Source of the DNA: Synechococcus sp. WH 8016
GTDB taxonomy: Bacteria; Cyanobacteriota; Cyanobacteriia; PCC-6307; Cyanobiaceae
NCBI RefSeq assembly: GCF_000230675.1
Contig: NZ_AGIK01000001.1
Coordinates: 620,001-684,000 of the forward strand
DNA: 64,000 nt
Direction of reading: 5' to 3'
Positions 1 to 64,000 of this stretch are shown here, piece by piece; position 1 is the first letter of the stretch; every line of letters starts with the position of its first letter. Under the pieces are notes generated by a model that was given only the letters and a program-made list of their open reading frames with translations, had not been told where the DNA came from and searched no databases. The position numbers and the translations under genes were made by a program.

Positions 1-131
1 CCATCACCCAAAGATTTAACCTCAAATCCCTCCTCTTTGAGAACGCCACACATGAGATCACGAGTTTCTTGATCTTGATCAACAACCAAGAGACGGGCCC
101 CTTGCGAGATATCAAAAAAATCGGTGGTCAT
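1..131 (-). CDS. Response regulator, N-terminal part only
   Basis: The gene runs off the left edge, so only about 43 N-terminal residues are visible. After a short lead (MTTDFFDISQGA) comes LLVVDQDQETRDLM, the first beta strand and acidic pocket of a receiver (CheY-like) domain. It is followed by an amphipathic helix and a second strand (GFEVKS). In this family the acidic pair binds magnesium next to the phospho-acceptor aspartate, which lies beyond the window. The pair is spaced D-Q-D rather than the usual adjacent D-D, so metal binding cannot be judged. The output domain is not visible, so a DNA-binding regulator or a stand-alone receiver are both possible. Confidence 0.7.
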   Translation of the reverse strand, partial: MTTDFFDISQGARLLVVDQDQETRDLMCGVLKEEGFEVKSLGD

Positions 132-264
132 AAAGACTCGGACACCTTTGAAACTTCGTCAACGGAATTCTTCTTTAGCTTAGCCAACCAGCACCCCGTC
201 TGCACGTTTGTCTATGCCCATCTTTCGAGAAAGTGATTGGTGCCATGCAGCAAGGAGCACAAAC

Positions 265-294
265 AAAAAAGACCCTCAGCAAGAGCAGAGGGTC
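265..294 (-). terminator. Intrinsic terminator of the porin gene
   Basis: Read on the minus strand, a 7-bp perfect stem (GACCCTC/GAGGGTC at 271-277 and 288-294) is followed by a run of T. It lies about 40 bases beyond the stop codon of the porin gene and should end that transcript before the response regulator gene. Confidence 0.85.
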
Positions 295-336
295 TAAAAA
301 TCAACAATCTTAGTTGAGATAGATTCTAGGCAGCAT

Positions 337-2025
337 TTAGAATTTAAATGTTGTCTGGACCAACCCACCAAAAACATTGAATTGGCCATCGTAGCCACTT
401 CCGTTCTTCACGAAAGCTTGTGTGTCCTGTCCCTCAGGACGAGATAGATAAAACAGTGCTGGTGTAATAGCAATGTTATCTGTCACCTGGAAGTTGTAAT
501 ACAACTCGAAGACATAGTTGCCATCGTATGGAGTATCACCACCCTTAAGAGCCGTCGCAAACGTAGGTTGGCCAACAGCAAAGCCAAGATCATTGCCTTT
601 TAAGAAGACATCATCCCACTTAAGGCCAGCCATCCAGCTCTGAGTCGTCAAAGGAGTTCCATCTGCCTTGTCGTTAGAACTCACCGTATTCAAACCCCAA
701 CCAAGAGAGATGGAGGGAATGAAGCCTGGATCTTCAGGAGCCCAGTAAGCATTAATCGCGTAACTGTTCGAGCTGCTGGCACGACGAAGTGAATCTTTTT
801 CGCCATATTCGCAGTCATTGTTCCAGTCATCAGACTTTGCAAAACTGGTTCCACGACGGAGGCCATTACCGCTATCGCATTGCCCATAGCGGTAGCCAAG
901 AGCGACACCCCAGCGAGGACCGGCGTAACCCACTTGAGCCATCAAGCTGGCTTCAGAATTGGAAGTCATGAAACCTCCTTTATTGGGGTCAGAGATATTT
1001 CCATTCTTGTCATCAGCAACATAGTTGACAGAGACACTGAAGTTGTTATCTCCCTTGTCAACTTTCTGTTGCCAATAAGCACCAATCAGCTGTCCAGTTT
1101 CTTTGTTGTAAACACCACTGGTTCCCATCAATGCCGTCCAATCAAGGATTTTGGCACCACCTTTATTATACTTAGAAGGCCACAGAGCGATCGACTCAGT
1201 ATTACGAGCAACGGCACCAGCAATCACGGTGAATTGATCGCCTACAGGAAACTTGTAGTAAAGGCGGTCAACAATCACATTATTGCTGAGAGCGCTGTCA
1301 ACAGCACCCGAGTCGGTCGCAACGTCCAGTGCGGCGAGGTTTACACCTGCACCAGCAAAAGCATTTTTGCCCTTTTTAAAGTTGCCAGCCCGCAAACGAG
1401 CAAGCAATTTATCTTTGCCTGTAAAACTAGTATTAAAAACTAAGCGTTGATCGTAGTTGAAAGTGGTAGCACCAAAAGCACTGTTGTAAGCATCAGCGCC
1501 AGCCTTGCTACCACCAGCATTCGTCGCACCGATCACAAAGGTGGATTGTCCCTTCAGTTTGGTGGTGGTGGAGAACTGAGTTGCTTCCAGTTCGCCAACG
1601 CGAGCTTCCAAACCGTCAACACGGCCCTTGAGGATGGCGAGTTCCTTTTCGAACTCTTTCATCAGGCGCTTCAGCTCGTCGGTCACTTCGGTGACGCGGT
1701 CGAGACAAGCGTTCAACAGAGCAGCCGCTTCATAGCGGGTCATTGCCCTGTTACCGCGGTAGGTGCCGTTGGGGTAACCAGCCACACAGCCGTAGCGCTC
1801 GATCAGGTTGCTAAGTGCCTGATAAGCCCAGTCGGTTGGGTAAACGTCGGAAAACTGAGTGATGCTGGTGACTTGCTCGCGGCTGTTCGATGCAGAGCTG
1901 GCGGCGTAGTCAGAAACACCGTTGATGTTCAGCTCAGTCGCTTTGAAATCAGTGGCGTTTGCAGCCACAGGAGCCAAAAGGCCCAGGGCCGCTGGGGCCA
2001 CCAGCAGTTGACGGAAAAGTTTCAT
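337..2025 (-). CDS. som: SLH-domain outer-membrane porin (Som / OprB-type)
   Basis: Encodes 562 residues. A signal peptide covers residues 1-24, with a likely cut after ANA. One SLH domain at about 53-108 (FSDVYPTDWAYQAL, GYPNGTYRGNRAMTRYEAA) is expected to bind peptidoglycan. A charged coiled coil follows at about 109-150, then a long beta-barrel region to the C-terminal aromatic residue (QTTFKF). This is the standard layout of cyanobacterial Som porins, which let small solutes or ions cross the outer membrane; some databases call the family iron uptake porins. The substrate cannot be read from sequence. It appears to be a single-gene transcript, with its own terminator downstream and a Yfr1-complementary sequence over its ribosome-binding site. 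Confidence 0.93.
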   Translation of the reverse strand: MKLFRQLLVAPAALGLLAPVAANATDFKATELNINGVSDYAASSASNSREQVTSITQFSDVYPTDWAYQALSNLIERYGCVAGYPNGTYRGNRAMTRYEAAALLNACLDRVTEVTDELKRLMKEFEKELAILKGRVDGLEARVGELEATQFSTTTKLKGQSTFVIGATNAGGSKAGADAYNSAFGATTFNYDQRLVFNTSFTGKDKLLARLRAGNFKKGKNAFAGAGVNLAALDVATDSGAVDSALSNNVIVDRLYYKFPVGDQFTVIAGAVARNTESIALWPSKYNKGGAKILDWTALMGTSGVYNKETGQLIGAYWQQKVDKGDNNFSVSVNYVADDKNGNISDPNKGGFMTSNSEASLMAQVGYAGPRWGVALGYRYGQCDSGNGLRRGTSFAKSDDWNNDCEYGEKDSLRRASSSNSYAINAYWAPEDPGFIPSISLGWGLNTVSSNDKADGTPLTTQSWMAGLKWDDVFLKGNDLGFAVGQPTFATALKGGDTPYDGNYVFELYYNFQVTDNIAITPALFYLSRPEGQDTQAFVKNGSGYDGQFNVFGGLVQTTFKF

Positions 2026-2041
2026 TTTCGGTCCTCACACC
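2026..2041 (-). promoter_or_regulatory. Porin ribosome-binding region with predicted Yfr1 sRNA target
   Basis: On the minus strand the leader just before the ATG reads GGTGTGAGGACCGAAA. GTGTGAGGA (2032-2040) is the exact complement of nine bases of the Yfr1 core motif ACTCCTCACAC. It includes the GAGG Shine-Dalgarno element, seven bases before the start codon. Yfr1 is reported to repress porin mRNAs in Prochlorococcus by pairing near the ribosome-binding site. Regulation of this gene is inferred from complementarity only. Confidence 0.65.
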
Positions 2042-2385
2042 AAAAAATATTGAGGGAATGAACCCGCCAAAAGTTTATTCGGCAAGCAAATAATAACCTG
2101 TATGCAAGACATCAACAGGCTGTATCCCTGATTACAAGCATTTCAAACCCCGCTTCTTTGCCGATCTTTTACTAACAATTAACTTGCTCTTAACCAAAAA
2201 CGATTCAGCACCCTGATCAATTCAAATAAGGATTTTAAGCCAAAGAATCCATAGCCATATAGAACACTTATTTAAACAGTCTTGAACAAGCTTCTTGCAA
2301 CGCGTGCGCCTGCCGAACAGGCCAATCACTGGCTCTGATGTGAGCTGCCTGTCTGGAATTAAGAACAAGGGAACGCGACGAGTCC
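2042..2385. other. Intergenic region upstream of the porin, no gene seen
   Basis: About 340 bases between the porin start and the end of sipA. It is AT-rich near the porin and should hold the porin promoter and leader. No convincing coding frame, tRNA or terminator was recognised in either strand. Confidence 0.5.
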
Positions 2386-2613
2386 TTAACGTTCCTCCTC
2401 TGCTCCAGCGGGACACAAGCGATTGATCGGAATTAAAAAGGTGCCACGTCGGAAACGCACTGCAGCAATCTCGAGGGGATGGAGAGCAACCACCGCTCCG
2501 GATTCATCACTGCCAACGAGATCGGAAGGCCGAAGCATTGGCATTGGATCTGCCGTTTTGAGATAGGGCATCGGGCTGATCAGTCGGACTTGGTCACCGA
2601 TGGAAACGGTCAT
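2386..2613 (-). CDS. sipA: SipA-like regulatory protein (DUF3148)
   Basis: A 75-residue protein that matches the cyanobacterial SipA family over its whole length. Recognisable pieces are IGDQVRLISPMPYLKTADP, PMPMLRPSDLV and VRFRRGTFLIP. In Synechococcus elongatus SipA binds the essential histidine kinase NblS and stimulates its activity, linking to light and nutrient stress responses. It has an SH3-like fold in the cytoplasm. It is transcribed away from bioY, about 56 bases apart, so the two share a divergent promoter region. Confidence 0.85.
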   Translation of the reverse strand: MTVSIGDQVRLISPMPYLKTADPMPMLRPSDLVGSDESGAVVALHPLEIAAVRFRRGTFLIPINRLCPAGAEEER

Positions 2614-2669
2614 GACACCTGGGCAATCACCCTCTCCTACAGCAGGATGGGGGCAGCTGTTATTTAGCC

Positions 2670-3242
2670 GTGCGGGCTCTTGCCACTTGGAGCGGCGCGA
2701 TCGCGGGACTTCTTCTCATCCTTGTGGGCAGTTTGATTCCTGCCGCCGTCTTGCTGCCCGTTGCAGAGCTTCCTCCCCGATTGCTGAGTTTGCCCAGCAC
2801 CTGGCAAGTGCCAGCACTCCTGCTGTGCGCCCTTGTCTGCGGCCCACGATCGGGCGTGATGGCAGCGGTTGCCTACATCACCGTGGGGTTGGTTGATCTT
2901 CCGGTCTTCCATGACGGTGGTGGTTTGGACTACGTGCAAACCCCCGCCTTTGGCTATCTCGCTGGCTTTGTTCCAGCAGCCTGGCTCACGGGACGTCTTG
3001 CCCATCAAGCAGGGATGAACGACTTAGCGCGCCTCACGTTGGCGGGCATTGCCGGCGTCATCACAATTCAGCTATGCGGAATTCTTAATTTGCTTCTCGG
3101 AACGGTTTTGAGCCGTTGGAATGAATCACTTCCTGATTTGTTGTTCAGTTACAGCCTCGGTCCCTTGTTGGCCCAACTGACGCTTTGCGTGGCCATTGCC
3201 CTCATTGCGCTGCCCATTCGTCGTTTGCTCTGGATCGAATGA
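2670..3242 (+). CDS. bioY: Biotin transporter BioY
   Basis: A 190-residue integral membrane protein with about five to six hydrophobic segments. The signature region around residues 90-110 (GGLDYVQTPAFGYLAGFVPAA) matches the BioY substrate-binding S component, which captures biotin, alone or with an energy-coupling module. No ECF ATPase or T component is adjacent. The stop codon overlaps the lspA start (ATGA), so the two are probably translated together. Confidence 0.9.
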   Translation: MRALATWSGAIAGLLLILVGSLIPAAVLLPVAELPPRLLSLPSTWQVPALLLCALVCGPRSGVMAAVAYITVGLVDLPVFHDGGGLDYVQTPAFGYLAGFVPAAWLTGRLAHQAGMNDLARLTLAGIAGVITIQLCGILNLLLGTVLSRWNESLPDLLFSYSLGPLLAQLTLCVAIALIALPIRRLLWIE

Positions 3243-3727
3243 TCAGCCGCAGCAACCGACTGATCCGGCGTCGCACAGTTGTGTTGATCAGCCTGTTGAT
3301 CCTGCTGATGGATCAAGCGTCCAAATATTGGGCTCGATTCCACCTGCTTCCAAATTTGTCGCAGCCATTCCTCCCTGGATTGCTGCAGTTGCGGCTGGTA
3401 CGCAACACCGGTGCCGCCTTCAGCATGTTGAGTGACTCCACAGCCCTTCTCAGCGTTCTCAGCCTGCTCGTTTCGGTTGGTTTGCTGGGCTGGATCTGGC
3501 GATCCAAGCGACTTGATCTTTGGTTAGGTCTCGCCCTGGCCTGTCTGCTGGGAGGAACGCTGGGCAATGGCATCGACCGCTGGCAACTGGGATATGTCAC
3601 GGACTTCCTCGAGCTCGTGCCATTCCGTTTTCCCATCTTCAATGGCGCGGACATCGCCATCAACGTCGCCGTCCTCTGCTTCGCCATCGACGCTCTCTCC
3701 CAACGCAATGGACAAGCGAAATCCTGA
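3239..3727 (+). CDS. lspA: Lipoprotein signal peptidase (signal peptidase II)
   Basis: A 162-residue inner-membrane aspartyl protease that removes signal peptides from prolipoproteins after lipidation. Family motifs are present: VRNTGAAFS, the first catalytic aspartate region GNGIDRWQLGYVTDF, and the second in FNGADIAINVAV. Four hydrophobic helices are visible. The ATG at 3239 overlaps the bioY stop; a longer in-frame start upstream adds residues unlike the family. The 3' end overlaps the next gene by 20 bases. Confidence 0.93.
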   Translation: MISRSNRLIRRRTVVLISLLILLMDQASKYWARFHLLPNLSQPFLPGLLQLRLVRNTGAAFSMLSDSTALLSVLSLLVSVGLLGWIWRSKRLDLWLGLALACLLGGTLGNGIDRWQLGYVTDFLELVPFRFPIFNGADIAINVAVLCFAIDALSQRNGQAKS

Positions 3728-5885
3728 CGGCCCCTGGTCAGCCCAACTGATCATTCATCAGGAAGATCAGGAGGATCGTTCCATTGCCTTGCATGGCGAC
3801 GGCTATCGCATTGGCCGCGATGGTCCTCTGGAAGTGAGCATCGATCATCCAGCCGTCAGCCGCCAACACGCTGTGCTGCAACGTCAGGGGCGGCACTGGA
3901 TCCTTCAAGATTTGGATTCCACCAATGGCTTGTGGTGGAAAGGCAGGCGGGTCAAGCAGCTGGAACTACGCGATGGAGACGTGGTTCAGTTCGCGCCCTC
4001 CCTAGACGCCACGGCTCCCTTTCTGCAGTTTATTGACGCAGCAGGGCGACGTCGCCATCGGATCGAACGCTGGTTGGGCTTTTTCGTATTGGGATGCCTG
4101 GGCGGCGGTGGTGCTCTGCTATTGCTCTCCCACATCACCATGCCGATCCGTGGGCAACTGGCACGCGTGCGCGGTCCTCTGGCCATCTACGACGGCAACA
4201 ACCAACCGCTCGCCTCCGTTGACTCCAGTCGTCATCGCGAGCTCAAGTCGGTGAAGGCGTTCTCCCCTTTGCTCGTTGATGCTCTTCTGAGTAGTGAGGA
4301 CAACCGCTTCTGGTGGCATCCGGGCGTCGATCCCATTGGCACGTTGAGAGCCTTCAGCACCAATTTGATCGGCGGACAGGTGCTAGAGGGCGGCAGCAGT
4401 CTCACGCAGCAATTAGCTCGCAGCCTGTATCCCGACTACGTGGGTGATGGAGACACCCTGGCGAGGAAATGGAAAGAGCTGCTCGTTTCCTTGCAGTTGG
4501 AAAGTCGCTTCAGCAAAAGCCAGTTGCTTCTCAGCTATCTCAACCGCGTGTACTTGGGCGTTGGTTGGGGATTCGAAGATGCCTCACGCGTGTTCTTCGA
4601 TCAATCCGCAGCAGACCTCAATGTGCAACAAGCAGCCCTTCTGGTGGGTCTTTTGCCATCACCAAATGGCCACGATCCCTGTCAGTTTCCCCAGCGCGCT
4701 CTGCAAGCGCGGAACCGGGTGATCAACAAGATGGCCGATGGCGGTCGCCTCTCGTTGGAGCAGGCGCGACTGGCCCGTCGTCAACCGATTCAGTTAGCCA
4801 AAGCGGCCTGCAGTCGGGAGCAGGTGAGTCGCTCAGCACCCTTTTACACCGATCAAGTGCGCCGAGACCTCAAAGAGCTCGTGGGCCCAGACGTTGCTGA
4901 TGAAGGAAATTTCTTGATCGAAACCTTCTTGGACCCGGTTCTGCAATCCGTGGTGGAGCGCCAGTTGAGCAGTTTGTTGGCCAACAGCGGAACGCTGGGT
5001 GTTCAAGAGGGGGCTGCTGTTGTGCTGGACAGCCGCACGGGCGGGGTTCTCGCCATCGCGGGAGGTCGTGATTACCAGGCAAGCCAGTTCAACCGTGCCT
5101 CGATGGCGATGCGGCAACCCGGCAGCACGTTCAAACTGATGACTTACTTAGCGGCCCTAGAGCAAGGCCTAACACCCACCGACACCTTGGATTGCAGCCC
5201 CCTGCGCTGGGGGGGGCAACGCTTTGACAGCACCTGTTCGGGCCAGCTCACGCTTGCCAGTGCCTTCGCCTCCAGCCACAACACCGCAGCATTGCGCTTG
5301 GCCCAACGCGTCGGCCTGGAACAAGTGGTGAGTTTGGCGAAACGCTTGGGCATCTCCACACCCTTAGACCCTGTTCCGGGCCTAGCCCTTGGCCAAAGTG
5401 AGGTGCGCTTGATTGAACTCACCAGTGCCTATGCCGCCGTCGCCAATGACGGCATCTGGCACCCCCCCACCACCATTCGTCGTTTGCTCGATGCAGAAAC
5501 CTGTCGCTTGGATCGTCCCAGTGGCTGCGGCAGCCTCAATGGACATAGCGGCATTGGTCATGACAGCACTGGGGAGCGCCAAGCGGCCCGTCGTGTGTTG
5601 AAGGGACAGACAGCGCAGCAAATGCAGGGATTGATGCGATCGGTGATTCGCAGCGGCACCGGGCGAGCCGCCTCGCTGGGTGGACAGGAAGGCGGGAAAA
5701 CAGGAACCACCAACGATGGCCGTGACCTGCTGTTCATTGGCTATGAGCCGAGTCGCCATTGGGTGCTGGGAATCTGGCTGGGCAACGATGACAACAGTCC
5801 CTCAGCCAGTTCCAGCGCCGTAGCAGCCTCTCTTTGGGGCCGGATCATTCGTGCCGCAGGACAGGGCGGTGTGGCGGGCCGATGA
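3708..5885 (+). CDS. Class A penicillin-binding protein with N-terminal FHA domain
   Basis: A 725-residue bifunctional cell-wall synthase. An N-terminal FHA-like domain (about residues 15-105: GYRIGRDG, HPAVSRQHAVLQ, DLDSTNGLWW) precedes a single membrane helix (about 118-140). Next comes a glycosyltransferase 51 domain (EDNRFWWHPGVD, GGSSLTQQLARSLY). The C-terminal transpeptidase has STFK at 473-476 (nucleophile serine 473), SHN in SSHNTAALRL, and KTG at 664-666. It polymerises and crosslinks peptidoglycan on the periplasmic side. The FHA domain lies on the cytoplasmic side and normally binds phosphothreonine, suggesting control by a Ser/Thr kinase (inference). The start at 3708 was chosen because the upstream extension overlaps lspA and is low-complexity. 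The stop overlaps the next start (ATGA). Confidence 0.92.
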   Translation: MDKRNPDGPWSAQLIIHQEDQEDRSIALHGDGYRIGRDGPLEVSIDHPAVSRQHAVLQRQGRHWILQDLDSTNGLWWKGRRVKQLELRDGDVVQFAPSLDATAPFLQFIDAAGRRRHRIERWLGFFVLGCLGGGGALLLLSHITMPIRGQLARVRGPLAIYDGNNQPLASVDSSRHRELKSVKAFSPLLVDALLSSEDNRFWWHPGVDPIGTLRAFSTNLIGGQVLEGGSSLTQQLARSLYPDYVGDGDTLARKWKELLVSLQLESRFSKSQLLLSYLNRVYLGVGWGFEDASRVFFDQSAADLNVQQAALLVGLLPSPNGHDPCQFPQRALQARNRVINKMADGGRLSLEQARLARRQPIQLAKAACSREQVSRSAPFYTDQVRRDLKELVGPDVADEGNFLIETFLDPVLQSVVERQLSSLLANSGTLGVQEGAAVVLDSRTGGVLAIAGGRDYQASQFNRASMAMRQPGSTFKLMTYLAALEQGLTPTDTLDCSPLRWGGQRFDSTCSGQLTLASAFASSHNTAALRLAQRVGLEQVVSLAKRLGISTPLDPVPGLALGQSEVRLIELTSAYAAVANDGIWHPPTTIRRLLDAETCRLDRPSGCGSLNGHSGIGHDSTGERQAARRVLKGQTAQQMQGLMRSVIRSGTGRAASLGGQEGGKTGTTNDGRDLLFIGYEPSRHWVLGIWLGNDDNSPSASSSAVAASLWGRIIRAAGQGGVAGR

Positions 5886-7477
5886 AGGGATCCAATCGCC
5901 TGATGTTGTTGGCTGCCGCAGGGCTGATTGTCCTGCTGGTGCTTGGACTGGTGCTTCAGGCGATTCGCAATCTGCTCTGGGATCTCAGCTATATCCTTCC
6001 GCCCTGGCTGGTGGGTCCAGTGCTGCTCATCGGCACCCTCCTGGTGCTTGCTTTTGTCATACAGATTGGCTGGCCCTGGTGGAAGGGATGGAAAAGCCGT
6101 CGCGGAGCCAACAACGCCAGCAGCACAGCCCCTTCACCGCCTGGGTCGCGTCGACAAGCAGCTGAACAGAGCCTGGAAAGCATTGATCGCCTTTTAGAGC
6201 GGCTTCAAGACGACGTAGCCCGGCAAGCGCTGCATCTGGAACGGGAGCGCGTTGCCCGTGAATTGGCCCGCGGCGATTTGGTGGTGGTGGTGTTTGGCAC
6301 GGGCTCCAGTGGGAAAACATCCCTGATTCGTGCCCTTCTCCAAGACATTGTTGGGCGTGTTGGAGCAGCGATGGGCTCCACAACCGGCAGCCAGACCTAT
6401 CGGCTTCGCCTCAACAAGCTGGAGCGCGGGCTGCAATTGGTCGATACCCCTGGAATCCTGGAAAGCGGCCTCGACGGAAGAGATCGGGAGCAGGAAGCCC
6501 GGGAACGCGCCAGCCGTGCCGACTTGATGTTGGTGGTGGTGGATGGAGATCTTCGCTCTGCCGAATGGGATGTGGTGCGCAGCCTTGCGGGCTTGGGCAA
6601 GCGCTTGATGTTGGTCTTGAACAAATGCGATTTAAGGGGAGAGGAGGAGGAAAAGCGTCTACTGGCCTTGCTACGCGGACGTTGCAAAGGCCTGCTGGCT
6701 GCTGAGGATGTGATCCCAACCAGCGCCGCTCCCCAATCCTTGCCAAGACCTGGCCAAAAACCCTGGCAACCTCCTGCTGAGGTGGCGGTGCTGCTCCAAC
6801 GCATGGCCGTGGTGCTGCACGCCGACGGCGAAGAGCTCATAGCGGACAACATTCTTCTTCAATGCAGGACGCTTGGCGATAAGGGGCGTTCGCTGCTCAA
6901 CCGCCAGCGGCAGACCGAAGCGCGACGGATCGTGGATCGTTACAGCTGGATTAGTGCTGGCGTGGTGGCAGCGACACCACTCCCCGGCATCGACTTGCTG
7001 GGCACCGCGGCAGTGAATGCCCAGATGGTGATGGAGGTCGCGAAGGTCTACAACGTGCAGTTAACCCGGGACAAAGCTCAGGAGTTGGCCGTCTCGGTGG
7101 GGAGAACCCTGGCAGGCCTTGGTGTTGTGAAAGGCGGGGTGGCCTTGATCGGCACCGCACTCAGTTTGAATCTGCCCACCCTGCTCCTGGGAAAAGCCGT
7201 TCAGGGTGTGGCTGCTGCCTGGCTGACGCGGATTGCCGGAGCCAGTTTCATCACCTATTTCCAGCAAGATCAAGATTGGGGAGATGGTGGAGTGCAGGAC
7301 GTTGTGCAGCGGCACTACGAGCTCAACCGTCGCGATAGCGCCCTCAAGCGATTTCTCGACACCGCTCTCAGGCAGGTGGTAGAGCCATTGCGCCAGACGG
7401 CAAAGAAGCGCTTACCACCCCAACCAGGGCCTCGGGCGGGGGAGGACGCATCGGGCCCCGGGCATCGAGAACCGTGA
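5882..7477 (+). CDS. Membrane-associated GTPase with DUF697 domain
   Basis: A 531-residue protein. Two membrane segments (about residues 8-30 and 40-63) are followed by a small GTPase domain: G1 loop GTGSSGKT at 139-146, G3 DTPG at 188-191, G4 NKCD at 247-250. The C-terminal part (about 365-500) is hydrophobic and glycine-rich (AATPLPGIDLLGTAAVNAQM), typical of DUF697 as in the YcjF/YcjX-related and Era-like group. The cellular role in cyanobacteria is unknown. Its start overlaps the penicillin-binding protein stop, so a role in envelope growth is possible but unproven. Its 3' end overlaps the convergent 66-residue gene by 110 bases. Confidence 0.85.
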   Translation: MKGSNRLMLLAAAGLIVLLVLGLVLQAIRNLLWDLSYILPPWLVGPVLLIGTLLVLAFVIQIGWPWWKGWKSRRGANNASSTAPSPPGSRRQAAEQSLESIDRLLERLQDDVARQALHLERERVARELARGDLVVVVFGTGSSGKTSLIRALLQDIVGRVGAAMGSTTGSQTYRLRLNKLERGLQLVDTPGILESGLDGRDREQEARERASRADLMLVVVDGDLRSAEWDVVRSLAGLGKRLMLVLNKCDLRGEEEEKRLLALLRGRCKGLLAAEDVIPTSAAPQSLPRPGQKPWQPPAEVAVLLQRMAVVLHADGEELIADNILLQCRTLGDKGRSLLNRQRQTEARRIVDRYSWISAGVVAATPLPGIDLLGTAAVNAQMVMEVAKVYNVQLTRDKAQELAVSVGRTLAGLGVVKGGVALIGTALSLNLPTLLLGKAVQGVAAAWLTRIAGASFITYFQQDQDWGDGGVQDVVQRHYELNRRDSALKRFLDTALRQVVEPLRQTAKKRLPPQPGPRAGEDASGPGHREP

Positions 7478-7568
7478 TCAGGGCCAAATAGGCCACGCCG
7501 ATCAGCACAGACACAATCCCTGTGACGATGGCCACCCAGCGGCCGCGTTGCTGCTTGGGAGCCGCCAT
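7368..7568 (-). CDS. Small single-span membrane protein, unknown function
   Basis: A 66-residue protein with a basic N-terminus (MAAPKQQRGR), one strong hydrophobic segment (about residues 12-32) and a proline-rich tail. Its ATG overlaps the TAA of the upstream decarboxylase (TAATG), a sign of translational coupling. The last 110 bases lie antisense to the end of the GTPase gene. No known domain was recognised, and the function may relate to the decarboxylase only by context. Confidence 0.65.
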   Translation of the reverse strand: MAAPKQQRGRWVAIVTGIVSVLIGVAYLALITVLDARGPMRPPPPEALVGVVSASLPSGAMALPPA

Positions 7569-9022
7569 TAGGGCCGAACCTCCACGGATTGATTCAGAGC
7601 TGATGCCAGTTGATCCAACAAACCGTCATGGGTGTGGGGGTTGCCAAGGACAGCCTTGAGGTGATGCCGTCCCTGATGGAGCGGCCTCGATACCATGATG
7701 CCCTGGCTGAGCAAGAGCCGGCGTGTCTCGATCGACCAGCTTTCGTGCTGCTGCGCCTGTCCTCGTTGCGGCCGACAGGCGAGCACATGCAAAGGGCCCG
7801 AGAGAATCATCAGCCTGTTGGGATCCAGTTGTTGCTGGAGGTACTCACGGCGAGCAATCGCAGCGGACAACACCTGCTCAATTCCCGATTCACCAAGTTG
7901 CCGCAAACCAAGCCAGAGTTTGAGCACTTCCGCGGGACGGCTTCCCTGCAAACCCAGTTCTCCGCCGTGATCGTGCTCGAGGGCTGGCTCCATGTAGGGA
8001 AGACCTGTGGAGAAAGCTTCGGCCAGAACGGAGGGATTGCGAACCAAGAGAAGCGATGAGGTCTTTGTGATGCCGAGAACTTTCTGAGGATTCACGGTGA
8101 TCGAATCAGCGCGAGCAATCCCATCGAGAAGATGGGTGCTGGTGGGACTAAGAGCAAAAACAGCCCCTATCGCCCCATCCACATGCAGCCAACGACCCAA
8201 GCGGCTGCAGAGATCAGCCAACGCAGAAACAGGGTCGATGGCTCCTCGCACCGTGGTGCCTGCTGTCGCCACCACGGCGATACAAGGGCGACCTTCTCTT
8301 GAAAGCGCTGTTAATTCATCCTCCAATTGCTGCAGATCAATGCGTCCTTGCCCATCCACCGGGATTTCACGGACTGCGTCGTTTTGTAGCCCCATCACCC
8401 GCGCTGCCTTGTGCCAGGACACATGCGCATCAGCACTGACCACCACCACCGCATCTGGCGTGTGGTCCAAGCCAGCGTGATGGCGAGCGGCCACCAAGGC
8501 GATCAAATTGCTCAGCGTGCCGCCACTTGCCGCAACACCAGAAGACCCTGCAGGAAAGCCAATGCGCTCAGCAAACCAGGCGCAAAGCTGCCGTTCGAGA
8601 TGGCTCAAACTGGGAGACAGCTCTTCGGCCAAAAGGTTGTTGTTCAGCCCGGCGCAGATCAAATCTGCAGCGATCGACGCACTCAGCGGCGGCGGATCGA
8701 GATGGGCAATCGCCCCGGGGTGGGAAGGCTGAAACGCCCCATCCATCACCTGCTGAAGGTCATCCAGAAGTTGCTCCATGGTGCGGCCATGGGTCTGCGG
8801 AGCAGCATCTGGCAGCACCCGAAGTGCTGGCAAAGGACCCCTCTCAGCCGCCGAACCGATCCAGTTGCATAAGCGCTCGGAAGCACCCTCCAAAAACTGA
8901 AGGAGTTGAGGGTCAAGCGCATCGGGTGAAGCAAACGCCGAAAGAGCGACCGGTTCAGGATTCTTTGAAGGTCCGACCAAGAAGACAAGATGGGGAATGA
9001 TCATTGTCCCCTGTGGTGGCAC
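7568..9022 (-). CDS. Group II PLP-dependent amino acid decarboxylase
   Basis: A 484-residue protein of the glutamate / aspartate / 2,4-diaminobutyrate / aromatic decarboxylase family. Supporting motifs are the N-terminal HPGAIAHLDPPPLSA, the glycine loop SSGVAASGGTLSNL, the histidine that stacks on the cofactor in SADAHVSWHKAARV, WLHVDGAIGA, and the PLP lysine in NPQKVLG. The exact amino acid cannot be told; candidates include aspartate (to beta-alanine for CoA) and diaminobutyrate. The start is uncertain because a second in-frame ATG lies six codons downstream (MIIPHL). It is divergent from tadA with only 45 bases between starts, and coupled to the small gene at 7368. Confidence 0.87.
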   Translation of the reverse strand: MPPQGTMIIPHLVFLVGPSKNPEPVALSAFASPDALDPQLLQFLEGASERLCNWIGSAAERGPLPALRVLPDAAPQTHGRTMEQLLDDLQQVMDGAFQPSHPGAIAHLDPPPLSASIAADLICAGLNNNLLAEELSPSLSHLERQLCAWFAERIGFPAGSSGVAASGGTLSNLIALVAARHHAGLDHTPDAVVVVSADAHVSWHKAARVMGLQNDAVREIPVDGQGRIDLQQLEDELTALSREGRPCIAVVATAGTTVRGAIDPVSALADLCSRLGRWLHVDGAIGAVFALSPTSTHLLDGIARADSITVNPQKVLGITKTSSLLLVRNPSVLAEAFSTGLPYMEPALEHDHGGELGLQGSRPAEVLKLWLGLRQLGESGIEQVLSAAIARREYLQQQLDPNRLMILSGPLHVLACRPQRGQAQQHESWSIETRRLLLSQGIMVSRPLHQGRHHLKAVLGNPHTHDGLLDQLASALNQSVEVRP

Positions 9023-9067
9023 ATTGAAGGGCCGGCAGATCCCCCGACGCGCAGAGCGAACAGCCTG

Positions 9068-9601
9068 ATGGTGCAGTCTCCACTCGACCTATCTCCAACG
9101 CAGATGCAAGCCTGGATGGGACGTTTGATTGAACGCGCGCGTCGTTTCGGCGAACGGGGAGACGTTCCCGTTTGCGCCATTGTTTTGGATCAGCGAGGCC
9201 GCTGCATTGGCCATGGCATGAACCAGAGGGAGCTCAACAATGACCCGCTTGGGCATGCGGAGTTGATGGCCATTCGTCAGGCCTGCCTGTTGCAGGATGA
9301 CTGGCGTCTGAATGACTGCACCCTGTTGGTGACCTTGGAGCCGTGTCCAATGTGTGCCGGCGCCTTGGTTCAAGCAAGAGTCGGACAGGTCATCTTTGCT
9401 GCCACGGACCCGAAGCGAGGAGCCTTGGGGAGCACGATCAACTTGGCGACTCACACCAGTGCACACCACCGAATGTCCGTGATCGGTGGTGTGCGGGGTG
9501 AAGAGGCAAAAGTGATGCTGTCGGGCTGGTTTAAGCAGCAACGGCGACGTTCTGTCGGAACTGGGGAAGCTCTGTTTCAAACAGATTCAACAACCTGCTG
9601 A
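9068..9601 (+). CDS. tadA: tRNA-specific adenosine deaminase
   Basis: About 177 residues. It converts adenosine 34 to inosine in the anticodon of tRNA-Arg(ACG). The zinc-dependent deaminase motifs are intact: HAELMAI (zinc ligand and catalytic glutamate) and PCPMCAGAL (two zinc cysteines). An upstream in-frame start at 8990 would overlap the divergent decarboxylase gene and add residues unlike the family, so 9068 was chosen. The last 71 bases overlap the convergent aminotransferase gene. Confidence 0.9.
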   Translation: MVQSPLDLSPTQMQAWMGRLIERARRFGERGDVPVCAIVLDQRGRCIGHGMNQRELNNDPLGHAELMAIRQACLLQDDWRLNDCTLLVTLEPCPMCAGALVQARVGQVIFAATDPKRGALGSTINLATHTSAHHRMSVIGGVRGEEAKVMLSGWFKQQRRRSVGTGEALFQTDSTTC

Positions 9602-10730
9602 CGTTCTCGGGGTTGGAGTTGTAGCCCATCAGTCCGATTCGCCAGATTTTTCCAGCAAGAACACCAAGGCCGCCACCCACTTCAATGCCGTGGTTGTTGA
9701 GCAGATGTTGCGTAAAGGCCTTGCCATCCACATCATCTGGGATGCGAACGGTGGTGAGTGTGGGCAGCCGAAGCTCCTCGGGCACATGCATTTCGAGACC
9801 GATCGCTTCCAAACCGGACCAAAGTGCCTCAGCGTTGCTGAGGTGACGGGCCCAAGCCATATCCAAGCCCTCTTCTGCCAACAGCCTGAGCGCTTCACGC
9901 ATGCCGAAATTCATATTGACCGGTGCTGTGTGGTGATAAACGCGGTCACTGCCCCAGTACTGATTGAGAAGGGAAACATCGAGATACCAATTAGGCACCT
10001 TGTCTTTTCGTGCGGCGAGCTTCGCTTCAGCGCGGGGTCCCATGGTGAATGGACCAAGACCTGGAGGGCAGCTCAGTCCCTTCTGACTACAGCTATAGGC
10101 CAGGTCAACCTTCCATTCATCGAGATAGAGGGGGACCCCACCGAGAGAGGTCACGGTGTCGAGCAGGAGCAAGCAATCGTGCTTGCGGCAGAGATCTCCG
10201 ATTCCTTCCATCGGTTGACACACGCCGGTGGAGGTTTCGGCATGCACCATCGCCAAGATGGTGGGCTTGTGCTCAATCAGAGCCGCTTCAAGCTCTTCCT
10301 TGGTGAATGCCTCACCCCAAGGCTTTTCGATCACCTTCACATTGGCGCGGTAACGACCGGCCATGTCCACAAGGCGGTTCCCGAAGTAGCCCTTGACAGC
10401 GACAAGAACGGTGTCGCCGGGTTCAACCGTATTGGCAAGCGTTGCCTCCATGGCAGCGCTCCCCGTGCCGCTCATCGGCAAGGTCAAGCGGTTGTCGGTC
10501 TGCCAGGCATAGCGAAGAAGCTCCTGCACTTCGCCCATCAACTCCACATAGAGCGGATCGAGGTGGCCAATCGGAGTCCGAGACAAAGCCTTGAGCACCG
10601 TTGGATCGGCGTTCGAAGGTCCTGGTCCGAGCAGCAAACGATCGGGAGTGCTGATCGGGGCAATGGCCCTTCGGTGGGACGAGTCAACCGACAGGGGGGA
10701 ATGCGTCGTCGCCAAAGCCAGGGTCACCAA
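9531..10730 (-). CDS. Alanine-glyoxylate / serine-glyoxylate aminotransferase
   Basis: A 399-residue class V PLP aminotransferase. Features are LLGPGPSNADPTVL at the N-terminus, SGTGSAAMEATLAN for phosphate binding, the aspartate in LLLDTVTSLGG, and the PLP lysine in SCSQKGLSCPPGL. It probably transfers an amino group to glyoxylate to give glycine in photorespiration. The amino donor (alanine or serine) cannot be told from sequence. It lies 94 bases downstream of apcF on the same strand and overlaps tadA at the 3' end. Confidence 0.92.
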   Translation of the reverse strand: MVTLALATTHSPLSVDSSHRRAIAPISTPDRLLLGPGPSNADPTVLKALSRTPIGHLDPLYVELMGEVQELLRYAWQTDNRLTLPMSGTGSAAMEATLANTVEPGDTVLVAVKGYFGNRLVDMAGRYRANVKVIEKPWGEAFTKEELEAALIEHKPTILAMVHAETSTGVCQPMEGIGDLCRKHDCLLLLDTVTSLGGVPLYLDEWKVDLAYSCSQKGLSCPPGLGPFTMGPRAEAKLAARKDKVPNWYLDVSLLNQYWGSDRVYHHTAPVNMNFGMREALRLLAEEGLDMAWARHLSNAEALWSGLEAIGLEMHVPEELRLPTLTTVRIPDDVDGKAFTQHLLNNHGIEVGGGLGVLAGKIWRIGLMGYNSNPENVSRLLNLFETELPQFRQNVAVAA

Positions 10731-10824
10731 TTAATGGCCAGCAGCCTACGCATAGACAGGCCTAAAAAGGGAGCAAAACAGTTGCTTTGCAACGCCTCTC
10801 GTAACGAGATCAAGGATGGAGCGC

Positions 10825-11349
10825 TTAACGCTGGCTGATGTCGTTTGCGGAAAGACCTGAGGCCAGATGGTCGAAGGGCTTGCGAAGCATCAGGCAATCG
10901 CTCGGACTTGATCCCTCCGCCACCATGCGCTCGCAGAGAACATCGGCAAGCAGGATCATGCTGCGAACCGTGGGTCCTGTGGGAACACCCAAGCTCTTGT
11001 AGGTGTCGTCCAAGCCGTTCAGCACCCGTTCATTCAGGATCGTGCTGTCGTCGGCAATCAGGGCGTAACTAGCGTAACGGAGGAAATAATCCATGTCGCG
11101 CAAGCAAGCTGAAAGCCGCCGAGTGGTGTAGGCGTTGCCACCAGGCAAGAGCAGTTCAGGGTCGCCTACAAACAGTCTTTGACTGGCTTCTCTTACCAGC
11201 TCAGTCGCTTCGCGATTGATGAGCTCCACGGCCTTGAGTCGCAGCTCTGCTTGGCCGAAATAACCCTCGATCCGATCGATGGCCGATCGATCGAAATAGC
11301 GACCCAATTGGTCGTAACGGCCGATCAACCCGGTGATGGCATCACGCAT
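10825..11349 (-). CDS. apcF: Allophycocyanin beta-18 subunit
   Basis: A 174-residue phycobilisome core protein. It matches ApcF from the first residues (MRDAITGLIGRYDQLGRYFD). The chromophore cysteine is in LSACLRDMDYFLRYASYAL, next to GGNAYTTRR, which holds the asparagine that is methylated in beta-type phycobiliproteins. ApcF replaces one ApcB in the core disc with the linker ApcE and helps pass energy to photosystem II. This gene shows the organism harvests light with phycobilisomes. Confidence 0.95.
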   Translation of the reverse strand: MRDAITGLIGRYDQLGRYFDRSAIDRIEGYFGQAELRLKAVELINREATELVREASQRLFVGDPELLLPGGNAYTTRRLSACLRDMDYFLRYASYALIADDSTILNERVLNGLDDTYKSLGVPTGPTVRSMILLADVLCERMVAEGSSPSDCLMLRKPFDHLASGLSANDISQR

Positions 11350-11508
11350 GATGGGGGACGCTAGGGATCACTGGCTGGAAGGTAACACCACAAAGGTGGG
11401 CAGAACGCTTTCATCACCAGGGATCCAAGGAATTTGACAGAAACGGTTACCAAGCGCTGACCCGAGCCTCACCCAAAGACCTGACCAGGAGGGCGGCGGC
11501 GGCAAAAA

Positions 11509-11550
11509 GTGCGCATTGATACAAAACAGTGTCAGATCGATGCCTACGGT
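11509..11550 (+). promoter_or_regulatory. Candidate NtcA-activated promoter of glnA
   Basis: GTG-N8-TAC at 11509-11522 differs by one base from the NtcA consensus GTA-N8-TAC. After 22 bases comes TACGGT (11545-11550), which fits TAN3T. This spacing is normal for NtcA-activated promoters, and glnA is a classic NtcA target. The transcript would start about 25 bases before the ATG. This is based on pattern only. Confidence 0.45.
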
Positions 11551-11582
11551 TGCGCGAGATACTCTCGGCTGCAGCCTCAACC

Positions 11583-13004
11583 ATGGCTAAAACTGCTCAG
11601 GACGTCCTTCGTCAGATCAAGGACGAAGGGATCGAGCTGATCGACCTCAAATTTTCCGATCTGCACGGCAAGTGGCAACACCTCACCGTGTGCTCGGACA
11701 TGGTCGATGAGGATGCTTTTCGGGAAGGCCTGGCCTTTGACGGATCCTCCATACGCGGCTGGAAAGCGATCAACGCTTCCGACATGTCCATGGTTCCAGA
11801 CCCCGCCACGGCATGGGTGGATCCGTTTTATCGCCATAAGACCCTCAGCCTGATCTGCTCGATTCAGGACCCAAGAACGGGTGAGCCCTACGAGCGTTGT
11901 CCCCGTGCTTTGGCACAGAAAGCGTTGGCTTATCTCTCCAATACAGGGCTGGCAGACAAGGCATTTTTTGGTCCAGAGCCTGAATTTTTCCTCTTCGATG
12001 ACGTTCGCTACAACTCAAGCGAAGGTGGGTGCTTCTACAGCGTTGACACCATTGAGGCTGGCTGGAACTCCGGACGGGTCGAAGAAGGCGGGAACCTCGC
12101 CTACAAAATCCAAACGAAGGAAGGTTATTTTCCTGTAGCACCAAACGACACAGCGCAAGATATCCGCTCTGAGATGTTGTTGATGATGGCCCAATTGGGG
12201 ATCCCAATTGAGAAGCATCACCATGAAGTTGCTGGTGCCGGTCAGCACGAATTGGGAATGAAATTCGACGAACTCATTCAAGCTGCCGACAACGTGATGA
12301 CTTACAAGTACGTCGTCCGCAACGTGGCCAAGAAGTACGGCAAAACAGCAACCTTCATGCCGAAGCCTGTCTTTAATGACAACGGCACAGGCATGCACGT
12401 TCACCAAAGCCTGTGGAAGGGTGGTCAACCCTTGTTCTTCGGGGAAGGCACCTACGCCAACTTGTCTCAAACAGCCCGTTGGTACATCGGCGGAATCTTG
12501 AAGCATGCTCCAAGCTTCCTGGCCTTCACCAATCCCACCACCAATAGCTACAAGCGACTCGTCCCAGGATTTGAAGCACCGGTGAATTTGGTGTATTCAG
12601 AGGGCAATCGATCTGCCGCCGTTCGAATCCCCCTCACCGGCCCGAGTCCAAAAGCCAAGCGCTTGGAATTCAGATCAGGGGATGCGTTAGCCAATCCCTA
12701 TTTGGCCTTTGCCGCCATGATGATGGCTGGGCTTGATGGCATCAAAAACCAGATTGATCCTGGTGATGGCTTCGATGGTGACCTGTTTGAACTTCCCGCA
12801 GAGCAGCTTAAGGACATCGCCACCGTTCCTGCTTCTCTAAACGGAGCTTTAGAAGCTTTGAACGCTGATCATCACTACTTATTAGAGGGTGGTGTTTTCA
12901 CCAAAGACTTCATCGACAACTGGATCAACATGAAGTACGAAGAAGTGCAGCAGCTGCGTCAGCGCCCCCATCCCCACGAATTCACCATGTACTACGACGC
13001 CTGA
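11583..13004 (+). CDS. glnA: Glutamine synthetase type I
   Basis: A 473-residue enzyme that joins ammonium to glutamate, the entry point of nitrogen assimilation. Visible family elements are the N-terminal [13 protein letters not shown], the catalytic region DGSSIRGW, the glutamate and histidine metal ligands around [11 protein letters not shown] and [12 protein letters not shown], and the C-terminal [17 protein letters not shown]. The length is normal for type I. The start at 11583 (MAKTAQDVL) was chosen over an upstream in-frame start because family members begin here. It is a single-gene transcript with a strong terminator. Confidence 0.96.
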
Positions 13005-13049
13005 TCGAAACGGTCCTCCCGTAGTATTCAGGCCTTAAACAAGCCTCCT

Positions 13050-13079
13050 AATGATCCCCAAAATGGGGATCATTTTTTA
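13050..13079 (+). terminator. Intrinsic terminator after glnA
   Basis: A 9-bp perfect stem (ATGATCCCC at 13051-13059 with GGGGATCAT at 13065-13073), a 5-base loop and a run of six T. It starts about 45 bases after the glnA stop. Confidence 0.93.
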
Positions 13080-13254
13080 TGGGCACAGATCGGCGTAAGC
13101 CAGTCAAACCTGCGTCAAAACAATGAAAAAGAAGATGCCAGTAACAAACCCCACAGTTATGACTACCCCGCACACCTTGCTATTAATTTGAATCGCAGTT
13201 AATGATTCAAGACATGGTCCATGGCTCAACCGCCAATGGATTCAGCCTGATCAT

Positions 13255-13491
13255 TCATGCCTGCTTGGAGTCCTGAAGCAAAACCTTAAGCTTCTCCAGA
13301 ATGTAGTCTCGCACTTCCGGATCTCCCACCAACCTCAATTCTCCAGTGAGAGGCCACCAGTTCAGCTTGAGATTACTGATGCCGTCATCGAAGAAAGCGA
13401 GCTCATAGGCACCTTTATGTTGCCAATGGCATGGAACGCCCAATTGCGCGACCAACGCCTGCAACTCCTCCAAACTCCCTTGAAAATCCAT
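13255..13491 (-). CDS. Conserved small protein, unknown function
   Basis: A 78-residue acidic protein beginning MDFQGSLEELQALVAQLG and ending with a charged helix. The composition is balanced (LAFFDDGISNLKLNWWPLTG), which argues for a real soluble domain. No signal peptide, membrane segment or known motif is visible. It is divergent from the arginase operon, about 190 bases away. Confidence 0.6.
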   Translation of the reverse strand: MDFQGSLEELQALVAQLGVPCHWQHKGAYELAFFDDGISNLKLNWWPLTGELRLVGDPEVRDYILEKLKVLLQDSKQA

Positions 13492-13683
13492 AAGGAAAAC
13501 TTAATTTTAATGCTTTAACATTCCGCCCGTTCAACTTCTGTAGCCAATTTGACAATGACTTTGAGGTTTTAAGCGTCGAAGCCCATGATCTAGGGGCAAC
13601 CATTCAACATCGCCCGTGTTGTTTGGAGTTGACACGCTTAAAGTCTTTTAATTCCTTTAAAGGCTCCTCACGAGTGCACGTCC

Positions 13684-15186
13684 ATGTCAATAATCCCTCT
13701 CGAAACCGAGCTCTCCTCTCTTTACGCCCTCTTTGATATCAATGGCGATGGGGCCATCACGCCAACCGAAGTGGAGCAGGTGCTGAACTCCATGTCGGGG
13801 ATCATCGCTGAACAGGAAGCCAAGGCCCTTCGCCAGTTCATAGATAGCCAAGCTGATGTCAGCCGAGAGGACTTTCTGCGCTGGGCAAGCAAGCAGCCTG
13901 GGCTGGGAACCCATCAGTTGTTGAGAGATCTGTTTCAGCTGGTCGATACAGATGGGAGCGGGTGTCTCAGTCACGATGAGCTTTCGTTGATGGTGTCGCT
14001 ACTGGGCACAGCAGAAGCATCCATCGATTCCCAGGAGTTGCTGGAGAGGCTTGATCGCGATGGGAACGGACGGATCAGCGTTGATGAGTTTTTAACCCTG
14101 CTCGAAGACCACAACCGCCTCAATTGCTCCCTTGCAGACCTCAAACGTTTAAAGAAAAGCCTGGTCCAGATCAGCAGCACGGCTGGGCTGAGTGGAGTCA
14201 GTCTTGTGGAGGTGGACTGTGACCTGGGAGCGGGGAAACCCGGCGCAGGTGCAGGCATTGAAATGCTCAAAAGTGCTGTCAAACACCAACAAGATCTCCA
14301 AAAAATGAGCGCAGGCTTAATCGCCGAGATTCGAGAGGGGCAAACACCATCGGCCCATGCCGCTACCACAGGAAAAAGCACCACACCCCACGCTCGTCAC
14401 ATCAAAACCATCGCTGGCGTGATGCAGGACGCAGCGAATTTGGTGTGCAGCACGCTTCAGCAGCAGAGCTTCCCAATCGTCCTTGCGGGAGACCACTCCA
14501 CCGCCGCCTCAACAATTGCAGGGATCCGTCGTGCCCATCCACAGTCGCGGCTTGGGGTGATCTGGATCGATGCCCACGCTGATATTCATTCTCCGTTCAC
14601 GACCCCTTCGGGGAATATGCATGGGATGCCCTTGGCGATCGCCTGCGGGCACGACAACCTTTCCGAGGCGATGAATGATCCAGACCCTGTCACCCGACAA
14701 CTCTGGAAGGATCTGCAGCAACTGCACGGTCTCGAATCTGCAGCGATCGACTTCGGTGATCTGATTTATGTCGGCGTCAGAGACACCGAGGCTGCTGAAG
14801 ACGCCACCTTGGCCCGTTATTCCATCCCAGTGATCAGCACTGAGGAGGTGAGAGGCGATGGAGCCATCAATGCAGCCAACCGCTGCCTCTCCCACCTCGC
14901 CGACGTGGACCTGATCTATGTGACCTTCGATGTGGATGCGTTGGATTCAACGATCTGCAAGGGCACAGGCACCCCAGTCCCTGGAGGGCTCTGGGCCCAT
15001 GAGGCCGTTCTCCTGCTGCGCAAGCTTCTCTCAGATCCCCGCGTGTGTTGCTGGGAAATTTGTGAAATCAATCCCTACCTTGATGAGCTAAACACCCTGG
15101 CCGAGCTCTCTTTGGGGATCTTCCGGGCTGGACTGGAGGTGCTCGAGGAGCGGTTCAGCTCGAGAGCTTCATCCCATGCAAGCTGA
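13684..15186 (+). CDS. Arginase with N-terminal calmodulin-like EF-hand domain
   Basis: A 500-residue fusion. The N-terminal 140 residues hold three canonical 12-residue EF-hand loops, D18-E29 (DINGDGAITPTE), D88-E99 (DTDGSGCLSHDE) and D124-E135 (DRDGNGRISVDE), plus a degenerate one around 54-65. This is the four-EF layout of calmodulin with hand 2 lost. A ureohydrolase domain follows from about residue 175, with the manganese ligands in AGDHST, WIDAHADIHSP and TFDVDALDST. The SGNMHGMPLA motif is typical of arginases rather than agmatinases. It should hydrolyse arginine to urea and ornithine in the cytoplasm. Calcium control is inferred from the domain fusion. It overlaps the urea transporter gene by 11 bases, so urea made here can be handled by its partner. 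Confidence 0.9.
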   Translation: MSIIPLETELSSLYALFDINGDGAITPTEVEQVLNSMSGIIAEQEAKALRQFIDSQADVSREDFLRWASKQPGLGTHQLLRDLFQLVDTDGSGCLSHDELSLMVSLLGTAEASIDSQELLERLDRDGNGRISVDEFLTLLEDHNRLNCSLADLKRLKKSLVQISSTAGLSGVSLVEVDCDLGAGKPGAGAGIEMLKSAVKHQQDLQKMSAGLIAEIREGQTPSAHAATTGKSTTPHARHIKTIAGVMQDAANLVCSTLQQQSFPIVLAGDHSTAASTIAGIRRAHPQSRLGVIWIDAHADIHSPFTTPSGNMHGMPLAIACGHDNLSEAMNDPDPVTRQLWKDLQQLHGLESAAIDFGDLIYVGVRDTEAAEDATLARYSIPVISTEEVRGDGAINAANRCLSHLADVDLIYVTFDVDALDSTICKGTGTPVPGGLWAHEAVLLLRKLLSDPRVCCWEICEINPYLDELNTLAELSLGIFRAGLEVLEERFSSRASSHAS

Positions 15187-16771
15187 CCCAGCATCGATCT
15201 ATCAGCTCCTGCAAGCTCTCCTACCGCCGCCGCCAGCGCCGGTAGGAGGAAAGGGGTTGTTTGCTGAACAGCATTTCCAGGCGGGTCCCTGGGAAAGCGG
15301 TCTACGCAGCTTTTCCCAAGTGATTTTTATCAACCATCCTCTCAGTGGTGGCCTGCTGCTGCTGGCCTTTCTGATCCAGTCACCTTGGATGGCTCTCTTG
15401 GCTGTCTTAGGGATGGCTGCAGCAAACGCCGTTTCCAAGCTGCTGAATCTTGGCCAAAGCCTGCGCGATCAGGGAATCCATGGCTTCAACGGTGCCCTTG
15501 TGGGATGTGCTGCGGCAGTTCTAGCTGACTCCAGATCCGTGGTAGATGCCGGCCTGATCGCAGTGTTGGTGGCGTTCGGAGGCGGACTCACAACGCTGAT
15601 ACTCGAACTGTGGCGACGCCGCTTTCATCGCCGCGGAGACCCGCCGGCGCTCACCCTGCCGTTCTGCCTGATCACCTGGGGACTGGTGGCCTTGGTGAGC
15701 CCTCAAATACCAGACAGCATCGAAACGGTGAAAGCGGCGGCTTCACCTGGCTTCGTTCAGGCGTTGGCTTTCGGCCTTCCTCACAGCTTCGGACAGGTGT
15801 TTCTCTGCTCCGACCTGGTGAGCGGGTGGCTCGTTCTCCTGGCGGTTGCGGTCGCAAGCCCCATCGCCGCCGCGCTCGGAGCGTGTGGCGCCCTGATGGG
15901 AATGATCACCGCCTTGGCAAGCGGAGCTGACAACGCTGCTTTAGCCCAAGGGTTATGGGGTTACAACGGCGTTTTGGTGGCGATCGCCCTCGGCGGTATC
16001 TTCCACGTGCCCGGACGCAGAACCCTGATCATCGCTCTCATTGGAGCCGGGCTTGCCAGCCTTCTACAGGGTCTACAGGGGATGTTTATGGGCAGCCTGC
16101 CAGCGCTCACTCTGAGCTTCGTGCTCACAACCTGGATGCTGCAGCGTCTGGCTGGCCGAACCCTGCCGGCACTGATTCCTGTGGCCCTGCATGCCGTTGT
16201 TAGCCCTGAGGAACACCGCAAACGGTTTCTGGAAGCGAGTGAATTGTTAGGAAGCTTCCGCCGCAACTTGCGACAGAGACTGGACGGCATGGCCCCCAAC
16301 GCTGGGGGGGAACAGCCTCAAAGCGAGCTGAACAGCGAGATGCAAGCCCTTTTCGATGAGCTCGACCTGAACCGTGATGGCCACCTCAGCCTTGAGGAGC
16401 TTCGCCATGCGCTGTTGTCAGGCGGGACGAGCAAGCAAAGCCATCAGCGCCGAATCTCATCCCTCAACGATCAATTAACGGCAACGATGGCGTCGATGGA
16501 TCTCAACGGTGATGGCCACATCGACTCCGCTGAATTCAGCCAGCTCATCCAACGCTTGCAACGACTCCGGCAGGGAGAAGAACGCCTGCTGCTGTACTTA
16601 ATGCCCGTTGATGCCAATGGCAACGATCGTCTCGATCAAGAGGAATTAACACGTCTCCTGCAAAGCATCGGCCAACCGCCCCTAACCGCCGGGGAACAAG
16701 CGTTGGTGTTCCCAAACCAGCAGAAAAGTCTCAGCTGGCACGATTTCGTGGATCGCTTGTTGTTGAGCTAA
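15176..16771 (+). CDS. Urea transporter (UT family) with C-terminal EF-hand domain
   Basis: A 531-residue protein. Residues 1 to about 345 form a UT-type channel with the expected internal duplication. The first half has HGFNGALVG and PPALTLPFCLITW; the second has LWGYNGVLVAIALGG and LPALTLSFVLTTW. Hydrophobic helices fit ten or so membrane spans. The soluble C-terminal tail holds three canonical EF-hand loops, D397-E408 (DLNRDGHLSLEE), D442-E453 (DLNGDGHIDSAE) and D479-E490 (DANGNDRLDQEE), and a degenerate fourth. UT proteins pass urea down its gradient. Here the direction could be export of arginase-made urea or import. Calcium gating is inferred. The ATG lies 11 bases inside the arginase gene. 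Confidence 0.9.
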   Translation: MQADPASIYQLLQALLPPPPAPVGGKGLFAEQHFQAGPWESGLRSFSQVIFINHPLSGGLLLLAFLIQSPWMALLAVLGMAAANAVSKLLNLGQSLRDQGIHGFNGALVGCAAAVLADSRSVVDAGLIAVLVAFGGGLTTLILELWRRRFHRRGDPPALTLPFCLITWGLVALVSPQIPDSIETVKAAASPGFVQALAFGLPHSFGQVFLCSDLVSGWLVLLAVAVASPIAAALGACGALMGMITALASGADNAALAQGLWGYNGVLVAIALGGIFHVPGRRTLIIALIGAGLASLLQGLQGMFMGSLPALTLSFVLTTWMLQRLAGRTLPALIPVALHAVVSPEEHRKRFLEASELLGSFRRNLRQRLDGMAPNAGGEQPQSELNSEMQALFDELDLNRDGHLSLEELRHALLSGGTSKQSHQRRISSLNDQLTATMASMDLNGDGHIDSAEFSQLIQRLQRLRQGEERLLLYLMPVDANGNDRLDQEELTRLLQSIGQPPLTAGEQALVFPNQQKSLSWHDFVDRLLLS

Positions 16772-16961
16772 GCAATGCTAAGGATAAAACAACTCAAAAA
16801 AATCCTTATAGCAGCCTAGTGATTAACTGAACTTTCAATGAGAAGACCCACCAATCGTTCGCTTGCTGTTTAGATAATCTCAGACATCAACATGATTGGG
16901 TTATTGTGATTGCAATAAAATAATGGCAAAGGCCATAGGGATATCCTCCATTCACCAGCCC

Positions 16962-17339
16962 ATGAAACCCCTCGTCCCAATCTCCGCCACGTCACTGTTC
17001 TTGCTCACAGCACTCTGCTGGGCTCCTTCATCAGCACAAGCACAATGGCAAGGCGTCAATAAAAAAAAGTGGGCCGAATTGATCGAATCCGACATCCAAA
17101 AAGGAGCATCGGCAGAAACAATTTGCACAAATTCCACGAATTTTGCGACAACATCAAATGAAGATTCCTTCAAGAATTGGGCTTCGTCGATAGCACAAAA
17201 GTATTGCACCGAGGGAGTTGCAAAAACAGAAGCAACGGCTCCCATTGCCAACAATGAGGAAGAATGCCGTCTCGACAGTTCCGACATCTACAGAATCAGC
17301 CTTGGAGAAAAGGTTCTAAAGAGCAACAAGGGATGTTGA
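16962..17339 (+). CDS. Small secreted protein with four cysteines, unknown function
   Basis: About 125 residues from MKPLVPISATSLFLL. A clear signal peptide ends near AQAQ. The mature part has four cysteines (TICTNS, KYCTEG, EECRLD, NKGC), which could form two disulfides in the periplasm or lumen. An upstream in-frame ATG at 16923 would put 13 residues before the signal peptide. No known domain was recognised. Confidence 0.6.
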   Translation: MKPLVPISATSLFLLTALCWAPSSAQAQWQGVNKKKWAELIESDIQKGASAETICTNSTNFATTSNEDSFKNWASSIAQKYCTEGVAKTEATAPIANNEEECRLDSSDIYRISLGEKVLKSNKGC

Positions 17340-17440
17340 TCTTCATTCAATTGAATGCATGAGCCCACTCAACATCCAAGGCAGAAAATAGATCCCATCG
17401 CATTCTGCTTCTCGTTAACGTGAGTTGCCTGGTGAATCCG

Positions 17441-17617
17441 ATGACGATTCCATTTGGCGAGCACCAACCATCGGATGAGCAATCATCTCAGCTGTTCACT
17501 CCGCGCCTACGCAAATGGCTTGACGAGCGCTTGAGACATCTTGCAAGCCAACAAAGAATTCAAGATGCCAGAGCTTTGCGTAGCGAATTCTCCATTGAAG
17601 AGCTCTCCACGCGCTGA
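17441..17617 (+). CDS. Short hypothetical protein
   Basis: A 58-residue frame from MTIPFGEHQPSD, with a charged helical C-terminal half (LRKWLDERLRHLASQQRIQD). The amino-acid make-up looks protein-like, but no family was recognised. A start seven codons upstream is also possible. It may be a small orphan gene. Confidence 0.4.
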   Translation: MTIPFGEHQPSDEQSSQLFTPRLRKWLDERLRHLASQQRIQDARALRSEFSIEELSTR

Positions 17618-17782
17618 CTTTTGATTGGCTGCGCTCCCTCAGAGTCGAGCAGGCCAGTGATGGAGAAGCGAATAAACTCTATTTGCGGTGGGGTTTCAAT
17701 CACAAACAGGTATTCATCAATAAACCTCAATACAAGCAAGTTCAAGAATCTAGAAACCATATTGCTTAAAAAGCAACACCAT

Positions 17783-17989
17783 CTATGAACTATTTCTCTT
17801 GGCGATCCAGTCACCAAGCGGTATCGCGATCAAACCACCAACACCCAACCAGACAATCCAGAAACCAATAAAGACCAAACCCGTTGGCTCTTCCGGGAAT
17901 GGTAAATAGCGGTAATCATAGGGAAATGAAAATGCCCACACCCAATAAAAAACTTTGACGGAATTAGGCAAGGACTGACTACTAAACAC
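17783..17989 (-). CDS. Small membrane protein, unknown function
   Basis: A 68-residue frame with an aromatic N-terminal half and one strong hydrophobic segment (GLVFIGFWIVWLGVGGLIAI), ending in a short basic tail (DWIAKRNSS). It probably has one or two membrane spans. No family was recognised. It sits among other orphan small frames. Confidence 0.45.
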   Translation of the reverse strand: MFSSQSLPNSVKVFYWVWAFSFPYDYRYLPFPEEPTGLVFIGFWIVWLGVGGLIAIPLGDWIAKRNSS

Positions 17990-18197
17990 CTAAGACGCAA
18001 TAAGTCTTGAAGTAGCGAAGCTTAAGGCATTCCATGCTCAGACATGTCGCGGCTCCATGCCCGCAGCCAAAGCCCATAATCGTCTTGCTTTAATCGATCT
18101 TGACTGATAATGAAGCCAAGTGATTGCGGGGATATAGGGATGCTAACCAGTCCCTTTTGAGCCTTTCAATCAACGTCCAAAAGAGACTGGTGATGTC

Positions 18198-18464
18198 TCA
18201 GCTGTGGCGAAGGTGAGCCATGGCGCTGTCGTGAAGATGCTTTTGATGGGCATGGCGATTCGCCCAAACGCGCTGTTGAGCCTGAGCGCTATTGGAATCA
18301 AGAAGATCAGGATGCCCCTCGAGCTGAGCCTGACTCGATTGGCTCAACCTTTGCTCATGGGCGTGATGATCGGCCCAGGAGAGAAACTCAACAGCGGCCT
18401 TCTGGTGACGCTCCAACACATTGCCGCTGTAATCAACTGGGAGAGAACGAAGAACGGCTTTCAT
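18198..18464 (-). CDS. Histidine-rich small protein, unknown function
   Basis: An 88-residue frame from MKAVLRSLPVDYSGNVLERH. It is rich in His, Gln and Ala, with a repeated pattern (WADHHAHEQRL and WANRHAHQKHL) that suggests a duplicated helix. The histidine clusters could bind a metal, but this is speculation. A longer start at 18530 is possible. It is divergent from the methyltransferase gene. Confidence 0.5.
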   Translation of the reverse strand: MKAVLRSLPVDYSGNVLERHQKAAVEFLSWADHHAHEQRLSQSSQAQLEGHPDLLDSNSAQAQQRVWANRHAHQKHLHDSAMAHLRHS

Positions 18465-18615
18465 GACGCAAGGCCTCGTTTCGATGCAAATATTCTGTAT
18501 CGGTTGATACGGAATTTGCATCAGCTTCACAATTCTTGCCGGAATGGCCTGACTTGCATCCTCGGTTGGATGGCCTCATCCATTGGAATAGGCGTATTGA
18601 TCCAACTACAGCCCA

Positions 18616-19671
18616 ATGGCGTCGAGCCTGACCGAAATCGCCTACCGCACCATCCAGCAGGGCCGGAGCCTGGCAGGACTGGCCCATAAGGAGCTGAGCA
18701 CCAAAGCCATGGAGCTGTTGGCACCCGATGTCGTGCCCAGAACAGAACCGGTTCCTGACGCCTTGATGAATGAATTGCGACGCTCCTTGAGCGCGCTTCA
18801 GGACATCGATTGGCAGGAGTCAGAACAGGGGCTCTATCCCTCATCTTTGCTATTTGATATTCCCTGGCTGGAGTGGGCCGAGCGCTATCCCCGCGTGTGG
18901 CTTGACCTTCCCTCAAATTGGGCCAGGCGACGATCACGCAACGTCCAAGACATTCCCGATACGCACGACAAAGAGCTCTACCCGGATTACTACCTCCAAA
19001 ACTTCCATCATCAAACCGATGGCTATCTCAGTGATCATTCCGCTGAACTCTATGACTTGCAAGTCGACATCCTGTTCAACGGATCCGCAGACTCGATGCG
19101 CCGCAGGCTGATTGCCCCCTTGAAGCGTGGCTTGAAGCGGTTTAGTGATCGCCCAGACGCCAGTCTGCGCATTCTCGACGTAGCGACGGGAACCGGTCGG
19201 ACGCTTCACCAGATTCGAGCGGCTCTGCCAAAAGCCTCACTCTTTGGCCTGGATTTGTCTGAGTCCTATTTGCGTCAGGCCAATCGTTGGCTCAACAAGG
19301 GAAGCGACAGCCTTGTGCAGCTGCTTCAAGGCAATGCTGAATCCATGCCCTTTGGTGACGAAAGCATGCAGGCGGTGACCTGCGTTTTCCTGATGCATGA
19401 GCTTCCTGCTGAAGCGCGGCAGGCGGTTCTTAATGATGCCTATCGATTGCTTGAGCCCGGTGGAGTTCTTGTTCTCGCCGACTCCATTCAGCTCAAAGAT
19501 TCACCGCAGTACAGCGTGGCGATGGATAACTTCCGACGGATCTTTCACGAGCCTTTCTACAGAGATTTCATTTCAGATGACATCGAATCACGCCTGAGCA
19601 ACGCTGGCTTCACAGGGATCTCAGCTGAATCCCATTTCATGGTGAGAGTTTGGACTGCCAACAAGCCTTGA
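18616..19671 (+). CDS. Class I SAM-dependent methyltransferase
   Basis: A 351-residue protein. The C-terminal half is a class I methyltransferase: motif I ILDVATGTGRTLHQI, the acidic loop FGLDLSESYLRQA, motif II around FGDESMQAVTCVFLMHELP, and RLLEPGGVLVLADS. The N-terminal 150 residues (LYPDYYLQNFHHQTDGYLSD) are typical of a cyanobacterial group related to UbiE/COQ5 enzymes. The substrate cannot be told. It appears to be a single gene, with an unrelated small gene 75 bases downstream. Confidence 0.85.
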   Translation: MASSLTEIAYRTIQQGRSLAGLAHKELSTKAMELLAPDVVPRTEPVPDALMNELRRSLSALQDIDWQESEQGLYPSSLLFDIPWLEWAERYPRVWLDLPSNWARRRSRNVQDIPDTHDKELYPDYYLQNFHHQTDGYLSDHSAELYDLQVDILFNGSADSMRRRLIAPLKRGLKRFSDRPDASLRILDVATGTGRTLHQIRAALPKASLFGLDLSESYLRQANRWLNKGSDSLVQLLQGNAESMPFGDESMQAVTCVFLMHELPAEARQAVLNDAYRLLEPGGVLVLADSIQLKDSPQYSVAMDNFRRIFHEPFYRDFISDDIESRLSNAGFTGISAESHFMVRVWTANKP

Positions 19672-19746
19672 AGTGATTCCCTGACACACCCTTCTTGAGG
19701 GCGACCAACGCCCCATAAGGTGCAGGAACCCTTGCCGAGGGCCTTG

Positions 19747-20061
19747 ATGATCAACCCTTTTTATGTCCGCTGGCTTCAAGGCTGGACATTTCAGTTGGTC
19801 CTAATGGAAGGCAAAGTGCAAGTGGAAGCGCATGGATTTGGAATCCGTATTCGTACCTCCCTTTTGCATGGCGAAACACCTCAGGATGCTGCTGATCGTC
19901 TCGTTCTCGAAGAAGACACGCGGCGCCACGCACTCCATCAAGCTTGGTTGAAAGGCCAGGCTGTTCCTGCCGACCACAATGAACTTCCTTCTTCTTCTGA
20001 AGGGCCTCTCACCGCGCCTGAATCGCTTGTGATTGTTCATCACAAAACCCTCGTTGGTTAA
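19747..20061 (+). CDS. Conserved hypothetical protein
   Basis: About 104 residues from MINPFYVRWLQGWTFQLVL. The first half looks like a compact beta-rich domain; the tail is acidic and serine-rich. An in-frame start nine codons upstream exists. No known domain or signal peptide was recognised. It is convergent with the next minus-strand gene, with 15 bases between. Confidence 0.55.
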   Translation: MINPFYVRWLQGWTFQLVLMEGKVQVEAHGFGIRIRTSLLHGETPQDAADRLVLEEDTRRHALHQAWLKGQAVPADHNELPSSSEGPLTAPESLVIVHHKTLVG

Positions 20062-20076
20062 ACCCAGGGATGCGCT

Positions 20077-20349
20077 CTAGCTGCCCGACGACAGCTTGGC
20101 CAAGACAAATCCAATCAACACTCCTGGGCCGCCCCAGCGAAGCGAACGCCAAAACTTTGGGGCCGTTGTTGGTTTAAAAATCCACTCAAATTCATCTTGC
20201 CCTTCAACAAGTTGTTGCAGCAGGTTGCGACGTTGCAATCGTCGCCTTGAACGGACATCGTTGGCTTCCCAACTCCTTGGCTGAATGTGAATCAGAGCGG
20301 CCAAGGCGTGTAACGGACGTAGCTGTTTGCGACGGGAACCTGATGCCAT
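20077..20349 (-). CDS. Conserved hypothetical protein with C-terminal hydrophobic segment
   Basis: About 90 residues from MASGSRRKQLRPLHALAALI. The protein is strongly basic, with an Arg-rich middle (RSRRRLQRRNLLQQL), then an aromatic stretch and a short hydrophobic C-terminus (GGPGVLIGFVLAKL). It may associate with membrane or nucleic acid. No family was recognised. Confidence 0.55.
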   Translation of the reverse strand: MASGSRRKQLRPLHALAALIHIQPRSWEANDVRSRRRLQRRNLLQQLVEGQDEFEWIFKPTTAPKFWRSLRWGGPGVLIGFVLAKLSSGS

Positions 20350-20423
20350 GAAAGCGTTCACTGTGCACGTCACAGCCATGGACGTGAAGCATCAGGATAA
20401 AGGCAACCGATCGTCAGAAGACC

Positions 20424-20678
20424 ATGTCAACGGCTGAATCGCGCTGGCCAGAATCCGCCCCTGAACTGGCGCAGGAGCTTCATCGTTGCTTGAGTCTTGG
20501 CGACCGTGACTGGCATCGTTTAAAGACCGATGCCGACCGTCGCAGCGCTGAACTGATGGCTGCTGCTCTCTCTCAACTCATCCAGGGTGGAGAGCGCAAC
20601 GATGTTGAGGAGCTCACCGAGCAAGCCCTGCGCTGGATCAGACGGGAACTGAAAGACCCTGGCTGTCCGCATCGTTGA
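20424..20678 (+). CDS. DUF6439-like conserved cyanobacterial protein
   Basis: An 84-residue, mostly helical acidic protein (APELAQELHRCLSLGDRDWH, AELMAAALSQLIQGG, VEELTEQALRWIRREL). It resembles the small conserved cyanobacterial family DUF6439, a label given from memory rather than by search. Function unknown. Its last 41 bases overlap the convergent ATPase gene. Confidence 0.65.
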   Translation: MSTAESRWPESAPELAQELHRCLSLGDRDWHRLKTDADRRSAELMAAALSQLIQGGERNDVEELTEQALRWIRRELKDPGCPHR

Positions 20679-21144
20679 GGGAGGTCACGCGAGACACGGG
20701 ACGGCGGCATGCCAACTGAACGCGATTCCCGCGTCGACTCCAGCGCACATCGTCAAAACACTGATAAATCAAAAACAAGCCACGGCCTTGATTGGCTTCG
20801 ATGCACTTAGGAAGCTCGCCAAGACGTGCATGGGTGGGGACTCCTTCCCCTTCATCCTGGATCTGCCAAATCATCCATTGAGGCGTGAGGATGCGGCGCA
20901 CACGCAAACACTTGTTGGGATCGCCTGCGTTCCCATGACGCACAGCATTGACGAGAGCTTCCTGAAGACCGAGCTGCAGCCGACCGGTTGTCTCATCACA
21001 TTCCACGGGATCGAGAAGCAACTCCAGCAAGGGAGAGAGTTGCAGCGTGGACGGAAGAATGAAATCAGCCCAGCGCGTTCGTTGAAACGAGGGGGTGAAA
21101 TTAAAACTGAACGACCCTGAAGTCGATCCAAGCCGCGATGACAT
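20638..21144 (-). CDS. Anti-sigma-factor-type ATP-binding protein (HATPase, RsbW-like)
   Basis: A 168-residue protein with a single GHKL ATPase fold. The N box is LGLQEALVNAVRHGNAG, the G1 box IQDEGEGVP and the G2 box NQGRGLFLI. These are features of RsbW/SpoIIAB serine kinases, which bind a sigma factor and phosphorylate an STAS partner. No histidine kinase phospho-acceptor domain is present. An STAS-domain gene lies at 60.5 kb in the same window, but pairing is only a guess. Confidence 0.85.
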   Translation of the reverse strand: MSSRLGSTSGSFSFNFTPSFQRTRWADFILPSTLQLSPLLELLLDPVECDETTGRLQLGLQEALVNAVRHGNAGDPNKCLRVRRILTPQWMIWQIQDEGEGVPTHARLGELPKCIEANQGRGLFLIYQCFDDVRWSRRGNRVQLACRRPVSRVTSLNDADSQGLSVPV

Positions 21145-21207
21145 CAGGACCGAAGCATTCTGTTTTGACCATACCCCTCAATCCGATCCATGCCACAGAG
21201 CATTAAC

Positions 21208-21921
21208 TCATTGACGAGCAACCAGGGACGGATGGTTGAGAAGGGCATCGATCAGTCGCACACCACGAAGCTGGTTGATCAGCGGCATGTGGCCTTCTGG
21301 AGCCTTCAATGACCAATCGAAGGCATTCGGATAACGCGTCCAGACTCCCTCCTGCTTCCAGCCAATCCGAGGCCAGAGCTTGTCGTAACGGCCATCGAGA
21401 GTGGCCAGCAAACGGGCCTGCACTGTGAACCCAAACCGGCCTTGGGAGTAGGCGATCCAAAGACGATCCATCGTGACAAGGTCCAGCCCCCTCATGGTCA
21501 AGACTTCGCTGAAATAGACGTATCCCCGCCGTTCAGCCTGCTCTCCGGCCAGCTTGCGAAGAAAAACGCTGGTGAGGCGATCAGCCTCTTCGAACCGTTC
21601 TTCGAGAAGGGCCTGCTGAAGGGGGGAATAATCCAGGTCCGATTCCGAACCTGTGGAAAACCATCCCCCAGAAGCACCGAAAAGAGGACTCAAGGCCGAC
21701 GGTTGATGACGATGCAGGGTCTGCAAAATCCAACCAGCAGCCCACTCGTCTCCTTCACGATCAAAGGAGGCAAGAGCAGCCGCACCCATGGCAGCCAGCT
21801 GATCAGCCGCTTTCTCGACAGCTGGGATCAAGGAGCGTTTTTGTCGTGATGAGCCACTGGAGAATTTCTCTAGAAGCTGGTCGACGCTGAGATTGGATGA
21901 AGAAGAAAGACCAGAAAGCAT
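21208..21921 (-). CDS. gun4: GUN4 domain protein, magnesium chelatase regulator
   Basis: A 237-residue protein. The C-terminal GUN4 domain (about residues 95-220) is recognisable from DYSPLQQALLEERFEEADRL, MRGLDLVTMDRLWIAYS, GRFGFTVQARLLATLDG and WTRYPNAFDWSLKAPEGHMP. The N-terminal helical bundle matches the accessory domain of cyanobacterial Gun4. It binds protoporphyrin IX and its magnesium form and stimulates magnesium chelatase in chlorophyll synthesis. It is divergent from mnmH with 40 bases between starts. Confidence 0.93.
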   Translation of the reverse strand: MLSGLSSSSNLSVDQLLEKFSSGSSRQKRSLIPAVEKAADQLAAMGAAALASFDREGDEWAAGWILQTLHRHQPSALSPLFGASGGWFSTGSESDLDYSPLQQALLEERFEEADRLTSVFLRKLAGEQAERRGYVYFSEVLTMRGLDLVTMDRLWIAYSQGRFGFTVQARLLATLDGRYDKLWPRIGWKQEGVWTRYPNAFDWSLKAPEGHMPLINQLRGVRLIDALLNHPSLVARQ

Positions 21922-21961
21922 GACGTACTACCGGCTCTAACTGGCTCGGCGTTATCCCACT

Positions 21962-23017
21962 ATGTCAGGGATGGGATCCACAAACGTGAGCAATATCGAT
22001 CAGTTTCGAGAAGCGCGCGGAACGCTGGTTGATGTGCGCACCCCCTCGGAATTTGCGCAGGGCCATTGGCCTGGAGCCATCAACATCCCTCTGTTTGACG
22101 ATGAACAGAGGGCCATCGTCGGTCGCACCTACAAACAAAAGGGCCGAAAACAGGCCATCGAGCTCGGCCTGAGCTTCACTGGCCCAGCCCTTGTTGATCT
22201 TTCCAACGCTCTAACAAGGGCGGCTGGAGGCACGGACCAGCCGCTTCGGCTGTACTGCTGGCGGGGAGGGATGCGCTCAAACAGCATGGCTTGGCTCGCG
22301 GCTCTCCAGGACCATCCCACCCTTGTGCTGAAAGGCGGATACAAGGTGTATCGGCGCTGGGTGCTCGAACAATTTGAACGCCGCTGGCCCATTCGGTTGC
22401 TTGGTGGAAGAACGGGCACAGGGAAAACAGATCTGCTGATCGCCTTGCAATCTCTCAACGTGGCTGTGGTGGATTTGGAGGGGTTGGCTCATCACCGTGG
22501 AAGCAGCTTCGGTGGTCTTGGTCAACCCAATCAGCCCAGCACTGAGCATTACGAAAATGAACTAGCTGAAGCCCTAAATGGCTACGGGAAACAACACGCC
22601 CCTCAAATTTGGCTGGAAGCCGAGAGCTCTTCTGTGGGCTGCTGTCGCATCCCAAAGGCACTGTTCGAGCAAATGCAACAGGCACCGGTGCTCGAAATTC
22701 GCCGCAGTCTCGATGAGCGAATTGATCAGCTCGTGGATGTCTACGCCTGCCAAGACGCCGATGAGCTGTGCAAAGCGACGGAACGCATCCAGCGCAGACT
22801 TGGTCCCCAAAGGACACAAGCTGCCTTAGAGGCGATCAGAGATCAGCGCTGGCGCGATGCCTGCAGCGCGATGCTCGACTATTACGACCGCTGCTACGAC
22901 CACGAGCTCAAACAAGCCCGCGACACAGCCAATCTTGATCTCAGTGGGCGCAATCCGAAGGATGCGGCAATCGAACTGCTGAACACCAGTCGCGTTGTAC
23001 CGATCGATGCCCCTTAA
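21962..23017 (+). CDS. mnmH: tRNA 2-selenouridine synthase
   Basis: A 351-residue two-domain enzyme. An N-terminal rhodanese domain ([20 protein letters not shown]) has its catalytic cysteine in [15 protein letters not shown]-terminal P-loop domain ([14 protein letters not shown]) follows. This is the layout of MnmH (SelU/YbbB), which replaces sulfur with selenium at wobble uridine 34 of some tRNAs, using selenophosphate. Selenophosphate synthase is not in this window. A second ATG three codons in is also possible. Psb28 follows 29 bases downstream. Confidence 0.92.
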
Positions 23018-23046
23018 GATCCCGCGTAGGTACTGGAGCAGCATTC

Positions 23047-23433
23047 ATGGCAGACGGAAGCAAGGCAGTGATCCAGTTTCTGCGCGGAGTGGATGAACCC
23101 GTCGTTCCCGACATCCGCGTCACACGCAGCCGTGACGGACGCACGGGTCAAGCCATCTTCGTGTTTGAACAACCGGAAGCCCTGGCTCCTGAAGTCATGG
23201 AAGCGATCACGGGCATGTTCATGCTCGACGAAGAGGGCACGCTCGTGACCCGTGAGGTGAATGGCAAGTTTGTGAATGGCAAACCAAGCGCATTGGAAGC
23301 TACTTACACCTGGAAAAGCGAGCAGGATTTTGAGCGTTTCATGCGCTTCGCCCAGAGATATGCCGATTCCTCAGGTCTCGGTTATTCCCAGGATTCAGGC
23401 GAAGCTGCAGCGAGTGACAACGCGAACGGGTGA
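23047..23433 (+). CDS. psb28: Photosystem II assembly protein Psb28
   Basis: A 128-residue protein that matches Psb28 along most of its length ([71 protein letters not shown]). Psb28 binds photosystem II assembly intermediates on the cytoplasmic side and is not in the mature complex. The stop overlaps the GTG start of the next gene (GTGA). Confidence 0.95.
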
Positions 23434-24509
23434 AGCTTCAACACTGGTTTGGACTTTGCGCTGTTCTGGCAACAGGCCTCCTTTTCTGGAGTCTGCGTGA
23501 AGTCCTGATCCATTTGTTTGCAGCCATCGTGCTGGCCATGGCTCTTTGCACCCTCGTTGGAGCCCTGCGTCAGCGCTGGAACCTTCCCCGACCCTTGGCA
23601 TTGTTGGCCTGTGTTTTGGGTTTGGGGGTGATGGTTGCGGTGGCCTTAACCGTGATCGTGCCGCCGTTTACGAGTCAGTTTCAGCAACTCATTCTTCAGC
23701 TGCCATCGGCCGCAAAAGCGCTGAAAGAATTGCTTTTGCAGGCGTTTTCGTCAGTGAGCTCCTTGGTTTATGGCAGTGAGAGCTCCAGCAATTGGAGCCA
23801 ACTGCTCTTCCCCAAAGGCTTGGCGGACAGCCCAGGTGGACCGGCCATTGCCTCCAGCGTGACAGGAGGCTTTTTGGGACTGCTTGGTTTGGCTGGCAAT
23901 GTCGGCAGTGGTGTCGTGCAGCTTCTCTTCGTCATCGCCGTCACCTTGATGGTGGCAGTCCAGCCCCATGCCTACAAAAACGTTGGCATTCAGCTGGTGC
24001 CGTCCTTCTATCGGCGACGGGCACGGGTCATCCTCAACATGTGCGGCGATGCCCTCAGCAGCTGGATGATTGGCGTTTTGATCAGCTCGGTGTGCGTGGC
24101 TGTTTTAGCTGGCATCGGACTCTCACTCCTGGGAGTGAAGCTGGTGATGGCCAATGCCTTGCTCGCTGGCTTGCTCAACGTGATTCCGAATGTGGGTCCC
24201 ACGCTCAGCACGATCTTTCCGATGTCCGTCGCCCTCCTCGATGCCCCTTGGAAAGCATTGGCGGTCCTGGGCCTCTACATCGTGATTCAGAACCTTGAGA
24301 GCTACGTGATCACGCCTTCAGTGATGCAGCGCCAGGTCAATTTGCTTCCAGGCCTCACCCTGGCGGCTCAATTTGTATTCACAGTTCTGTTCGGTCCTCT
24401 TGGCCTATTGCTCGCTTTACCCCTCGCGGTTGTGTTGCAGGTGCTCATTCGTGAAATCGTCGTTCACGATCTTCTCGACCCTTGGAAGAGGCAGAAACTG
24501 GCCTCATGA
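23430..24509 (+). CDS. AI-2E family transporter (first of two)
   Basis: A 359-residue membrane protein with about eight hydrophobic segments. It shows the UPF0118/AI-2E family pattern, including the conserved [16 protein letters not shown] and the C-terminal [19 protein letters not shown]. Family members are permeases, some acting as Na+/H+ antiporters; the AI-2 label is historical and autoinducer export is not implied here. The start is GTG at 23430, overlapping the psb28 stop. The stop overlaps the ATG of its paralogue. Confidence 0.87.
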
Positions 24510-25573
24510 ACGCTCGCACCCTGCTGATTGCCCTCACATCCATCCTGCTCACGTTGTTGTTGTGGCAGTTGCGCTGGGTGCTGCTGATTCTGTTCGGAGC
24601 CGTCGTGTTGGCCGTGACCCTCGACGTACCGATTCAGAAGTTGATGGAACGTTTCAGGCTCAAACGGCCCGTTGCGCTGTTGCTGGTTCTGGTCATCCTG
24701 TTCGTCGGCGGAACCTTGGTGGTGAAACTGCTCCTCCCAGAACTGCTGGGTCAATTCGAACAACTCACCGCGTTACTGCCCAATCTGATCGACAAAATCA
24801 AATCGATCATCGCCAGTCAACCCAGCCTGTCGGACCTCAACATCAATCCCTCTGAATCGCTGAGCTGGAAAGGGATACAACCCGTTGGAGCACAACTGCT
24901 TGGTTACGCCGGTGGTGCGGCGAACGGCTTGATTCAGCTGCTGTTGATGAGCCTGCTGGCGATCCTGCTCGCCCTGGATCCCCATTCTCATCGGCAGATG
25001 CTGATCGCCGTGAGTCCGCGTCCCGCAAGGGCTCAGGTCACGGAAATGCTCGATCGCTGCCGGGAAGCTCTCGGCGGATGGCTCGCTGGCATGACCATTT
25101 CAGCCACCGCCGTGTTTGTGCTCACCTGGACGGGGTTGGCCATCCTGGGTGTCCCTTTGGCACTGCTCAGCGGCTTGGTCTGTGGCCTGCTCACCTTTGT
25201 CCCCACGATTGGACCGACGGCAGCAACGCTTTTGCCGATGGGGATTGCGCTTCTGATCTCTCCAACCCTGATGGTGCAGGTGCTGGTCCTGCGGCTTGCA
25301 CTGCAAAACCTTGAAGCCTTTGTGGTCACACCGGTGCTGCTCAGTCGCACAGTGAATCTCCTACCCACGGTGGCATTGACAGCCCAATTAAGCCTGGGAG
25401 CCCTGCTTGGGCTGCCAGGCGTGCTGCTTGCATTACCGCTCGTGGTGGTGCTTCAGGTGTTCATGCAGCAAGTGGTGATCAAGCAGATTATGGACCGCTG
25501 GGAGTTATCCCCCGTATTGCCATCCCGTGCTGCTGAGCTCAAGGGCAGCAGCATCACGGTGGAGAACCGCTGA
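24506..25573 (+). CDS. AI-2E family transporter (second of two)
   Basis: A 355-residue paralogue of the preceding gene with the same topology. It has the matching motif LLTFVPTIGPTAATLLPM and the end GLPGVLLALPLVVVLQVFMQ. The two proteins are clearly diverged, so this is an old tandem duplication or a pair with different roles, possibly a heteromer. The ATG at 24506 overlaps the upstream stop. The last 69 bases overlap the convergent flavin reductase gene. Confidence 0.87.
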   Translation: MNARTLLIALTSILLTLLLWQLRWVLLILFGAVVLAVTLDVPIQKLMERFRLKRPVALLLVLVILFVGGTLVVKLLLPELLGQFEQLTALLPNLIDKIKSIIASQPSLSDLNINPSESLSWKGIQPVGAQLLGYAGGAANGLIQLLLMSLLAILLALDPHSHRQMLIAVSPRPARAQVTEMLDRCREALGGWLAGMTISATAVFVLTWTGLAILGVPLALLSGLVCGLLTFVPTIGPTAATLLPMGIALLISPTLMVQVLVLRLALQNLEAFVVTPVLLSRTVNLLPTVALTAQLSLGALLGLPGVLLALPLVVVLQVFMQQVVIKQIMDRWELSPVLPSRAAELKGSSITVENR

Positions 25574-25987
25574 TTTCACTTCGCCAAGAAACACGGTGTG
25601 ATCGCCATGGGCGAGTTCACCCACGAGCTCACACTCCACGGCTCCGAGGCCGTCCTTGAGGATCGGCAAACCCAACGCGCCCGTGGTGAACGGTGCGGAC
25701 TCAAAGCGTCCGCCAACCGCTTGCTGAGGCTTGAAAAACACAGCAGCTAAATCCTTCTGATCGGCAGCCAATACGTTGAGGGAAAAGCGGCGCGTGCGCT
25801 GAATCATGCCGTTGCTAGTGCTATCGGCACGAACAGCCATCACCACAAGAGGGGGATCGAACGATCCCTGTGTCACCCAACTAGCCGTGAACCCATTGAC
25901 TTGATCCCCTTCTGCAACACCGCAGATGAACAAGCCATGGGGGATTTTTCTAAGGAGGACTTTCTTGGCGTCGAGATCAAGCGACAT
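25505..25987 (-). CDS. Flavin reductase-like FMN-binding protein
   Basis: About 160 residues from MSLDLDAKKVLLRKIPHG. It has the split-barrel FMN-binding fold seen in HpaC-type flavin reductases and the C-terminal domain of cyanobacterial flavodiiron proteins. Recognisable parts are GLFICGVAEGDQVNGFTASW, TQGSFDPPLVVMAVRADS, FSLNVLAADQ and CELVGELAHGDHTVFLGEV. It probably reduces or binds FMN. The electron acceptor is unknown. The short start was chosen over one eight codons upstream. Confidence 0.82.
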   Translation of the reverse strand: MSLDLDAKKVLLRKIPHGLFICGVAEGDQVNGFTASWVTQGSFDPPLVVMAVRADSTSNGMIQRTRRFSLNVLAADQKDLAAVFFKPQQAVGGRFESAPFTTGALGLPILKDGLGAVECELVGELAHGDHTVFLGEVKSAVLHRDAAALELSSTGWQYGG

Positions 25988-26026
25988 CGTGTATTCGAGG
26001 CGGACTTCCAACTTAGGAGTCAGCGC

Positions 26027-26242
26027 TCAGAGCTCAGAGCGACGCACGGGTCCGTAGTGACGCCACATCGAAGGGAGGAGAAGCAAAACCACCACCGCCA
26101 GGAGATGGTGCCGAATCGCAAAGATCACACTGGTGAGCGTGATGTGATCAAGCAAGAGCTGAATCTCCACACGTAAATCCAGCAGAGCCAGCACGCCCAA
26201 GAGCAAGGGAACCCAGCGTTGGGATGGAGAGCTGGGTGTCAT
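26027..26242 (-). CDS. Small membrane protein downstream of secF
   Basis: About 71 residues from MTPSSPSQRWVPLLLG. It has two hydrophobic segments (residues about 10-27 and 36-58) and a basic C-terminus. It starts 7 bases after the secF stop, so it is probably in the sec operon. No known family was recognised. A longer start would run into secF. Confidence 0.65.
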   Translation of the reverse strand: MTPSSPSQRWVPLLLGVLALLDLRVEIQLLLDHITLTSVIFAIRHHLLAVVVLLLLPSMWRHYGPVRRSEL

Positions 26243-26249
26243 GGCCAAA

Positions 26250-27251
26250 TCACGCACCCGCCGTGCGTTGCCTGGGCCAGATACTGAGGAGGGAAGGGGC
26301 CAGGGCGATGCTGGACCAGCTGCCCACAATCACGCCAATCGCAAGCGCCACTGCAAACCAAAACAAGGTGGAACCGCCAAACAAAATCAAACCCAAGAGC
26401 GGAAGCAAGGTGGTGCCACTGGTGTAAAGGGTGCGGGTGAGCGTGGCGGACACAGCACGATCCACCTGAGCATCCAGGGGTAGGTCACCATCTTCGCGTT
26501 GGCGTTCGCGGATGCGGTCAAACACCACCACGGTGTCATTCACGGAATAGCCAGCGATTGTGAGAAGCGAAACAGCAAACAAACTGTCGACTTCCAAACC
26601 ACTGATCAGTCCAAGCCAGGCGAAGACACCACACACGATCAACACGTCATGGCCTAAGGCCACGAGTGCCAGAACGGCATAACGTCCGTCGTAGCGAATG
26701 CTGATGTAGAGGGCGATACCGGCAAACGCGACCAGCAAAGAGATCAAACTGCTGCGCAGCAACTGACCACCAAGGCTGGGGCCAATCGTGTCAACAGATT
26801 GACCACCCACTTCAAAGGGACCCGCAATAGGCTCAAGGGCCTCGATCACCGCTTGTCCTTGGGAAGCGCTTAACGCTGGCATGCGCACCACCACCGATTC
26901 CCCTCGATCGAGCAACTGAACCCGAGCCGAAGAAAGATTGGGGAGGCTGCCGGAATCTTGATCGCTTCCTTCCGCAGGCAGGGTGAGGCCTTCAAGCTTC
27001 TGCTGGATGTCGATGGCCCTGACGTCTTGGCAACGATCTGTGCAGGACCGTTCAAGCTGGATTTGCGTTCCACCTGTGAAGTCGAGACCGGGTCTTAACG
27101 GCGAGCCGATCTGAGGATTCGTCCAGCTCAGCACTAAACCCAGCGTGCTGATCAACAACACCATCACAGAGATCAGCCAAACCTTTCGGCGTTGGCGGCT
27201 CAGCGGAAAACGCAAAGGGCGTTCTTGACCAGTTGGGGAGGACACAGCCAT
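26250..27251 (-). CDS. secF: Protein translocase subunit SecF
   Basis: A 333-residue membrane protein with six predicted spans. The first periplasmic domain starts after span 1 with RPGLDFTGGTQIQLE, a SecD/SecF signature. The conserved cytoplasmic-side motif SVNDTVVVFDRIRER is intact, followed by RTLYTSGTTLLPLLGL. Together with SecD it uses the proton gradient to finish protein export through SecYEG. In cyanobacteria this may serve both plasma and thylakoid membranes. It starts 3 bases after the secD stop. Confidence 0.95.
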   Translation of the reverse strand: MAVSSPTGQERPLRFPLSRQRRKVWLISVMVLLISTLGLVLSWTNPQIGSPLRPGLDFTGGTQIQLERSCTDRCQDVRAIDIQQKLEGLTLPAEGSDQDSGSLPNLSSARVQLLDRGESVVVRMPALSASQGQAVIEALEPIAGPFEVGGQSVDTIGPSLGGQLLRSSLISLLVAFAGIALYISIRYDGRYAVLALVALGHDVLIVCGVFAWLGLISGLEVDSLFAVSLLTIAGYSVNDTVVVFDRIRERQREDGDLPLDAQVDRAVSATLTRTLYTSGTTLLPLLGLILFGGSTLFWFAVALAIGVIVGSWSSIALAPSLLSIWPRQRTAGA

Positions 27252-27254
27252 GGC

Positions 27255-28739
27255 TCAAGCAGCGGAGGAAGGCAGCTGCCCTGCGGGCAGAAAGTTGGTG
27301 GGACGGCGCAGTGATTGATAGCTCATCAAGAAGCGCAAAAGCGTGCGCGTGCAGGTGAGTGCCGTGAACAGGCTGAGCAGAACGCCGATTCCAAGCGTTG
27401 CCGCAAAGCCTTTCACCAGACCGGTTCCAAGGAAAAACAGCGCAGCGCAACTAATCAACGTCGTGATGTGACCGTCAACGATCGAGGAGAAGGCTTGAGA
27501 GAAGCCAGTTTCGATGGAGCGGATCAAGGTATTGCCTCGACGTAATTCGTCTTTGATGCGCTCAAAGATCAACACGTTCGCGTCCACGGCCATGCCAATA
27601 CTGAGAATGAACCCGGCCGTTCCTGGCAACGTGAGGGTGACCGGGATCAGCGCGTAGGCCGCCATGTTGAACAGGGCGTACAGACTGAGGGCCAGCACAG
27701 CCACCACACCTGCCAGTCGATAGACGAGCAGCATGAAAATGGCGACCAACACCAGGCCTGCAAGCGCTGCAATCAAGCTGCGACGCACATTTTCAGCGCC
27801 AAGACTGGGGCCGATCGTGCGCACCTCAAGAATTTCAACCGGCAGAGGCAGGGAGCCACCGCGCAGCTGCACCTCGAGGTCCCTGGCTTCCTCAGCGCTG
27901 AAATTGCCAGTGATCACAGCTGAACCGCCGGTAATACCCGCGGCTTTGAACTGATCCCCCACGCCCGCTTCACTGATGGGTCGACCATCCAGAACGATGC
28001 CGAGAAGACGCCCGGTCCCTGCAATCGAACGGGTGAGCTCTGCAAATTTGTCACCCCCCTCACGGTTGAAGGTGAGCGTCACTTCCCAGCTACTGCCGTT
28101 TTGCTGCTGCTGGCGACCAGCCGTGACGAGATCCTTTCCCGTGAGGGCCGCCGGCTCGAACCGTTCCACAATTTCTTCGTTGGCACGAGCCAGCAGCTGT
28201 TCCAACTGCTCTTGCTCAGAATTCGCCGTGCCATCAAGACCCAACTCTTTTTGCGCCTTCGCCAACTGCTCACGGGAGCGTTCATCGTCTTGATCAGCTT
28301 GATCTGACGCGTCCTTGCTTTCGTTCAAGGCCAGAACGCTTTTCAACTGCGCTCTGAGTTGGGTCAGGCCCCGTAATTCCTCCTCTGTGCCAGGCTTCTG
28401 CGCCCGAAATTCCAGCAAGGCTGTGCTCCCGAGCACGCGCGCTGCTCTGGATGGATCGGTCACACCTGGAAGCTGCAAAACCAGTTGGTTATCGCCCACG
28501 GTTTGGAGTGTTGATTCGGCAACTCCCAAACCATTCACACGACGGTCGAGCACCGCCTTCACGGCTTCCAGCTGTTCGGCGTTCACCTTGGTGATCTCAC
28601 CCGATGGCTGCACTTCCAGGGTGAGCTGACTCCCCCCGCGCAAATCCAGCCCCAACTGAAGAGGAAAGCTTGTGAGAACCGATCCAGCAGCGATGGCCAG
28701 AGCGAGGATGAGGGCAAACCACCCCTGTTGACGGGCCAT
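27255..28739 (-). CDS. secD: Protein translocase subunit SecD
   Basis: A 494-residue partner of SecF. It has the N-terminal LQLGLDLRGGSQLTLEV signature and a large periplasmic region. In the membrane part, SIGMAVDANVLIFERIKDEL and the FSQAFSSIVDGHITTLI stretch hold residues implicated in proton coupling. A low-complexity acidic insert around residues 150-190 (DASDQADQDDERSREQLAK) looks like a linker. The gene lies between pdhB and secF with gaps of 3 bases on each side, indicating one operon. Confidence 0.95.
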   Translation of the reverse strand: MARQQGWFALILALAIAAGSVLTSFPLQLGLDLRGGSQLTLEVQPSGEITKVNAEQLEAVKAVLDRRVNGLGVAESTLQTVGDNQLVLQLPGVTDPSRAARVLGSTALLEFRAQKPGTEEELRGLTQLRAQLKSVLALNESKDASDQADQDDERSREQLAKAQKELGLDGTANSEQEQLEQLLARANEEIVERFEPAALTGKDLVTAGRQQQQNGSSWEVTLTFNREGGDKFAELTRSIAGTGRLLGIVLDGRPISEAGVGDQFKAAGITGGSAVITGNFSAEEARDLEVQLRGGSLPLPVEILEVRTIGPSLGAENVRRSLIAALAGLVLVAIFMLLVYRLAGVVAVLALSLYALFNMAAYALIPVTLTLPGTAGFILSIGMAVDANVLIFERIKDELRRGNTLIRSIETGFSQAFSSIVDGHITTLISCAALFFLGTGLVKGFAATLGIGVLLSLFTALTCTRTLLRFLMSYQSLRRPTNFLPAGQLPSSAA

Positions 28740-28742
28740 GAA

Positions 28743-29726
28743 TCAGAGCCCCGTGCGCACGATGGCCTGGGCCGTTTCCACGATTTGGTGGGGCTGAATA
28801 ATCGTCAGATTTTCCAGGTTGCCGTTGTAAGGCGTGGGAATGTCCTGGCTGGATAAGCGAATGGGCCGGGCATCGAGATCGTCGAAGCAATGCTCCGTGA
28901 TCAGGGCAATCAGTTCAGCTCCGATGCCACCGGTCTTCATGCACTCCTCCACCACGATCACCCGATGGGTCTTACGGATGGAGCGAGCGATCGTTTCCAT
29001 ATCGAAAGGCTTGAGACTGATCAGATCGATCAACTCAGCATTGATGCCATCCGCTTCCAGCTGCTCCACAGCTTTCAAGCAATGGTGGCGCATACGTGAG
29101 TACGTCAGGATCGTGACGTCACTGCCCTCTTTCACCAGATCCGCCTGATCCAAAGCACAGGTGTAGTCACCTTCAGGCAATTCTTCTGTGAGGTTGTACA
29201 GCAACACATGCTCAAAAAAGAGCACGGGGTTGTTGTCGCGGATCGCAGCCTTCATCAGCCCCTTGGCATTGGTGGGCGTGCTGCAAGCCACGATCTTGAT
29301 GCCAGGCACGGCATGGAAATAGGCCTCAAGGCGCTGGCTATGTTCAGCTCCCAGCTGGCGGCCCACCCCTCCTGGTCCACGCACCACAGTGGGAATGGTG
29401 AAATTTCCCCCACTGGTGTAGCGGAGCATCCCCATGTTGTTGGAGATCTGATTGAAGGCCAGCAGCAGAAAGCCCATGTTCATGCCCTCCACGATGGGCC
29501 TCAGGCCTGTCATGGCTGCACCGACAGCCATGCCCGTAAAACTGTTTTCAGCAATCGGTGTGTCGAGCACACGCAATTCGCCGTATTTCTCGTAGAGATC
29601 CTTTGTGACCTTGTAGGAGCCGCCGTATTGACCGACGTCTTCCCCCATCACGCAAACGTGGGGATCTCGGGCCATCTCCTCGTCGATGGCCTCACGAAGT
29701 GCGTTGAAGAGAAGGGTCCCTGCCAC
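28743..29726 (-). CDS. pdhB: Pyruvate dehydrogenase E1 component, beta subunit
   Basis: A 327-residue subunit. It has the E1-beta features [20 protein letters not shown] (thiamine diphosphate site), [34 protein letters not shown] and the C-terminal [14 protein letters not shown]. With E1-alpha, encoded elsewhere, it decarboxylates pyruvate to feed acetyl-CoA into lipid and other synthesis. It precedes secD by 3 bases, a gene order that seems metabolic-neutral rather than functional. Confidence 0.95.
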
Positions 29727-29788
29727 GGCGTTGCTGCAATCCCGGCCAAGCCGGCGTGAGTGGCCAAGCTATCTCAGCAACGAAAAAA

Positions 29789-29884
29789 TCAGCCTCCTGC
29801 GGCAAACGTTGTGAGCAGGAGCACCGAGAGGAGTAACCCCGGAGAAAGCAGCAGGATCAGCTGACCAAGATCATGGGGAGTCAT
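29789..29884 (-). CDS. 31-residue single-span membrane protein
   Basis: A short frame starting ATG at 29884. It begins MTPHDLGQLI, has a hydrophobic stretch of about 20 residues, and ends TTFAAGG. Size and make-up resemble the small one-helix subunits of cyanobacterial photosynthetic or NDH complexes, but it was not matched to a named one. It lies between the DUF3082 gene and pdhB on the same strand. Confidence 0.55.
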   Translation of the reverse strand: MTPHDLGQLILLLSPGLLLSVLLLTTFAAGG

Positions 29885-29926
29885 CACCAATAACCGCCTA
29901 TGGCAGTTCAGGACAGAGATCTGAGG

Positions 29927-30289
29927 CTAGACAGCATCGGCTTCTTTGCCTGTAAAAAGACTGCGAAGAAACACAAGAAACAGGCCAATCCCAACAAAGG
30001 AAAAGCTGAAAGTGGCGAGGAAAGACATTCCGATCAACAACGTTTTCAACGCTGAGGCAATGCTTACGGCGGTGGCAGAACTGAACGTGGGTGGACGGTT
30101 TGCGAAATAGGTCACCATCCCTTTGCTCAATCCGAGGCTGATCCAGCCCATCAGCAAACTTGTGAGTGAGCCTGACAAGAAACTAAGAGGACCCTTCTTG
30201 CGTTTTGGAGGAACCTCTGGCGTCTCGCTTTCACTGCTGCTCGGATCACTGCTGCTCTTATCACTGCTGCTCATCTCACTCCTGCTCAT
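29927..30289 (-). CDS. DUF3082-like membrane protein
   Basis: About 120 residues from [21 protein letters not shown] serine/acidic N-terminal tail leads to [16 protein letters not shown] and two hydrophobic segments (about residues 45-65 and 82-108). This fits the cyanobacterial and plastid DUF3082 family of unknown function. The ATG at 30289 overlaps the ispE stop. A longer start lies inside ispE. Confidence 0.75.
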
Positions 30290-31218
30290 GGCATCAGCTT
30301 GGCGCCATGAGCCAAAAATGAACAACTCCAGGCATCCAAACCGGCTTGCGCGAACCCATCACGGGCAGCATTCAACGCCTGATCAGCATCCAGTCGATTG
30401 GCAAACAAGGCGAAGCAACTCGGCCCTGAACCACTCATCGCCGTTCGCAGCTGCCCAGGAAGACCCTGAAGCAAACGAAGGGCCGTTTGCACAGAGGCTG
30501 TTTGAGGTGCCACCACATCCTGTAAATCATTGCGCAGCGGAGGCGGCTCAGCCGTTCGAAGCGGATGCAACCACGAGGCTGCACGCAATTGCTGCCGCCG
30601 TTGTGCAAAAGCGTCTTCATCGCACAAATAGTGGTCGCCCTTGAGACGACGACACTCGCCATAGGCCCAGGGCGTCGAAACACTCACGCTGGGATCTTTC
30701 ACCAGCACCACTCCGAAAGACTGCGCTGCTGCGGGGACGGATTCCAAACATTCGCCTCGGCCGAAGCAGAGCTGACTCCCACCGGCAAGACAAAACGGCA
30801 TGTCGGAGCCCAGTTCCGCAGCCATCGCGAGTAACTGATCCTGGCTGTGTCCGAGACCCCAGAGCGTATTCAGCGCCAGCAGAGCGGCAGCACCATCACT
30901 GGAGCCTCCAGCAAGACCAGCACCAATGGGAATGCGTTTGCGCAGATGTAGATGAGCGCCAAGCTCATGAAAACCAGAGCGCTGCCGGAGCAGTTCGGCG
31001 GCACGCATCACCAGATTGTCGCTGCCGCAACTGAGTCCAGGCTGATCACAGCTCAGCTGAATCAATCCATCAGCGCTATTGGAACAGTCCAGCTGATCAG
31101 CGAGGTCGATGCTTTGCATCACCATCGCCAATTCGTGAAACCCATCGGATCGCTGACCGAGCACCTCAAGATGGAGATTGATTTTGGCGGGAGCGGTGAC
31201 GCGAACGGTGGCGCTCAT
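30286..31218 (-). CDS. ispE: 4-diphosphocytidyl-2-C-methyl-D-erythritol kinase
   Basis: A 310-residue GHMP kinase of the non-mevalonate isoprenoid pathway. The N-terminal [20 protein letters not shown], the ATP loop [20 protein letters not shown] and the C-terminal [14 protein letters not shown] are intact. It phosphorylates CDP-methylerythritol on the way to carotenoids, chlorophyll phytol and quinones. It lies 4 bases after rsmA and overlaps the DUF3082 gene, so the three are probably co-transcribed. Confidence 0.95.
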
Positions 31219-31222
31219 CCGA

Positions 31223-32056
31223 TCAAGCAGCAGAGTCGAACTGATTCAAACCCTTCGCTAGGGCAACCCAGGCTTCTGGTGCCACCTCCTGGGGTCGTTG
31301 CTGAAGGCTGATCCCCGCCTCTTCAGCCACCACTTGCAACTGATCCGGAGCACACAACGGCGCCAAGGTGTTGCGCAGCATTTTGCGTCGACTCAAGAAG
31401 GCCATCTTCAGCAGACGTTCCACTCCACGGGCCAGTGCAGGAATAGGACGCCGTTCGGAAGGGAAGGGATCGATACAGATCACCTCGGACTGCACTTTCG
31501 GTGGTGGTTGAAAGCAGCGCGGGGGCACAGGACAGACGTGGCTGCACTGTCCCAACAACTGCATGCGCACACTCAAGGCACTGAAATTGCTGTGGCCAGG
31601 ACGGGCGCGGATGCGTTGAGCAACCTCGTGTTGAACAAGCAAAACCAGCCGTTGATAGGAGGGTTCGACGGGACGATCAAGACGACCGATCAAACGCTCC
31701 AGCAGGGGGCCAGTGATGTTGTACGGAATATTGGCGACAACTTTGTTGGCCGGTTCCCCATCAGACAGGTCCAAGGGAACCGAGAGAACATCTCCCTCCT
31801 GCAAGGAAAACTTTGGATGGCCTCCAAACGTCTCCTGAAGCCCAGCCACGAGATCACGATCAAGCTCCACAGCATGAATGGCCGCTGCGTCTGAAGCCAG
31901 AAGACGTTCGGTGAGCGCTCCGCGACCAGGCCCCACCTCCAAGACGCGATCCCCGTCTTGGAGTTCGGCGGCCTCAACGATTCGATCCAGCACTCGCTCA
32001 TTGATCAGCCAGTGCTGGCCAAAACGCTTGCGGGCCGTGTGCCCTGAAAAGGTCAT
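31223..32056 (-). CDS. rsmA: 16S rRNA dimethyladenosine transferase
   Basis: About 277 residues from [18 protein letters not shown]. It has the KsgA signature start (KRFGQHWL), the SAM motif [16 protein letters not shown], and the adenine-binding [14 protein letters not shown]. It dimethylates two adjacent adenines near the 3' end of 16S rRNA during small-subunit assembly. A start three codons upstream (32065) is equally possible. It begins the minus-strand series rsmA-ispE-DUF3082. Confidence 0.94.
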
Positions 32057-32118
32057 GACATTCACAGCGTTGATTCACTGTGCCCTATGCAGGATTGAAG
32101 AACTCGGTCGATGGCGTG

Positions 32119-32733
32119 ATGGCAAAGGTTCCTGTGATTTGCATCACTGGCCCGTCCGCGGTTGGGAAAACCAGCTTCAGCCTGAAACTGGCTCAAGCCC
32201 TGGGCGCGATCAACATTGAAGTGCTCGTGATCTGCTGCGACAACTACTACAGGCACCATTGGCGCCCCCACCCACGTTTCGGATTTGACACCCCGGCGGC
32301 CATTGACAGCGACGCGTTGCGAACCGAGCTGGATCAGGTCAGCCATCACGCTGCAAGCAGCTTGCGCACCTACGACATGTCGACGCGCGATGTTGCACGC
32401 AAACCCCTGAATCAGAGCTACCAGCTTGTGTTGCTCGAAGGGGCCTATGGGCCGCAAGACCTGCTGAAAGATGGCTCGATCACAGCGTTGTTCTATCTCG
32501 AAGCTCCCTTACTGCTGCGCATGATTCGACGGCTTAAACGGGATAACGAAGAGCGCGGTAGGAATCCCATTCAGATCATCCAGCACATGCTGATGCACAT
32601 GATTCCTGGTGAACGGGCCTTTATCCGCCCCCTGCGATCGGTTTCGGGGCTTGTTGTCAGCAACCCTCACCAGGGTCACCATGCTGCGATGCGGTGCATC
32701 CGTGCCTTGATGGCAAACGCATCAAACAAGTGA
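32119..32733 (+). CDS. Uridine kinase-like / phosphoribulokinase-family P-loop kinase
   Basis: About 204 residues from MAKVPVICITGPSAVGKTSF. The Walker A is GPSAVGKT. The acidic region ICCDNYYRHHW fits the DxYY catalytic motif of uridine kinases, and LLEGAYG matches the family glutamate. It probably phosphorylates uridine or a related small hydroxyl compound. Sequence alone does not separate uridine kinase from other members. Its stop directly abuts the yraN stop on the other strand. Confidence 0.8.
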   Translation: MAKVPVICITGPSAVGKTSFSLKLAQALGAINIEVLVICCDNYYRHHWRPHPRFGFDTPAAIDSDALRTELDQVSHHAASSLRTYDMSTRDVARKPLNQSYQLVLLEGAYGPQDLLKDGSITALFYLEAPLLLRMIRRLKRDNEERGRNPIQIIQHMLMHMIPGERAFIRPLRSVSGLVVSNPHQGHHAAMRCIRALMANASNK

Positions 32734-33144
32734 TCACCAGCTCACGCCCGCAAGCGTTTCGATGCGGATCCAGCGCACCCAATGCCTGTGCACGGGAAGG
32801 GCTACGAGCGCCAAGACCACTTCAAAACAGCAGCCCTCACTCCAGGGGTTGGCGGCTTGCCAACACTGCAGACTTCGGGCCAAACACCTGCGTTTTGCCT
32901 GATCAAACGCAGCGATCCCCCATCCATCCAAGCCTGAGCGGCGGCGAGCCTTCACCTCAACCACCAGCATTCGAGCGCTTGGCAGAGACTGTTTTGTTAG
33001 GAGCAGATCAATTTCTCCATACCGACAGGTCCAGTTTTGTTCCAACAAGCACCATTGATGCGCCAGCAAAATCTGTTTGACATAGCGCTCTGCTTGAGCA
33101 CCTTGCGCTTGAGAGTTGGGCATGAAGGCACGGCGTGACGACAT
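32734..33144 (-). CDS. YraN family (UPF0102) endonuclease-like protein
   Basis: About 136 residues from MSSRRAFMPNSQAQGAQAER. The restriction-endonuclease-like core is visible: GAQAERYVKQILLAHQW, then NWTCRYGEIDLLL and VVEVKARRRSGLDGWG, giving the E-x(n)-D-x(n)-E-x-K metal site. The function of YraN is unsettled; a role with Holliday junctions or other DNA structures has been suggested. Starts up to 33168 are also possible. Confidence 0.85.
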   Translation of the reverse strand: MSSRRAFMPNSQAQGAQAERYVKQILLAHQWCLLEQNWTCRYGEIDLLLTKQSLPSARMLVVEVKARRRSGLDGWGIAAFDQAKRRCLARSLQCWQAANPWSEGCCFEVVLALVALPVHRHWVRWIRIETLAGVSW

Positions 33145-33221
33145 GCTTTCAACCATTCCCCCAATCAACCTGGCTCAATGCACAGCTTGAGGGCTATAAA
33201 CCTTAAAGATTGAATCGTTGT

Positions 33222-33827
33222 ATGCGCATCGCAATTAGCGGCACACATTCACAAGGAAAAAGCACTTTCGTGCACGATTGGATTCAACGGCATCATCATT
33301 ACATTCGCGAAGAAGAGCCTTTTCGAGCGCTGCACCAGGAGGGCTATGACATTCGCTTTCGCCAAGAAAGCACGAGACTGCATAACGGGATTCAGATGTA
33401 CTACAACATCAGCAGGCTTATGAATTACCAGCAAGAAAGTGACTGCGTTATTTTTGATCGCTGTCCCGTTGATTATATTGCTTATTCCCAGTACACAGCC
33501 AATCATCAAACCACTGACATCGACGACGAATTTGTTAAATCATTAGCAGCAAGAGTGCGAAATTCTCTTCAACAACTTGATCTAATCATCTTCTTACCGA
33601 TTTCGGACCATTGGCCAATTGCGATGGAAGATGACGGAATTCGCCCGATTGATCTCCCCTATCGCGATGAAGTTGATTCCATCTTTAAAGAAATTTATAG
33701 GGATCATCGTTTCTCTGTGATGCCCATCAACAATCCGCCAGTCTTGATGGAGCTTTGGGGATCCAGGGAAGCTCGCCTAAACAGCTTGGAACAGGCAATT
33801 CAAGCCGAAAAGAACAAACGGATCTAA
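33222..33827 (+). CDS. AAA_28/NadR-kinase-like ATP-binding protein
   Basis: A 201-residue P-loop protein. The Walker A is ISGTHSQGKSTFV. A Walker B-like FDRCPVDYIAY follows, as in nucleoside kinase-like ATPases of the AAA_28 / NadR C-terminal type. The base composition is lower in GC than neighbouring genes, which may mean transfer. The substrate is unknown. ATG 33222 was chosen because the glycine loop then sits at the usual distance from the N-terminus. Confidence 0.72.
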   Translation: MRIAISGTHSQGKSTFVHDWIQRHHHYIREEEPFRALHQEGYDIRFRQESTRLHNGIQMYYNISRLMNYQQESDCVIFDRCPVDYIAYSQYTANHQTTDIDDEFVKSLAARVRNSLQQLDLIIFLPISDHWPIAMEDDGIRPIDLPYRDEVDSIFKEIYRDHRFSVMPINNPPVLMELWGSREARLNSLEQAIQAEKNKRI

Positions 33828-33862
33828 AAGTCCTAGGCTGAACAACAGTTGTCTCAGTCCCG

Positions 33863-34342
33863 ATGCGATTGCGCTTATTGGCTCCGCTGATGGTCCTTTG
33901 CGTCACACTGGCCTGGCCGATGCAACCAGCATTTGCCGCGATGGATTATGCCAAGCAGGTGTTGATTGGTGCCGATTTTTCAAATCGGGAAATGCAAGGT
34001 GTGACCTTTAACCTCACCAACCTTCGAGAAGCTGATCTTTCCGGAAGTGATCTTCAGGGGGCAAGCCTTTATGGGGCCAAACTTCAAGACGCCAATCTGA
34101 GCAACACCAACCTTCGCGACGCCACGCTGGATTCTGCGGTCTTTGATGGAACCAACCTCACCAATGCGGTGCTGGAGGATGCTTTTGCCTTCAACACGCG
34201 CTTTATCAACGTCACCGTTGAAGGCGCTGATTTCACCAACGTGCCCCTCAGAGCTGATGCGCTCAAGGTGCTCTGTGCCAACGCTGAAGGCGTGAATCCT
34301 GTCACCGGTCGAGACACTAGCGAGACCCTGGGCTGCTCATGA
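33863..34342 (+). CDS. Pentapeptide repeat protein, exported
   Basis: A 159-residue protein. A signal peptide (about residues 1-25, cut near AFA) precedes about 14 tandem pentapeptides of the A(D/N)LXX type (LREADLSGSDLQGASLYGAK, LSNTNLRDATLDSAVFDG). They form a right-handed beta helix. Two C-terminal cysteines (VLCANAEG and LGCS) could form a disulfide. It is a likely thylakoid lumen or periplasmic protein of unknown role. Its stop overlaps the next start (ATGA). Confidence 0.88.
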   Translation: MRLRLLAPLMVLCVTLAWPMQPAFAAMDYAKQVLIGADFSNREMQGVTFNLTNLREADLSGSDLQGASLYGAKLQDANLSNTNLRDATLDSAVFDGTNLTNAVLEDAFAFNTRFINVTVEGADFTNVPLRADALKVLCANAEGVNPVTGRDTSETLGCS

Positions 34343-34776
34343 GCTTTGATCCCCGCAGCCTGGAGCGCCTCAAGGAATTGGGCCGTTCGTTGCCTGAGCC
34401 GATCGCACCACCTCAACAGAACAAGGATCGGCCCGTCAAGGCGACCGAAAAACGCCATCGCATTGAAACCGAAGACAACCCTGAACGCCTGTTTCAGGAA
34501 CTGATGAAAGCGAGCAGTGATGGCACTGTTCCTGAGCATTTGATGGCAAGGCTCAAGGAGGCTGAGCGCCACGTTGCGACTCAGAACAAAGCCAAGGTAA
34601 AGGCGCAGGCCCAGGCGCTCCCGTCATCCCAGCCCCTATCCAGACAACCGCTTCGCGGTGGCCAGGGCAAAACAACCAGGCCCTCTCGACCCAAGGTGGC
34701 GGCTGGAAGCGAAGAAGAATCGCTGTATGTGGCCTTTGGCCAGCTTCTTTTGGAAGATGACGAAGACTGCGTTTGA
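34339..34776 (+). CDS. Conserved hypothetical protein
   Basis: A 145-residue hydrophilic protein. The N-terminal region is MSFDPRSLERLKELGRSLPE, followed by a charged helical part (NPERLFQELMKASSDGTVPE), a low-complexity Q/K/A/P linker and an acidic end (YVAFGQLLLEDDEDCV). The conserved ends with a variable middle suggest a small adaptor. It overlaps the pentapeptide gene and precedes rlmH by 27 bases, so all three may share a transcript. Confidence 0.65.
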   Translation: MSFDPRSLERLKELGRSLPEPIAPPQQNKDRPVKATEKRHRIETEDNPERLFQELMKASSDGTVPEHLMARLKEAERHVATQNKAKVKAQAQALPSSQPLSRQPLRGGQGKTTRPSRPKVAAGSEEESLYVAFGQLLLEDDEDCV

Positions 34777-34803
34777 GTCCTGCATGCGTTGGGATCCTCA
34801 GGG

Positions 34804-35238
34804 ATGAATCCGTCTCGCTGCCGGATTATTGCCATCGGGAAAGTTCGCAAGAGCTGGGTTCAGGAAGGAATCGAGCTCTATCGCAAACGTCTTCCTGGAC
34901 TCACGATCGTTGAGTTGCGTGATGGCACTCCCGAAAAAGAAGCCGAATCGATTCGCCAGGCCCTGCGAAGCGATGAGTGGCCTGTGATGTTGATGGAACA
35001 GGGTGAAACGCTGACGTCGATCCACTTGTCTGAGCGACTCCGCAGCCTTGGATCGCAGCGACTTGCCTTTGTGATTGGCGGTGCTGATGGCTTAACAGCA
35101 GAGCTCAAGGCCCTGGCCCACTGGAAACTGAGCCTTTCACCGATGACATTCCCCCATGAGCTTGCAAGACTCCTCTTGATCGAGCAACTGTTCCGAGCCC
35201 AAGCGATCCAGCAAGGCAGTCCATATCACCGTGCGTAA
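34804..35238 (+). CDS. rlmH: 23S rRNA pseudouridine-1915 N3-methyltransferase
   Basis: A 144-residue SPOUT enzyme from [19 protein letters not shown]. The RlmH features are [15 protein letters not shown] (SAM-binding knot), [20 protein letters not shown] and the C-terminal QGSPYHRA. It methylates the pseudouridine at 1915 in helix 69 of 23S rRNA at the subunit interface. The length is close to the usual 155. The start at 34804 was preferred over one five codons upstream. Confidence 0.95.
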
Positions 35239-35322
35239 CCAGGAAATGTCATTGTTGGCCTCCTGCTTGTCGTGATGCTGTCTTCAGCTCAAGCATCGAT
35301 CCCATCTTTGGAGGCAGAGAGC

Positions 35323-36006
35323 ATGGAGCCAAAAAGTATTTTGTGTTTTGGAGACTCCAACACCTGGGGAATGGCACCTGATGGGAGTGGTCGCTTGCCC
35401 TTTGAAACTCGTTGGCCCAATCGACTCCAACAGATTCTGAATCAGCAAAACCCTCATCATCAATCCTGGACTGTTTTTGAACAAGGCTTGAATTCAAGAA
35501 CTTGGGTCATGGATGATCCCCTAGGTGCCGTTAATTATGGTGGCGACTACAGCTGCAACGGCAGGCACGACTTGCCCATGATTCTTCACAGCTGCAAGCC
35601 TCTGCATGTTGTCATTCTTGCGCTTGGATGCAACGACTGCAAAAGTCATCTAAATCTTTCTGCCGAAGAGATCACATCTGGAGCAAAAATTTTGATTCAT
35701 GATGTGCGCATGTCCTATCAATGTGGACCACATAACTCCAATCGCCCCCCCGCGATTGTTTTAGTCAGTCCTGGAGTCATCCAAACCACGCCACAATCTC
35801 TTGCGTGGGGATTTAAAGGAGCAACTGCCAAGTCCCGTTTACTTCCCTCTCTGTATCGCAACCTTGCGGAACAAGAGTCGGTGTGTTTTTTCGATTTACA
35901 AACTGTCGCTGAAACGTCTCCTCTAGACGGTGTTCACTTCGGTGCCGATCAGCAGGATCCCATTGCTGCTGGATTAGCAGCACTCATCCCAACGATTGCA
36001 TCGTGA
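35323..36006 (+). CDS. SGNH/GDSL-family hydrolase
   Basis: About 227 residues from MEPKSILCFGDSNTWG. The four SGNH blocks can be read: GDSNTWG (nucleophile serine), GGDYSCNG region (oxyanion glycine), LGCNDCK (block III asparagine) and DGVHF (catalytic Asp-x-x-His). The closest general match is an arylesterase or acylhydrolase. The substrate is unknown. Upstream in-frame starts lengthen the protein without adding a clear signal peptide, so it is likely cytoplasmic. Confidence 0.85.
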   Translation: MEPKSILCFGDSNTWGMAPDGSGRLPFETRWPNRLQQILNQQNPHHQSWTVFEQGLNSRTWVMDDPLGAVNYGGDYSCNGRHDLPMILHSCKPLHVVILALGCNDCKSHLNLSAEEITSGAKILIHDVRMSYQCGPHNSNRPPAIVLVSPGVIQTTPQSLAWGFKGATAKSRLLPSLYRNLAEQESVCFFDLQTVAETSPLDGVHFGADQQDPIAAGLAALIPTIAS

Positions 36007-36039
36007 GGGCGTTTGAGCTCCCTGTTCAGCCTCCGTTGT

Positions 36040-36441
36040 CTATGACGCCTCCAGGGCGCGGAACGTAATCGGCTCAAATTTGGCGATGCTCACACTCCAA
36101 CAACGTGAGCTGATCGCTAGCAGTCCCCGCTGAAAGGCTGCGCTATCTCCTGTGGTGAGCCAGGTTGCTTTGAGAAGCGGTAAATCCTCAGGCAAATGCT
36201 CCATGCCCAGTTCGGCCATCAGCAAACTTCCTGGCCCCGCTTCGCGTTGCAAGGGCCCTTGATCACTGCGTTGCCAAACGCGAAGAAGGAGTTCCAAAGC
36301 CAGCTCACAGGCGATCTGCACAGGCACCCCCGCCTCATCTTGCGTCACATCCCGCGGCAGGGAGCGTCCCCCGAGGGGCATCGCCCGTTTCCCATTCTGC
36401 TCAAACAAGGCGATGGCAAGGAGGTAGGGAGAGTCGGCCAT
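36040..36441 (-). CDS. Conserved hypothetical protein
   Basis: A 133-residue soluble protein beginning MADSPYLLAIALFEQNGKRA. It has a mixed alpha/beta look (VPVQIACELALELLLRVWQ; LPEDLPLLKATWLTTGDSAAF) and no signal peptide or known motif. It is convergent with the hydrolase gene, about 30 bases apart. Confidence 0.6.
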   Translation of the reverse strand: MADSPYLLAIALFEQNGKRAMPLGGRSLPRDVTQDEAGVPVQIACELALELLLRVWQRSDQGPLQREAGPGSLLMAELGMEHLPEDLPLLKATWLTTGDSAAFQRGLLAISSRCWSVSIAKFEPITFRALEAS

Positions 36442-36820
36442 CAGCAGCAGCTTCGGAGGTGATCATCTTGATCGATTCGAACTCCGAACCACGACTTTCG
36501 CCTGCTGCCCCAGCTTTGCGCCTGCTGCCACAGCTTTGCGCCCACAGCAAACGCTTACAACTCCAAACAGAAGAGTCAGAACTGGGCTTACGAACGCTGG
36601 ACCGGCCTGTTAGCGGCTCCAGGCTCAAAGTACGGCTGATCCCAAGGCTCATGCCCTGGACGCCACAACCGTCAGATTAAGTTAACAATTTTGTTAATTC
36701 TTACAAGCCAATAACGGAGAACAGCGCCAAGCTTCAGCCATACAAAATAAACTTTTATTTTGCTTTATGCACTTCTAGCTATTTACGCTCAAAACTATAG
36801 AATCAGCCAATGCTCATCAC
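36442..36820. other. Non-coding stretch with short tandem repeat and palindrome
   Basis: About 380 bases between two divergent genes. It holds a 20-bp tandem duplication (36501-36520 and 36521-36540, one mismatch). It also has a perfect 16-bp palindrome TTAACAATTTTGTTAA at 36682-36697 and an AT-rich tract leading to a TATAGA-like -10 at 36796. Short frames here look like chance. The right half probably carries the promoter and an operator for the GAF gene. Confidence 0.45.
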
Positions 36821-37561
36821 TTGAAAAAGCCTGAAATTCCCATAAATGAGTCAGAAAGGCTTAAAGCGCTGAATGAGTATAGAATTCTTGGCACAAAGCC
36901 TGAAGAAAATTATGACGATATTACCAAAATAGCTTCTTTAACTTGTGGCACTCCAATTGCTCTTTTGAGCCTTGTTGATTCAAATCGTCAATGGTTCAAA
37001 GCCAAGGTTGGCATTGAGGCTGAAGAGACTGTTCGCGATTGGTCATTCTGCGCCCATGCGATTCACTCCTCCGAACCTTTAATCGTTGAAGACGCATTAA
37101 AAGACGAGCGATTCTTTGACAACCCTTTAGTGCGAGGTGAGCCTAAAATCAGACTGTATGCAGGCTTTCCTCTGCAAAATGACGAAAACCTCAGAATTGG
37201 CACGCTTTGCGTGATCGACAGAGAGCCCCATGGCCTGTCCGATACACAGTTCAACATCATGCAATCTCTGTCAAGACAAGCCGTTGCCTTTCTTGAATTG
37301 AGGAAGAGATCAATCAATTTAATTGAATCTTTCTGCTCACATACTGATGAAGGCAGCTTCATCTCAACATGTTCTTATTGCAGGAAAGCAAAAGATACTG
37401 AAGGGCATTGGCAGCATCTGGATCAGTATTTATCGACACGCACGAATTTAAACTTCAGCCATGGCATCTGTGATGCATGCATAGAAGAGCATTTCCCTGA
37501 TGTCCTTGAGGTCTGGGAAACAGAAAAGAAGAGCAAGGACCTGCAAAATCCAACTCCATAA
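36821..37561 (+). CDS. GAF domain protein with C-terminal two-CxxC motif
   Basis: A 246-residue protein. A GAF domain spans about residues 20-165 (ITKIASLTCGTPIALLSLVD, RDWSFCAHAIHSSEPLIVED, GFPLQNDENLRIGTLCVID). The C-terminal 65 residues have CSYCRKAKDTEGHWQHLDQY and SHGICDACIEEHFP. This four-cysteine module is seen at the end of many sensor and response-regulator proteins and may bind zinc. No kinase, cyclase or DNA-binding domain is attached. The likely start is TTG at 36821, since no in-frame ATG precedes the family N-terminus (PEIPINESERLKALNEY). It is probably a small sensor or adaptor; the ligand is unknown. Confidence 0.82.
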   Translation: MKKPEIPINESERLKALNEYRILGTKPEENYDDITKIASLTCGTPIALLSLVDSNRQWFKAKVGIEAEETVRDWSFCAHAIHSSEPLIVEDALKDERFFDNPLVRGEPKIRLYAGFPLQNDENLRIGTLCVIDREPHGLSDTQFNIMQSLSRQAVAFLELRKRSINLIESFCSHTDEGSFISTCSYCRKAKDTEGHWQHLDQYLSTRTNLNFSHGICDACIEEHFPDVLEVWETEKKSKDLQNPTP

Positions 37562-37608
37562 GGGGAACCCTGTTCCGCTGGCATGGCCCGAGCCACAGCA
37601 CGAGCACT

Positions 37609-37622
37609 AGAACACTTGTACC
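37609..37622 (+). promoter_or_regulatory. LexA (SOS) box upstream of umuDC
   Basis: AGAACACTTGTACC matches 12 of 14 positions of the cyanobacterial SOS box AGTACWNWTGTACT and is partly palindromic. It ends 15 bases before the umuD start. A damage-inducible polymerase operon is the expected place for LexA control. Confidence 0.7.
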
Positions 37623-37637
37623 ATTAAGCGATCGTCA

Positions 37638-38093
37638 GTGTGCGCTTCCGTGAATTCGGATCGGATATCGCTTCAGCCACCCCAGCCTTTGCGACTCCAA
37701 CGGAAAGGACTCAGCCTTCCTCTGGCGAGTGATCAGGTTGCCGCAGGATTTCCCTCCCCTGCTGATGACTACATCGATGTGGGGATCGATCTCAATGAAC
37801 AACTCATTCGCCATCCAAGCAGCACCTTCTTTTTGCGCGTCAGCGGCGATTCCATGACGGGGGCGGGCATTCACCATGGCGATCTATTGGTGGTCGATCG
37901 CAGTCTCGACCCTCGTCCCGGCCGAGTGGTGGTGGCTGTCCTGGATGGCGCCTTCACTCTCAAACGCCTCGCTCGCTATCGCGGCCAACTACGCCTGGAA
38001 GCGGCGAACCCTGACTATCCCCATTTAGATCTCCATCGTTGCGGAGATGTGCAGATCTGGGGCGTCGCGATTCACGTGATCCATCCTCTTTAG
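37638..38093 (+). CDS. umuD: UmuD-like S24 peptidase, translesion polymerase subunit
   Basis: A 151-residue protein. The self-cleavage site is in VAAGFPSP (Ala-Gly), the nucleophile serine in GDSMTGAGI, and the general-base lysine in FTLKRLARY. After RecA-stimulated cleavage the processed form joins UmuC as DNA polymerase V. The start is GTG at 37638. It lies 16 bases before umuC, forming a compact SOS operon behind the LexA box. Confidence 0.94.
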   Translation: MCASVNSDRISLQPPQPLRLQRKGLSLPLASDQVAAGFPSPADDYIDVGIDLNEQLIRHPSSTFFLRVSGDSMTGAGIHHGDLLVVDRSLDPRPGRVVVAVLDGAFTLKRLARYRGQLRLEAANPDYPHLDLHRCGDVQIWGVAIHVIHPL

Positions 38094-38109
38094 CGCTCAG
38101 GTCGTCGCG

Positions 38110-39384
38110 ATGAACCAGGTCACGGCTCTGATTGATGCCAACAATTTCTACGCCTCGTGCGAGCAAAGCCTGGATCCAGCCCTGATCGGCAGGCCAGTGG
38201 TGGTGCTCTCAAATAATGATGGCTGCATCGTGGCCCGTAGCGCGGAAGCACGCGCTCTTGGCATCGCCATGGGCACCCCCTATTTCAAAGCGAAGCGCCA
38301 TCTGGAACAGCACAATGTTGTGATTCGCAGCTCGAATTACGCGCTCTATGCCGACATGAGTCAGCGGCTAATGAGTTTGCTGGAAAGCCAAGTTGAGGAT
38401 TTGGAGATTTACTCCATTGATGAGGCTTTTGCCCGGCTGAGCCGCCCCTCGAACGGAAATTTGCATCCATGGGCACAGCGGTTGCGAACCCTGGCTCGAC
38501 GCAACCTCGGTTTACCCATTGCCATTGGTCTCGGGGCCAGCAAGGGACAGGCCAAGCTGGCCAACCGCCTGGCGAAAGTGGTGCCAGCCCACGCCGGACT
38601 CTTTGATCTTGGCTTGTGTCCTGATCCCGATCGCTGGCTGGAAACAATTTCCATTGAAGACGTCTGGGGCATCGGCCGCAAACTCGCCCTCTGGTGCCGA
38701 ATGCGGGGAGTGGTCAACGCACGGGAGCTCCGTGATATGCCCAGTGGCTGCCTGCGCGCTAAGGCCGGCGTGGTGGGAGTTCGACTGCAAAGAGAACTGC
38801 AAGGTCATGCCTGCCTACCGCTTGATCTCGACCCCTCTCCGAAGCAGGAAACCTGCGTAAGCCGCAGCTTCAGCCATCCCATTACCAGCCTGGAAGAGCT
38901 CCGCGAAGCGATCGCCACCTATGTGGTGCGAGCAGCGGAAAAACTGCGCAAGCAACATCAACGCACAGCGGCTCTCACGATCTACACGCGCACGAGCCCA
39001 TTCATTCCAGCTTTTTACAGCCGAGCTGCCAGCACCAGCCTCGATCTACCCAGCAACGACACGCGGGTGTTGTTAGCAGCTGCCTTACCTCTGGTGGAAC
39101 GCATTTTTCAACCGCACCGTCCGCTGGCGAAGGCAGGTGTTCTGATGCAACACCTGCAGGGAATCGATCAACTGCAACAGCATCTATGGGTGCCCTGTAC
39201 GGAGGAAGAGCAGCAGAAACGGGAAAGCTTGATGGCAACGGTCGATCGTCTCAATCACCGCTATGGGCGAGGCACCGTGCAATGGGCCGCCTGCGGTCTG
39301 GATCCGAGCTGGGCCATGCGACGCGAACGCCTGGGTCGAGCCGCCACAACTCGCCTGAGCGACGTGCCTGTGGTGCAGGCATAA
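38110..39384 (+). CDS. umuC: UmuC-like Y-family DNA polymerase
   Basis: A 424-residue catalytic subunit of DNA polymerase V. The palm residues are ALIDANNFYASCEQ and EIYSIDEAFARL; the first has the family DxNxFY signature and the second the SxDE metal site. The helix-hairpin-helix region is ISIEDVWGIGRKLA. The C-terminal DUF4113-like end (YGRGTVQWAACGLDPSWAM) is typical of UmuC. It copies past DNA lesions with low fidelity. Confidence 0.95.
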   Translation: MNQVTALIDANNFYASCEQSLDPALIGRPVVVLSNNDGCIVARSAEARALGIAMGTPYFKAKRHLEQHNVVIRSSNYALYADMSQRLMSLLESQVEDLEIYSIDEAFARLSRPSNGNLHPWAQRLRTLARRNLGLPIAIGLGASKGQAKLANRLAKVVPAHAGLFDLGLCPDPDRWLETISIEDVWGIGRKLALWCRMRGVVNARELRDMPSGCLRAKAGVVGVRLQRELQGHACLPLDLDPSPKQETCVSRSFSHPITSLEELREAIATYVVRAAEKLRKQHQRTAALTIYTRTSPFIPAFYSRAASTSLDLPSNDTRVLLAAALPLVERIFQPHRPLAKAGVLMQHLQGIDQLQQHLWVPCTEEEQQKRESLMATVDRLNHRYGRGTVQWAACGLDPSWAMRRERLGRAATTRLSDVPVVQA

Positions 39385-39465
39385 ACAATGAATCTCTCAA
39401 AAAAATCCGAAAGAGCGCCGTTTTTCATCAACACCACAAACACAGATCGAAGCCAATGGATTGAT

Positions 39466-40593
39466 TCAATGACCAGTCACCATGTCAGTCACGATCTGAT
39501 TCCACTTCTTCTCTGGCATGTTCTTGAACATCCAATCACGAACCCAGCCTTTAAGGTCACCACAAGTGGATACATCAAGGCCGCGTCGTGATTCCTTAAT
39601 CACTGAATCTGCTGCATGCTTACGCACCGCTTGGAACTCTTCAAATATGGCAGGAACTGACCGACCAGAAGCCATCAAATCTGCAAGAAATGCAGCATCA
39701 GCAATCGCTGAGCAGGCTCCCATTCCGGCATAAGGACTGGTGGCATGGGCAGCATCACCAATCATCAAGACACGATCACGGTACCAAGGAGATAAGGCCA
39801 AAAGATCGCCAGCCTGCGTAGGCACCATTTGGTCTTCATCAGTCCATTCCAGACAGGACTGGATCAGCTCAGGAAGAGGCTTCATACGCCTAAGAATCTG
39901 ATCTTTTTTGGACTCAGTTGCACGAGGGATATAGTTTTTAAAAGCCACATACCAGCGGATTTCACCATGCCCGAGATCAGCAACTCCTGCTTTCACCCCC
40001 GGCTGCCAAAACTCCATTTGAGTGTTCAATGGTAACAATGGAGGCCGTTGATTAATCACTGATATCCAACCACCAGAACCAAGCATTCTGAGCTGAACTC
40101 CTGGATGAATAAACGTTCTAACAACACTATTAGAGCCGTCGCAAGCAATTAAAACATCACCTTGATCCGAGCGACCATCAGCAAAAGTTGCGATCGCCTG
40201 ATCCTCAACACTAGAGATGGAAACACATTCACTGCCAAGAATTAAATCATCACCGACCATTCTAGACAGCAATTCAGAAAGGCGAAATCGATTGATTTCA
40301 TAACTATCCGCTCCCTGCAATCGCGACATCGCACCGATTGGCATCTCACAGACAAATCTTCCCTTTCGACCATGGATCCGAAATGCTTCGAGGGGAGTGC
40401 CTGCCTCATCAACAGGAACCCCCAAGTCTTGCAAGATTTTGATCGCATAACTCCAAATCAGAAATCCTGTTTTCTGATTTTGAAAATGATTATATTTTTC
40501 ATGAACAGTGACAGGAATACCGTGCTTCTTAAGAGCTAAGGCAAGCGTGAGTCCAGCGATCCCTCCGCCTATGATCAATACCTTCATCATCAA
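39466..40593 (-). CDS. FAD-dependent monooxygenase
   Basis: A 375-residue flavoprotein hydroxylase of the PheA/UbiH/salicylate hydroxylase type. It has the Rossmann motif LIIGGGIAGLTLALAL, the DG motif LIACDGSNSVVRTF, and the GD motif VLMIGDAAHATSPYAGMGAC. It probably hydroxylates or epoxidises a small aromatic or isoprenoid compound with NAD(P)H. A zeaxanthin epoxidase-like role cannot be excluded. The N-terminus has three consecutive ATG codons. The gene is less GC-rich than umuC next to it and lacks an operon partner, so it may be an accessory, transferred gene. Confidence 0.83.
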   Translation of the reverse strand: MMMKVLIIGGGIAGLTLALALKKHGIPVTVHEKYNHFQNQKTGFLIWSYAIKILQDLGVPVDEAGTPLEAFRIHGRKGRFVCEMPIGAMSRLQGADSYEINRFRLSELLSRMVGDDLILGSECVSISSVEDQAIATFADGRSDQGDVLIACDGSNSVVRTFIHPGVQLRMLGSGGWISVINQRPPLLPLNTQMEFWQPGVKAGVADLGHGEIRWYVAFKNYIPRATESKKDQILRRMKPLPELIQSCLEWTDEDQMVPTQAGDLLALSPWYRDRVLMIGDAAHATSPYAGMGACSAIADAAFLADLMASGRSVPAIFEEFQAVRKHAADSVIKESRRGLDVSTCGDLKGWVRDWMFKNMPEKKWNQIVTDMVTGH

Positions 40594-40885
40594 TCCCAGG
40601 AACTAGGCCCAGCAGGAAAACCAGCCAAGCTGAGCATTTAAGAGAAATTTAGAGCATAAAAATATCCAAGACCAACATTAGCAACAACAACTTAATACCT
40701 TCACCAGCAGCAGCTTCGACTGCCCTGATGCTGTTCAAGCAAAGTGCCTATGGAAAGCCTCCTACGTCGCTGCCCAATCAGGCGATCATAATGCTAAACA
40801 CACCGAGTCAATTGGCAAAAAACGATAATCTAAATGGCAACTCTAATGATCTTTCTTACAATGCATACCAACGAATATCCAACAC
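40594..40885. other. AT-rich intergenic region, no gene seen
   Basis: About 290 bases with many in-frame stops and A-rich tracts. No convincing frame, tRNA or terminator was recognised. It lies between the monooxygenase start and the end of an orphan gene and may hold the monooxygenase promoter. Confidence 0.4.
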
Positions 40886-41188
40886 TTACAACGCATCTTG
40901 CAATAGCTGCACTTCTAATTCACGTCGACTCAGCAATAAAACCATGCGATATCCATGGCTATTAAGGCCTGTCTGTTCTCGCACAAGATCTGTATGAGCA
41001 AGCGCCAAACCACAGGTTTCAACGAAAAGAACGGGAAGACTGCCGGCATGGCCACTCATGCCTTGAAGATCAAGCGCTTGACGCACTGCTTGTTGCGCCT
41101 TTTCAGCTCCCAGGCGTTCAACAAAAGCGGGCCAGAGGTGATTCACTGGCGTGTAGGTCGAGAAGTCAATCGTGGAATCAGTCATCAA
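40886..41188 (-). CDS. Hypothetical protein, second gene of an orphan pair
   Basis: A 100-residue protein (MMTDSTIDFSTYTPVNHLWP; LGAEKAQQAVRQALDLQG; GYRMVLLLSRRELEVQLLQD). It looks soluble and helical with no known motif. Its ATG overlaps the stop of the gene at 41185, so the two are probably translated together and may act as a pair. Function unknown. Confidence 0.6.
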   Translation of the reverse strand: MMTDSTIDFSTYTPVNHLWPAFVERLGAEKAQQAVRQALDLQGMSGHAGSLPVLFVETCGLALAHTDLVREQTGLNSHGYRMVLLLSRRELEVQLLQDAL

Positions 41189-41445
41189 ACGGGCAACTGC
41201 TCAATCGCGACTGCAATCATCTGGGGCGTCACAGGAATCACTTCCAGAGCATCCTGATTATCAAGATAGGAATCGAAGGAGGCGAAACGCTCAATACAGG
41301 GATTAGCGCCCTCGACAGCACATGCCTCGATCCAATCATTATTTTCAGGCTTCACCACCACAAAGGACTGAAGGGCTTCATCGAGATCGCCACCATCGCC
41401 GATTCCTTCTCCATGCCAGATCGCTTCAAAAAATTCAGACATCAC
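41185..41445 (-). CDS. Hypothetical protein, first gene of an orphan pair
   Basis: An 86-residue acidic protein (MMSEFFEAIWHGEGIGDGGD; SFDSYLDNQDALEVIPVTPQ). No domain, signal peptide or membrane segment is visible. It is divergent from the HExxH protein gene (29 bases between starts) and overlaps the following gene by four bases. Small acidic plus small partner in a four-base overlap is also how toxin-antitoxin pairs look, but nothing specific supports that. Confidence 0.6.
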   Translation of the reverse strand: MMSEFFEAIWHGEGIGDGGDLDEALQSFVVVKPENNDWIEACAVEGANPCIERFASFDSYLDNQDALEVIPVTPQMIAVAIEQLPV

Positions 41446-41474
41446 TAAGGAGACCTATTCACCCATTATCAGTA

Positions 41475-42269
41475 ATGCAAGACCTCCAGGACTATTGCAA
41501 GCCCTTCTCGAACGCAAACGCCATCTGGCCCATGCTCCCGCTTGCACCAGACGCCATAGAGATGTGGTGGCGTCTGGTGCAAGCCACACCGCAGGGCGAA
41601 CAGTGGCCAGCCCTGCGCTCAGAGCTGCCGCAACTTTTGGTGACCCCACAACCATTCGCCCGCCTGAGTGATCGCTATCAACGCTTGGTGCTTCGGGGTG
41701 AATCACCGCAACCCAGTGATCTTGAGGATGCTCCGCGTTTAAAGGACCCGAGTGGGTTTTCCATCACCATCGCAGACCATGCCTGCGGGGCAGTGCCAGT
41801 TTTAACGGTGAGCGATCACGATGACTTTGTACTGATCATGCGCTGCCTCGCCCATCGCTGTGAAACGGTGCCAGTGCAGGAAGCCGTGCATGCACAAGCG
41901 GTTGCAGGCTTGATTCATTGGGGACTGATCAGAGAGATCGATACGAAAGCTCGATGCCAAATCTTGATTCTGCATCGAGCCCCATACAGCTCTCTCTCCG
42001 CCTCAAGCATTCCCAGCTCCCCCAGTCTCGATCAATGGATCAAGCAATCTCAAATCTGGCGACTGGAACATGAATTAACCCATATCGCTTGCCGCAAACT
42101 GGTTGGGGAAATGCGAATAAACCTCTTCGACGAACTGCTCGCCGATGCCATGGGCATGAAAAGAGCGCTAGGCCTTTTTCACGCAGATTTGTTCAGACAA
42201 GGCCTGGGCCTCAATTGCGACGGCACCATCCAAAACGATGCACGTGCCCAGGTCTATGTCAACAGTTAG
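41475..42269 (+). CDS. HExxH-motif protein, putative metallopeptidase
   Basis: A 264-residue protein with a zinc-protease-like motif near its end: HELTH (residues 199-203) followed by ELLAD (E220, D224). This gives the HExxH...ExxxD pattern of gluzincins. The N-terminal 190 residues are unrecognised. No signal peptide is visible, so it would act in the cytoplasm. The start at 41475 was chosen because the upstream extension is arginine/histidine-rich and overlaps the divergent gene. Whether it is an active protease is unproven. Confidence 0.7.
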   Translation: MQDLQDYCKPFSNANAIWPMLPLAPDAIEMWWRLVQATPQGEQWPALRSELPQLLVTPQPFARLSDRYQRLVLRGESPQPSDLEDAPRLKDPSGFSITIADHACGAVPVLTVSDHDDFVLIMRCLAHRCETVPVQEAVHAQAVAGLIHWGLIREIDTKARCQILILHRAPYSSLSASSIPSSPSLDQWIKQSQIWRLEHELTHIACRKLVGEMRINLFDELLADAMGMKRALGLFHADLFRQGLGLNCDGTIQNDARAQVYVNS

Positions 42270-42298
42270 AGCCCAACGATCATGTTACAGCCTGCCAA

Positions 42299-42448
42299 AT
42301 GGTGCTGGCACGAGCGCAAGAGCTGGAACAATTATTGGAAGCTAAACAATTGCCCTCCAACACAATCAAACTGCTCAAATTCCTAACCCAGTCCACTCTC
42401 GATCAACCGCTTAATCCAGACCTTCAAGCCAACAAAGCATTGAATTAA
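42299..42448 (+). CDS. Possible small helical protein
   Basis: A 49-residue frame, MVLARAQELEQLLEAKQLPS then a leucine-rich helix and an acidic end (NPDLQANKALN). It begins 30 bases after the HExxH gene stop on the same strand. The make-up is protein-like, but the frame is short and no family was recognised. Confidence 0.35.
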   Translation: MVLARAQELEQLLEAKQLPSNTIKLLKFLTQSTLDQPLNPDLQANKALN

Positions 42449-42684
42449 AGGAATCAATACTGACAACTTGTCTTTGCCTTTGCGGCAAGAGCATCGTGCC
42501 ATCAAGCTAGAATTTAGCCTTGCAATAAAGCGCATGGAAATATCGAATGCTGAATGAACTCATGCCCGATCAGTCTTCGAGATGCGCCCAAAATCACAAT
42601 ATAAACATTATCTTGCAAATAAGCGGAAATATGGTGTCTACCCTGAATAGCAATCAAATGCCAACCACATCACTATCACCAAAC
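42449..42684. other. Intergenic region, no gene seen
   Basis: No convincing coding frame or RNA was seen in these 236 bases. A short plus-strand frame at 42547 overlaps a minus-strand terminator and is unlikely to be real. Confidence 0.4.
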
Positions 42685-42707
42685 AAAAGCCCTGCTATTC
42701 ACAGGGC
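42685..42707 (-). terminator. Intrinsic terminator of the small secreted protein gene
   Basis: On the minus strand a 6-bp stem (GCCCTG at 42689-42694 with CAGGGC at 42702-42707) is followed by TTTTG. It lies 37 bases after the stop of the gene at 42744. Confidence 0.7.
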
Positions 42708-42743
42708 AGAAAAAGCTTCAATCCAAGGCAAGAGAGCGCAAAC

Positions 42744-42944
42744 CTATCGCTGGGTCTTCTGGTAAGCCTCCACAGCTGTAGCGATGCAATTTTCGTCGGA
42801 TTGCGTTGCTTCACTGTTTCCAGCAACAGATGCATTGCAGTTCTGAGTGATATGGCTCATCACTGAGTCAGGCACCCCAGGAGAAGCTGTGACAGCAACG
42901 GGTGCTGCAAGAGCAACCACGAGTGTGGCGAGCGCAGTTTTCAT
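42744..42944 (-). CDS. Small secreted protein, unknown function
   Basis: A 66-residue protein. A signal peptide (MKTALATLVVALAAPVAVTA) is followed by a mature part of about 45 residues with two cysteines (ITQNCNAS and DENCIAT), likely a disulfide. It is acidic and Ala/Thr-rich. The gene is monocistronic with its own terminator. No family was recognised. Confidence 0.65.
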   Translation of the reverse strand: MKTALATLVVALAAPVAVTASPGVPDSVMSHITQNCNASVAGNSEATQSDENCIATAVEAYQKTQR

Positions 42945-43126
42945 TGGGCTGAAAGAACACCCTTAATGTCTAGCTGCAAATACACACCACGGCAGCCTCT
43001 ACAAGCCCACACAGGCGGATCTGCTTCTCTGATGGTCATCTTGAACATCCCTTCGGATCAAATGACACCTTTTGAAGGTGATCGCCTTTGATTGATTCAA
43101 GGACTACCAACCCATACACCCATCCA

Positions 43127-45208
43127 TCAAGCCGCTGGCGGTATCGATTCAGGGGGAGTAGCAACAACCACCTCATAGCCAGCACAGCGTTGTTGATCAA
43201 GATGCTGAATATGCTTCCTCTCGGAGTAATAAAGCTCTTGCAATCGAAGCGCATCCGCATTCAATTGTTCAAACATCTCCTGAATACGACCTTCCATATC
43301 CACTCCCTCTGCCGTTGCTGTCTGCTCTTGTTCGTTAGCAATCAGCGAAGCAATGCAACGTTCCAGCGTCTCAAGCCGTTGCCCCCCCCAAGCCTCCAGC
43401 AAGTGTCGGCAGCGTTTATGACTCTTTTGCCGCTCCAAAATGGCCGCGGTACCGCGTAACACGTCCATGGGACGCGCCAACGCCAAACGCTGCAGCTCCG
43501 CGGGTTCCAAAAGCGGCGTCAACTTGGCCACCAACGCACTGTTTTCCAGCAGCAGCTGATCGGTGAGCAAGCGAGGCAGATCAAGATCGGCTAGTTCATG
43601 TCCTGGATCCTTCCCCCGACTGATCGACTCCAGCCGACCGGAGCCGATGTTGCCTTCTTCAAGATCGGTAATCGCAGACCACAACAGACGATGGTGCTGA
43701 AGAGCGAAGTCTTCCAACTCCCGTTGGCGTAATTCACAACGCACCTGGGAGCGGTGCATCGGACAGTGCAAGTAGATGCGCAAGATCTCGGCTTCACAAC
43801 GCTCTCGTTGGCTGACTTCACCAGCCTTTTCATGCCGGGCTGAACGTCCATGCCAGCGCTGACCTTGCACCTGTTGGCGTAAATCCTGCTCCAGCTGCAA
43901 CGCCAATCGGCCTTGACCACCGCTTAACCGCTCCGCAACTTGCTGGAGGTAGTGCGTGCGAATCGCTGATTGAGGCAGCTTGCCTAACAGCTCCACCAAC
44001 CCGCTAACAGCTTGTTGGAATTGATCAGCCTTGGTGAGATCACGGTCTTCCAGCACCTGTTCGATCTGCCAATCAAGCCAAAGCGGTGCCTGATCCAGCA
44101 GGGCGCGATAGTCCCCAGCTCCGTGATCCTTTAAGTACTCATCTGGATCCTTCCCCGAGGGGGTGTGGAGGACTCGCAACTCCAATTGTCCTTGCAGCGC
44201 AAGCTGCTCCACCTCACCGATGGCCCGGTTGGCAGCTCGGATCCCCGCACGATCGGCATCAAAGTTGAGAACGATGCGTTTGCCGTCACTGCACCGACAG
44301 AGTTGGGTGATTTGCTGTCCGCTGAGGGCGGTGCCCAGCGATGCCACAGCATTGGTGATTCCGGCCGCATGCAAGGCAATGACATCGAAATAGCCCTCCA
44401 CCACCACAGCGCGATCGTCCTTGCGGATCGCATTGGCCGCCTGATCGAGACCAAAGAGGTGCTTGCCTTTTTCAAAGACCTCTGTTTCAGGTGAATTCAG
44501 ATACTTCGGATCGCTGCCATCGAGACTTCGACCGCCAAAGCCAATCACCCGTCCCTGCCGATCGCGAATCGGAACGATGACCCGGCCACGGAAGCGGTCA
44601 TAAAACCCGTTGCCCCCTTTCCTGGGCACCACCAGACCCGCTGACTCAAGCAACTCCGGCGATAACCCCTCAACGTGTTGAAGATGCTTGAGCAATCCGT
44701 CCCACTGATCGGGGGCATAGCCGAGCGCGAAGGTCTCCATCGTGGCGTCGCTCAAGCCACGCTGATCGCGCAGATAAGCCAGGGCCTCCGTGCCCGATGC
44801 ACTCTTCAGCTGACTGCGAAACCAGCCTGAAGCGAGAGCCAAGGCACGATGGAGATGATCACGCCTGGAGAGTTGTTGACGGAGACGCTCCTGTTGAGGA
44901 CCATCCACCGTTTCCACCGGCAGTTGATAACGACGCGCCAGATCTAGAACAACGTCGCTGAAGCTCTGCCGCTGAAACTCCATCAAAAATTTGATGGAAT
45001 TGCCGCCCGCTCCGCAGGAGAAGCAGTAATAAAACTGCTTTTGCGGCGATACCGTCATCGACGGCTTGCTGTCGTCATGAAACGGGCAAACGCCAACGAA
45101 TTCGCGTCCCTTTTTTTTGAGCACCACGTGCTCACCCACCACATCAACGATGTCGGCACGCTCTTTAACAGCGTCGATGGTGCGGGGGTGAAGACGGGGC
45201 ATCGCCAT
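43127..45208 (-). CDS. dnaG: DNA primase
   Basis: About 693 residues from MAMPRLHPRTIDAVKERADI. A CHC2 zinc ribbon (CPFHDDSKP, FYYCFSCGAGGN) is followed by the Toprim catalytic core (VVEGYFDVIALHAAG, NFDADRAGIRAAN) and a C-terminal helicase-binding region. It makes RNA primers at the replication fork. An in-frame start at 45262 adds a histidine/arginine-rich lead; starts at 45208 or 45202 fit the family better. It is divergent from the EamA gene. Confidence 0.95.
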   Translation of the reverse strand: MAMPRLHPRTIDAVKERADIVDVVGEHVVLKKKGREFVGVCPFHDDSKPSMTVSPQKQFYYCFSCGAGGNSIKFLMEFQRQSFSDVVLDLARRYQLPVETVDGPQQERLRQQLSRRDHLHRALALASGWFRSQLKSASGTEALAYLRDQRGLSDATMETFALGYAPDQWDGLLKHLQHVEGLSPELLESAGLVVPRKGGNGFYDRFRGRVIVPIRDRQGRVIGFGGRSLDGSDPKYLNSPETEVFEKGKHLFGLDQAANAIRKDDRAVVVEGYFDVIALHAAGITNAVASLGTALSGQQITQLCRCSDGKRIVLNFDADRAGIRAANRAIGEVEQLALQGQLELRVLHTPSGKDPDEYLKDHGAGDYRALLDQAPLWLDWQIEQVLEDRDLTKADQFQQAVSGLVELLGKLPQSAIRTHYLQQVAERLSGGQGRLALQLEQDLRQQVQGQRWHGRSARHEKAGEVSQRERCEAEILRIYLHCPMHRSQVRCELRQRELEDFALQHHRLLWSAITDLEEGNIGSGRLESISRGKDPGHELADLDLPRLLTDQLLLENSALVAKLTPLLEPAELQRLALARPMDVLRGTAAILERQKSHKRCRHLLEAWGGQRLETLERCIASLIANEQEQTATAEGVDMEGRIQEMFEQLNADALRLQELYYSERKHIQHLDQQRCAGYEVVVATPPESIPPAA

Positions 45209-45311
45209 CACACCATTCTGCGAGGCCCGACGCCGTTCTGGCTGTTCGGCGTGATGCGCCATGGCTGTTTAGCGCGATGCGCCATGGTTGGCAGGTGTCG
45301 TCGAAACCACC

Positions 45312-46226
45312 ATGCAGGGGCTGTTAGGCGCGATACGAGGCAGCCAATCCGCTCGAGAATGGCGAGCCTGCGGAGCCCTGATCGCCTGTGCTTTGGCGTT
45401 CAGTTTGATGACCGTTTGCGTGAAACACCTGGGTGGACGGCTGCCCGTGGCGGAAGTGGTGCTGGTGCGCTCCCTCATCAGCATTGCCATCACCCTGGCC
45501 ATGTTGCGTCGTCTCAAGGTCTCACCGTGGGGAGAGCAACGAGGCTTGTTGTTGGTCCGTGGGGGATTGGGGACTGCAGCCTTGTTGTGCTTCTTTGAGG
45601 CCCTGGCTCGGCTACCACTCGCGGCAGCAACCCTGCTGCAATACACCTACCCAACACTGACGGCACTCGCAGCATGGCTGCTTCTGGGCGAGCCGGTCCG
45701 GCGCCGGATCGGCATCGCTGTGTTGTTAGGCCTGTTGGGGGTCATGTTGGTGGTCCAACCGCAATGGGTGGGCAGCCCGATGGGAAGCCTGCCCGCCATG
45801 GCAGCACTGATTGGCCTAGGTGGCGCCTTGCTAACGGCCCTGGCCTACGTGAGTGTGCGCCAGCTATCGGTACGAGAGCACCCTCTCGTCATCGTCTTCT
45901 ACTTTCCCTTGGTATCGGTGCCCGCCACTCTGCCCTTGCTCTGGGGGCAAGCCGCGCTTTGGCCCAATCCAACCGAGTGGCTCTGGCTGATCGGGGTTGG
46001 ATTGTTTACGCAGCTCGGGCAGATCTGGTTAACCGAAGGCCTATCCGCACTACCGGCAGCCCGGGCCACCTCGATCAATTACGTCCAAGTGGTGTTTGCG
46101 TCACTGTGGGGCGTGCTGTTTTTTGCAGAACCGATTACGGGCGCCGTGGTGCTTGGAGCCTTATGCGTTTTGGGGGCCACGCTGATCAGCCTGAGTGCCA
46201 GGAGTGCTCGAAAAGCTGAAACCTGA
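45312..46226 (+). CDS. EamA/DMT-family permease
   Basis: About 304 residues with ten hydrophobic segments in two EamA repeats. The first contains VKHLGGRLPVAEVVLVRSLI and LLQYTYPTLTALAAWLLLGE; the second contains NYVQVVFASLWGVLFFAEPI. DMT-family members export or import amino acids, nucleotides or other small metabolites; the substrate is unknown. An upstream TTG at 45288 is possible, but ATG at 45312 gives a normal N-terminus. Confidence 0.87.
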   Translation: MQGLLGAIRGSQSAREWRACGALIACALAFSLMTVCVKHLGGRLPVAEVVLVRSLISIAITLAMLRRLKVSPWGEQRGLLLVRGGLGTAALLCFFEALARLPLAAATLLQYTYPTLTALAAWLLLGEPVRRRIGIAVLLGLLGVMLVVQPQWVGSPMGSLPAMAALIGLGGALLTALAYVSVRQLSVREHPLVIVFYFPLVSVPATLPLLWGQAALWPNPTEWLWLIGVGLFTQLGQIWLTEGLSALPAARATSINYVQVVFASLWGVLFFAEPITGAVVLGALCVLGATLISLSARSARKAET

Positions 46227-46244
46227 ATGTATCCGCCTGAACAA

Positions 46245-46685
46245 TCAAGGCGAATCGATGGGCAAGGGATGGGTGATCCAGTCTTGAGAGGTTCCATCGC
46301 TCGAACCAACCGGTTGGGCGAGACGCCAACTTTGACCCCGTTCCCCTCGCTCTAAGAACAGCTCGAAAGGACTATCAACACGCACTGAATCAGCGGGAAG
46401 CCTCCAATCAAAGCGCCCGGTGAGATGGATGCCACGTTGCTCACCGAGGCGAATCGACTCCTGCTCTTCCACGCGCACACGACTCACTTCAGGCACACCC
46501 ACAGGCTCCAACTCAAGGGAGCGGGCAATCGCTGTTTGAGTTAATTGAATTTGTAGGCCCAGCGCTTTCAGCAAGACGCCTCGTGGAGGTTGGTCGGATG
46601 GTCCGCATCCGGTTAATCCAAGGTTTAGAAGCAACACCACGCAAACAACGAAAAAACCTTGCGTGCAGCGCTTCAGCGCTGTCAT
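46245..46685 (-). CDS. Lipoprotein, unknown function
   Basis: About 146 residues from MTALKRCTQGFF. A signal peptide ends with the lipobox LTGC (cysteine at about residue 27), so signal peptidase II, encoded at 3.2 kb, should process it. The mature part is a beta-rich domain (ESIRLGEQRGIHLTGRFDWR; SPFELFLERGERGQSWRLAQ). It is convergent with the permease gene, 18 bases away. No specific family was recognised. Confidence 0.75.
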   Translation of the reverse strand: MTALKRCTQGFFVVCVVLLLNLGLTGCGPSDQPPRGVLLKALGLQIQLTQTAIARSLELEPVGVPEVSRVRVEEQESIRLGEQRGIHLTGRFDWRLPADSVRVDSPFELFLERGERGQSWRLAQPVGSSDGTSQDWITHPLPIDSP

Positions 46686-46889
46686 CCAAACATTCAGGCT
46701 TGGCAGGACAGGCAGCATGAGCAGTTGGGGGTGTTCCGTAACCACGGCATAACTTCGCAGTCCTGCCAATTAATACAGAGCACGATAGTTGCCAATTGGA
46801 TCACGATTGATGGCCATAGAGCAGTGGCGAAGCATAAAAAATCCGCACGAGGCGGACGAATGCTGAATCATTGCTGAGACAAGACCCAA

Positions 46890-47087
46890 TTACTTTTTCT
46901 TGGCAATCCGTACAGATTGAGGATTGAGAGGGCAGGCCAAGGCGTGAAACGGTTTGTGATGACCTTCAAAAATCAAACTCCCCATCGGTTGAGCATGAGC
47001 GGTATGGATTTCCATGAGCGAAAGTTTGGCTGCATTCGTTCTACAAACTCGCTGAGCAAGCTGCGATAGGTACAACCGCCCATCCAT
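46890..47087 (-). CDS. Small basic hypothetical protein
   Basis: About 65 residues from MDGRLYLSQLAQRVCRTNAA. It is basic at the C-terminus (SVRIAKKK) with two cysteines. The protein-like composition favours a real gene, but no family was recognised. A start at 47111 is possible. Confidence 0.45.
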   Translation of the reverse strand: MDGRLYLSQLAQRVCRTNAAKLSLMEIHTAHAQPMGSLIFEGHHKPFHALACPLNPQSVRIAKKK

Positions 47088-47111
47088 GCGGTTGCGGGAC
47101 CACTCTGACAA

Positions 47112-47838
47112 GGCTGATCGGAGGCTGGAATCAGGAAAAAAGCAATGGTCAGAGGGCCTCTAGGGGAACCAATCAAGACACCACCGCTACACAAGAGAGA
47201 TGCATGTTTGACCGGTTTTCATCATCGCAATGGATTCAGTTTTGCCGTGTTGATGCCTTTCTTCAACAAAACATCGATCAACACTTGTCTGTAGCCATGC
47301 GCTGAATCGTCTAGCTGATGAGGCACGCCATTCCTAATTTCGGTGGTTTCTGCTGTGAAGGCAATGCGCCTTTACACCGATGGCAACGCTGCACGGCTGC
47401 CGCAAACTATGGGCATCGAGATCGGAGGCGCTTTGACAGACGACACTCCACCTGAGTTATCAGCAGAAGCAAGCTGACTTCAGGTCCCTGCTCCAACAGT
47501 CTCAACAAGACGTGGGTTGTTCCTTTGGTAGGCAATGCCTTGCGCGCCACGCCAATCGATGCTCCAACTGCACCGTCCTAGGTGCCCCAAGGAGAAAACG
47601 ACCCCACACCTAGAGCCCCGGCCCCAGGTGATCCTGCAGACAGTCGCTTCGCACCACTCTTTCAGTTCACTGTTTTCGATACGAGGTTCAGGCTTCCGCG
47701 ATACAGATTCACTGATTAATGGTCTGCGATATGCATAAACGAGCGAGTTAGGCCGTCTTTCCTATCCGGGAGGGGCGGCCTCTCTTTATGGATGAGCCGT
47801 GGTGATCAACAGCTGGATCCAGGTCTCTGATGCGCAGC
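47112..47838. other. Gene-poor region, possible decayed sequence
   Basis: About 730 bases with no recognised gene. The best plus-strand short frame is 47364-47477 (37 residues, MRLYTDGNAARLPQTMGIEI), unmatched to any family. An imperfect inverted repeat (AGGCCG / CGGCCT) near 47752-47783 may be a weak terminator. The region could be remnants of former genes. Confidence 0.4.
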
Positions 47839-47964
47839 TCATCCCCCCCTTCGTTCTCCGAGCACCAAAGGGTTGTTGGCGATCGAAATGCCGAACTCTT
47901 CAGCAAATTCAACCACCCTGCACCAGGCGCGGGCGGTCCAATGCAGATAAATCCTGGCGGCCAT
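47839..47964 (-). CDS. Possible 41-residue small protein
   Basis: A minus-strand frame, MAARIYLHWTARAWCRVVEF then FAEEFGISIANNPLVLGERR, ending at a TGA inside a run of seven G. The composition is unusually protein-like. The frame is also open for 17 codons upstream to a TTG at 48015. Beyond the G run another frame continues (DELRIRDLDPAVDHHGSS), so this may be a frameshifted remnant instead of an intact gene. Confidence 0.4.
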   Translation of the reverse strand: MAARIYLHWTARAWCRVVEFAEEFGISIANNPLVLGERRGG

Positions 47965-48128
47965 GCAGATCGCATCCCATCCGTTCAACGTTGACAAGCA
48001 GGGACGCTCCGCCAATGTCTCTGCGTTCTTTCTCAGTCTTCAGCAGGGTGTGTATCGCTACAAACAAAACCATGGACATGCAGGATCCTTTGCGCAGCGG
48101 CGTCGAGCTGCTGACAAAAGGGAGAGCA
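47965..48128. other. Intergenic region leading to a plus-strand terminator
   Basis: Several short frames overlap here on both strands and none is convincing. Because a strong plus-strand terminator follows, a short plus-strand RNA or a 41-residue frame (48015-48140) may be expressed. Confidence 0.35.
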
Positions 48129-48158
48129 CGAGCGGCCTGAGAAACCGCTCGTTTTTTT
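48129..48158 (+). terminator. Intrinsic terminator without an assigned gene
   Basis: A 7-bp stem (CGAGCGG at 48129-48135 with CCGCTCG at 48145-48151) is followed by seven T. It is strong evidence that a plus-strand transcript ends here, although no convincing plus-strand gene precedes it. Confidence 0.8.
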
Positions 48159-48274
48159 GCTCTGTTTTTTAAGGATAAAAATGGCTGACTAACAGAAGCC
48201 GACGAGACAGGTTTCTAAGCATCAACTAAACGACTGACAAGCCTTTTACATCACACCAAAAAGGAACGGTGAAA

Positions 48275-48796
48275 TTAATGGTTCATGACCTTAAGTAATC
48301 GCTCTGGAGCAGTCGGATCAATGGGGAGACCCTTGGGGTTTAAAAGCCCGAGTTGCACCAGCAGTCCAGCCTGATCCCAATAAATGTGCTCGTAGGCCAC
48401 CTTCTCGTCTTGAAGGCCAACAATGACAACAACAGCGATCGTTACTTTCCGCCCGGTGGGTTCCACTGCAGGAAGGAGGTGTTCGATTTTCTGGGTATGG
48501 GTAAATTTGATCACAACCTCATCCACGAGGCGCTCTCCATCAATGGTTCGTGACACCGGCACGAATTCTGCATCGGGTGGAAAGAACTGGCCGATTAACT
48601 GTTCTGCATAAAAGCGACGAACGCCTTCTTGACCCACTCCGCCTGAACCGGAACCAAGGTTAAGGAGATGCGGACTATCCACCATGGTTTCCATGGTGGC
48701 ATCCAAATCTGCTGCAAGCTCTGCCTGCACGTGCGCATCAAACAGTTCAGAGGCAAGGAGGTGACCAGCTTCAACAGATGCGATTACTTTTGACAT
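48275..48796 (-). CDS. SnoaL/NTF2-like protein
   Basis: A 173-residue cone-shaped-fold protein. The pattern fits NTF2-like/SnoaL proteins: an N-terminal helix (ELAADLDATMETMVDSPHLL), GVGQEGVRRFYAEQLIGQFF, beta strands around FVPVSRTIDGERLVDEVVIK, and KVAYEHIYWDQAGLLVQLGL near the end. Relatives include ketosteroid isomerase-like and carbonic-ester-type enzymes, and many are of unknown function. It is a single gene. Confidence 0.8.
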   Translation of the reverse strand: MSKVIASVEAGHLLASELFDAHVQAELAADLDATMETMVDSPHLLNLGSGSGGVGQEGVRRFYAEQLIGQFFPPDAEFVPVSRTIDGERLVDEVVIKFTHTQKIEHLLPAVEPTGRKVTIAVVVIVGLQDEKVAYEHIYWDQAGLLVQLGLLNPKGLPIDPTAPERLLKVMNH

Positions 48797-48880
48797 GGCA
48801 CACCACTATCAATTGTTTTAAAAACGTAGCTCTAGCTTCGCCTCCCCGTCAGCTCGCTACGGATTCAGCCCCCTAGCGTT

Positions 48881-49111
48881 TCACCCCATCTCGGGTGCCC
48901 AGCCTGAGCTGCTCTGCCAGGTGGGTGCCCATAGCTTGCAAGTCTTGGTGAGGTGCTGACCCTGCTGCAGCTGCTGCTGCCGGATGTTGCAAGCAACCAG
49001 CGTGTGGCAGTGCTGATCAACACCATGCCTGAAGTGCTGGCACGCCACGCACACACTGGAACACCGGCAGTTCTGCAGCTCCCGATCATCCACATAGCTC
49101 CACTCCTCCAT
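48881..49111 (-). CDS. Small cysteine/histidine-rich protein, possible zinc ribbon
   Basis: A 76-residue protein with six cysteines and several histidines: ELQNCRCSSVCVACQHFRHG, QHCHTLVACNIRQQQLQQG and HLTKTCKLWAPTW. The spacing suggests one or two zinc sites. Two other frames cross this region, but only this one shows a patterned set of cysteines. Function unknown. Confidence 0.6.
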   Translation of the reverse strand: MEEWSYVDDRELQNCRCSSVCVACQHFRHGVDQHCHTLVACNIRQQQLQQGQHLTKTCKLWAPTWQSSSGWAPEMG

Positions 49112-49308
49112 AACCCCCTCGCCTTAGTACTGGAGTACTAGCCTAAAGGGTGGAAGTCGTGGTGCTGGAGTCCGCAACAGCCACCCCCTCACGAGACACG
49201 CTGAACGCAGGCAAAGATTTGCCGGAGCGAACCCACCACACCGGCGCTGGTGAACGCCCAACCAGAGACAACGACCAGGCGATGAAGCAGCAGTCAAAAC
49301 AAACAGGC

Positions 49309-49400
49309 AAAAGAAAACCCCGCCAAAGGCGGGGTCTCTCGGCTTCTTATCGGGCGTGATTCCTTGTTTCCACTCCGTGAAGAAGCCCTCCTCACAAATC
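49309..49400 (-). ncRNA. yfr2: Yfr2-type sRNA, copy A
   Basis: On the minus strand the parts, in order, are TGTGAGGAG (49388-49396); an 8-bp stem GGCTTCTT/AAGAAGCC (49380-49387 with 49341-49348) whose loop contains GGAAACA (49365-49371), the hallmark of Yfr2; then a terminator stem CCCCGCC/GGCGGGG (49318-49334) and a T-rich tail. The 5' end is estimated from an AT-rich -10-like sequence. TGTGAGGAG is the complement of the Yfr1 core. Yfr2 is an abundant conserved sRNA in cyanobacteria. Confidence 0.8.
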
Positions 49401-49482
49401 AATTGTGCTTTGCGATTGGCACTGTGCCACTTTCTGCCAACACTTAGGTGACTGTCACAAGATTTCTGTTTTTAATAGTCCC

Positions 49483-49547
49483 GTCAACCCTGACAAAGGA
49501 TTGACTCCTCACACCCCCCAAAGAAGGCTTCGTCGCCTTCTTTTTTT
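49483..49547 (+). ncRNA. yfr1: Yfr1-type sRNA, copy A
   Basis: The RNA has a short 5' hairpin (GTCA/TGAC at 49483-49494) and an unpaired region with the Yfr1 hallmark ACTCCTCACAC (49504-49514). It ends in a terminator AAGAAGGC-TTCGTC-GCCTTCTT (49521-49542) followed by T. A TTAATA-like -10 at about 49472 puts the start near 49483, giving about 65 bases, the normal Yfr1 size. Yfr1 pairs with target mRNAs through its core motif. Confidence 0.8.
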
Positions 49548-49645
49548 ATGCCTGCTGCCTGGAGACCCACAAGCAAAACGGCCGGGCTTTACCTTTCGTT
49601 ACAAATGACCTAAGCTTTGTTGCATAACGAAAAGAGCCTGATCCG

Positions 49646-49777
49646 ATGACCGATTACTCAACCGCCATCTTTGGCCTGATCGCCTTCACCGGAATCGTTT
49701 CCGCTGCCGTGGTTTACATCCTTGCCCAGCCTTCCGATCTGCCAGTCGTGAAGAAAGCAAAAGCAGCTCAAAGCTGA
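49646..49777 (+). CDS. 43-residue single-span membrane protein
   Basis: MTDYSTAIFGLIAFTGIVSA starts a strong membrane helix, followed by a polar, lysine-rich tail (VVKKAKAAQS). It resembles small subunits of photosynthetic or respiratory complexes in size and layout but was not matched to one. It is followed 33 bases later by another tiny gene and then a terminator, so both are likely on one transcript. Confidence 0.6.
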   Translation: MTDYSTAIFGLIAFTGIVSAAVVYILAQPSDLPVVKKAKAAQS

Positions 49778-49810
49778 GTCCCCTACAGAACACTCTTACC
49801 GGTTCAACCC

Positions 49811-49906
49811 ATGAACACTCAAGATCTTCTCGTGCTTCTTGTGAGCTTCGGGACCGCCTGCTTCGCTCTCAATATCTACAAATTGAATCAAGCGCCTCAA
49901 CAGTGA
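49811..49906 (+). CDS. 31-residue single-span membrane protein
   Basis: MNTQDLLVLLVSFGTACFAL begins a membrane helix; the tail is short (NIYKLNQAPQQ). It is in the same transcript as the 43-residue gene judging by spacing and the shared terminator. No family was recognised. Confidence 0.6.
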   Translation: MNTQDLLVLLVSFGTACFALNIYKLNQAPQQ

Positions 49907-50004
49907 GCTTTTCAAAGCTTCACCAGGTTGCCATTACATGTAAAGCGTTCCTTGGACGGGATCTGCAAACGTATGTCGCTTGAGGGAGCGATCTTCCAAT
50001 AAAT

Positions 50005-50038
50005 AAAAAAAGATCTCTTTGGAAAGAGATCTTTTTTT
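50005..50038. terminator. Bidirectional intrinsic terminator
   Basis: A perfect 10-bp stem AGATCTCTTT/AAAGAGATCT (50011-50020 and 50023-50032) has a two-base core. Six A on the left and seven T on the right let it work in both directions. It separates the tiny plus-strand genes from the convergent TerB-like gene. Confidence 0.9.
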
Positions 50039-50064
50039 ATGCCGGAAATTTCTTTTAAGTCGCG

Positions 50065-50556
50065 TTAGCCGAGCCAACTTAAAAGCACCTGCTTCAGAGA
50101 AGGAATGCTCCATTGCTGCAGCTCTTCATCTGCCGCCCACTGAATAGCCCGAACCCGTTCTTCTGGGTAATGAAAGGCCTCAGTGATCTTTCGAAAAAGA
50201 GCAAGCTCTTGGGCATTGATGTCTGTCAAATCATCTTGATCTCTGGAGACCATGGCCGTGAGATAGGCCAGTTTGACGGCAAGATCTCGTTCTTCCTTTG
50301 ACTGCAGTGCACTCAAGCGCTTGAAAAGATCATCATGCTCAATCCGCTGAGTGCTTCCCCTTGCCACGCTGATGTTGCGTGACGGCGATGAATAACCTTC
50401 AACCAAACGGTTTTTCAAGGCATCACGATCTTCCTGAAGGCCATGGCTATCAATAAGAGACAGGATCAATTCCTCTTCTTCCTCAGACATTGAGCCATCA
50501 CAGTAGGCAACCTCCTGGACAAGCTGAAGCAGGGTTATGGAGCTACTCTCGTTCAT
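50065..50556 (-). CDS. TerB-like protein
   Basis: About 163 residues from MNESSSITLLQLVQEVAYCD. The TerB-like helical bundle is shown by EVAYCDGSMSEEEEELILSL, RDLAVKLAYLTAMVSRDQDD and LALFRKITEAFHYPEERV. Acidic clusters may bind metal. TerB domains occur in stress and tellurite-resistance proteins, but the role of stand-alone ones is unclear. Starts at 50592 or 50589 are also possible. Confidence 0.78.
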   Translation of the reverse strand: MNESSSITLLQLVQEVAYCDGSMSEEEEELILSLIDSHGLQEDRDALKNRLVEGYSSPSRNISVARGSTQRIEHDDLFKRLSALQSKEERDLAVKLAYLTAMVSRDQDDLTDINAQELALFRKITEAFHYPEERVRAIQWAADEELQQWSIPSLKQVLLSWLG

Positions 50557-50592
50557 CTTCAAGGCGTCTTCTTCCCGACCTTCTAGCATCAT

Positions 50593-50794
50593 CTCTTCGT
50601 AAAATGGAGCCCCGTAATCGACATTGAGGATTGGGAGGGGGACACTACATTTGCCAAGAAGGGCGGCGATCCCCTACACCATGGATGCCGCACAGATCCA
50701 GACCGCTTAAGGAAGGCAAAGACTTGGCATTGCAGTGATCACACTGATTCGTGAGTTGCTTCTTCCCATCAGCCAGCCGAAGAAAGCTTTGGCC
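50593..50794. other. Intergenic region, no gene seen
   Basis: No convincing frame or RNA in these 202 bases. It lies between the start of the TerB-like gene and the 3' end of the second Yfr2-type sRNA. Confidence 0.4.
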
Positions 50795-50886
50795 AAAAGA
50801 AAACCCCGCCAAAGGCAGGGTTTCTCGACTTCTTAACAGGCGTGTTGCCTTGTTTCCACTCCGCGAAGAAGTCCTCCTCACATCAG
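50795..50886 (-). ncRNA. yfr2: Yfr2-type sRNA, copy B
   Basis: Same layout as copy A on the minus strand. TGTGAGGAG lies at 50874-50882. The stem GACTTCTT/AAGAAGTC (50866-50873 with 50827-50834) encloses GGAAACA (50851-50857). The terminator stem CCCTGCC/GGCGGGG (50804-50820) precedes a T-rich tail. Relative to copy A, one base pair of the main stem changed on both sides (G-C to A-U), which supports a selected RNA structure. Confidence 0.8.
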
Positions 50887-50975
50887 CATTGCGAATGAAG
50901 AAGAACAGCGTGCAAGACACGTCTTGTCACTTGTTGGATTGCCACAAAGCCTGAGCCTTGACCTATAAAGAACGT

Positions 50976-51042
50976 GTCAACTCCTGACAAAGGATTGACT
51001 CCTCACACCCCCCAAGGAAGGCATCAAACACCTTCTTTTTTT
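50976..51042 (+). ncRNA. yfr1: Yfr1-type sRNA, copy B
   Basis: A TATAAA -10 at 50964-50969 puts the start near 50976. A short hairpin GTCA/TGAC (50976-50988) leads to the core ACTCCTCACAC (50998-51008). A terminator with a GAAGG/CCTTC stem (51017-51021 with 51031-51035) and T run ends it, about 67 bases in all. The stretch from the hairpin to the C run is nearly identical to copy A. Confidence 0.8.
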
Positions 51043-51206
51043 ATGCGGTGACCCATCCATCTCATGAGCCCTTGCCGCCGTAGGCCTGCATGGCTTGAAA
51101 ACTCCAAAAGAGCGCTCTTCGCGAGCAAATCTCCACAGACATCGAAACAAACAAGTCTCTACGTGTCAGTTAGTTGACTGAGTGGGACATTCTTCATAAG
51201 GATGGA

Positions 51207-51276
51207 TGCGGCCATCTCCTCACAAGATTTGGCTCCTCACACCCCCCAAAGAAGGCTTCATCGCCTTCTTTTTTTT
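51207..51276 (+). ncRNA. yfr1: Yfr1-type sRNA, copy C, with doubled core motif
   Basis: This copy carries CTCCTCACA twice, at 51216-51224 and 51233-51242, the second extended to CTCCTCACAC. It then has the same C run and terminator as copy A (AAGAAGGC/GCCTTCTT, 51249-51270). The 5' hairpin of copies A and B is not evident. The start is estimated from a CATAAG-like -10 near 51196. Confidence 0.7.
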
Positions 51277-51446
51277 GCCCGTCATTGCAACGAAGCACCC
51301 CCCTGTGTGCTCTTGCAATCCATCATTGGCGCGCCGCGATCAAGCACGGTCGCTTCCTCAAGCTCAAGACGGGTGGTTGACTTATCTGATGACTGTCCCC
51401 AGGTCATGCCCACAGAAGCCTCGATGGGGCCATTGAAAGAACTCGC

Positions 51447-52106
51447 ATGATCGGCTGGCTACAAGGAGAACGCATCGAACACTGGAGTCAGGGCGGACGT
51501 CAGGGATTGGTTATTGCCTGCGCAGGTGTGGGCTATGAGGTACAACTGGCTTCGAGGTACCTACAACCTCTCTCCGCAGGGACAACTTGCACCGTCTGGA
51601 TTCATCAGGTGCAAAGGGACGATGGCTCGAGTTTGTTTGGCTTCCCAGATCGCAGAGAGAGAGATCTGTTTCGCGTTCTGATCAGCGTGAATGGGGTCGG
51701 TCCTCAAGTGGGGCTGGCGTTGCTGGAGAGCTGCAGCGCTGCCGAGTTGATTGAAGCGATCATCGATGGAGACCTGCGACGCCTCACCCAAGCGCAGGGC
51801 GTAGGCAAACGCACAGCAGAACGCCTTGCGGTGGAACTTCGCGATCGACTGGGTGCATGGAGTGCAGATCAAGACAATGATCGTTCCGACCTCTCCCTTG
51901 TGGACAGAAGTGATCTCAAATCGCTGCCGATTGATCCCGACCCCCTGCAGGATTTACAGCTCACCCTCAGCACACTCGGATATGAGGATTTAGAGATCCG
52001 CCGCGCGATGCGCGCTGTGACCAATGGAGAAGACGTCCCGGCATCGGATGACGGGGATGGGTGGTTACGCGCAAGCCTGCGTTGGTTGAACCGCCCTTCG
52101 TCCTAA
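51447..52106 (+). CDS. ruvA: Holliday junction DNA helicase subunit RuvA
   Basis: A 219-residue protein. The N-terminal OB domain (MIGWLQGERIEHW...VGYEVQLASRYL) is followed by two helix-hairpin-helix motifs (VLISVNGVGPQVGLALLES and LTQAQGVGKRTAERLAVELR) and a C-terminal RuvB-binding domain. It holds the four-way junction while RuvB drives branch migration in recombination repair. It is followed by rpsO after 56 bases. Confidence 0.95.
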   Translation: MIGWLQGERIEHWSQGGRQGLVIACAGVGYEVQLASRYLQPLSAGTTCTVWIHQVQRDDGSSLFGFPDRRERDLFRVLISVNGVGPQVGLALLESCSAAELIEAIIDGDLRRLTQAQGVGKRTAERLAVELRDRLGAWSADQDNDRSDLSLVDRSDLKSLPIDPDPLQDLQLTLSTLGYEDLEIRRAMRAVTNGEDVPASDDGDGWLRASLRWLNRPSS

Positions 52107-52162
52107 TCGTGACCATGAAGAGGTAAATTAGTTGTTTGCACAAGTAGGGCCGGACGCTTCGC

Positions 52163-52432
52163 ATGTCGCTCGATACAACTGAAAAGCAGCAACTCATCAA
52201 CAGCCACCAAACCCACGCCACCGACACCGGATCGGCAGAAGTTCAGGTCGCCATGCTGAGCGAGCGCATCTCGAAGCTCAGCAGTCATCTTCAGCAAAAC
52301 ATCCACGATTATTCGTCCCGCCAGGGGCTGCTCAAGATGATTGGTCGTCGCAAGCGTCTGCTTGGCTACGTCCGAGGCAAGAGTGAGCAGCGCTACAGCG
52401 ATCTCATTTCTAAGCTTGGAATCCGCGGCTAA
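52163..52432 (+). CDS. rpsO: 30S ribosomal protein S15
   Basis: An 89-residue protein that matches S15 throughout ([59 protein letters not shown]). It binds 16S rRNA in the central domain and helps form bridges to the large subunit. The size is normal. Confidence 0.97.
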
Positions 52433-52460
52433 GCAAGCTGCACAGGATTTCAGGGACCCC

Positions 52461-52877
52461 ATGGCTGATCGACGCAACTCTCTGCCCTTCGAGCCGCGCC
52501 GGTCAGCAGAAGGATCGAAAGCACAATCCAAATCCAAACGATCTGCCTCTCAATCAGGAAGCAGTCAACCCATTCCCAAGTCTGTTGCCAACCGAATGGC
52601 ACGACGCGTGGCGATCGCCACAGGCATCCCTTCAATCATGGGAATGGGTGTTTTCGTTGGAAGTTATTTCCTGGTCTCACGTCAGATCATGGATGTTCCC
52701 CCTGGGATCACCTTGCTGGCCTCTGGAGGTTTCTTTTTGTTGGGACTAGGGGGTCTCAGCTATGGCGTTTTATCAGCCAGTTGGGAACAGAATGCAGGGA
52801 CCTTGCTGGGACTCGAGCACATCAAGCCCAACATCCAGAGAATGCGCGAATCCATTCGTGCTCAAAAGCAGACCTAA
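52461..52877 (+). CDS. PAM68-like protein (DUF3464)
   Basis: A 138-residue protein from MADRRNSLPFEPRRSAEG. A basic, serine-rich N-terminus precedes NRMARRVAIATGIPSIMGMG and two membrane spans (about residues 55-78 and 85-108), then SASWEQNAGTLLGLEHIKPN. This fits the PAM68 family, which assists photosystem II assembly in thylakoids. It starts 28 bases after rpsO and is convergent with dnaE, 9 bases apart. Confidence 0.87.
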   Translation: MADRRNSLPFEPRRSAEGSKAQSKSKRSASQSGSSQPIPKSVANRMARRVAIATGIPSIMGMGVFVGSYFLVSRQIMDVPPGITLLASGGFFLLGLGGLSYGVLSASWEQNAGTLLGLEHIKPNIQRMRESIRAQKQT

Positions 52878-52886
52878 ATCAGCGCC

Positions 52887-55800
52887 TTAATTCAGGAGAG
52901 GTTCGCTGCATGTCACGTTGAAGGACTTCTCTTGAAGATGAAGAGCGGCTTCAGAGGCATCGCGAACACAAAATTGTGGTCCAAGACGCACATAACGAAC
53001 CGTATTTCCTTGGCGCACTGCGGCAACAACCGGGACTCTGACGCCTAACTGTTCCTGATCTGGGCGGTAGGCCTGAAGGCATTCGCGCAATTTGTGTTGT
53101 ACAGCCACATCACTGGCCTGTTCTGGATCAAGTTCCACCATCAGTAAACGCAGATCATCAATCGCTCGACAGTCATCCACGATCAATTGGACCCGCTCGT
53201 CGCGGCGATCCACGGCGGCCCAAACCAACAAACGAGCCTCCGCCATCAGGTGATCAGCCAAACGGGCATAGCTTTTAGGGAAGACCACCGCTTCACAGGA
53301 TCCAGTGAGGTCTTCCAAGGTCAACACCGCCATTCGATCCCCTTTGCGAGTGGTGACCTGACGCATCTCACTCACCATCGCAATCGCACTGACCTTGGCT
53401 TTGTCGGCTTGTTCTTCCAAACTGCCGAGGCCGATAGGGGCCAAAAGTTTCGCCGGAGCAGTGAGCTGTTTTAACGGGTGATCGGAGAGATAGAAACCAA
53501 CAAGGTCCTTCTCAAGCCTGAGCTTTTCAGTGGGGTGGTAATCCTTCACCGGAGGAGCCTTGGGCGCCAAGCTGAGGTCAGTTCCTGCCTCATCAGCGCC
53601 CTCACTGGACGCTGCCATCAAATCAAACAAGTTGCCCTGTCCGCTGGCGCGATCTTTGGCCCTGGACGTAGCCCAATCAAGAAGAAGGTCTAAATCAGCC
53701 ATCAGTTGAGCCCGATTCGCCTCGGGCTCAAGAGCATCCATCGCTCCGCAATGGATCAGCGACTCCATACTTCTGCGATTAAGCACCGCAGAGGGAAGAC
53801 GATCACAGAGATCAGCAAGGGATTGGAATGGCCCCTCTGATTCCCTAGAGCCAATCACGGCGCGAATCGCGCCATCACCAAGATTGCGAACAGCTGACAA
53901 CCCAAACAGGATGCGATCACCCTTAGGAGTGAAATCAATCCCAGATGCATTGATATCTGGAGGCATCACTTCGATGCCCATTGCGTTGCAATTGGAGATA
54001 TAGCGTTGAACTTTGTCGCTGGCTCCAGCATTCACTGTGAGCAAGGCGGCCATGTAAGCCACCGGATAATGCGCTTTTAGATACGCAGTTTGATAAGTAA
54101 CAGCTCCGTAGGCCGTGGAGTGGCTTTTGTTAAAACAGTATTCAGCAAAGAGAACCATTTGGTCAAAGAGTTCGTCAGCGATTTTCTTATCCACACCACG
54201 ATCGGAAGCACCTTGCACAAAGATTCCACGATGTTTCTGCATTTCCGACACCTTTTTCTTACCCATGGCGCGACGAAGTAAATCCGCTTCTCCCAATGAA
54301 TAGCCAGCCATATCCTGAGCAATTTTCATGATTTGCTCTTGATAAACCATGATCCCGTAGGTTTCTTGAAGGATCGGCTCAATCGAGTGATGCGCGAAAT
54401 CAATCGCCTCACGACCATGCTTGCGGTTAATAAATTTTGGAATCAGTCCTGCGTCTAAAGGACCAGGACGATAAAGAGCCAAAATCGAGGAAATATCCTC
54501 TAAAGATGAGGGCTTGAGATCGCGAACGATTTGACGCATCCCCGTTGATTCCAGCTGAAAAATGCCTTCTAAGTCGCCACGAGCAAGCAAGGCATACGTT
54601 TCAGGATCTTCAAGCGGAAGCTTATCTGGATCAACTCTTTCTCCAATCGTGGTAGCAACAAGCTCCAGAGTTTTATCAATCATCGTGAGATTTTTCAGAC
54701 CCAGGAAGTCCATCTTCAGAAGCCCCATCGACTCCACATCTTCCATGAAATATTGAGTAATAACCTGTCCATCGTTATTTCTCTGCAGGGGAACAAGTTC
54801 ATCCAGAGGATCCGCTGCAATCACAACTCCAGCAGCATGCACTCCGTAGGTTTTATTCGTCCCTTCCATGCGCATTGCCATGTCGACCCAACGCTTAACG
54901 ACAGGATCTTTCTTGTACTTTTCGCGAAATTCAGGATTGGGAGATTCCTCACCGATCATGGCTGCCAATTTCGCTGGCTTGCCGCGTACGACAGGAATCA
55001 ACTTTGCGAGTCGATCTGCATCGCCATAGGGAATATCAAGAACCCTTGCCACATCTTTTAGAACCGCCTTGGACGTCATGCGGTTAAAAGTAATGATCTG
55101 AGCCACCTTGTCTTCGCCATAACGGCGCGTGACATAGTCGATCACTTCACCCCGGCGTTCGATACAGAAGTCGGTGTCAATATCAGGCATCGACTTCCGT
55201 TCTGGATTCAGGAATCGCTCGAACAACAGGCCATTCTTCACGGGATCGATATTGGTAATTCCAAGCGCATAGGCCACCAATGACCCCGCCGCTGATCCAC
55301 GCCCCGGTCCAACGGGAATTCCCTGCTCTCGCGCAAAGCGGATGTAATCCCACACCACAAGGAAATAGGTAGGGAATCCCATCTGTTCCATGATTTTTAA
55401 TTCATGGGAGAGACGATCTCCATAGATCGGATCAATGGCTGTTTCGGAATCAATCTCCAATCGGTTGCGTAAACCCTGCTCCGTCACTTCCTGGAGATAA
55501 CTCACAGGAGTGTGTGGCTCTGGGATTGGGAAACGCGGCATCTGATACCGGCCAAGAATGTCGTAATCCTCAACTTTCTCTGCAACTTGTACAGTGTTAC
55601 TAATTGCTTCCAACACCACATCTGGCTCAAGATGGTCAGCAAAGAGCCGTGACATCTCCTCTTCACTTTTAAGATATTCTGTGCCGGTGTAACGCAACCT
55701 TTTAACATCGCTAATCAGCTTGCCGGTGAGAACACACAGCAAAGCGTCATGCGCTTCTACATCGTTACGCGTAAGGTAATGAGCATCATTGGTAGCGATC

Positions 55801-56408
55801 AGGCGAATTCCAAGTTCCTTGGCAATCTGAACAATTCCAACATTGACAATGCGATCTTCAGGTGAGCCGTGGTCCTGAATTTCCAGGTAAAAATCATCGC
55901 CAAAGACGTCCTGATACCAACGGGCCACATCACGGGCTACATCCAGACGATCACGCATAATCGCCTGAGGAATTTCACCACCAAGGCAAGCGGTGGCAAC
56001 GATTAAACCTTCGCCATATTGCTTCAGCAATTGTTTATCAACACAGGCACGGGAAAAAATTCCTCGCCCTCGCATTCCACGCAGGTGGCTGATGCTGGTG
56101 AGCTTCACCAAGTTGCGGTAACCAGTGGCATTCTTCGCCAGCACCACGAGGTGATATCGGCGCTCCTTCTTAGGTTGAGGGTCATCAATGGAACCGTTGA
56201 TGACATACATCTCATTGCCGATGATCGGCTTGATGCCTGCTCCTTTGCACAACTTGAGAAGCTCTACGGCTCCGTACATCACGCCGTGATCCGTGAGTGC
56301 CAGTGCCGGCATCCCTAACTCTTTGGCACGTTCAACCATCTGAGGAAGCTGCGAGGCGCCGTCCAAAAGGCTGTAATCGCTGTGGTTGTGAAGGGGAACA
56401 AATGCCAT
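52887..56408 (-). CDS. dnaE: DNA polymerase III alpha subunit
   Basis: A 1173-residue replicative polymerase. The N-terminal PHP domain begins [16 protein letters not shown]. The palm active site has [19 protein letters not shown]; the finger region [19 protein letters not shown]-like segment ([14 protein letters not shown]) is intact. A helix-hairpin-helix and an OB domain ([20 protein letters not shown]) follow. It is full length with no intein; some cyanobacteria have a split, intein-containing dnaE, and this one does not. The start MAFVPLHNH at 56408 fits the family. Confidence 0.96.
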
Positions 56409-56447
56409 ACCCCTAGCGTAAACGCATGCGCAAGATATGGGGGTATC

Positions 56448-56477
56448 AACCCCTGCACGCACCACATGCAGGGGGTT
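56448..56477. other. Hairpin between gatA and dnaE
   Basis: An 8-bp stem CCCCTGCA/TGCAGGGG (about 56450-56457 and 56467-56474) has a 9-base loop but no T run. It lies in the 87-base gap between gatA and dnaE. It may be an RNA processing or folding element; its use is unknown. Confidence 0.4.
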
Positions 56478-56495
56478 AAGACCCTTTGCTACGGA

Positions 56496-57959
56496 TCAAG
56501 CAGGGATAAAGCTGCCCTCGGGGCGTCGGGCCATCACATCCGCACTCTGCTCGTACTGGTGGGCCACTTGGAGAAGCAAAGGTTCCTCGAGCACATTGCC
56601 AATCAGTTGAACCCCGATCGGCAGCCCCTCGCTGTCGAATCCACAAGGCACGTTGATGGCCGGTAGACCCGCCAAATTGGCAGGAATCGTCAGTAGATCC
56701 GCCAGGTACATCGCCAAGGGATCGTCTGCATGGGCACCAGCGGCAAAGGCTGTGGACGGAGCCGTGGGGGTTAACAACACATCCACGGAGGCAAAGGCCG
56801 TCTCGAAGTCCCGACGGATCAAGGTACGAACCTGCTGGGCCTTGCGGTAGTAAGCGTCCACATACCCAGCGGAAAGGGCATAGGTGCCAATCAAGATGCG
56901 CCGTTGCACCTCACTACCAAAGCCTTCGGCTCGGCTTTGCGCCGTCATCGCAGCAAGGCTGGAGGCATCCTCAGCTCGGAAGCCGTATTTCACGCCGTCG
57001 TAGCGAGCCAAATTGGCTGAGGCTTCGGATGGGGCGATGACGTAATACGTGGCGATGCCGTCGTTAAAACGAGGGCAGCTCACATCCACGAGCTCGGCCC
57101 CTAGAGACTGCAAGAGATCGGCGGCGGCAAGCACCGACGCTTTGACCTGCGGGTCGAGTCCTTCCTGGTCAAAGCACTCGCGCACCACTCCGATACGAAG
57201 CCCACTCACGGAGCGTCCGAGACGATCGCGGTAATTGGGCACAGGAGCCTTGAGGCAGGTGGAATCTCGCGGATCTTCCCCAGCGATCGCTTGCAGCAGT
57301 TCAGCTGCATCCGAGACGGATGTCGCAAAGGGACCCACTTGGTCCAGCGAGCTGGCAAAGGCCACCAACCCATAACGACTCACACGGCCATAAGTGGGCT
57401 TTAAACCCACCACGCCACAGAAGGATGCTGGCTGTCGGATGGATCCACCTGTATCGGACCCCAGGGAGGCCATGCATTCGCCTGCGGCGACGGCTGCTGC
57501 ACTTCCCCCAGAACTGCCTCCAGGCACGTGGCCCGTATTCCAAGGATTGGCGGTTGGTCCAAAGGCGGATGTTTCGGTTGAGCCGCCCATGGCGAACTCA
57601 TCCAAATTGGTCTTTCCGATCAGAACCGCTCCTGCGCGCCAGAGGCGATCAGTCACGGTGGATTCATAGGGCGGAACAAAGGACTCCAGCATCCGGCTGG
57701 AGCAGGTTGTGCGAATTCCTTTTGTACAGAGGTTGTCCTTGATGGCGACTGGCACACCCGCTAAGGGAGGCAGGTCCTCTCCTGCCGCTCGCGCTTCATC
57801 CAAGCGATCCGCATCCGCGCGAGCTCGATCGGCTGTGACCTCCAAAAAGGCATGGACACTTGGATCAACTGCCTCGATTCGGGCCAGATGATGATCAGTT
57901 AGCTCCCTGGCGGAGACTTCACCGCGTTCAAGTTGCTGACGCCACTCGGCAATCGCCAT
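56496..57959 (-). CDS. gatA: Glutamyl-tRNA(Gln) amidotransferase subunit A
   Basis: A 487-residue amidase-signature enzyme. The Ser-cisSer-Lys triad can be read from [11 protein letters not shown] (lysine) and [16 protein letters not shown] (both serines), with the [13 protein letters not shown] loop before it. With GatB and GatC, encoded elsewhere, it converts Glu-tRNA(Gln) to Gln-tRNA(Gln), needed in cyanobacteria that lack glutaminyl-tRNA synthetase. It is downstream of the DUF1816 gene by 43 bases. Confidence 0.96.
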
Positions 57960-58002
57960 CGACAGGATTTGGGTTCCAACAGCGACGCTATCAGCCGCAG
58001 GA

Positions 58003-58248
58003 TCAGCCTTGACCGTTGATTGTTAGCGGTTCCGATCTACGGCAACGCAGAACCGAATGATCAATTGACGAAGGTGCTTCTGAAGAAAGGTCATCGAGAA
58101 AGGCTGGGAGCACTTGCTCGAGACCATTCTTGGTGACAAAGGGGCCGAACCAATAGGTGACATCAGGCCCATGGGTCTGGACACGAGCCCACCATGCAAA
58201 GCCGAGGCCATTGGCGAGACTGCGCAGGGGCCTGATCAAGGGGCTCAT
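58003..58248 (-). CDS. DUF1816 domain protein
   Basis: An 81-residue protein. The pattern [20 protein letters not shown] followed by [18 protein letters not shown] is that of DUF1816, a small domain found in cyanobacteria near phycobilisome-related proteins. Function unknown. It sits between rlmB and gatA on the same strand. Confidence 0.78.
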
Positions 58249-58303
58249 GGAAGAGCTGTCGAGGTCAAAGTATTTTGCCTTGCTTCATGACGTTTGGTCG
58301 AAA

Positions 58304-60133
58304 TTAGAGATCAATACTCACTGCAAAAGCATCAGGTCCTGACATTTCGGACTCACGCCCTAAATCAAGATTGACCACTGAACCCTCTGAACCCTCCTCA
58401 GAAGACTGCTCAGATGACTGCTCTAAAGCCTGCTCAGACAGCTGCTCAGACAGCTGGTCTGAGGGCTGGACAGAGGTTTGTGGAGAAGCCGGTTGTTGAG
58501 ATGCAGGTTGTTGGGAAGCCGGTTGTTCTGGGGACGGATCCGAGATGGGGGCGTCGCCGGGCTCTGCGCTGGCAGGGGCCGTTGCAAGAGCAGATCCAGC
58601 CAATTGGGGCCGGGTAATTCGTGGAGATGGGTTCTGTCCCTTGAGACCCTTCATCCAGCCGCGCCGAGCCACCTCATACACACAAAGGGCTGTGGCAACA
58701 GATGCATTCAGGCTGGGGGTGACGCCTCGCAAGGGAATGCGGATCAACTGATCGCAATGACGACGCGTCAACATCGACAGCCCTTGTCCTTCAGAGCCGG
58801 TCACAATCACCAGCGGGCCATCCAGATCCACCTCCTCAAGGGTGAGGTCACCTTCCTCAGCCAAGCCGATCACCCGATACCCAGACGATTTCAAGGTTTC
58901 AAGGGATCGATTGAGATTGACGACCCGAGCAACGGGTAAGTGCTCAAGGGCACCGGCAGCAACCTTGGCGACAGACCCCGTCAAGCCAGCACTTCTTCGC
59001 TGAGGGAGAACCACGCCATGCGCTCCGAGCGCTTCAGCTGAACGCACAATGGCGCCCAAATTATGGGGATCGGTCAGACCATCGAGGGCTAACAACAACG
59101 GGGCCTCGTCCAAGGCACTGCATCCCTTCACCAAATCCCCGAGGTCGAAGGTTTCAGCTGCGGCCGTTTGCAAAACAATGCCCTGATGCACAGCGCCACC
59201 GGTGAGCTGGCCAAGCCTGGCCCAGGTGACCTCCTCCACCAACACTCCGGACGATTTGGCATCTCTGAGCAGCTGAAGGAATTTCGAAGCACTGCGCAGC
59301 TCAGAGGTGCACCAAATGCGATGAATGGGCCTGCCTGCCTCTAGCGCCGCCTGAGTGGCATGACGCCCCCAGAGCAAATCATCGGCCACGGCCTCTGGGG
59401 CATGAGGACTCGACTCCCCCCGGGGCTTGTCATCCAAACGTGGGGAAAATCTTTTACCGCCACTCCCACCCTGACCACTCCCAGCCTGGCCACGACGCTC
59501 AGCAAAACGTGCTCGACGCTCTCCGTAAGAACGGTCAGAGGAGCGACGATCAAAAGACGGACGGCGATCCGTTGAGCCCGAATCCTTGAAGCGACGATCG
59601 GAAAAACGCTGATCGCTGAAAGAGCCTTCAGGCGGACGACTGTCAGAAAACCGGTCTGAGGAGGAGCGATCCGTCAACGACCGATCCCCGCTTGCACGAT
59701 CGGAGGAACGATCAGAGGAGCGATCGAAGGAAGGGCGGCGGTCACTGGCGCTTGGATCTTTAAAGCGACGCTCTGAAAAACGGCGATCGGAAGGCCGTCT
59801 GTCAGAAGACTGTCGGTCAGAAGGCTTTCGCTCGGAGGGCTTTCGGTCGGAAAACTGTCGGTCCGAGGGTCTTCGATCGGAGGAGCGGCGATCAAAAGCC
59901 GGTCGACGATCCGTTCCATAGGCGTCGCCAGAACGACGTTCTGAGAAGCGCCGATCCGACGGGCGACGGTCACTGGAACGTCGGTCGCTGCTTCCGTTTT
60001 CAGGACGTCCCCCCCAGCTGTCATCTCGATCGCGACGGATGGGTGGTGATCCATCACGAAACGGACGCCGACCGCGTGAACCTGAGCCGCTGCCAGAGCC
60101 AGAGGGGGGGCGGCGATCGAATCGTGAGCTCAT
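58304..60133 (-). CDS. rlmB: TrmH-family rRNA 2'-O-methyltransferase (RlmB-like) with repeat-rich extensions
   Basis: A 609-residue protein, about twice the usual length. Residues 1 to about 240 are a disordered Arg/Asp/Ser region with repeats of the SDRRPSDRR type. The enzyme follows: substrate-binding domain (LLWGRHATQAALEAGRPIHR) and SPOUT knot (DPHNLGAIVRSAEALGAHGV, VTGSEGQGLSMLTRR, IPLRGVTPSLNASVATALC). The last 100 residues are a Pro/Ser/Gln/Glu-rich tail with QQPAS and SEQ repeats. RlmB methylates guanosine 2251 of 23S rRNA; the specificity here is inferred. Positively charged repeats may help bind RNA. Confidence 0.9.
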   Translation of the reverse strand: MSSRFDRRPPSGSGSGSGSRGRRPFRDGSPPIRRDRDDSWGGRPENGSSDRRSSDRRPSDRRFSERRSGDAYGTDRRPAFDRRSSDRRPSDRQFSDRKPSERKPSDRQSSDRRPSDRRFSERRFKDPSASDRRPSFDRSSDRSSDRASGDRSLTDRSSSDRFSDSRPPEGSFSDQRFSDRRFKDSGSTDRRPSFDRRSSDRSYGERRARFAERRGQAGSGQGGSGGKRFSPRLDDKPRGESSPHAPEAVADDLLWGRHATQAALEAGRPIHRIWCTSELRSASKFLQLLRDAKSSGVLVEEVTWARLGQLTGGAVHQGIVLQTAAAETFDLGDLVKGCSALDEAPLLLALDGLTDPHNLGAIVRSAEALGAHGVVLPQRRSAGLTGSVAKVAAGALEHLPVARVVNLNRSLETLKSSGYRVIGLAEEGDLTLEEVDLDGPLVIVTGSEGQGLSMLTRRHCDQLIRIPLRGVTPSLNASVATALCVYEVARRGWMKGLKGQNPSPRITRPQLAGSALATAPASAEPGDAPISDPSPEQPASQQPASQQPASPQTSVQPSDQLSEQLSEQALEQSSEQSSEEGSEGSVVNLDLGRESEMSGPDAFAVSIDL

Positions 60134-60147
60134 AGCAGGGGTGGTTA

Positions 60148-60552
60148 TTACAGGACGGTGTCGGTCTCCTCGAGTCGATCCAAGAGCTGCGCAAGCCGCG
60201 CCGGATTCTGCAAAAAGAGCCAGCCAATCATTGTCTCAAATCCCGTTGCTCTTCCATAGACACCAGCATCAGCACGCTTGGGTCCCCGGCCAGCCCGATT
60301 GCGTCCACGCCTTACGTAATCGCGTTCTTGGTCGGTCAAAAATGGCTCAAGTTTCTCTAACGCAGCGGCTTGTGCATCAGCACGAACGAGAGACACAACG
60401 GCTTGGTGTAAGTCCTGAGATCGACCTGGAGTTTTGCAAAATCTCAGTCGATGATGCAGTTCCCAAACAGCATCCCCCAGCCAAGCGAGCTGTAACGATC
60501 CAAGATCACGCTCAGGCTCTTGGGGCAACTGAGAACGAATCCAGTCACTCAA
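60148..60552 (-). CDS. mrnC: Mini-ribonuclease III
   Basis: A 134-residue RNase III catalytic domain without a dsRNA-binding domain, as in Mini-III enzymes. Key parts are LQLAWLGDAVWELHHR, which holds the catalytic aspartate, and FETMIGWLFLQ, which holds the second acidic site. Mini-III trims the ends of 23S rRNA precursors. It overlaps the STAS gene by four bases and precedes rlmB by 14, so rRNA processing and methylation are linked on one transcript. Confidence 0.92.
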   Translation of the reverse strand: MSDWIRSQLPQEPERDLGSLQLAWLGDAVWELHHRLRFCKTPGRSQDLHQAVVSLVRADAQAAALEKLEPFLTDQERDYVRRGRNRAGRGPKRADAGVYGRATGFETMIGWLFLQNPARLAQLLDRLEETDTVL

Positions 60553-60914
60553 GTTGCAAATTGGCTAACAGCCTTATCCAGATCTTCCACGAGGTGGAGA
60601 AATTCCTCAAGTCGCACCAACTTGACGGTTTGAACAACGCGGGCATTGCCAACAACGGCAAAACGTCGTTTGGAGTCTTTGCATTGCTTGGCAAATTGAA
60701 CAAGAACGCCCAAGCCAGAAGAGTCGAGAAAATCAACCTTGACGAGGTCGATCACGGCCGGGGACTTATTCGTTTTCAGCACATCAGTCACGTAGGTCAT
60801 GAACTGACTCTCGGAATAGGCATCAAGCTGACCGGTGAAATGAAACACCACACAGCCACCCTTTTGCTCGAAGCCACCCCGAAGCGAAACGGTTAATCGC
60901 TGCAGTTCAGTAAT
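60549..60914 (-). CDS. STAS-domain anti-sigma-factor antagonist-like protein
   Basis: About 121 residues. The STAS fold is clear: VVFHFTGQLDAYSESQFMTY, then AVIDLVKVDFLDSSGLGVLV with the serine (DSSG) that partner kinases phosphorylate, and RRFAVVGNARVVQTVKL. The conventional GTG start at 60851 would cut off the first beta strand (ELQRLTVSLRGGFEQ), which cyanobacterial homologues have. No ATG, GTG or TTG lies in frame upstream to include it. An ATT codon at 60914, after a GGGGGA element, is the best candidate, so the start is uncertain. Confidence 0.8.
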   Translation of the reverse strand: MTELQRLTVSLRGGFEQKGGCVVFHFTGQLDAYSESQFMTYVTDVLKTNKSPAVIDLVKVDFLDSSGLGVLVQFAKQCKDSKRRFAVVGNARVVQTVKLVRLEEFLHLVEDLDKAVSQFAT

Positions 60915-60990
60915 GGGACCAATCCCCCGGAATTCTGTTGCGATAAATACTAGGGAGATTGGCTCCTTCTCACCACGATCTGATCTCGAA

Positions 60991-62130
60991 TCAACGGCGA
61001 TCAGCCATCAGGCCCGCAAATCGGGCGAAATGATGATCTGCATCGTGGGGGCCTGGACTGGCTTCAGGGTGATATTGAACGCCAAACACCGGTTGATTCC
61101 GATGGGCCAAGGCCGCCACGGTGCGGTCGTTCAAGTTGAAATGCGTCACCTCTACTTGGTCCGCAGGCAAGGACGCTGCATCAAGAGCAAAACCGTGGTT
61201 TTGGCTCGTGATTTCCACCTGACCAGTGCTGCCACAAGGGTGGTTGAGGCCACGATGGCCGTAGGCCAACTTGAAGGTTGTGCCCCCGAGGGCCAATCCC
61301 AAAATTTGATGCCCCAGGCAGATCCCAAACATCGGCAGCTGCCTGTGCTCCAGAAGATTCCGGGCCAGGGTGATGCCCGATTGCACAGCCGCTGGATCAC
61401 CAGGTCCGTTGGACAGAAAAACACCTTCAGGCTCGTAGGAGAGCACGGTCTTGATATCGGTGTTACCGGGCAAAACGGTTAGGTCACAGCCGTGGCTAAC
61501 CAGTCGTTCAAGAATCGCCCGCTTGATCCCGAAATCAATGGCTACAACCCGATAAGGGCGCTCAGGACGCGTTTGGAACCGTTGATCAAACGGGACGCCG
61601 CAGGGCTTCGTCCACTTGTAGGCGGTTGGGGTCGACACCTGGTCAGCCAAGTTGAGCCCCTCCATCGAAGGGGCTTGCTTGAGTTCCTCTAAAAGCTCAA
61701 GAGCTGGGCGACCATCGCTGCTGATCACGCCGTTCATGGGGCCCAATTCGCGTAGGTGCCTCACCAGAGCTCGGGTATCCACGCCGTGAATTCCGATCAC
61801 ACCGTTTTGCTCCATCCATTCAGGAAGGGATTGTTGACTGCGCCAGTTGCTCGCTTGAGGGGCCAGTTGCCTCACGATCAAGCCCCGGGCGTGAGGTTGA
61901 TCCGCCTCTTGATCATCTGAATTGACACCCGTATTGCCGATCTCCGGATAGGTAAAGGTGATCAGCTGACCTGAGTAACTGGGATCGGTCAGGACCTCTT
62001 GGTATCCCGTCATTCCGGTGTTGAACACCACCTCGCCGATCACGCTGCCGCGCTGACCACAGGCAAAGCCCTCGAGAACCGTGCCGTCCTGCAGGACCAG
62101 ACGCGCTGTGAATGGGTTAAGAGCGGTCAT
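60991..62130 (-). CDS. carA: Carbamoyl-phosphate synthase small subunit
   Basis: A 379-residue glutaminase subunit. The N-terminal domain ([40 protein letters not shown]) is followed by a class I amidotransferase: the cysteine is in [17 protein letters not shown] and the histidine and glutamate are in [15 protein letters not shown]. It gives ammonia to CarB for carbamoyl phosphate, the precursor of arginine and pyrimidines. It lies 30 bases downstream of trpD and probably shares its transcript. Confidence 0.96.
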
Positions 62131-62160
62131 TAGCAGAAGCGAGTGTCAGCCATGGCCTCT

Positions 62161-63207
62161 TCATTCTTCCTTGCGACCTTCCAAGGCATCGCGGAGAGAC
62201 ACAAGTCGATGCCACGGCTGCGCTTCCCCCAAGCTTGTCAAAGCCTGTTGAACACCCTTGGACAGATCAGACTGAAGGCCTGCAGCCCAAAGGACCAGCG
62301 CCGTGTTCAAGGCGACGGCATCCCGGTGCGCAGCAGGAGCTTCACCCTTTAAGACCGCCTCAAGAATCTGCTGATTGGTCACCAAATCCCCACCCTTTAA
62401 GGCCTCCAGGGGAGCAGAGGTCAAGCCAACATCAGAGGCGCTGAGTTGATCGGAACGAATCGTTCCGTTCTCAAGAATGCGTAGTTGATTCGCTCCCTCC
62501 AGCGAAGCTTCATCCAGCCCTCCCGCGCCATGCACCACCACGGCGCGCTTGAGCCCCAGTTGTTGTAGGGCCTCCGCCATCGGATCCAACAGGTCCGTTT
62601 TGGCAACACCGAGAACTTGCGCCTCTGGGGTGAGTGGGTTCACCAGAGGGCCGAGCAGATTGAAAACCGTTCGCACCCCCAAACTGCGGCGAAGCGGAGC
62701 GAGGTTTACGAGTGCTGGATGCCATGCAGGAGCAAAGAGGAACGTCACTCCCGATGCAGGTAAGGCTCCAACCACTGTTTCCAATGGAGCCTTGAGTTGC
62801 AATCCCAATCCCTCAAGAACATCGGCGGAGCCGACCTTTCCACTGGCGCTGCGGTTGCCATGTTTGGCGACATTGGCCCCACAGGCCGCCGCTGTGAAGG
62901 CAACAGCCGTTGAAATATTGAAGGTGTTAGCTCCATCTCCACCTGTGCCACAGGTGTCGACAAGAGCAAGGTTTGGTTTCGCGTTTGGAAGCGCACACGC
63001 CTTGCGCAAAACCTGGGCCATCGCGGCGAGTTCCGTGCCTTGAACGTCGCGTGCGCGCAAAGCCGCAAGAAATGCACCGGTCTGAACGGGCGTGAGCTCT
63101 TCCGCCAGCCAAGCCTCCATCAGTGCAGAAGCATCCTCCTTGGACAGAACGTTCCCTCCCAACAACTGCTCAAGAAGTTGGGGCCAGGACGCTGATGCAG
63201 TGACCAT
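62161..63207 (-). CDS. trpD: Anthranilate phosphoribosyltransferase
   Basis: A 348-residue enzyme of tryptophan synthesis from [18 protein letters not shown]. The PRPP-binding loop [20 protein letters not shown] and the [20 protein letters not shown] stretch are intact. The frame stays open far upstream through a terminator-like hairpin, but homologues begin here. The usual length is about 340. That hairpin sits 37-62 bases before the start and may act in attenuation. Confidence 0.95.
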
Positions 63208-63237
63208 GAGAGAAACGCGATTGAAGTGTCTGCTCAG

Positions 63238-63269
63238 AAAAAAGCCCGGTGTGCAGATGCACGCCGGGC
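63238..63269 (-). promoter_or_regulatory. Terminator-like hairpin in the trpD leader (possible attenuator)
   Basis: On the minus strand the stem GCCCGG/CCGGGC (63264-63269 with 63244-63249) continues into an inner GTGC pairing and is followed by six T. It lies upstream of trpD on the coding strand, not after any minus-strand gene. So it either attenuates trpD or ends an unannotated short RNA that starts between 63270 and 63416. Confidence 0.6.
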
Positions 63270-63416
63270 CGGATGATGGGGACATCTCCACTATCACCCA
63301 CAAACCAGGCAATGACCAGATAAAGAAGTAACTAGCTATGACTCTCGAAGTCAGCGGTTGCGGACCAACTTCTAACCAAGACGAATGCCTAGGTTGATAG
63401 CTGTTCTGCACCAGGC

Positions 63417-64000
63417 ATGGCCGCCTTCCGTCTCGATTTGATCGGTCGCTATCTGCGTCCGCACCGTCGCACGGTTCTGGTGGGAGCCCTAACGCTGGTG
63501 GTGGTGAATATTCTCAGCGTCACCATCCCGCTTGAGGTGAGACGGGTCATTGATGACCTACAAGACGGTTTCGCAATCTCCGACGTGCTCCGTCAAGCCG
63601 GCTTCATCGTGTTGCTGGCCACAAGCATGGGGATTGCGCGGCTGATTTCGCGTCAGCTGGTGTTTGGGGTTGGGCGGCAAGTTGAAGTGGAATTGCGCCA
63701 AAAGTTATTCGATCAAATGTTGCTGCAGGAACCCGGCTGGGTGCAGCAAACCGGCAGCGGCGAAATTATTAGCCGTGCCACAAGCGATGTTGAAAACGTA
63801 AGAAGGCTTCTTGGCTTTGCCGTCCTCAGCCTGACCAACACCGTCCTGGCTTACGCCTTCACACTCCCAGCGATGTTGGCCATTGATCCAGGACTAACCG
63901 TGGCAGCGATCGCCTTGTATCCGGTCATGCTCGGATCTGTGCGCTTGTTTGGCGGCCGAATGATGCGCCAACAGCGACGCCAACAGGAAGATTTGGCGGG
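63417..64000 (+). CDS. ABC exporter, membrane domain, N-terminal part
   Basis: The gene runs off the right edge; 194 residues are visible from [20 protein letters not shown]. This is a type-1 exporter transmembrane domain: hydrophobic spans, then [19 protein letters not shown] and [20 protein letters not shown], which couple to the ATPase. The ATPase domain lies beyond the window. Lipid, peptide or drug export are all possible. It is divergent from trpD with 209 bases between starts. Confidence 0.9.

Follow-up and report, generated by a model that had tools for sequence, protein, structure and literature searches.

Two overlapping genes in the window (the whole 64-kb stretch of DNA analysed here, from Synechococcus sp. 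WH 8016) encode an arginase-family enzyme and a UT-family urea channel, each of which is fused to a calmodulin-like domain of four EF-hands, placed N-terminally in the enzyme and C-terminally in the channel. The conserved ligands of the hands, the adjacency of the genes and the occurrence of the pair in two cyanobacterial families support a functional pairing. From these sequence features, we lean slightly towards a reading in which arginase and channel form one calcium-responsive nitrogen unit, with calcium changing both activities together.

The gene coordinates, the residue numbers of the EF-hand loops and the 11-base overlap given in the initial annotation proved exact, as did its reading of one degenerate hand in each set (Table 1). 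Likewise, the EF-hand, arginase and UT domains that it had assigned were all matched by Pfam searches, with E-values far beyond chance. The arginase-family protein consists of four N-terminal EF-hands (about residues 9-146), a linker helix and the arginase domain; in the UT protein, the channel (residues 41-322) comes first, followed by a linker helix and four EF-hands. The two helices, at residues 150-167 and 344-369, are predicted between EF and functional domains by AF2 models (arginase: 13 sequences, mean pLDDT 74.6; UT: 26 sequences, mean pLDDT 77.6). The arginase linker is basic, yet other stretches of the protein are more amphipathic; conserved residues of the UT linker are P344, E345, E346, H347 and R350, and F361, R362 and L365. 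Solved arginases align to the model only from about residue 167, the UT and EF parts match separate entries, and no EF-fused arginase or UT entry was present among the solved chains matched to the models.

Table 1. Features of the arginase-UT gene pair (window coordinates) and EF-tagged 5'-nucleotidases of other genomes (locus coordinates)
Feature	Position	Strand	Basis
EF-hand arginase-family gene, 500 aa	13684..15186	+	ORF and Pfam, AF2 fold match
Arginase EF-hand loop 1, D18-E29, canonical	13735..13770	+	ligand consensus in 17/18 relatives
Arginase EF-hand 2, ~residues 53-64	13840..13875	+	degenerate in all aligned relatives
Arginase EF-hand loop 3, D88-E99, canonical	13945..13980	+	18/18 relatives
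Arginase EF-hand loop 4, D124-E135, canonical	14053..14088	+	18/18 relatives
Basic linker helix, residues 150-167 (LADLKRLKKSLVQ...), conserved	14131..14184	+	AF2 helix, alignment
Arginase catalytic domain; H271, D296, H298, D300, D416, D418, E461, SGNMHGMP	14197..15096	+	PF00491, relatives, Z 30
UT-family urea channel gene with C-terminal EF-hands, 531 aa	15176..16771	+	ORF and Pfam, AF2 fold match
11-base overlap, arginase gene/UT gene	15176..15186	+	ORF coordinates
UT channel domain, residues 41-322; pore Q48, T160, Q207, T312	15296..16141	+	PF03253, Z 41
UT linker helix, channel to EF domain, residues 344-369	16205..16282	+	AF2 helix
UT EF-hand loop A, D397-E408	16364..16399	+	29/29 relatives
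UT EF-hand loop B, D442-E453	16499..16534	+	29/29 relatives
UT EF-hand loop C, D479-E490	16610..16645	+	29/29 relatives
UT EF-hand 4, degenerate, ~512-523; conserved W521, C-terminal LLL	16709..16744	+	relatives' alignment
EF-tagged 5'-nucleotidases	L125:2600-4297, L127:5427-7091, L128:3570-5270, L126:2243-3986		metallophosphoesterase and 5_nucleotid_C

Neither an NtcA site by the strict consensus GTA-N8-TAC nor, by consensus, a sigma-70-like promoter was found for the operon in its upstream region. The three GTA-N8-TAC motifs of the 64-kb window, none of them upstream of the pair, do not exceed the count expected by chance, and NtcA control of the operon was rejected as a candidate. Elsewhere in the window (7568-9022), a PLP decarboxylase gene has L-2,4-diaminobutyrate decarboxylase as its best match, at 182 bits against a 900-bit cut-off.

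The EF-hands themselves are well defined. In Pfam searches, the arginase-family protein matches PF13499 (1.2e-16) and PF13405 (9e-18), and the UT protein matches PF13499 (9e-16); chance motif matches are ruled out as their source by E-values of 1e-15 to 1e-18 and by retention across relatives. EF-hands are not a common feature of the strain's own genome either (2.69 Mb, 99.5% complete), where PF13499 has four matches (E<=0.001), all within the arginase and UT genes. Each protein has three canonical 12-residue loops in paired hands, and these are kept in relatives: among 29 UTs, position 1 is always D, position 12 is always E and 87/87 loops fit the ligand consensus, as do 53 of the 54 loops of 18 EF-arginases. 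Conservation is higher at ligand positions than over the remaining EF domain (0.84 vs 0.61 and 0.89 vs 0.57), and the EF domains, with a dN/dS of 0.10-0.38, are under purifying selection that is mostly somewhat looser than that on the catalytic cores. Because loop ligands are conserved and the domains are under purifying selection, the hands are not eroded in relatives; the survey of ligand consensus (29/29 UTs, 17-18/18 EF-arginases) rules out such erosion, which the initial annotation had raised, for nearly all of them. In the AF2 model, the A/B pair of UT hands superimposes on lobes of calmodulin and CDPKs, with about 70 residues fitting at 1.7-2.3 A. We infer from these features that the EF domains of both proteins bind calcium.

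The enzyme was initially annotated as an arginase, and its fold, Mn ligands and substrate loop agree with this. PF00491 (Arginase) matches residues 172-471 (2e-48), and the model superimposes on solved arginases with Z 28-30 (5zee_B: Z 30, rmsd 2.4 A, 253 residues). Arginases require two Mn2+ ions, and the Mn ligands H271, D296, H298, D300, D416 and D418, which align to 1cev and 2eiv, are the same in all 22 relatives compared. The substrate loop PSGNMHGMP (with N311 and H313) and the catalytic E461 are present; in the same 22 relatives most of the loop is invariant, and S309 is kept in at least 90%. On the other side, the rocF equivalog model TIGR01229 scores 189.1 bits against a cut-off of 227.6 bits, and the positions of N130 and D183 of rat arginase I are occupied here by H302 and E369, invariant in relatives. 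From family knowledge and alignments, we take N130 and D183 to be substrate-contact positions and H302/E369 to be their equivalents. The same H302/E369 pair occurs in an EF-less Bacteroidota protein annotated as arginase (Aureibacter). Given the sub-threshold TIGR01229 score and the two substitutions at the substrate site, arginase activity, releasing urea and ornithine from L-arginine, is the most likely function but no more than probable. A 2007 survey of 24 cyanobacterial genomes, in which EF-hands go unmentioned, noted two Synechocystis proteins once annotated as arginases that lack this activity (PMC2242806).

Among known enzymes, RocF of B. caldovelox (1cev) and the T. thermophilus protein 2ef4 share the fold, the Mn ligands and the SGNxHGxP loop, but have no EF domain and differ at the two substrate-site positions that are H302 and E369 in the window enzyme. 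The Fusobacterium ornithine decarboxylase/arginase (8d27) is also an arginase fusion, but with an unrelated partner. Two distant viral ureohydrolases (27-29% identity) match residues 254-481 only, with no EF part in the match, and the plasmid-borne relatives among the matches listed correspond to the catalytic part only, the best (42% identity) being from Aureibacter.

The channel belongs to the UT/SLC14 fold. PF03253 matches residues 41-322 (4e-65), and the model superimposes on 8xdi_A with Z 41 (rmsd 2.4 A, 320 residues) and on human, zebrafish and D. vulgaris UTs with Z of about 40. The pore Gln and Thr of both repeats are kept (Q48, T160, Q207, T312), as in D. vulgaris dvUT (3k3f) and human UT-A2/UT-B. 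The solved members matched showed no EF-hand domain, unlike the window UT. Against the yut equivalog TIGR03441 the protein scores 147.4 bits, the cut-off being 274.6. On this evidence, the window channel is a UT family member outside the yut subgroup, for which urea permeation is predicted. Following the known topology of the family, we take its C-terminus to lie on the cytosolic side. Of 29 relatives, all but G005, G343 and G351 keep the second-repeat Thr, T312; these three are precisely the genomes whose arginase lacks EF-hands. Because G343 and G351 are close relatives, the T312 change together with EF loss represents about two events, and the coincidence is suggestive of a linked function.

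How often the two fusions stand side by side was surveyed in 400 Cyanobiaceae genomes. An EF-arginase occurs in 21 of them, including a frameshifted copy (G075) and one split by an insertion sequence (G205), and wherever the context is readable (20 cases) a same-strand UT-EF gene follows it directly; the remaining one (G372) stops at a contig end. An EF-arginase away from a UT was never seen in these 20 contexts. The side-by-side arrangement described in the initial annotation is, in readable cases, the rule. Arginases of the same kind but without EF-hands were found in three genomes (G005, G343 and G351); two of the three stand away from a UT, and the G005 copy still adjoins UT-EF. These arginases show that the catalytic core can be maintained after loss of the EF domain. 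Matches to the UT are found in 40 of the 400 genomes, several of them broken, and fifteen genomes have UT matches without arginase; two more (G076, G222) retain arginase relics. These pseudogenes, relics and UT-only genomes indicate that loss of the arginase is frequent and visible, and since many genomes keep UT-EF without it, arginase and UT are not obligate partners.

Several individual loci of the family deserve description. In G205 (L136:7280-8818), an opposite-strand DDE transposase gene splits the EF-arginase, and the adjoining UT is intact. Truncated second copies of the UT EF-region occur at another site in G075 (L139:3773-4018) and G231 (L140:3525-4211), where they adjoin a related gene, which in G075 encodes a family 3 solute-binding protein. 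In G268 (L195:5981-7129), a UT-EF without arginase lies directly beside a same-strand alanine dehydrogenase gene. About 2 kb from the arginase-UT pair of G231 (L133:9943-11259) lies a gene for a UrtA-like amide/urea-type binding protein, which scores 444 bits to TIGR03407, under its cut-off.

Outside the family, a class-wide sample of 390 genomes yielded full-length UT-EF in seven filamentous genomes. One of the seven, G712, from a family other than Cyanobiaceae, has both arginase and UT-EF; its arginase is in two contig pieces, the C-terminal one 9 bases from the UT and the EF-bearing N-terminal one at the end of another contig. Its UT groups with filamentous UTs, and on this single genome a recent acquisition of both genes together from Cyanobiaceae is not favoured. 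In G475 (L130:4764-5390), a stand-alone 208-aa protein with four EF-hands starts like hand 1 of the G712 arginase, and the rest of it shares 66% identity with the G712 UT EF domain; it is apparently an in-frame fused relic left by an internal deletion of the arginase-UT operon. An old pair with repeated losses would best account for the distribution, with thin support from one genome and one relic.

The UT-EF has a second kind of EF-tagged neighbour. Four filamentous genomes belonging to three families (G471, G692, G614 and G666) have it in a cluster with a 5'-nucleotidase bearing C-terminal EF-hands (Table 1) and with no signal peptide obvious by eye; in three of these four, a nucleoside hydrolase is close to the cluster. 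In an independent set of 242 genomes, the EF-nucleotidase is whole only in G471, which has UT-EF, and a fragment in one other genome. As the nucleotidases of these clusters are also EF-tagged, the tag is common to channel and neighbour enzyme in two settings, and the arginase-UT pairing appears as one case of a wider pattern. Allantoicase, for a purine-to-urea route, had no match in the genomes with the 5'-nucleotidase cluster, and none in control genomes either. Separately, G471 (L172:4882-7395) and G351 (L173:857-3256) encode proteins of about 800-840 aa that combine a calmodulin-like N-terminus of four canonical hands with a region resembling Erv1/Alr-type sulfhydryl oxidases.

In the mechanism that we propose, the enzyme would act as a Mn-dependent arginase-type ureohydrolase forming urea and ornithine, the channel as a UT/SLC14-type urea pore, and the calmodulin-like domain of each would be joined to the working domain by the conserved helix. 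A rise in cytosolic Ca2+, for example a nitrogen-deprivation transient, would load the EF lobes, which would then grip or release the linker helix and shift the activities of enzyme and channel together; the transient would thus act directly on urea release and urea permeability. Helix docking, the sign of control and the direction of urea flow are inferred parts of this scheme. Nitrogen deprivation is followed by such transients in Anabaena and also in S. elongatus, a unicellular species, where they are triggered by 2-oxoglutarate and depend on NtcA (reviewed in PMC4284465). Urease, the Urt urea importer and an agmatinase-like ureohydrolase distinct from the window enzyme are also encoded in the strain's own genome; urease is found in 43 of 47 genomes, and UrtA above cut-off in 19 of 20.

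A precedent for an EF domain, an amphipathic helix and a carrier on one chain is the ATP-Mg/Pi carrier (APC/SLC25A24), likewise a transporter joined through a helix to a four-EF-hand calmodulin-like domain, in which calcium controls solute flux (locking pin) and a long helix links the two EF pairs (PMC6283063). It differs in being eukaryotic, with an N-terminal EF domain, an unrelated carrier and no EF-matched partner enzyme. CDPKs likewise carry enzyme, junction helix and calmodulin-like domain in a single polypeptide, and their calcium domains align with the UT EF domain of the window, but they are eukaryotic and have another catalytic domain. As for the calcium switch of the initial annotation, its domains stand, with conserved ligands, adjacency and a pair in two families added, and joint switching of the two proteins is consistent with all of these.

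The same evidence can be read differently. The EF domains might mainly be calcium-dependent docking modules, which would recruit the enzyme, arginase or the EF-tagged 5'-nucleotidase of filamentous cyanobacteria, to the membrane-bound, EF-tagged channel; urea could then pass from one to the other or stay near them, with control of activity as a secondary role. The invariable adjacency (20/20 readable cases) would fit docking but is a sign of co-expression, not of contact; docking is further favoured by the lack of EF-hands in the two arginases standing away from a UT, by the EF-tagged 5'-nucleotidase that neighbours EF-UT in four filamentous genomes and by the conservation of one degenerate hand in each protein, whereas the EF-less arginase of G005 still adjoins UT-EF and UT-EF often stands alone, and on balance we doubt it. 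A bolder and also improbable variant treats the EF-hand as a portable calcium tag, by which the tagged channel and either arginase or 5'-nucleotidase would be recruited and gated together in a calcium-assembled nitrogen-recycling module, which would be the first such in bacteria.

Alternatively, the hands might be constitutively filled structural elements in which bound Ca2+ (or Mg2+) stabilises the protein and switches nothing. Ligand conservation alone cannot separate sensing from structure, but a domain of the same kind is N-terminal in one and C-terminal in the other of two proteins that are linked in function and share no other ancestry, and it is also attached to a third enzyme, related catalytic cores do without it (G005, G343, G351 and the Aureibacter arginase), and a conserved helix separates EF domain and core in both proteins, all of which makes a purely structural role unlikely. 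The least likely reading is that the EF domains serve manganese, by buffering Mn2+ or delivering it to the arginase. EF-hands can bind Mn2+ weakly and the Mn2+ ligands of the arginase are all present, but the urea channel, with no known metal site, has the same domain with equally conserved ligands, and we regard this role as very improbable. Calcium control of both proteins is the reading that we slightly favour.

No paper naming EF-hand fusions of arginase or UT was found among the open-access papers searched. The nearest cyanobacterial counterpart is CSE of Anabaena, likewise an EF-hand protein tied to nitrogen metabolism. It is small, stands alone unfused to any enzyme or channel, has two hands, is almost confined to filamentous strains and has been called the sole known calcium sensor in Anabaena (PMC7065334). 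The two window proteins do not have this architecture, both being fusions with four hands each. In the available parts of the sources, the calcium transients of cyanobacterial nitrogen stress are described with no enzyme- or channel-fused effectors. If the proposed unit is real, the metabolic enzyme and the channel would be effectors that contain their own sensor, in small genomes otherwise poor in EF-hands. The pair makes direct calcium control of bacterial nitrogen use testable, in an ecologically major group of phototrophs.
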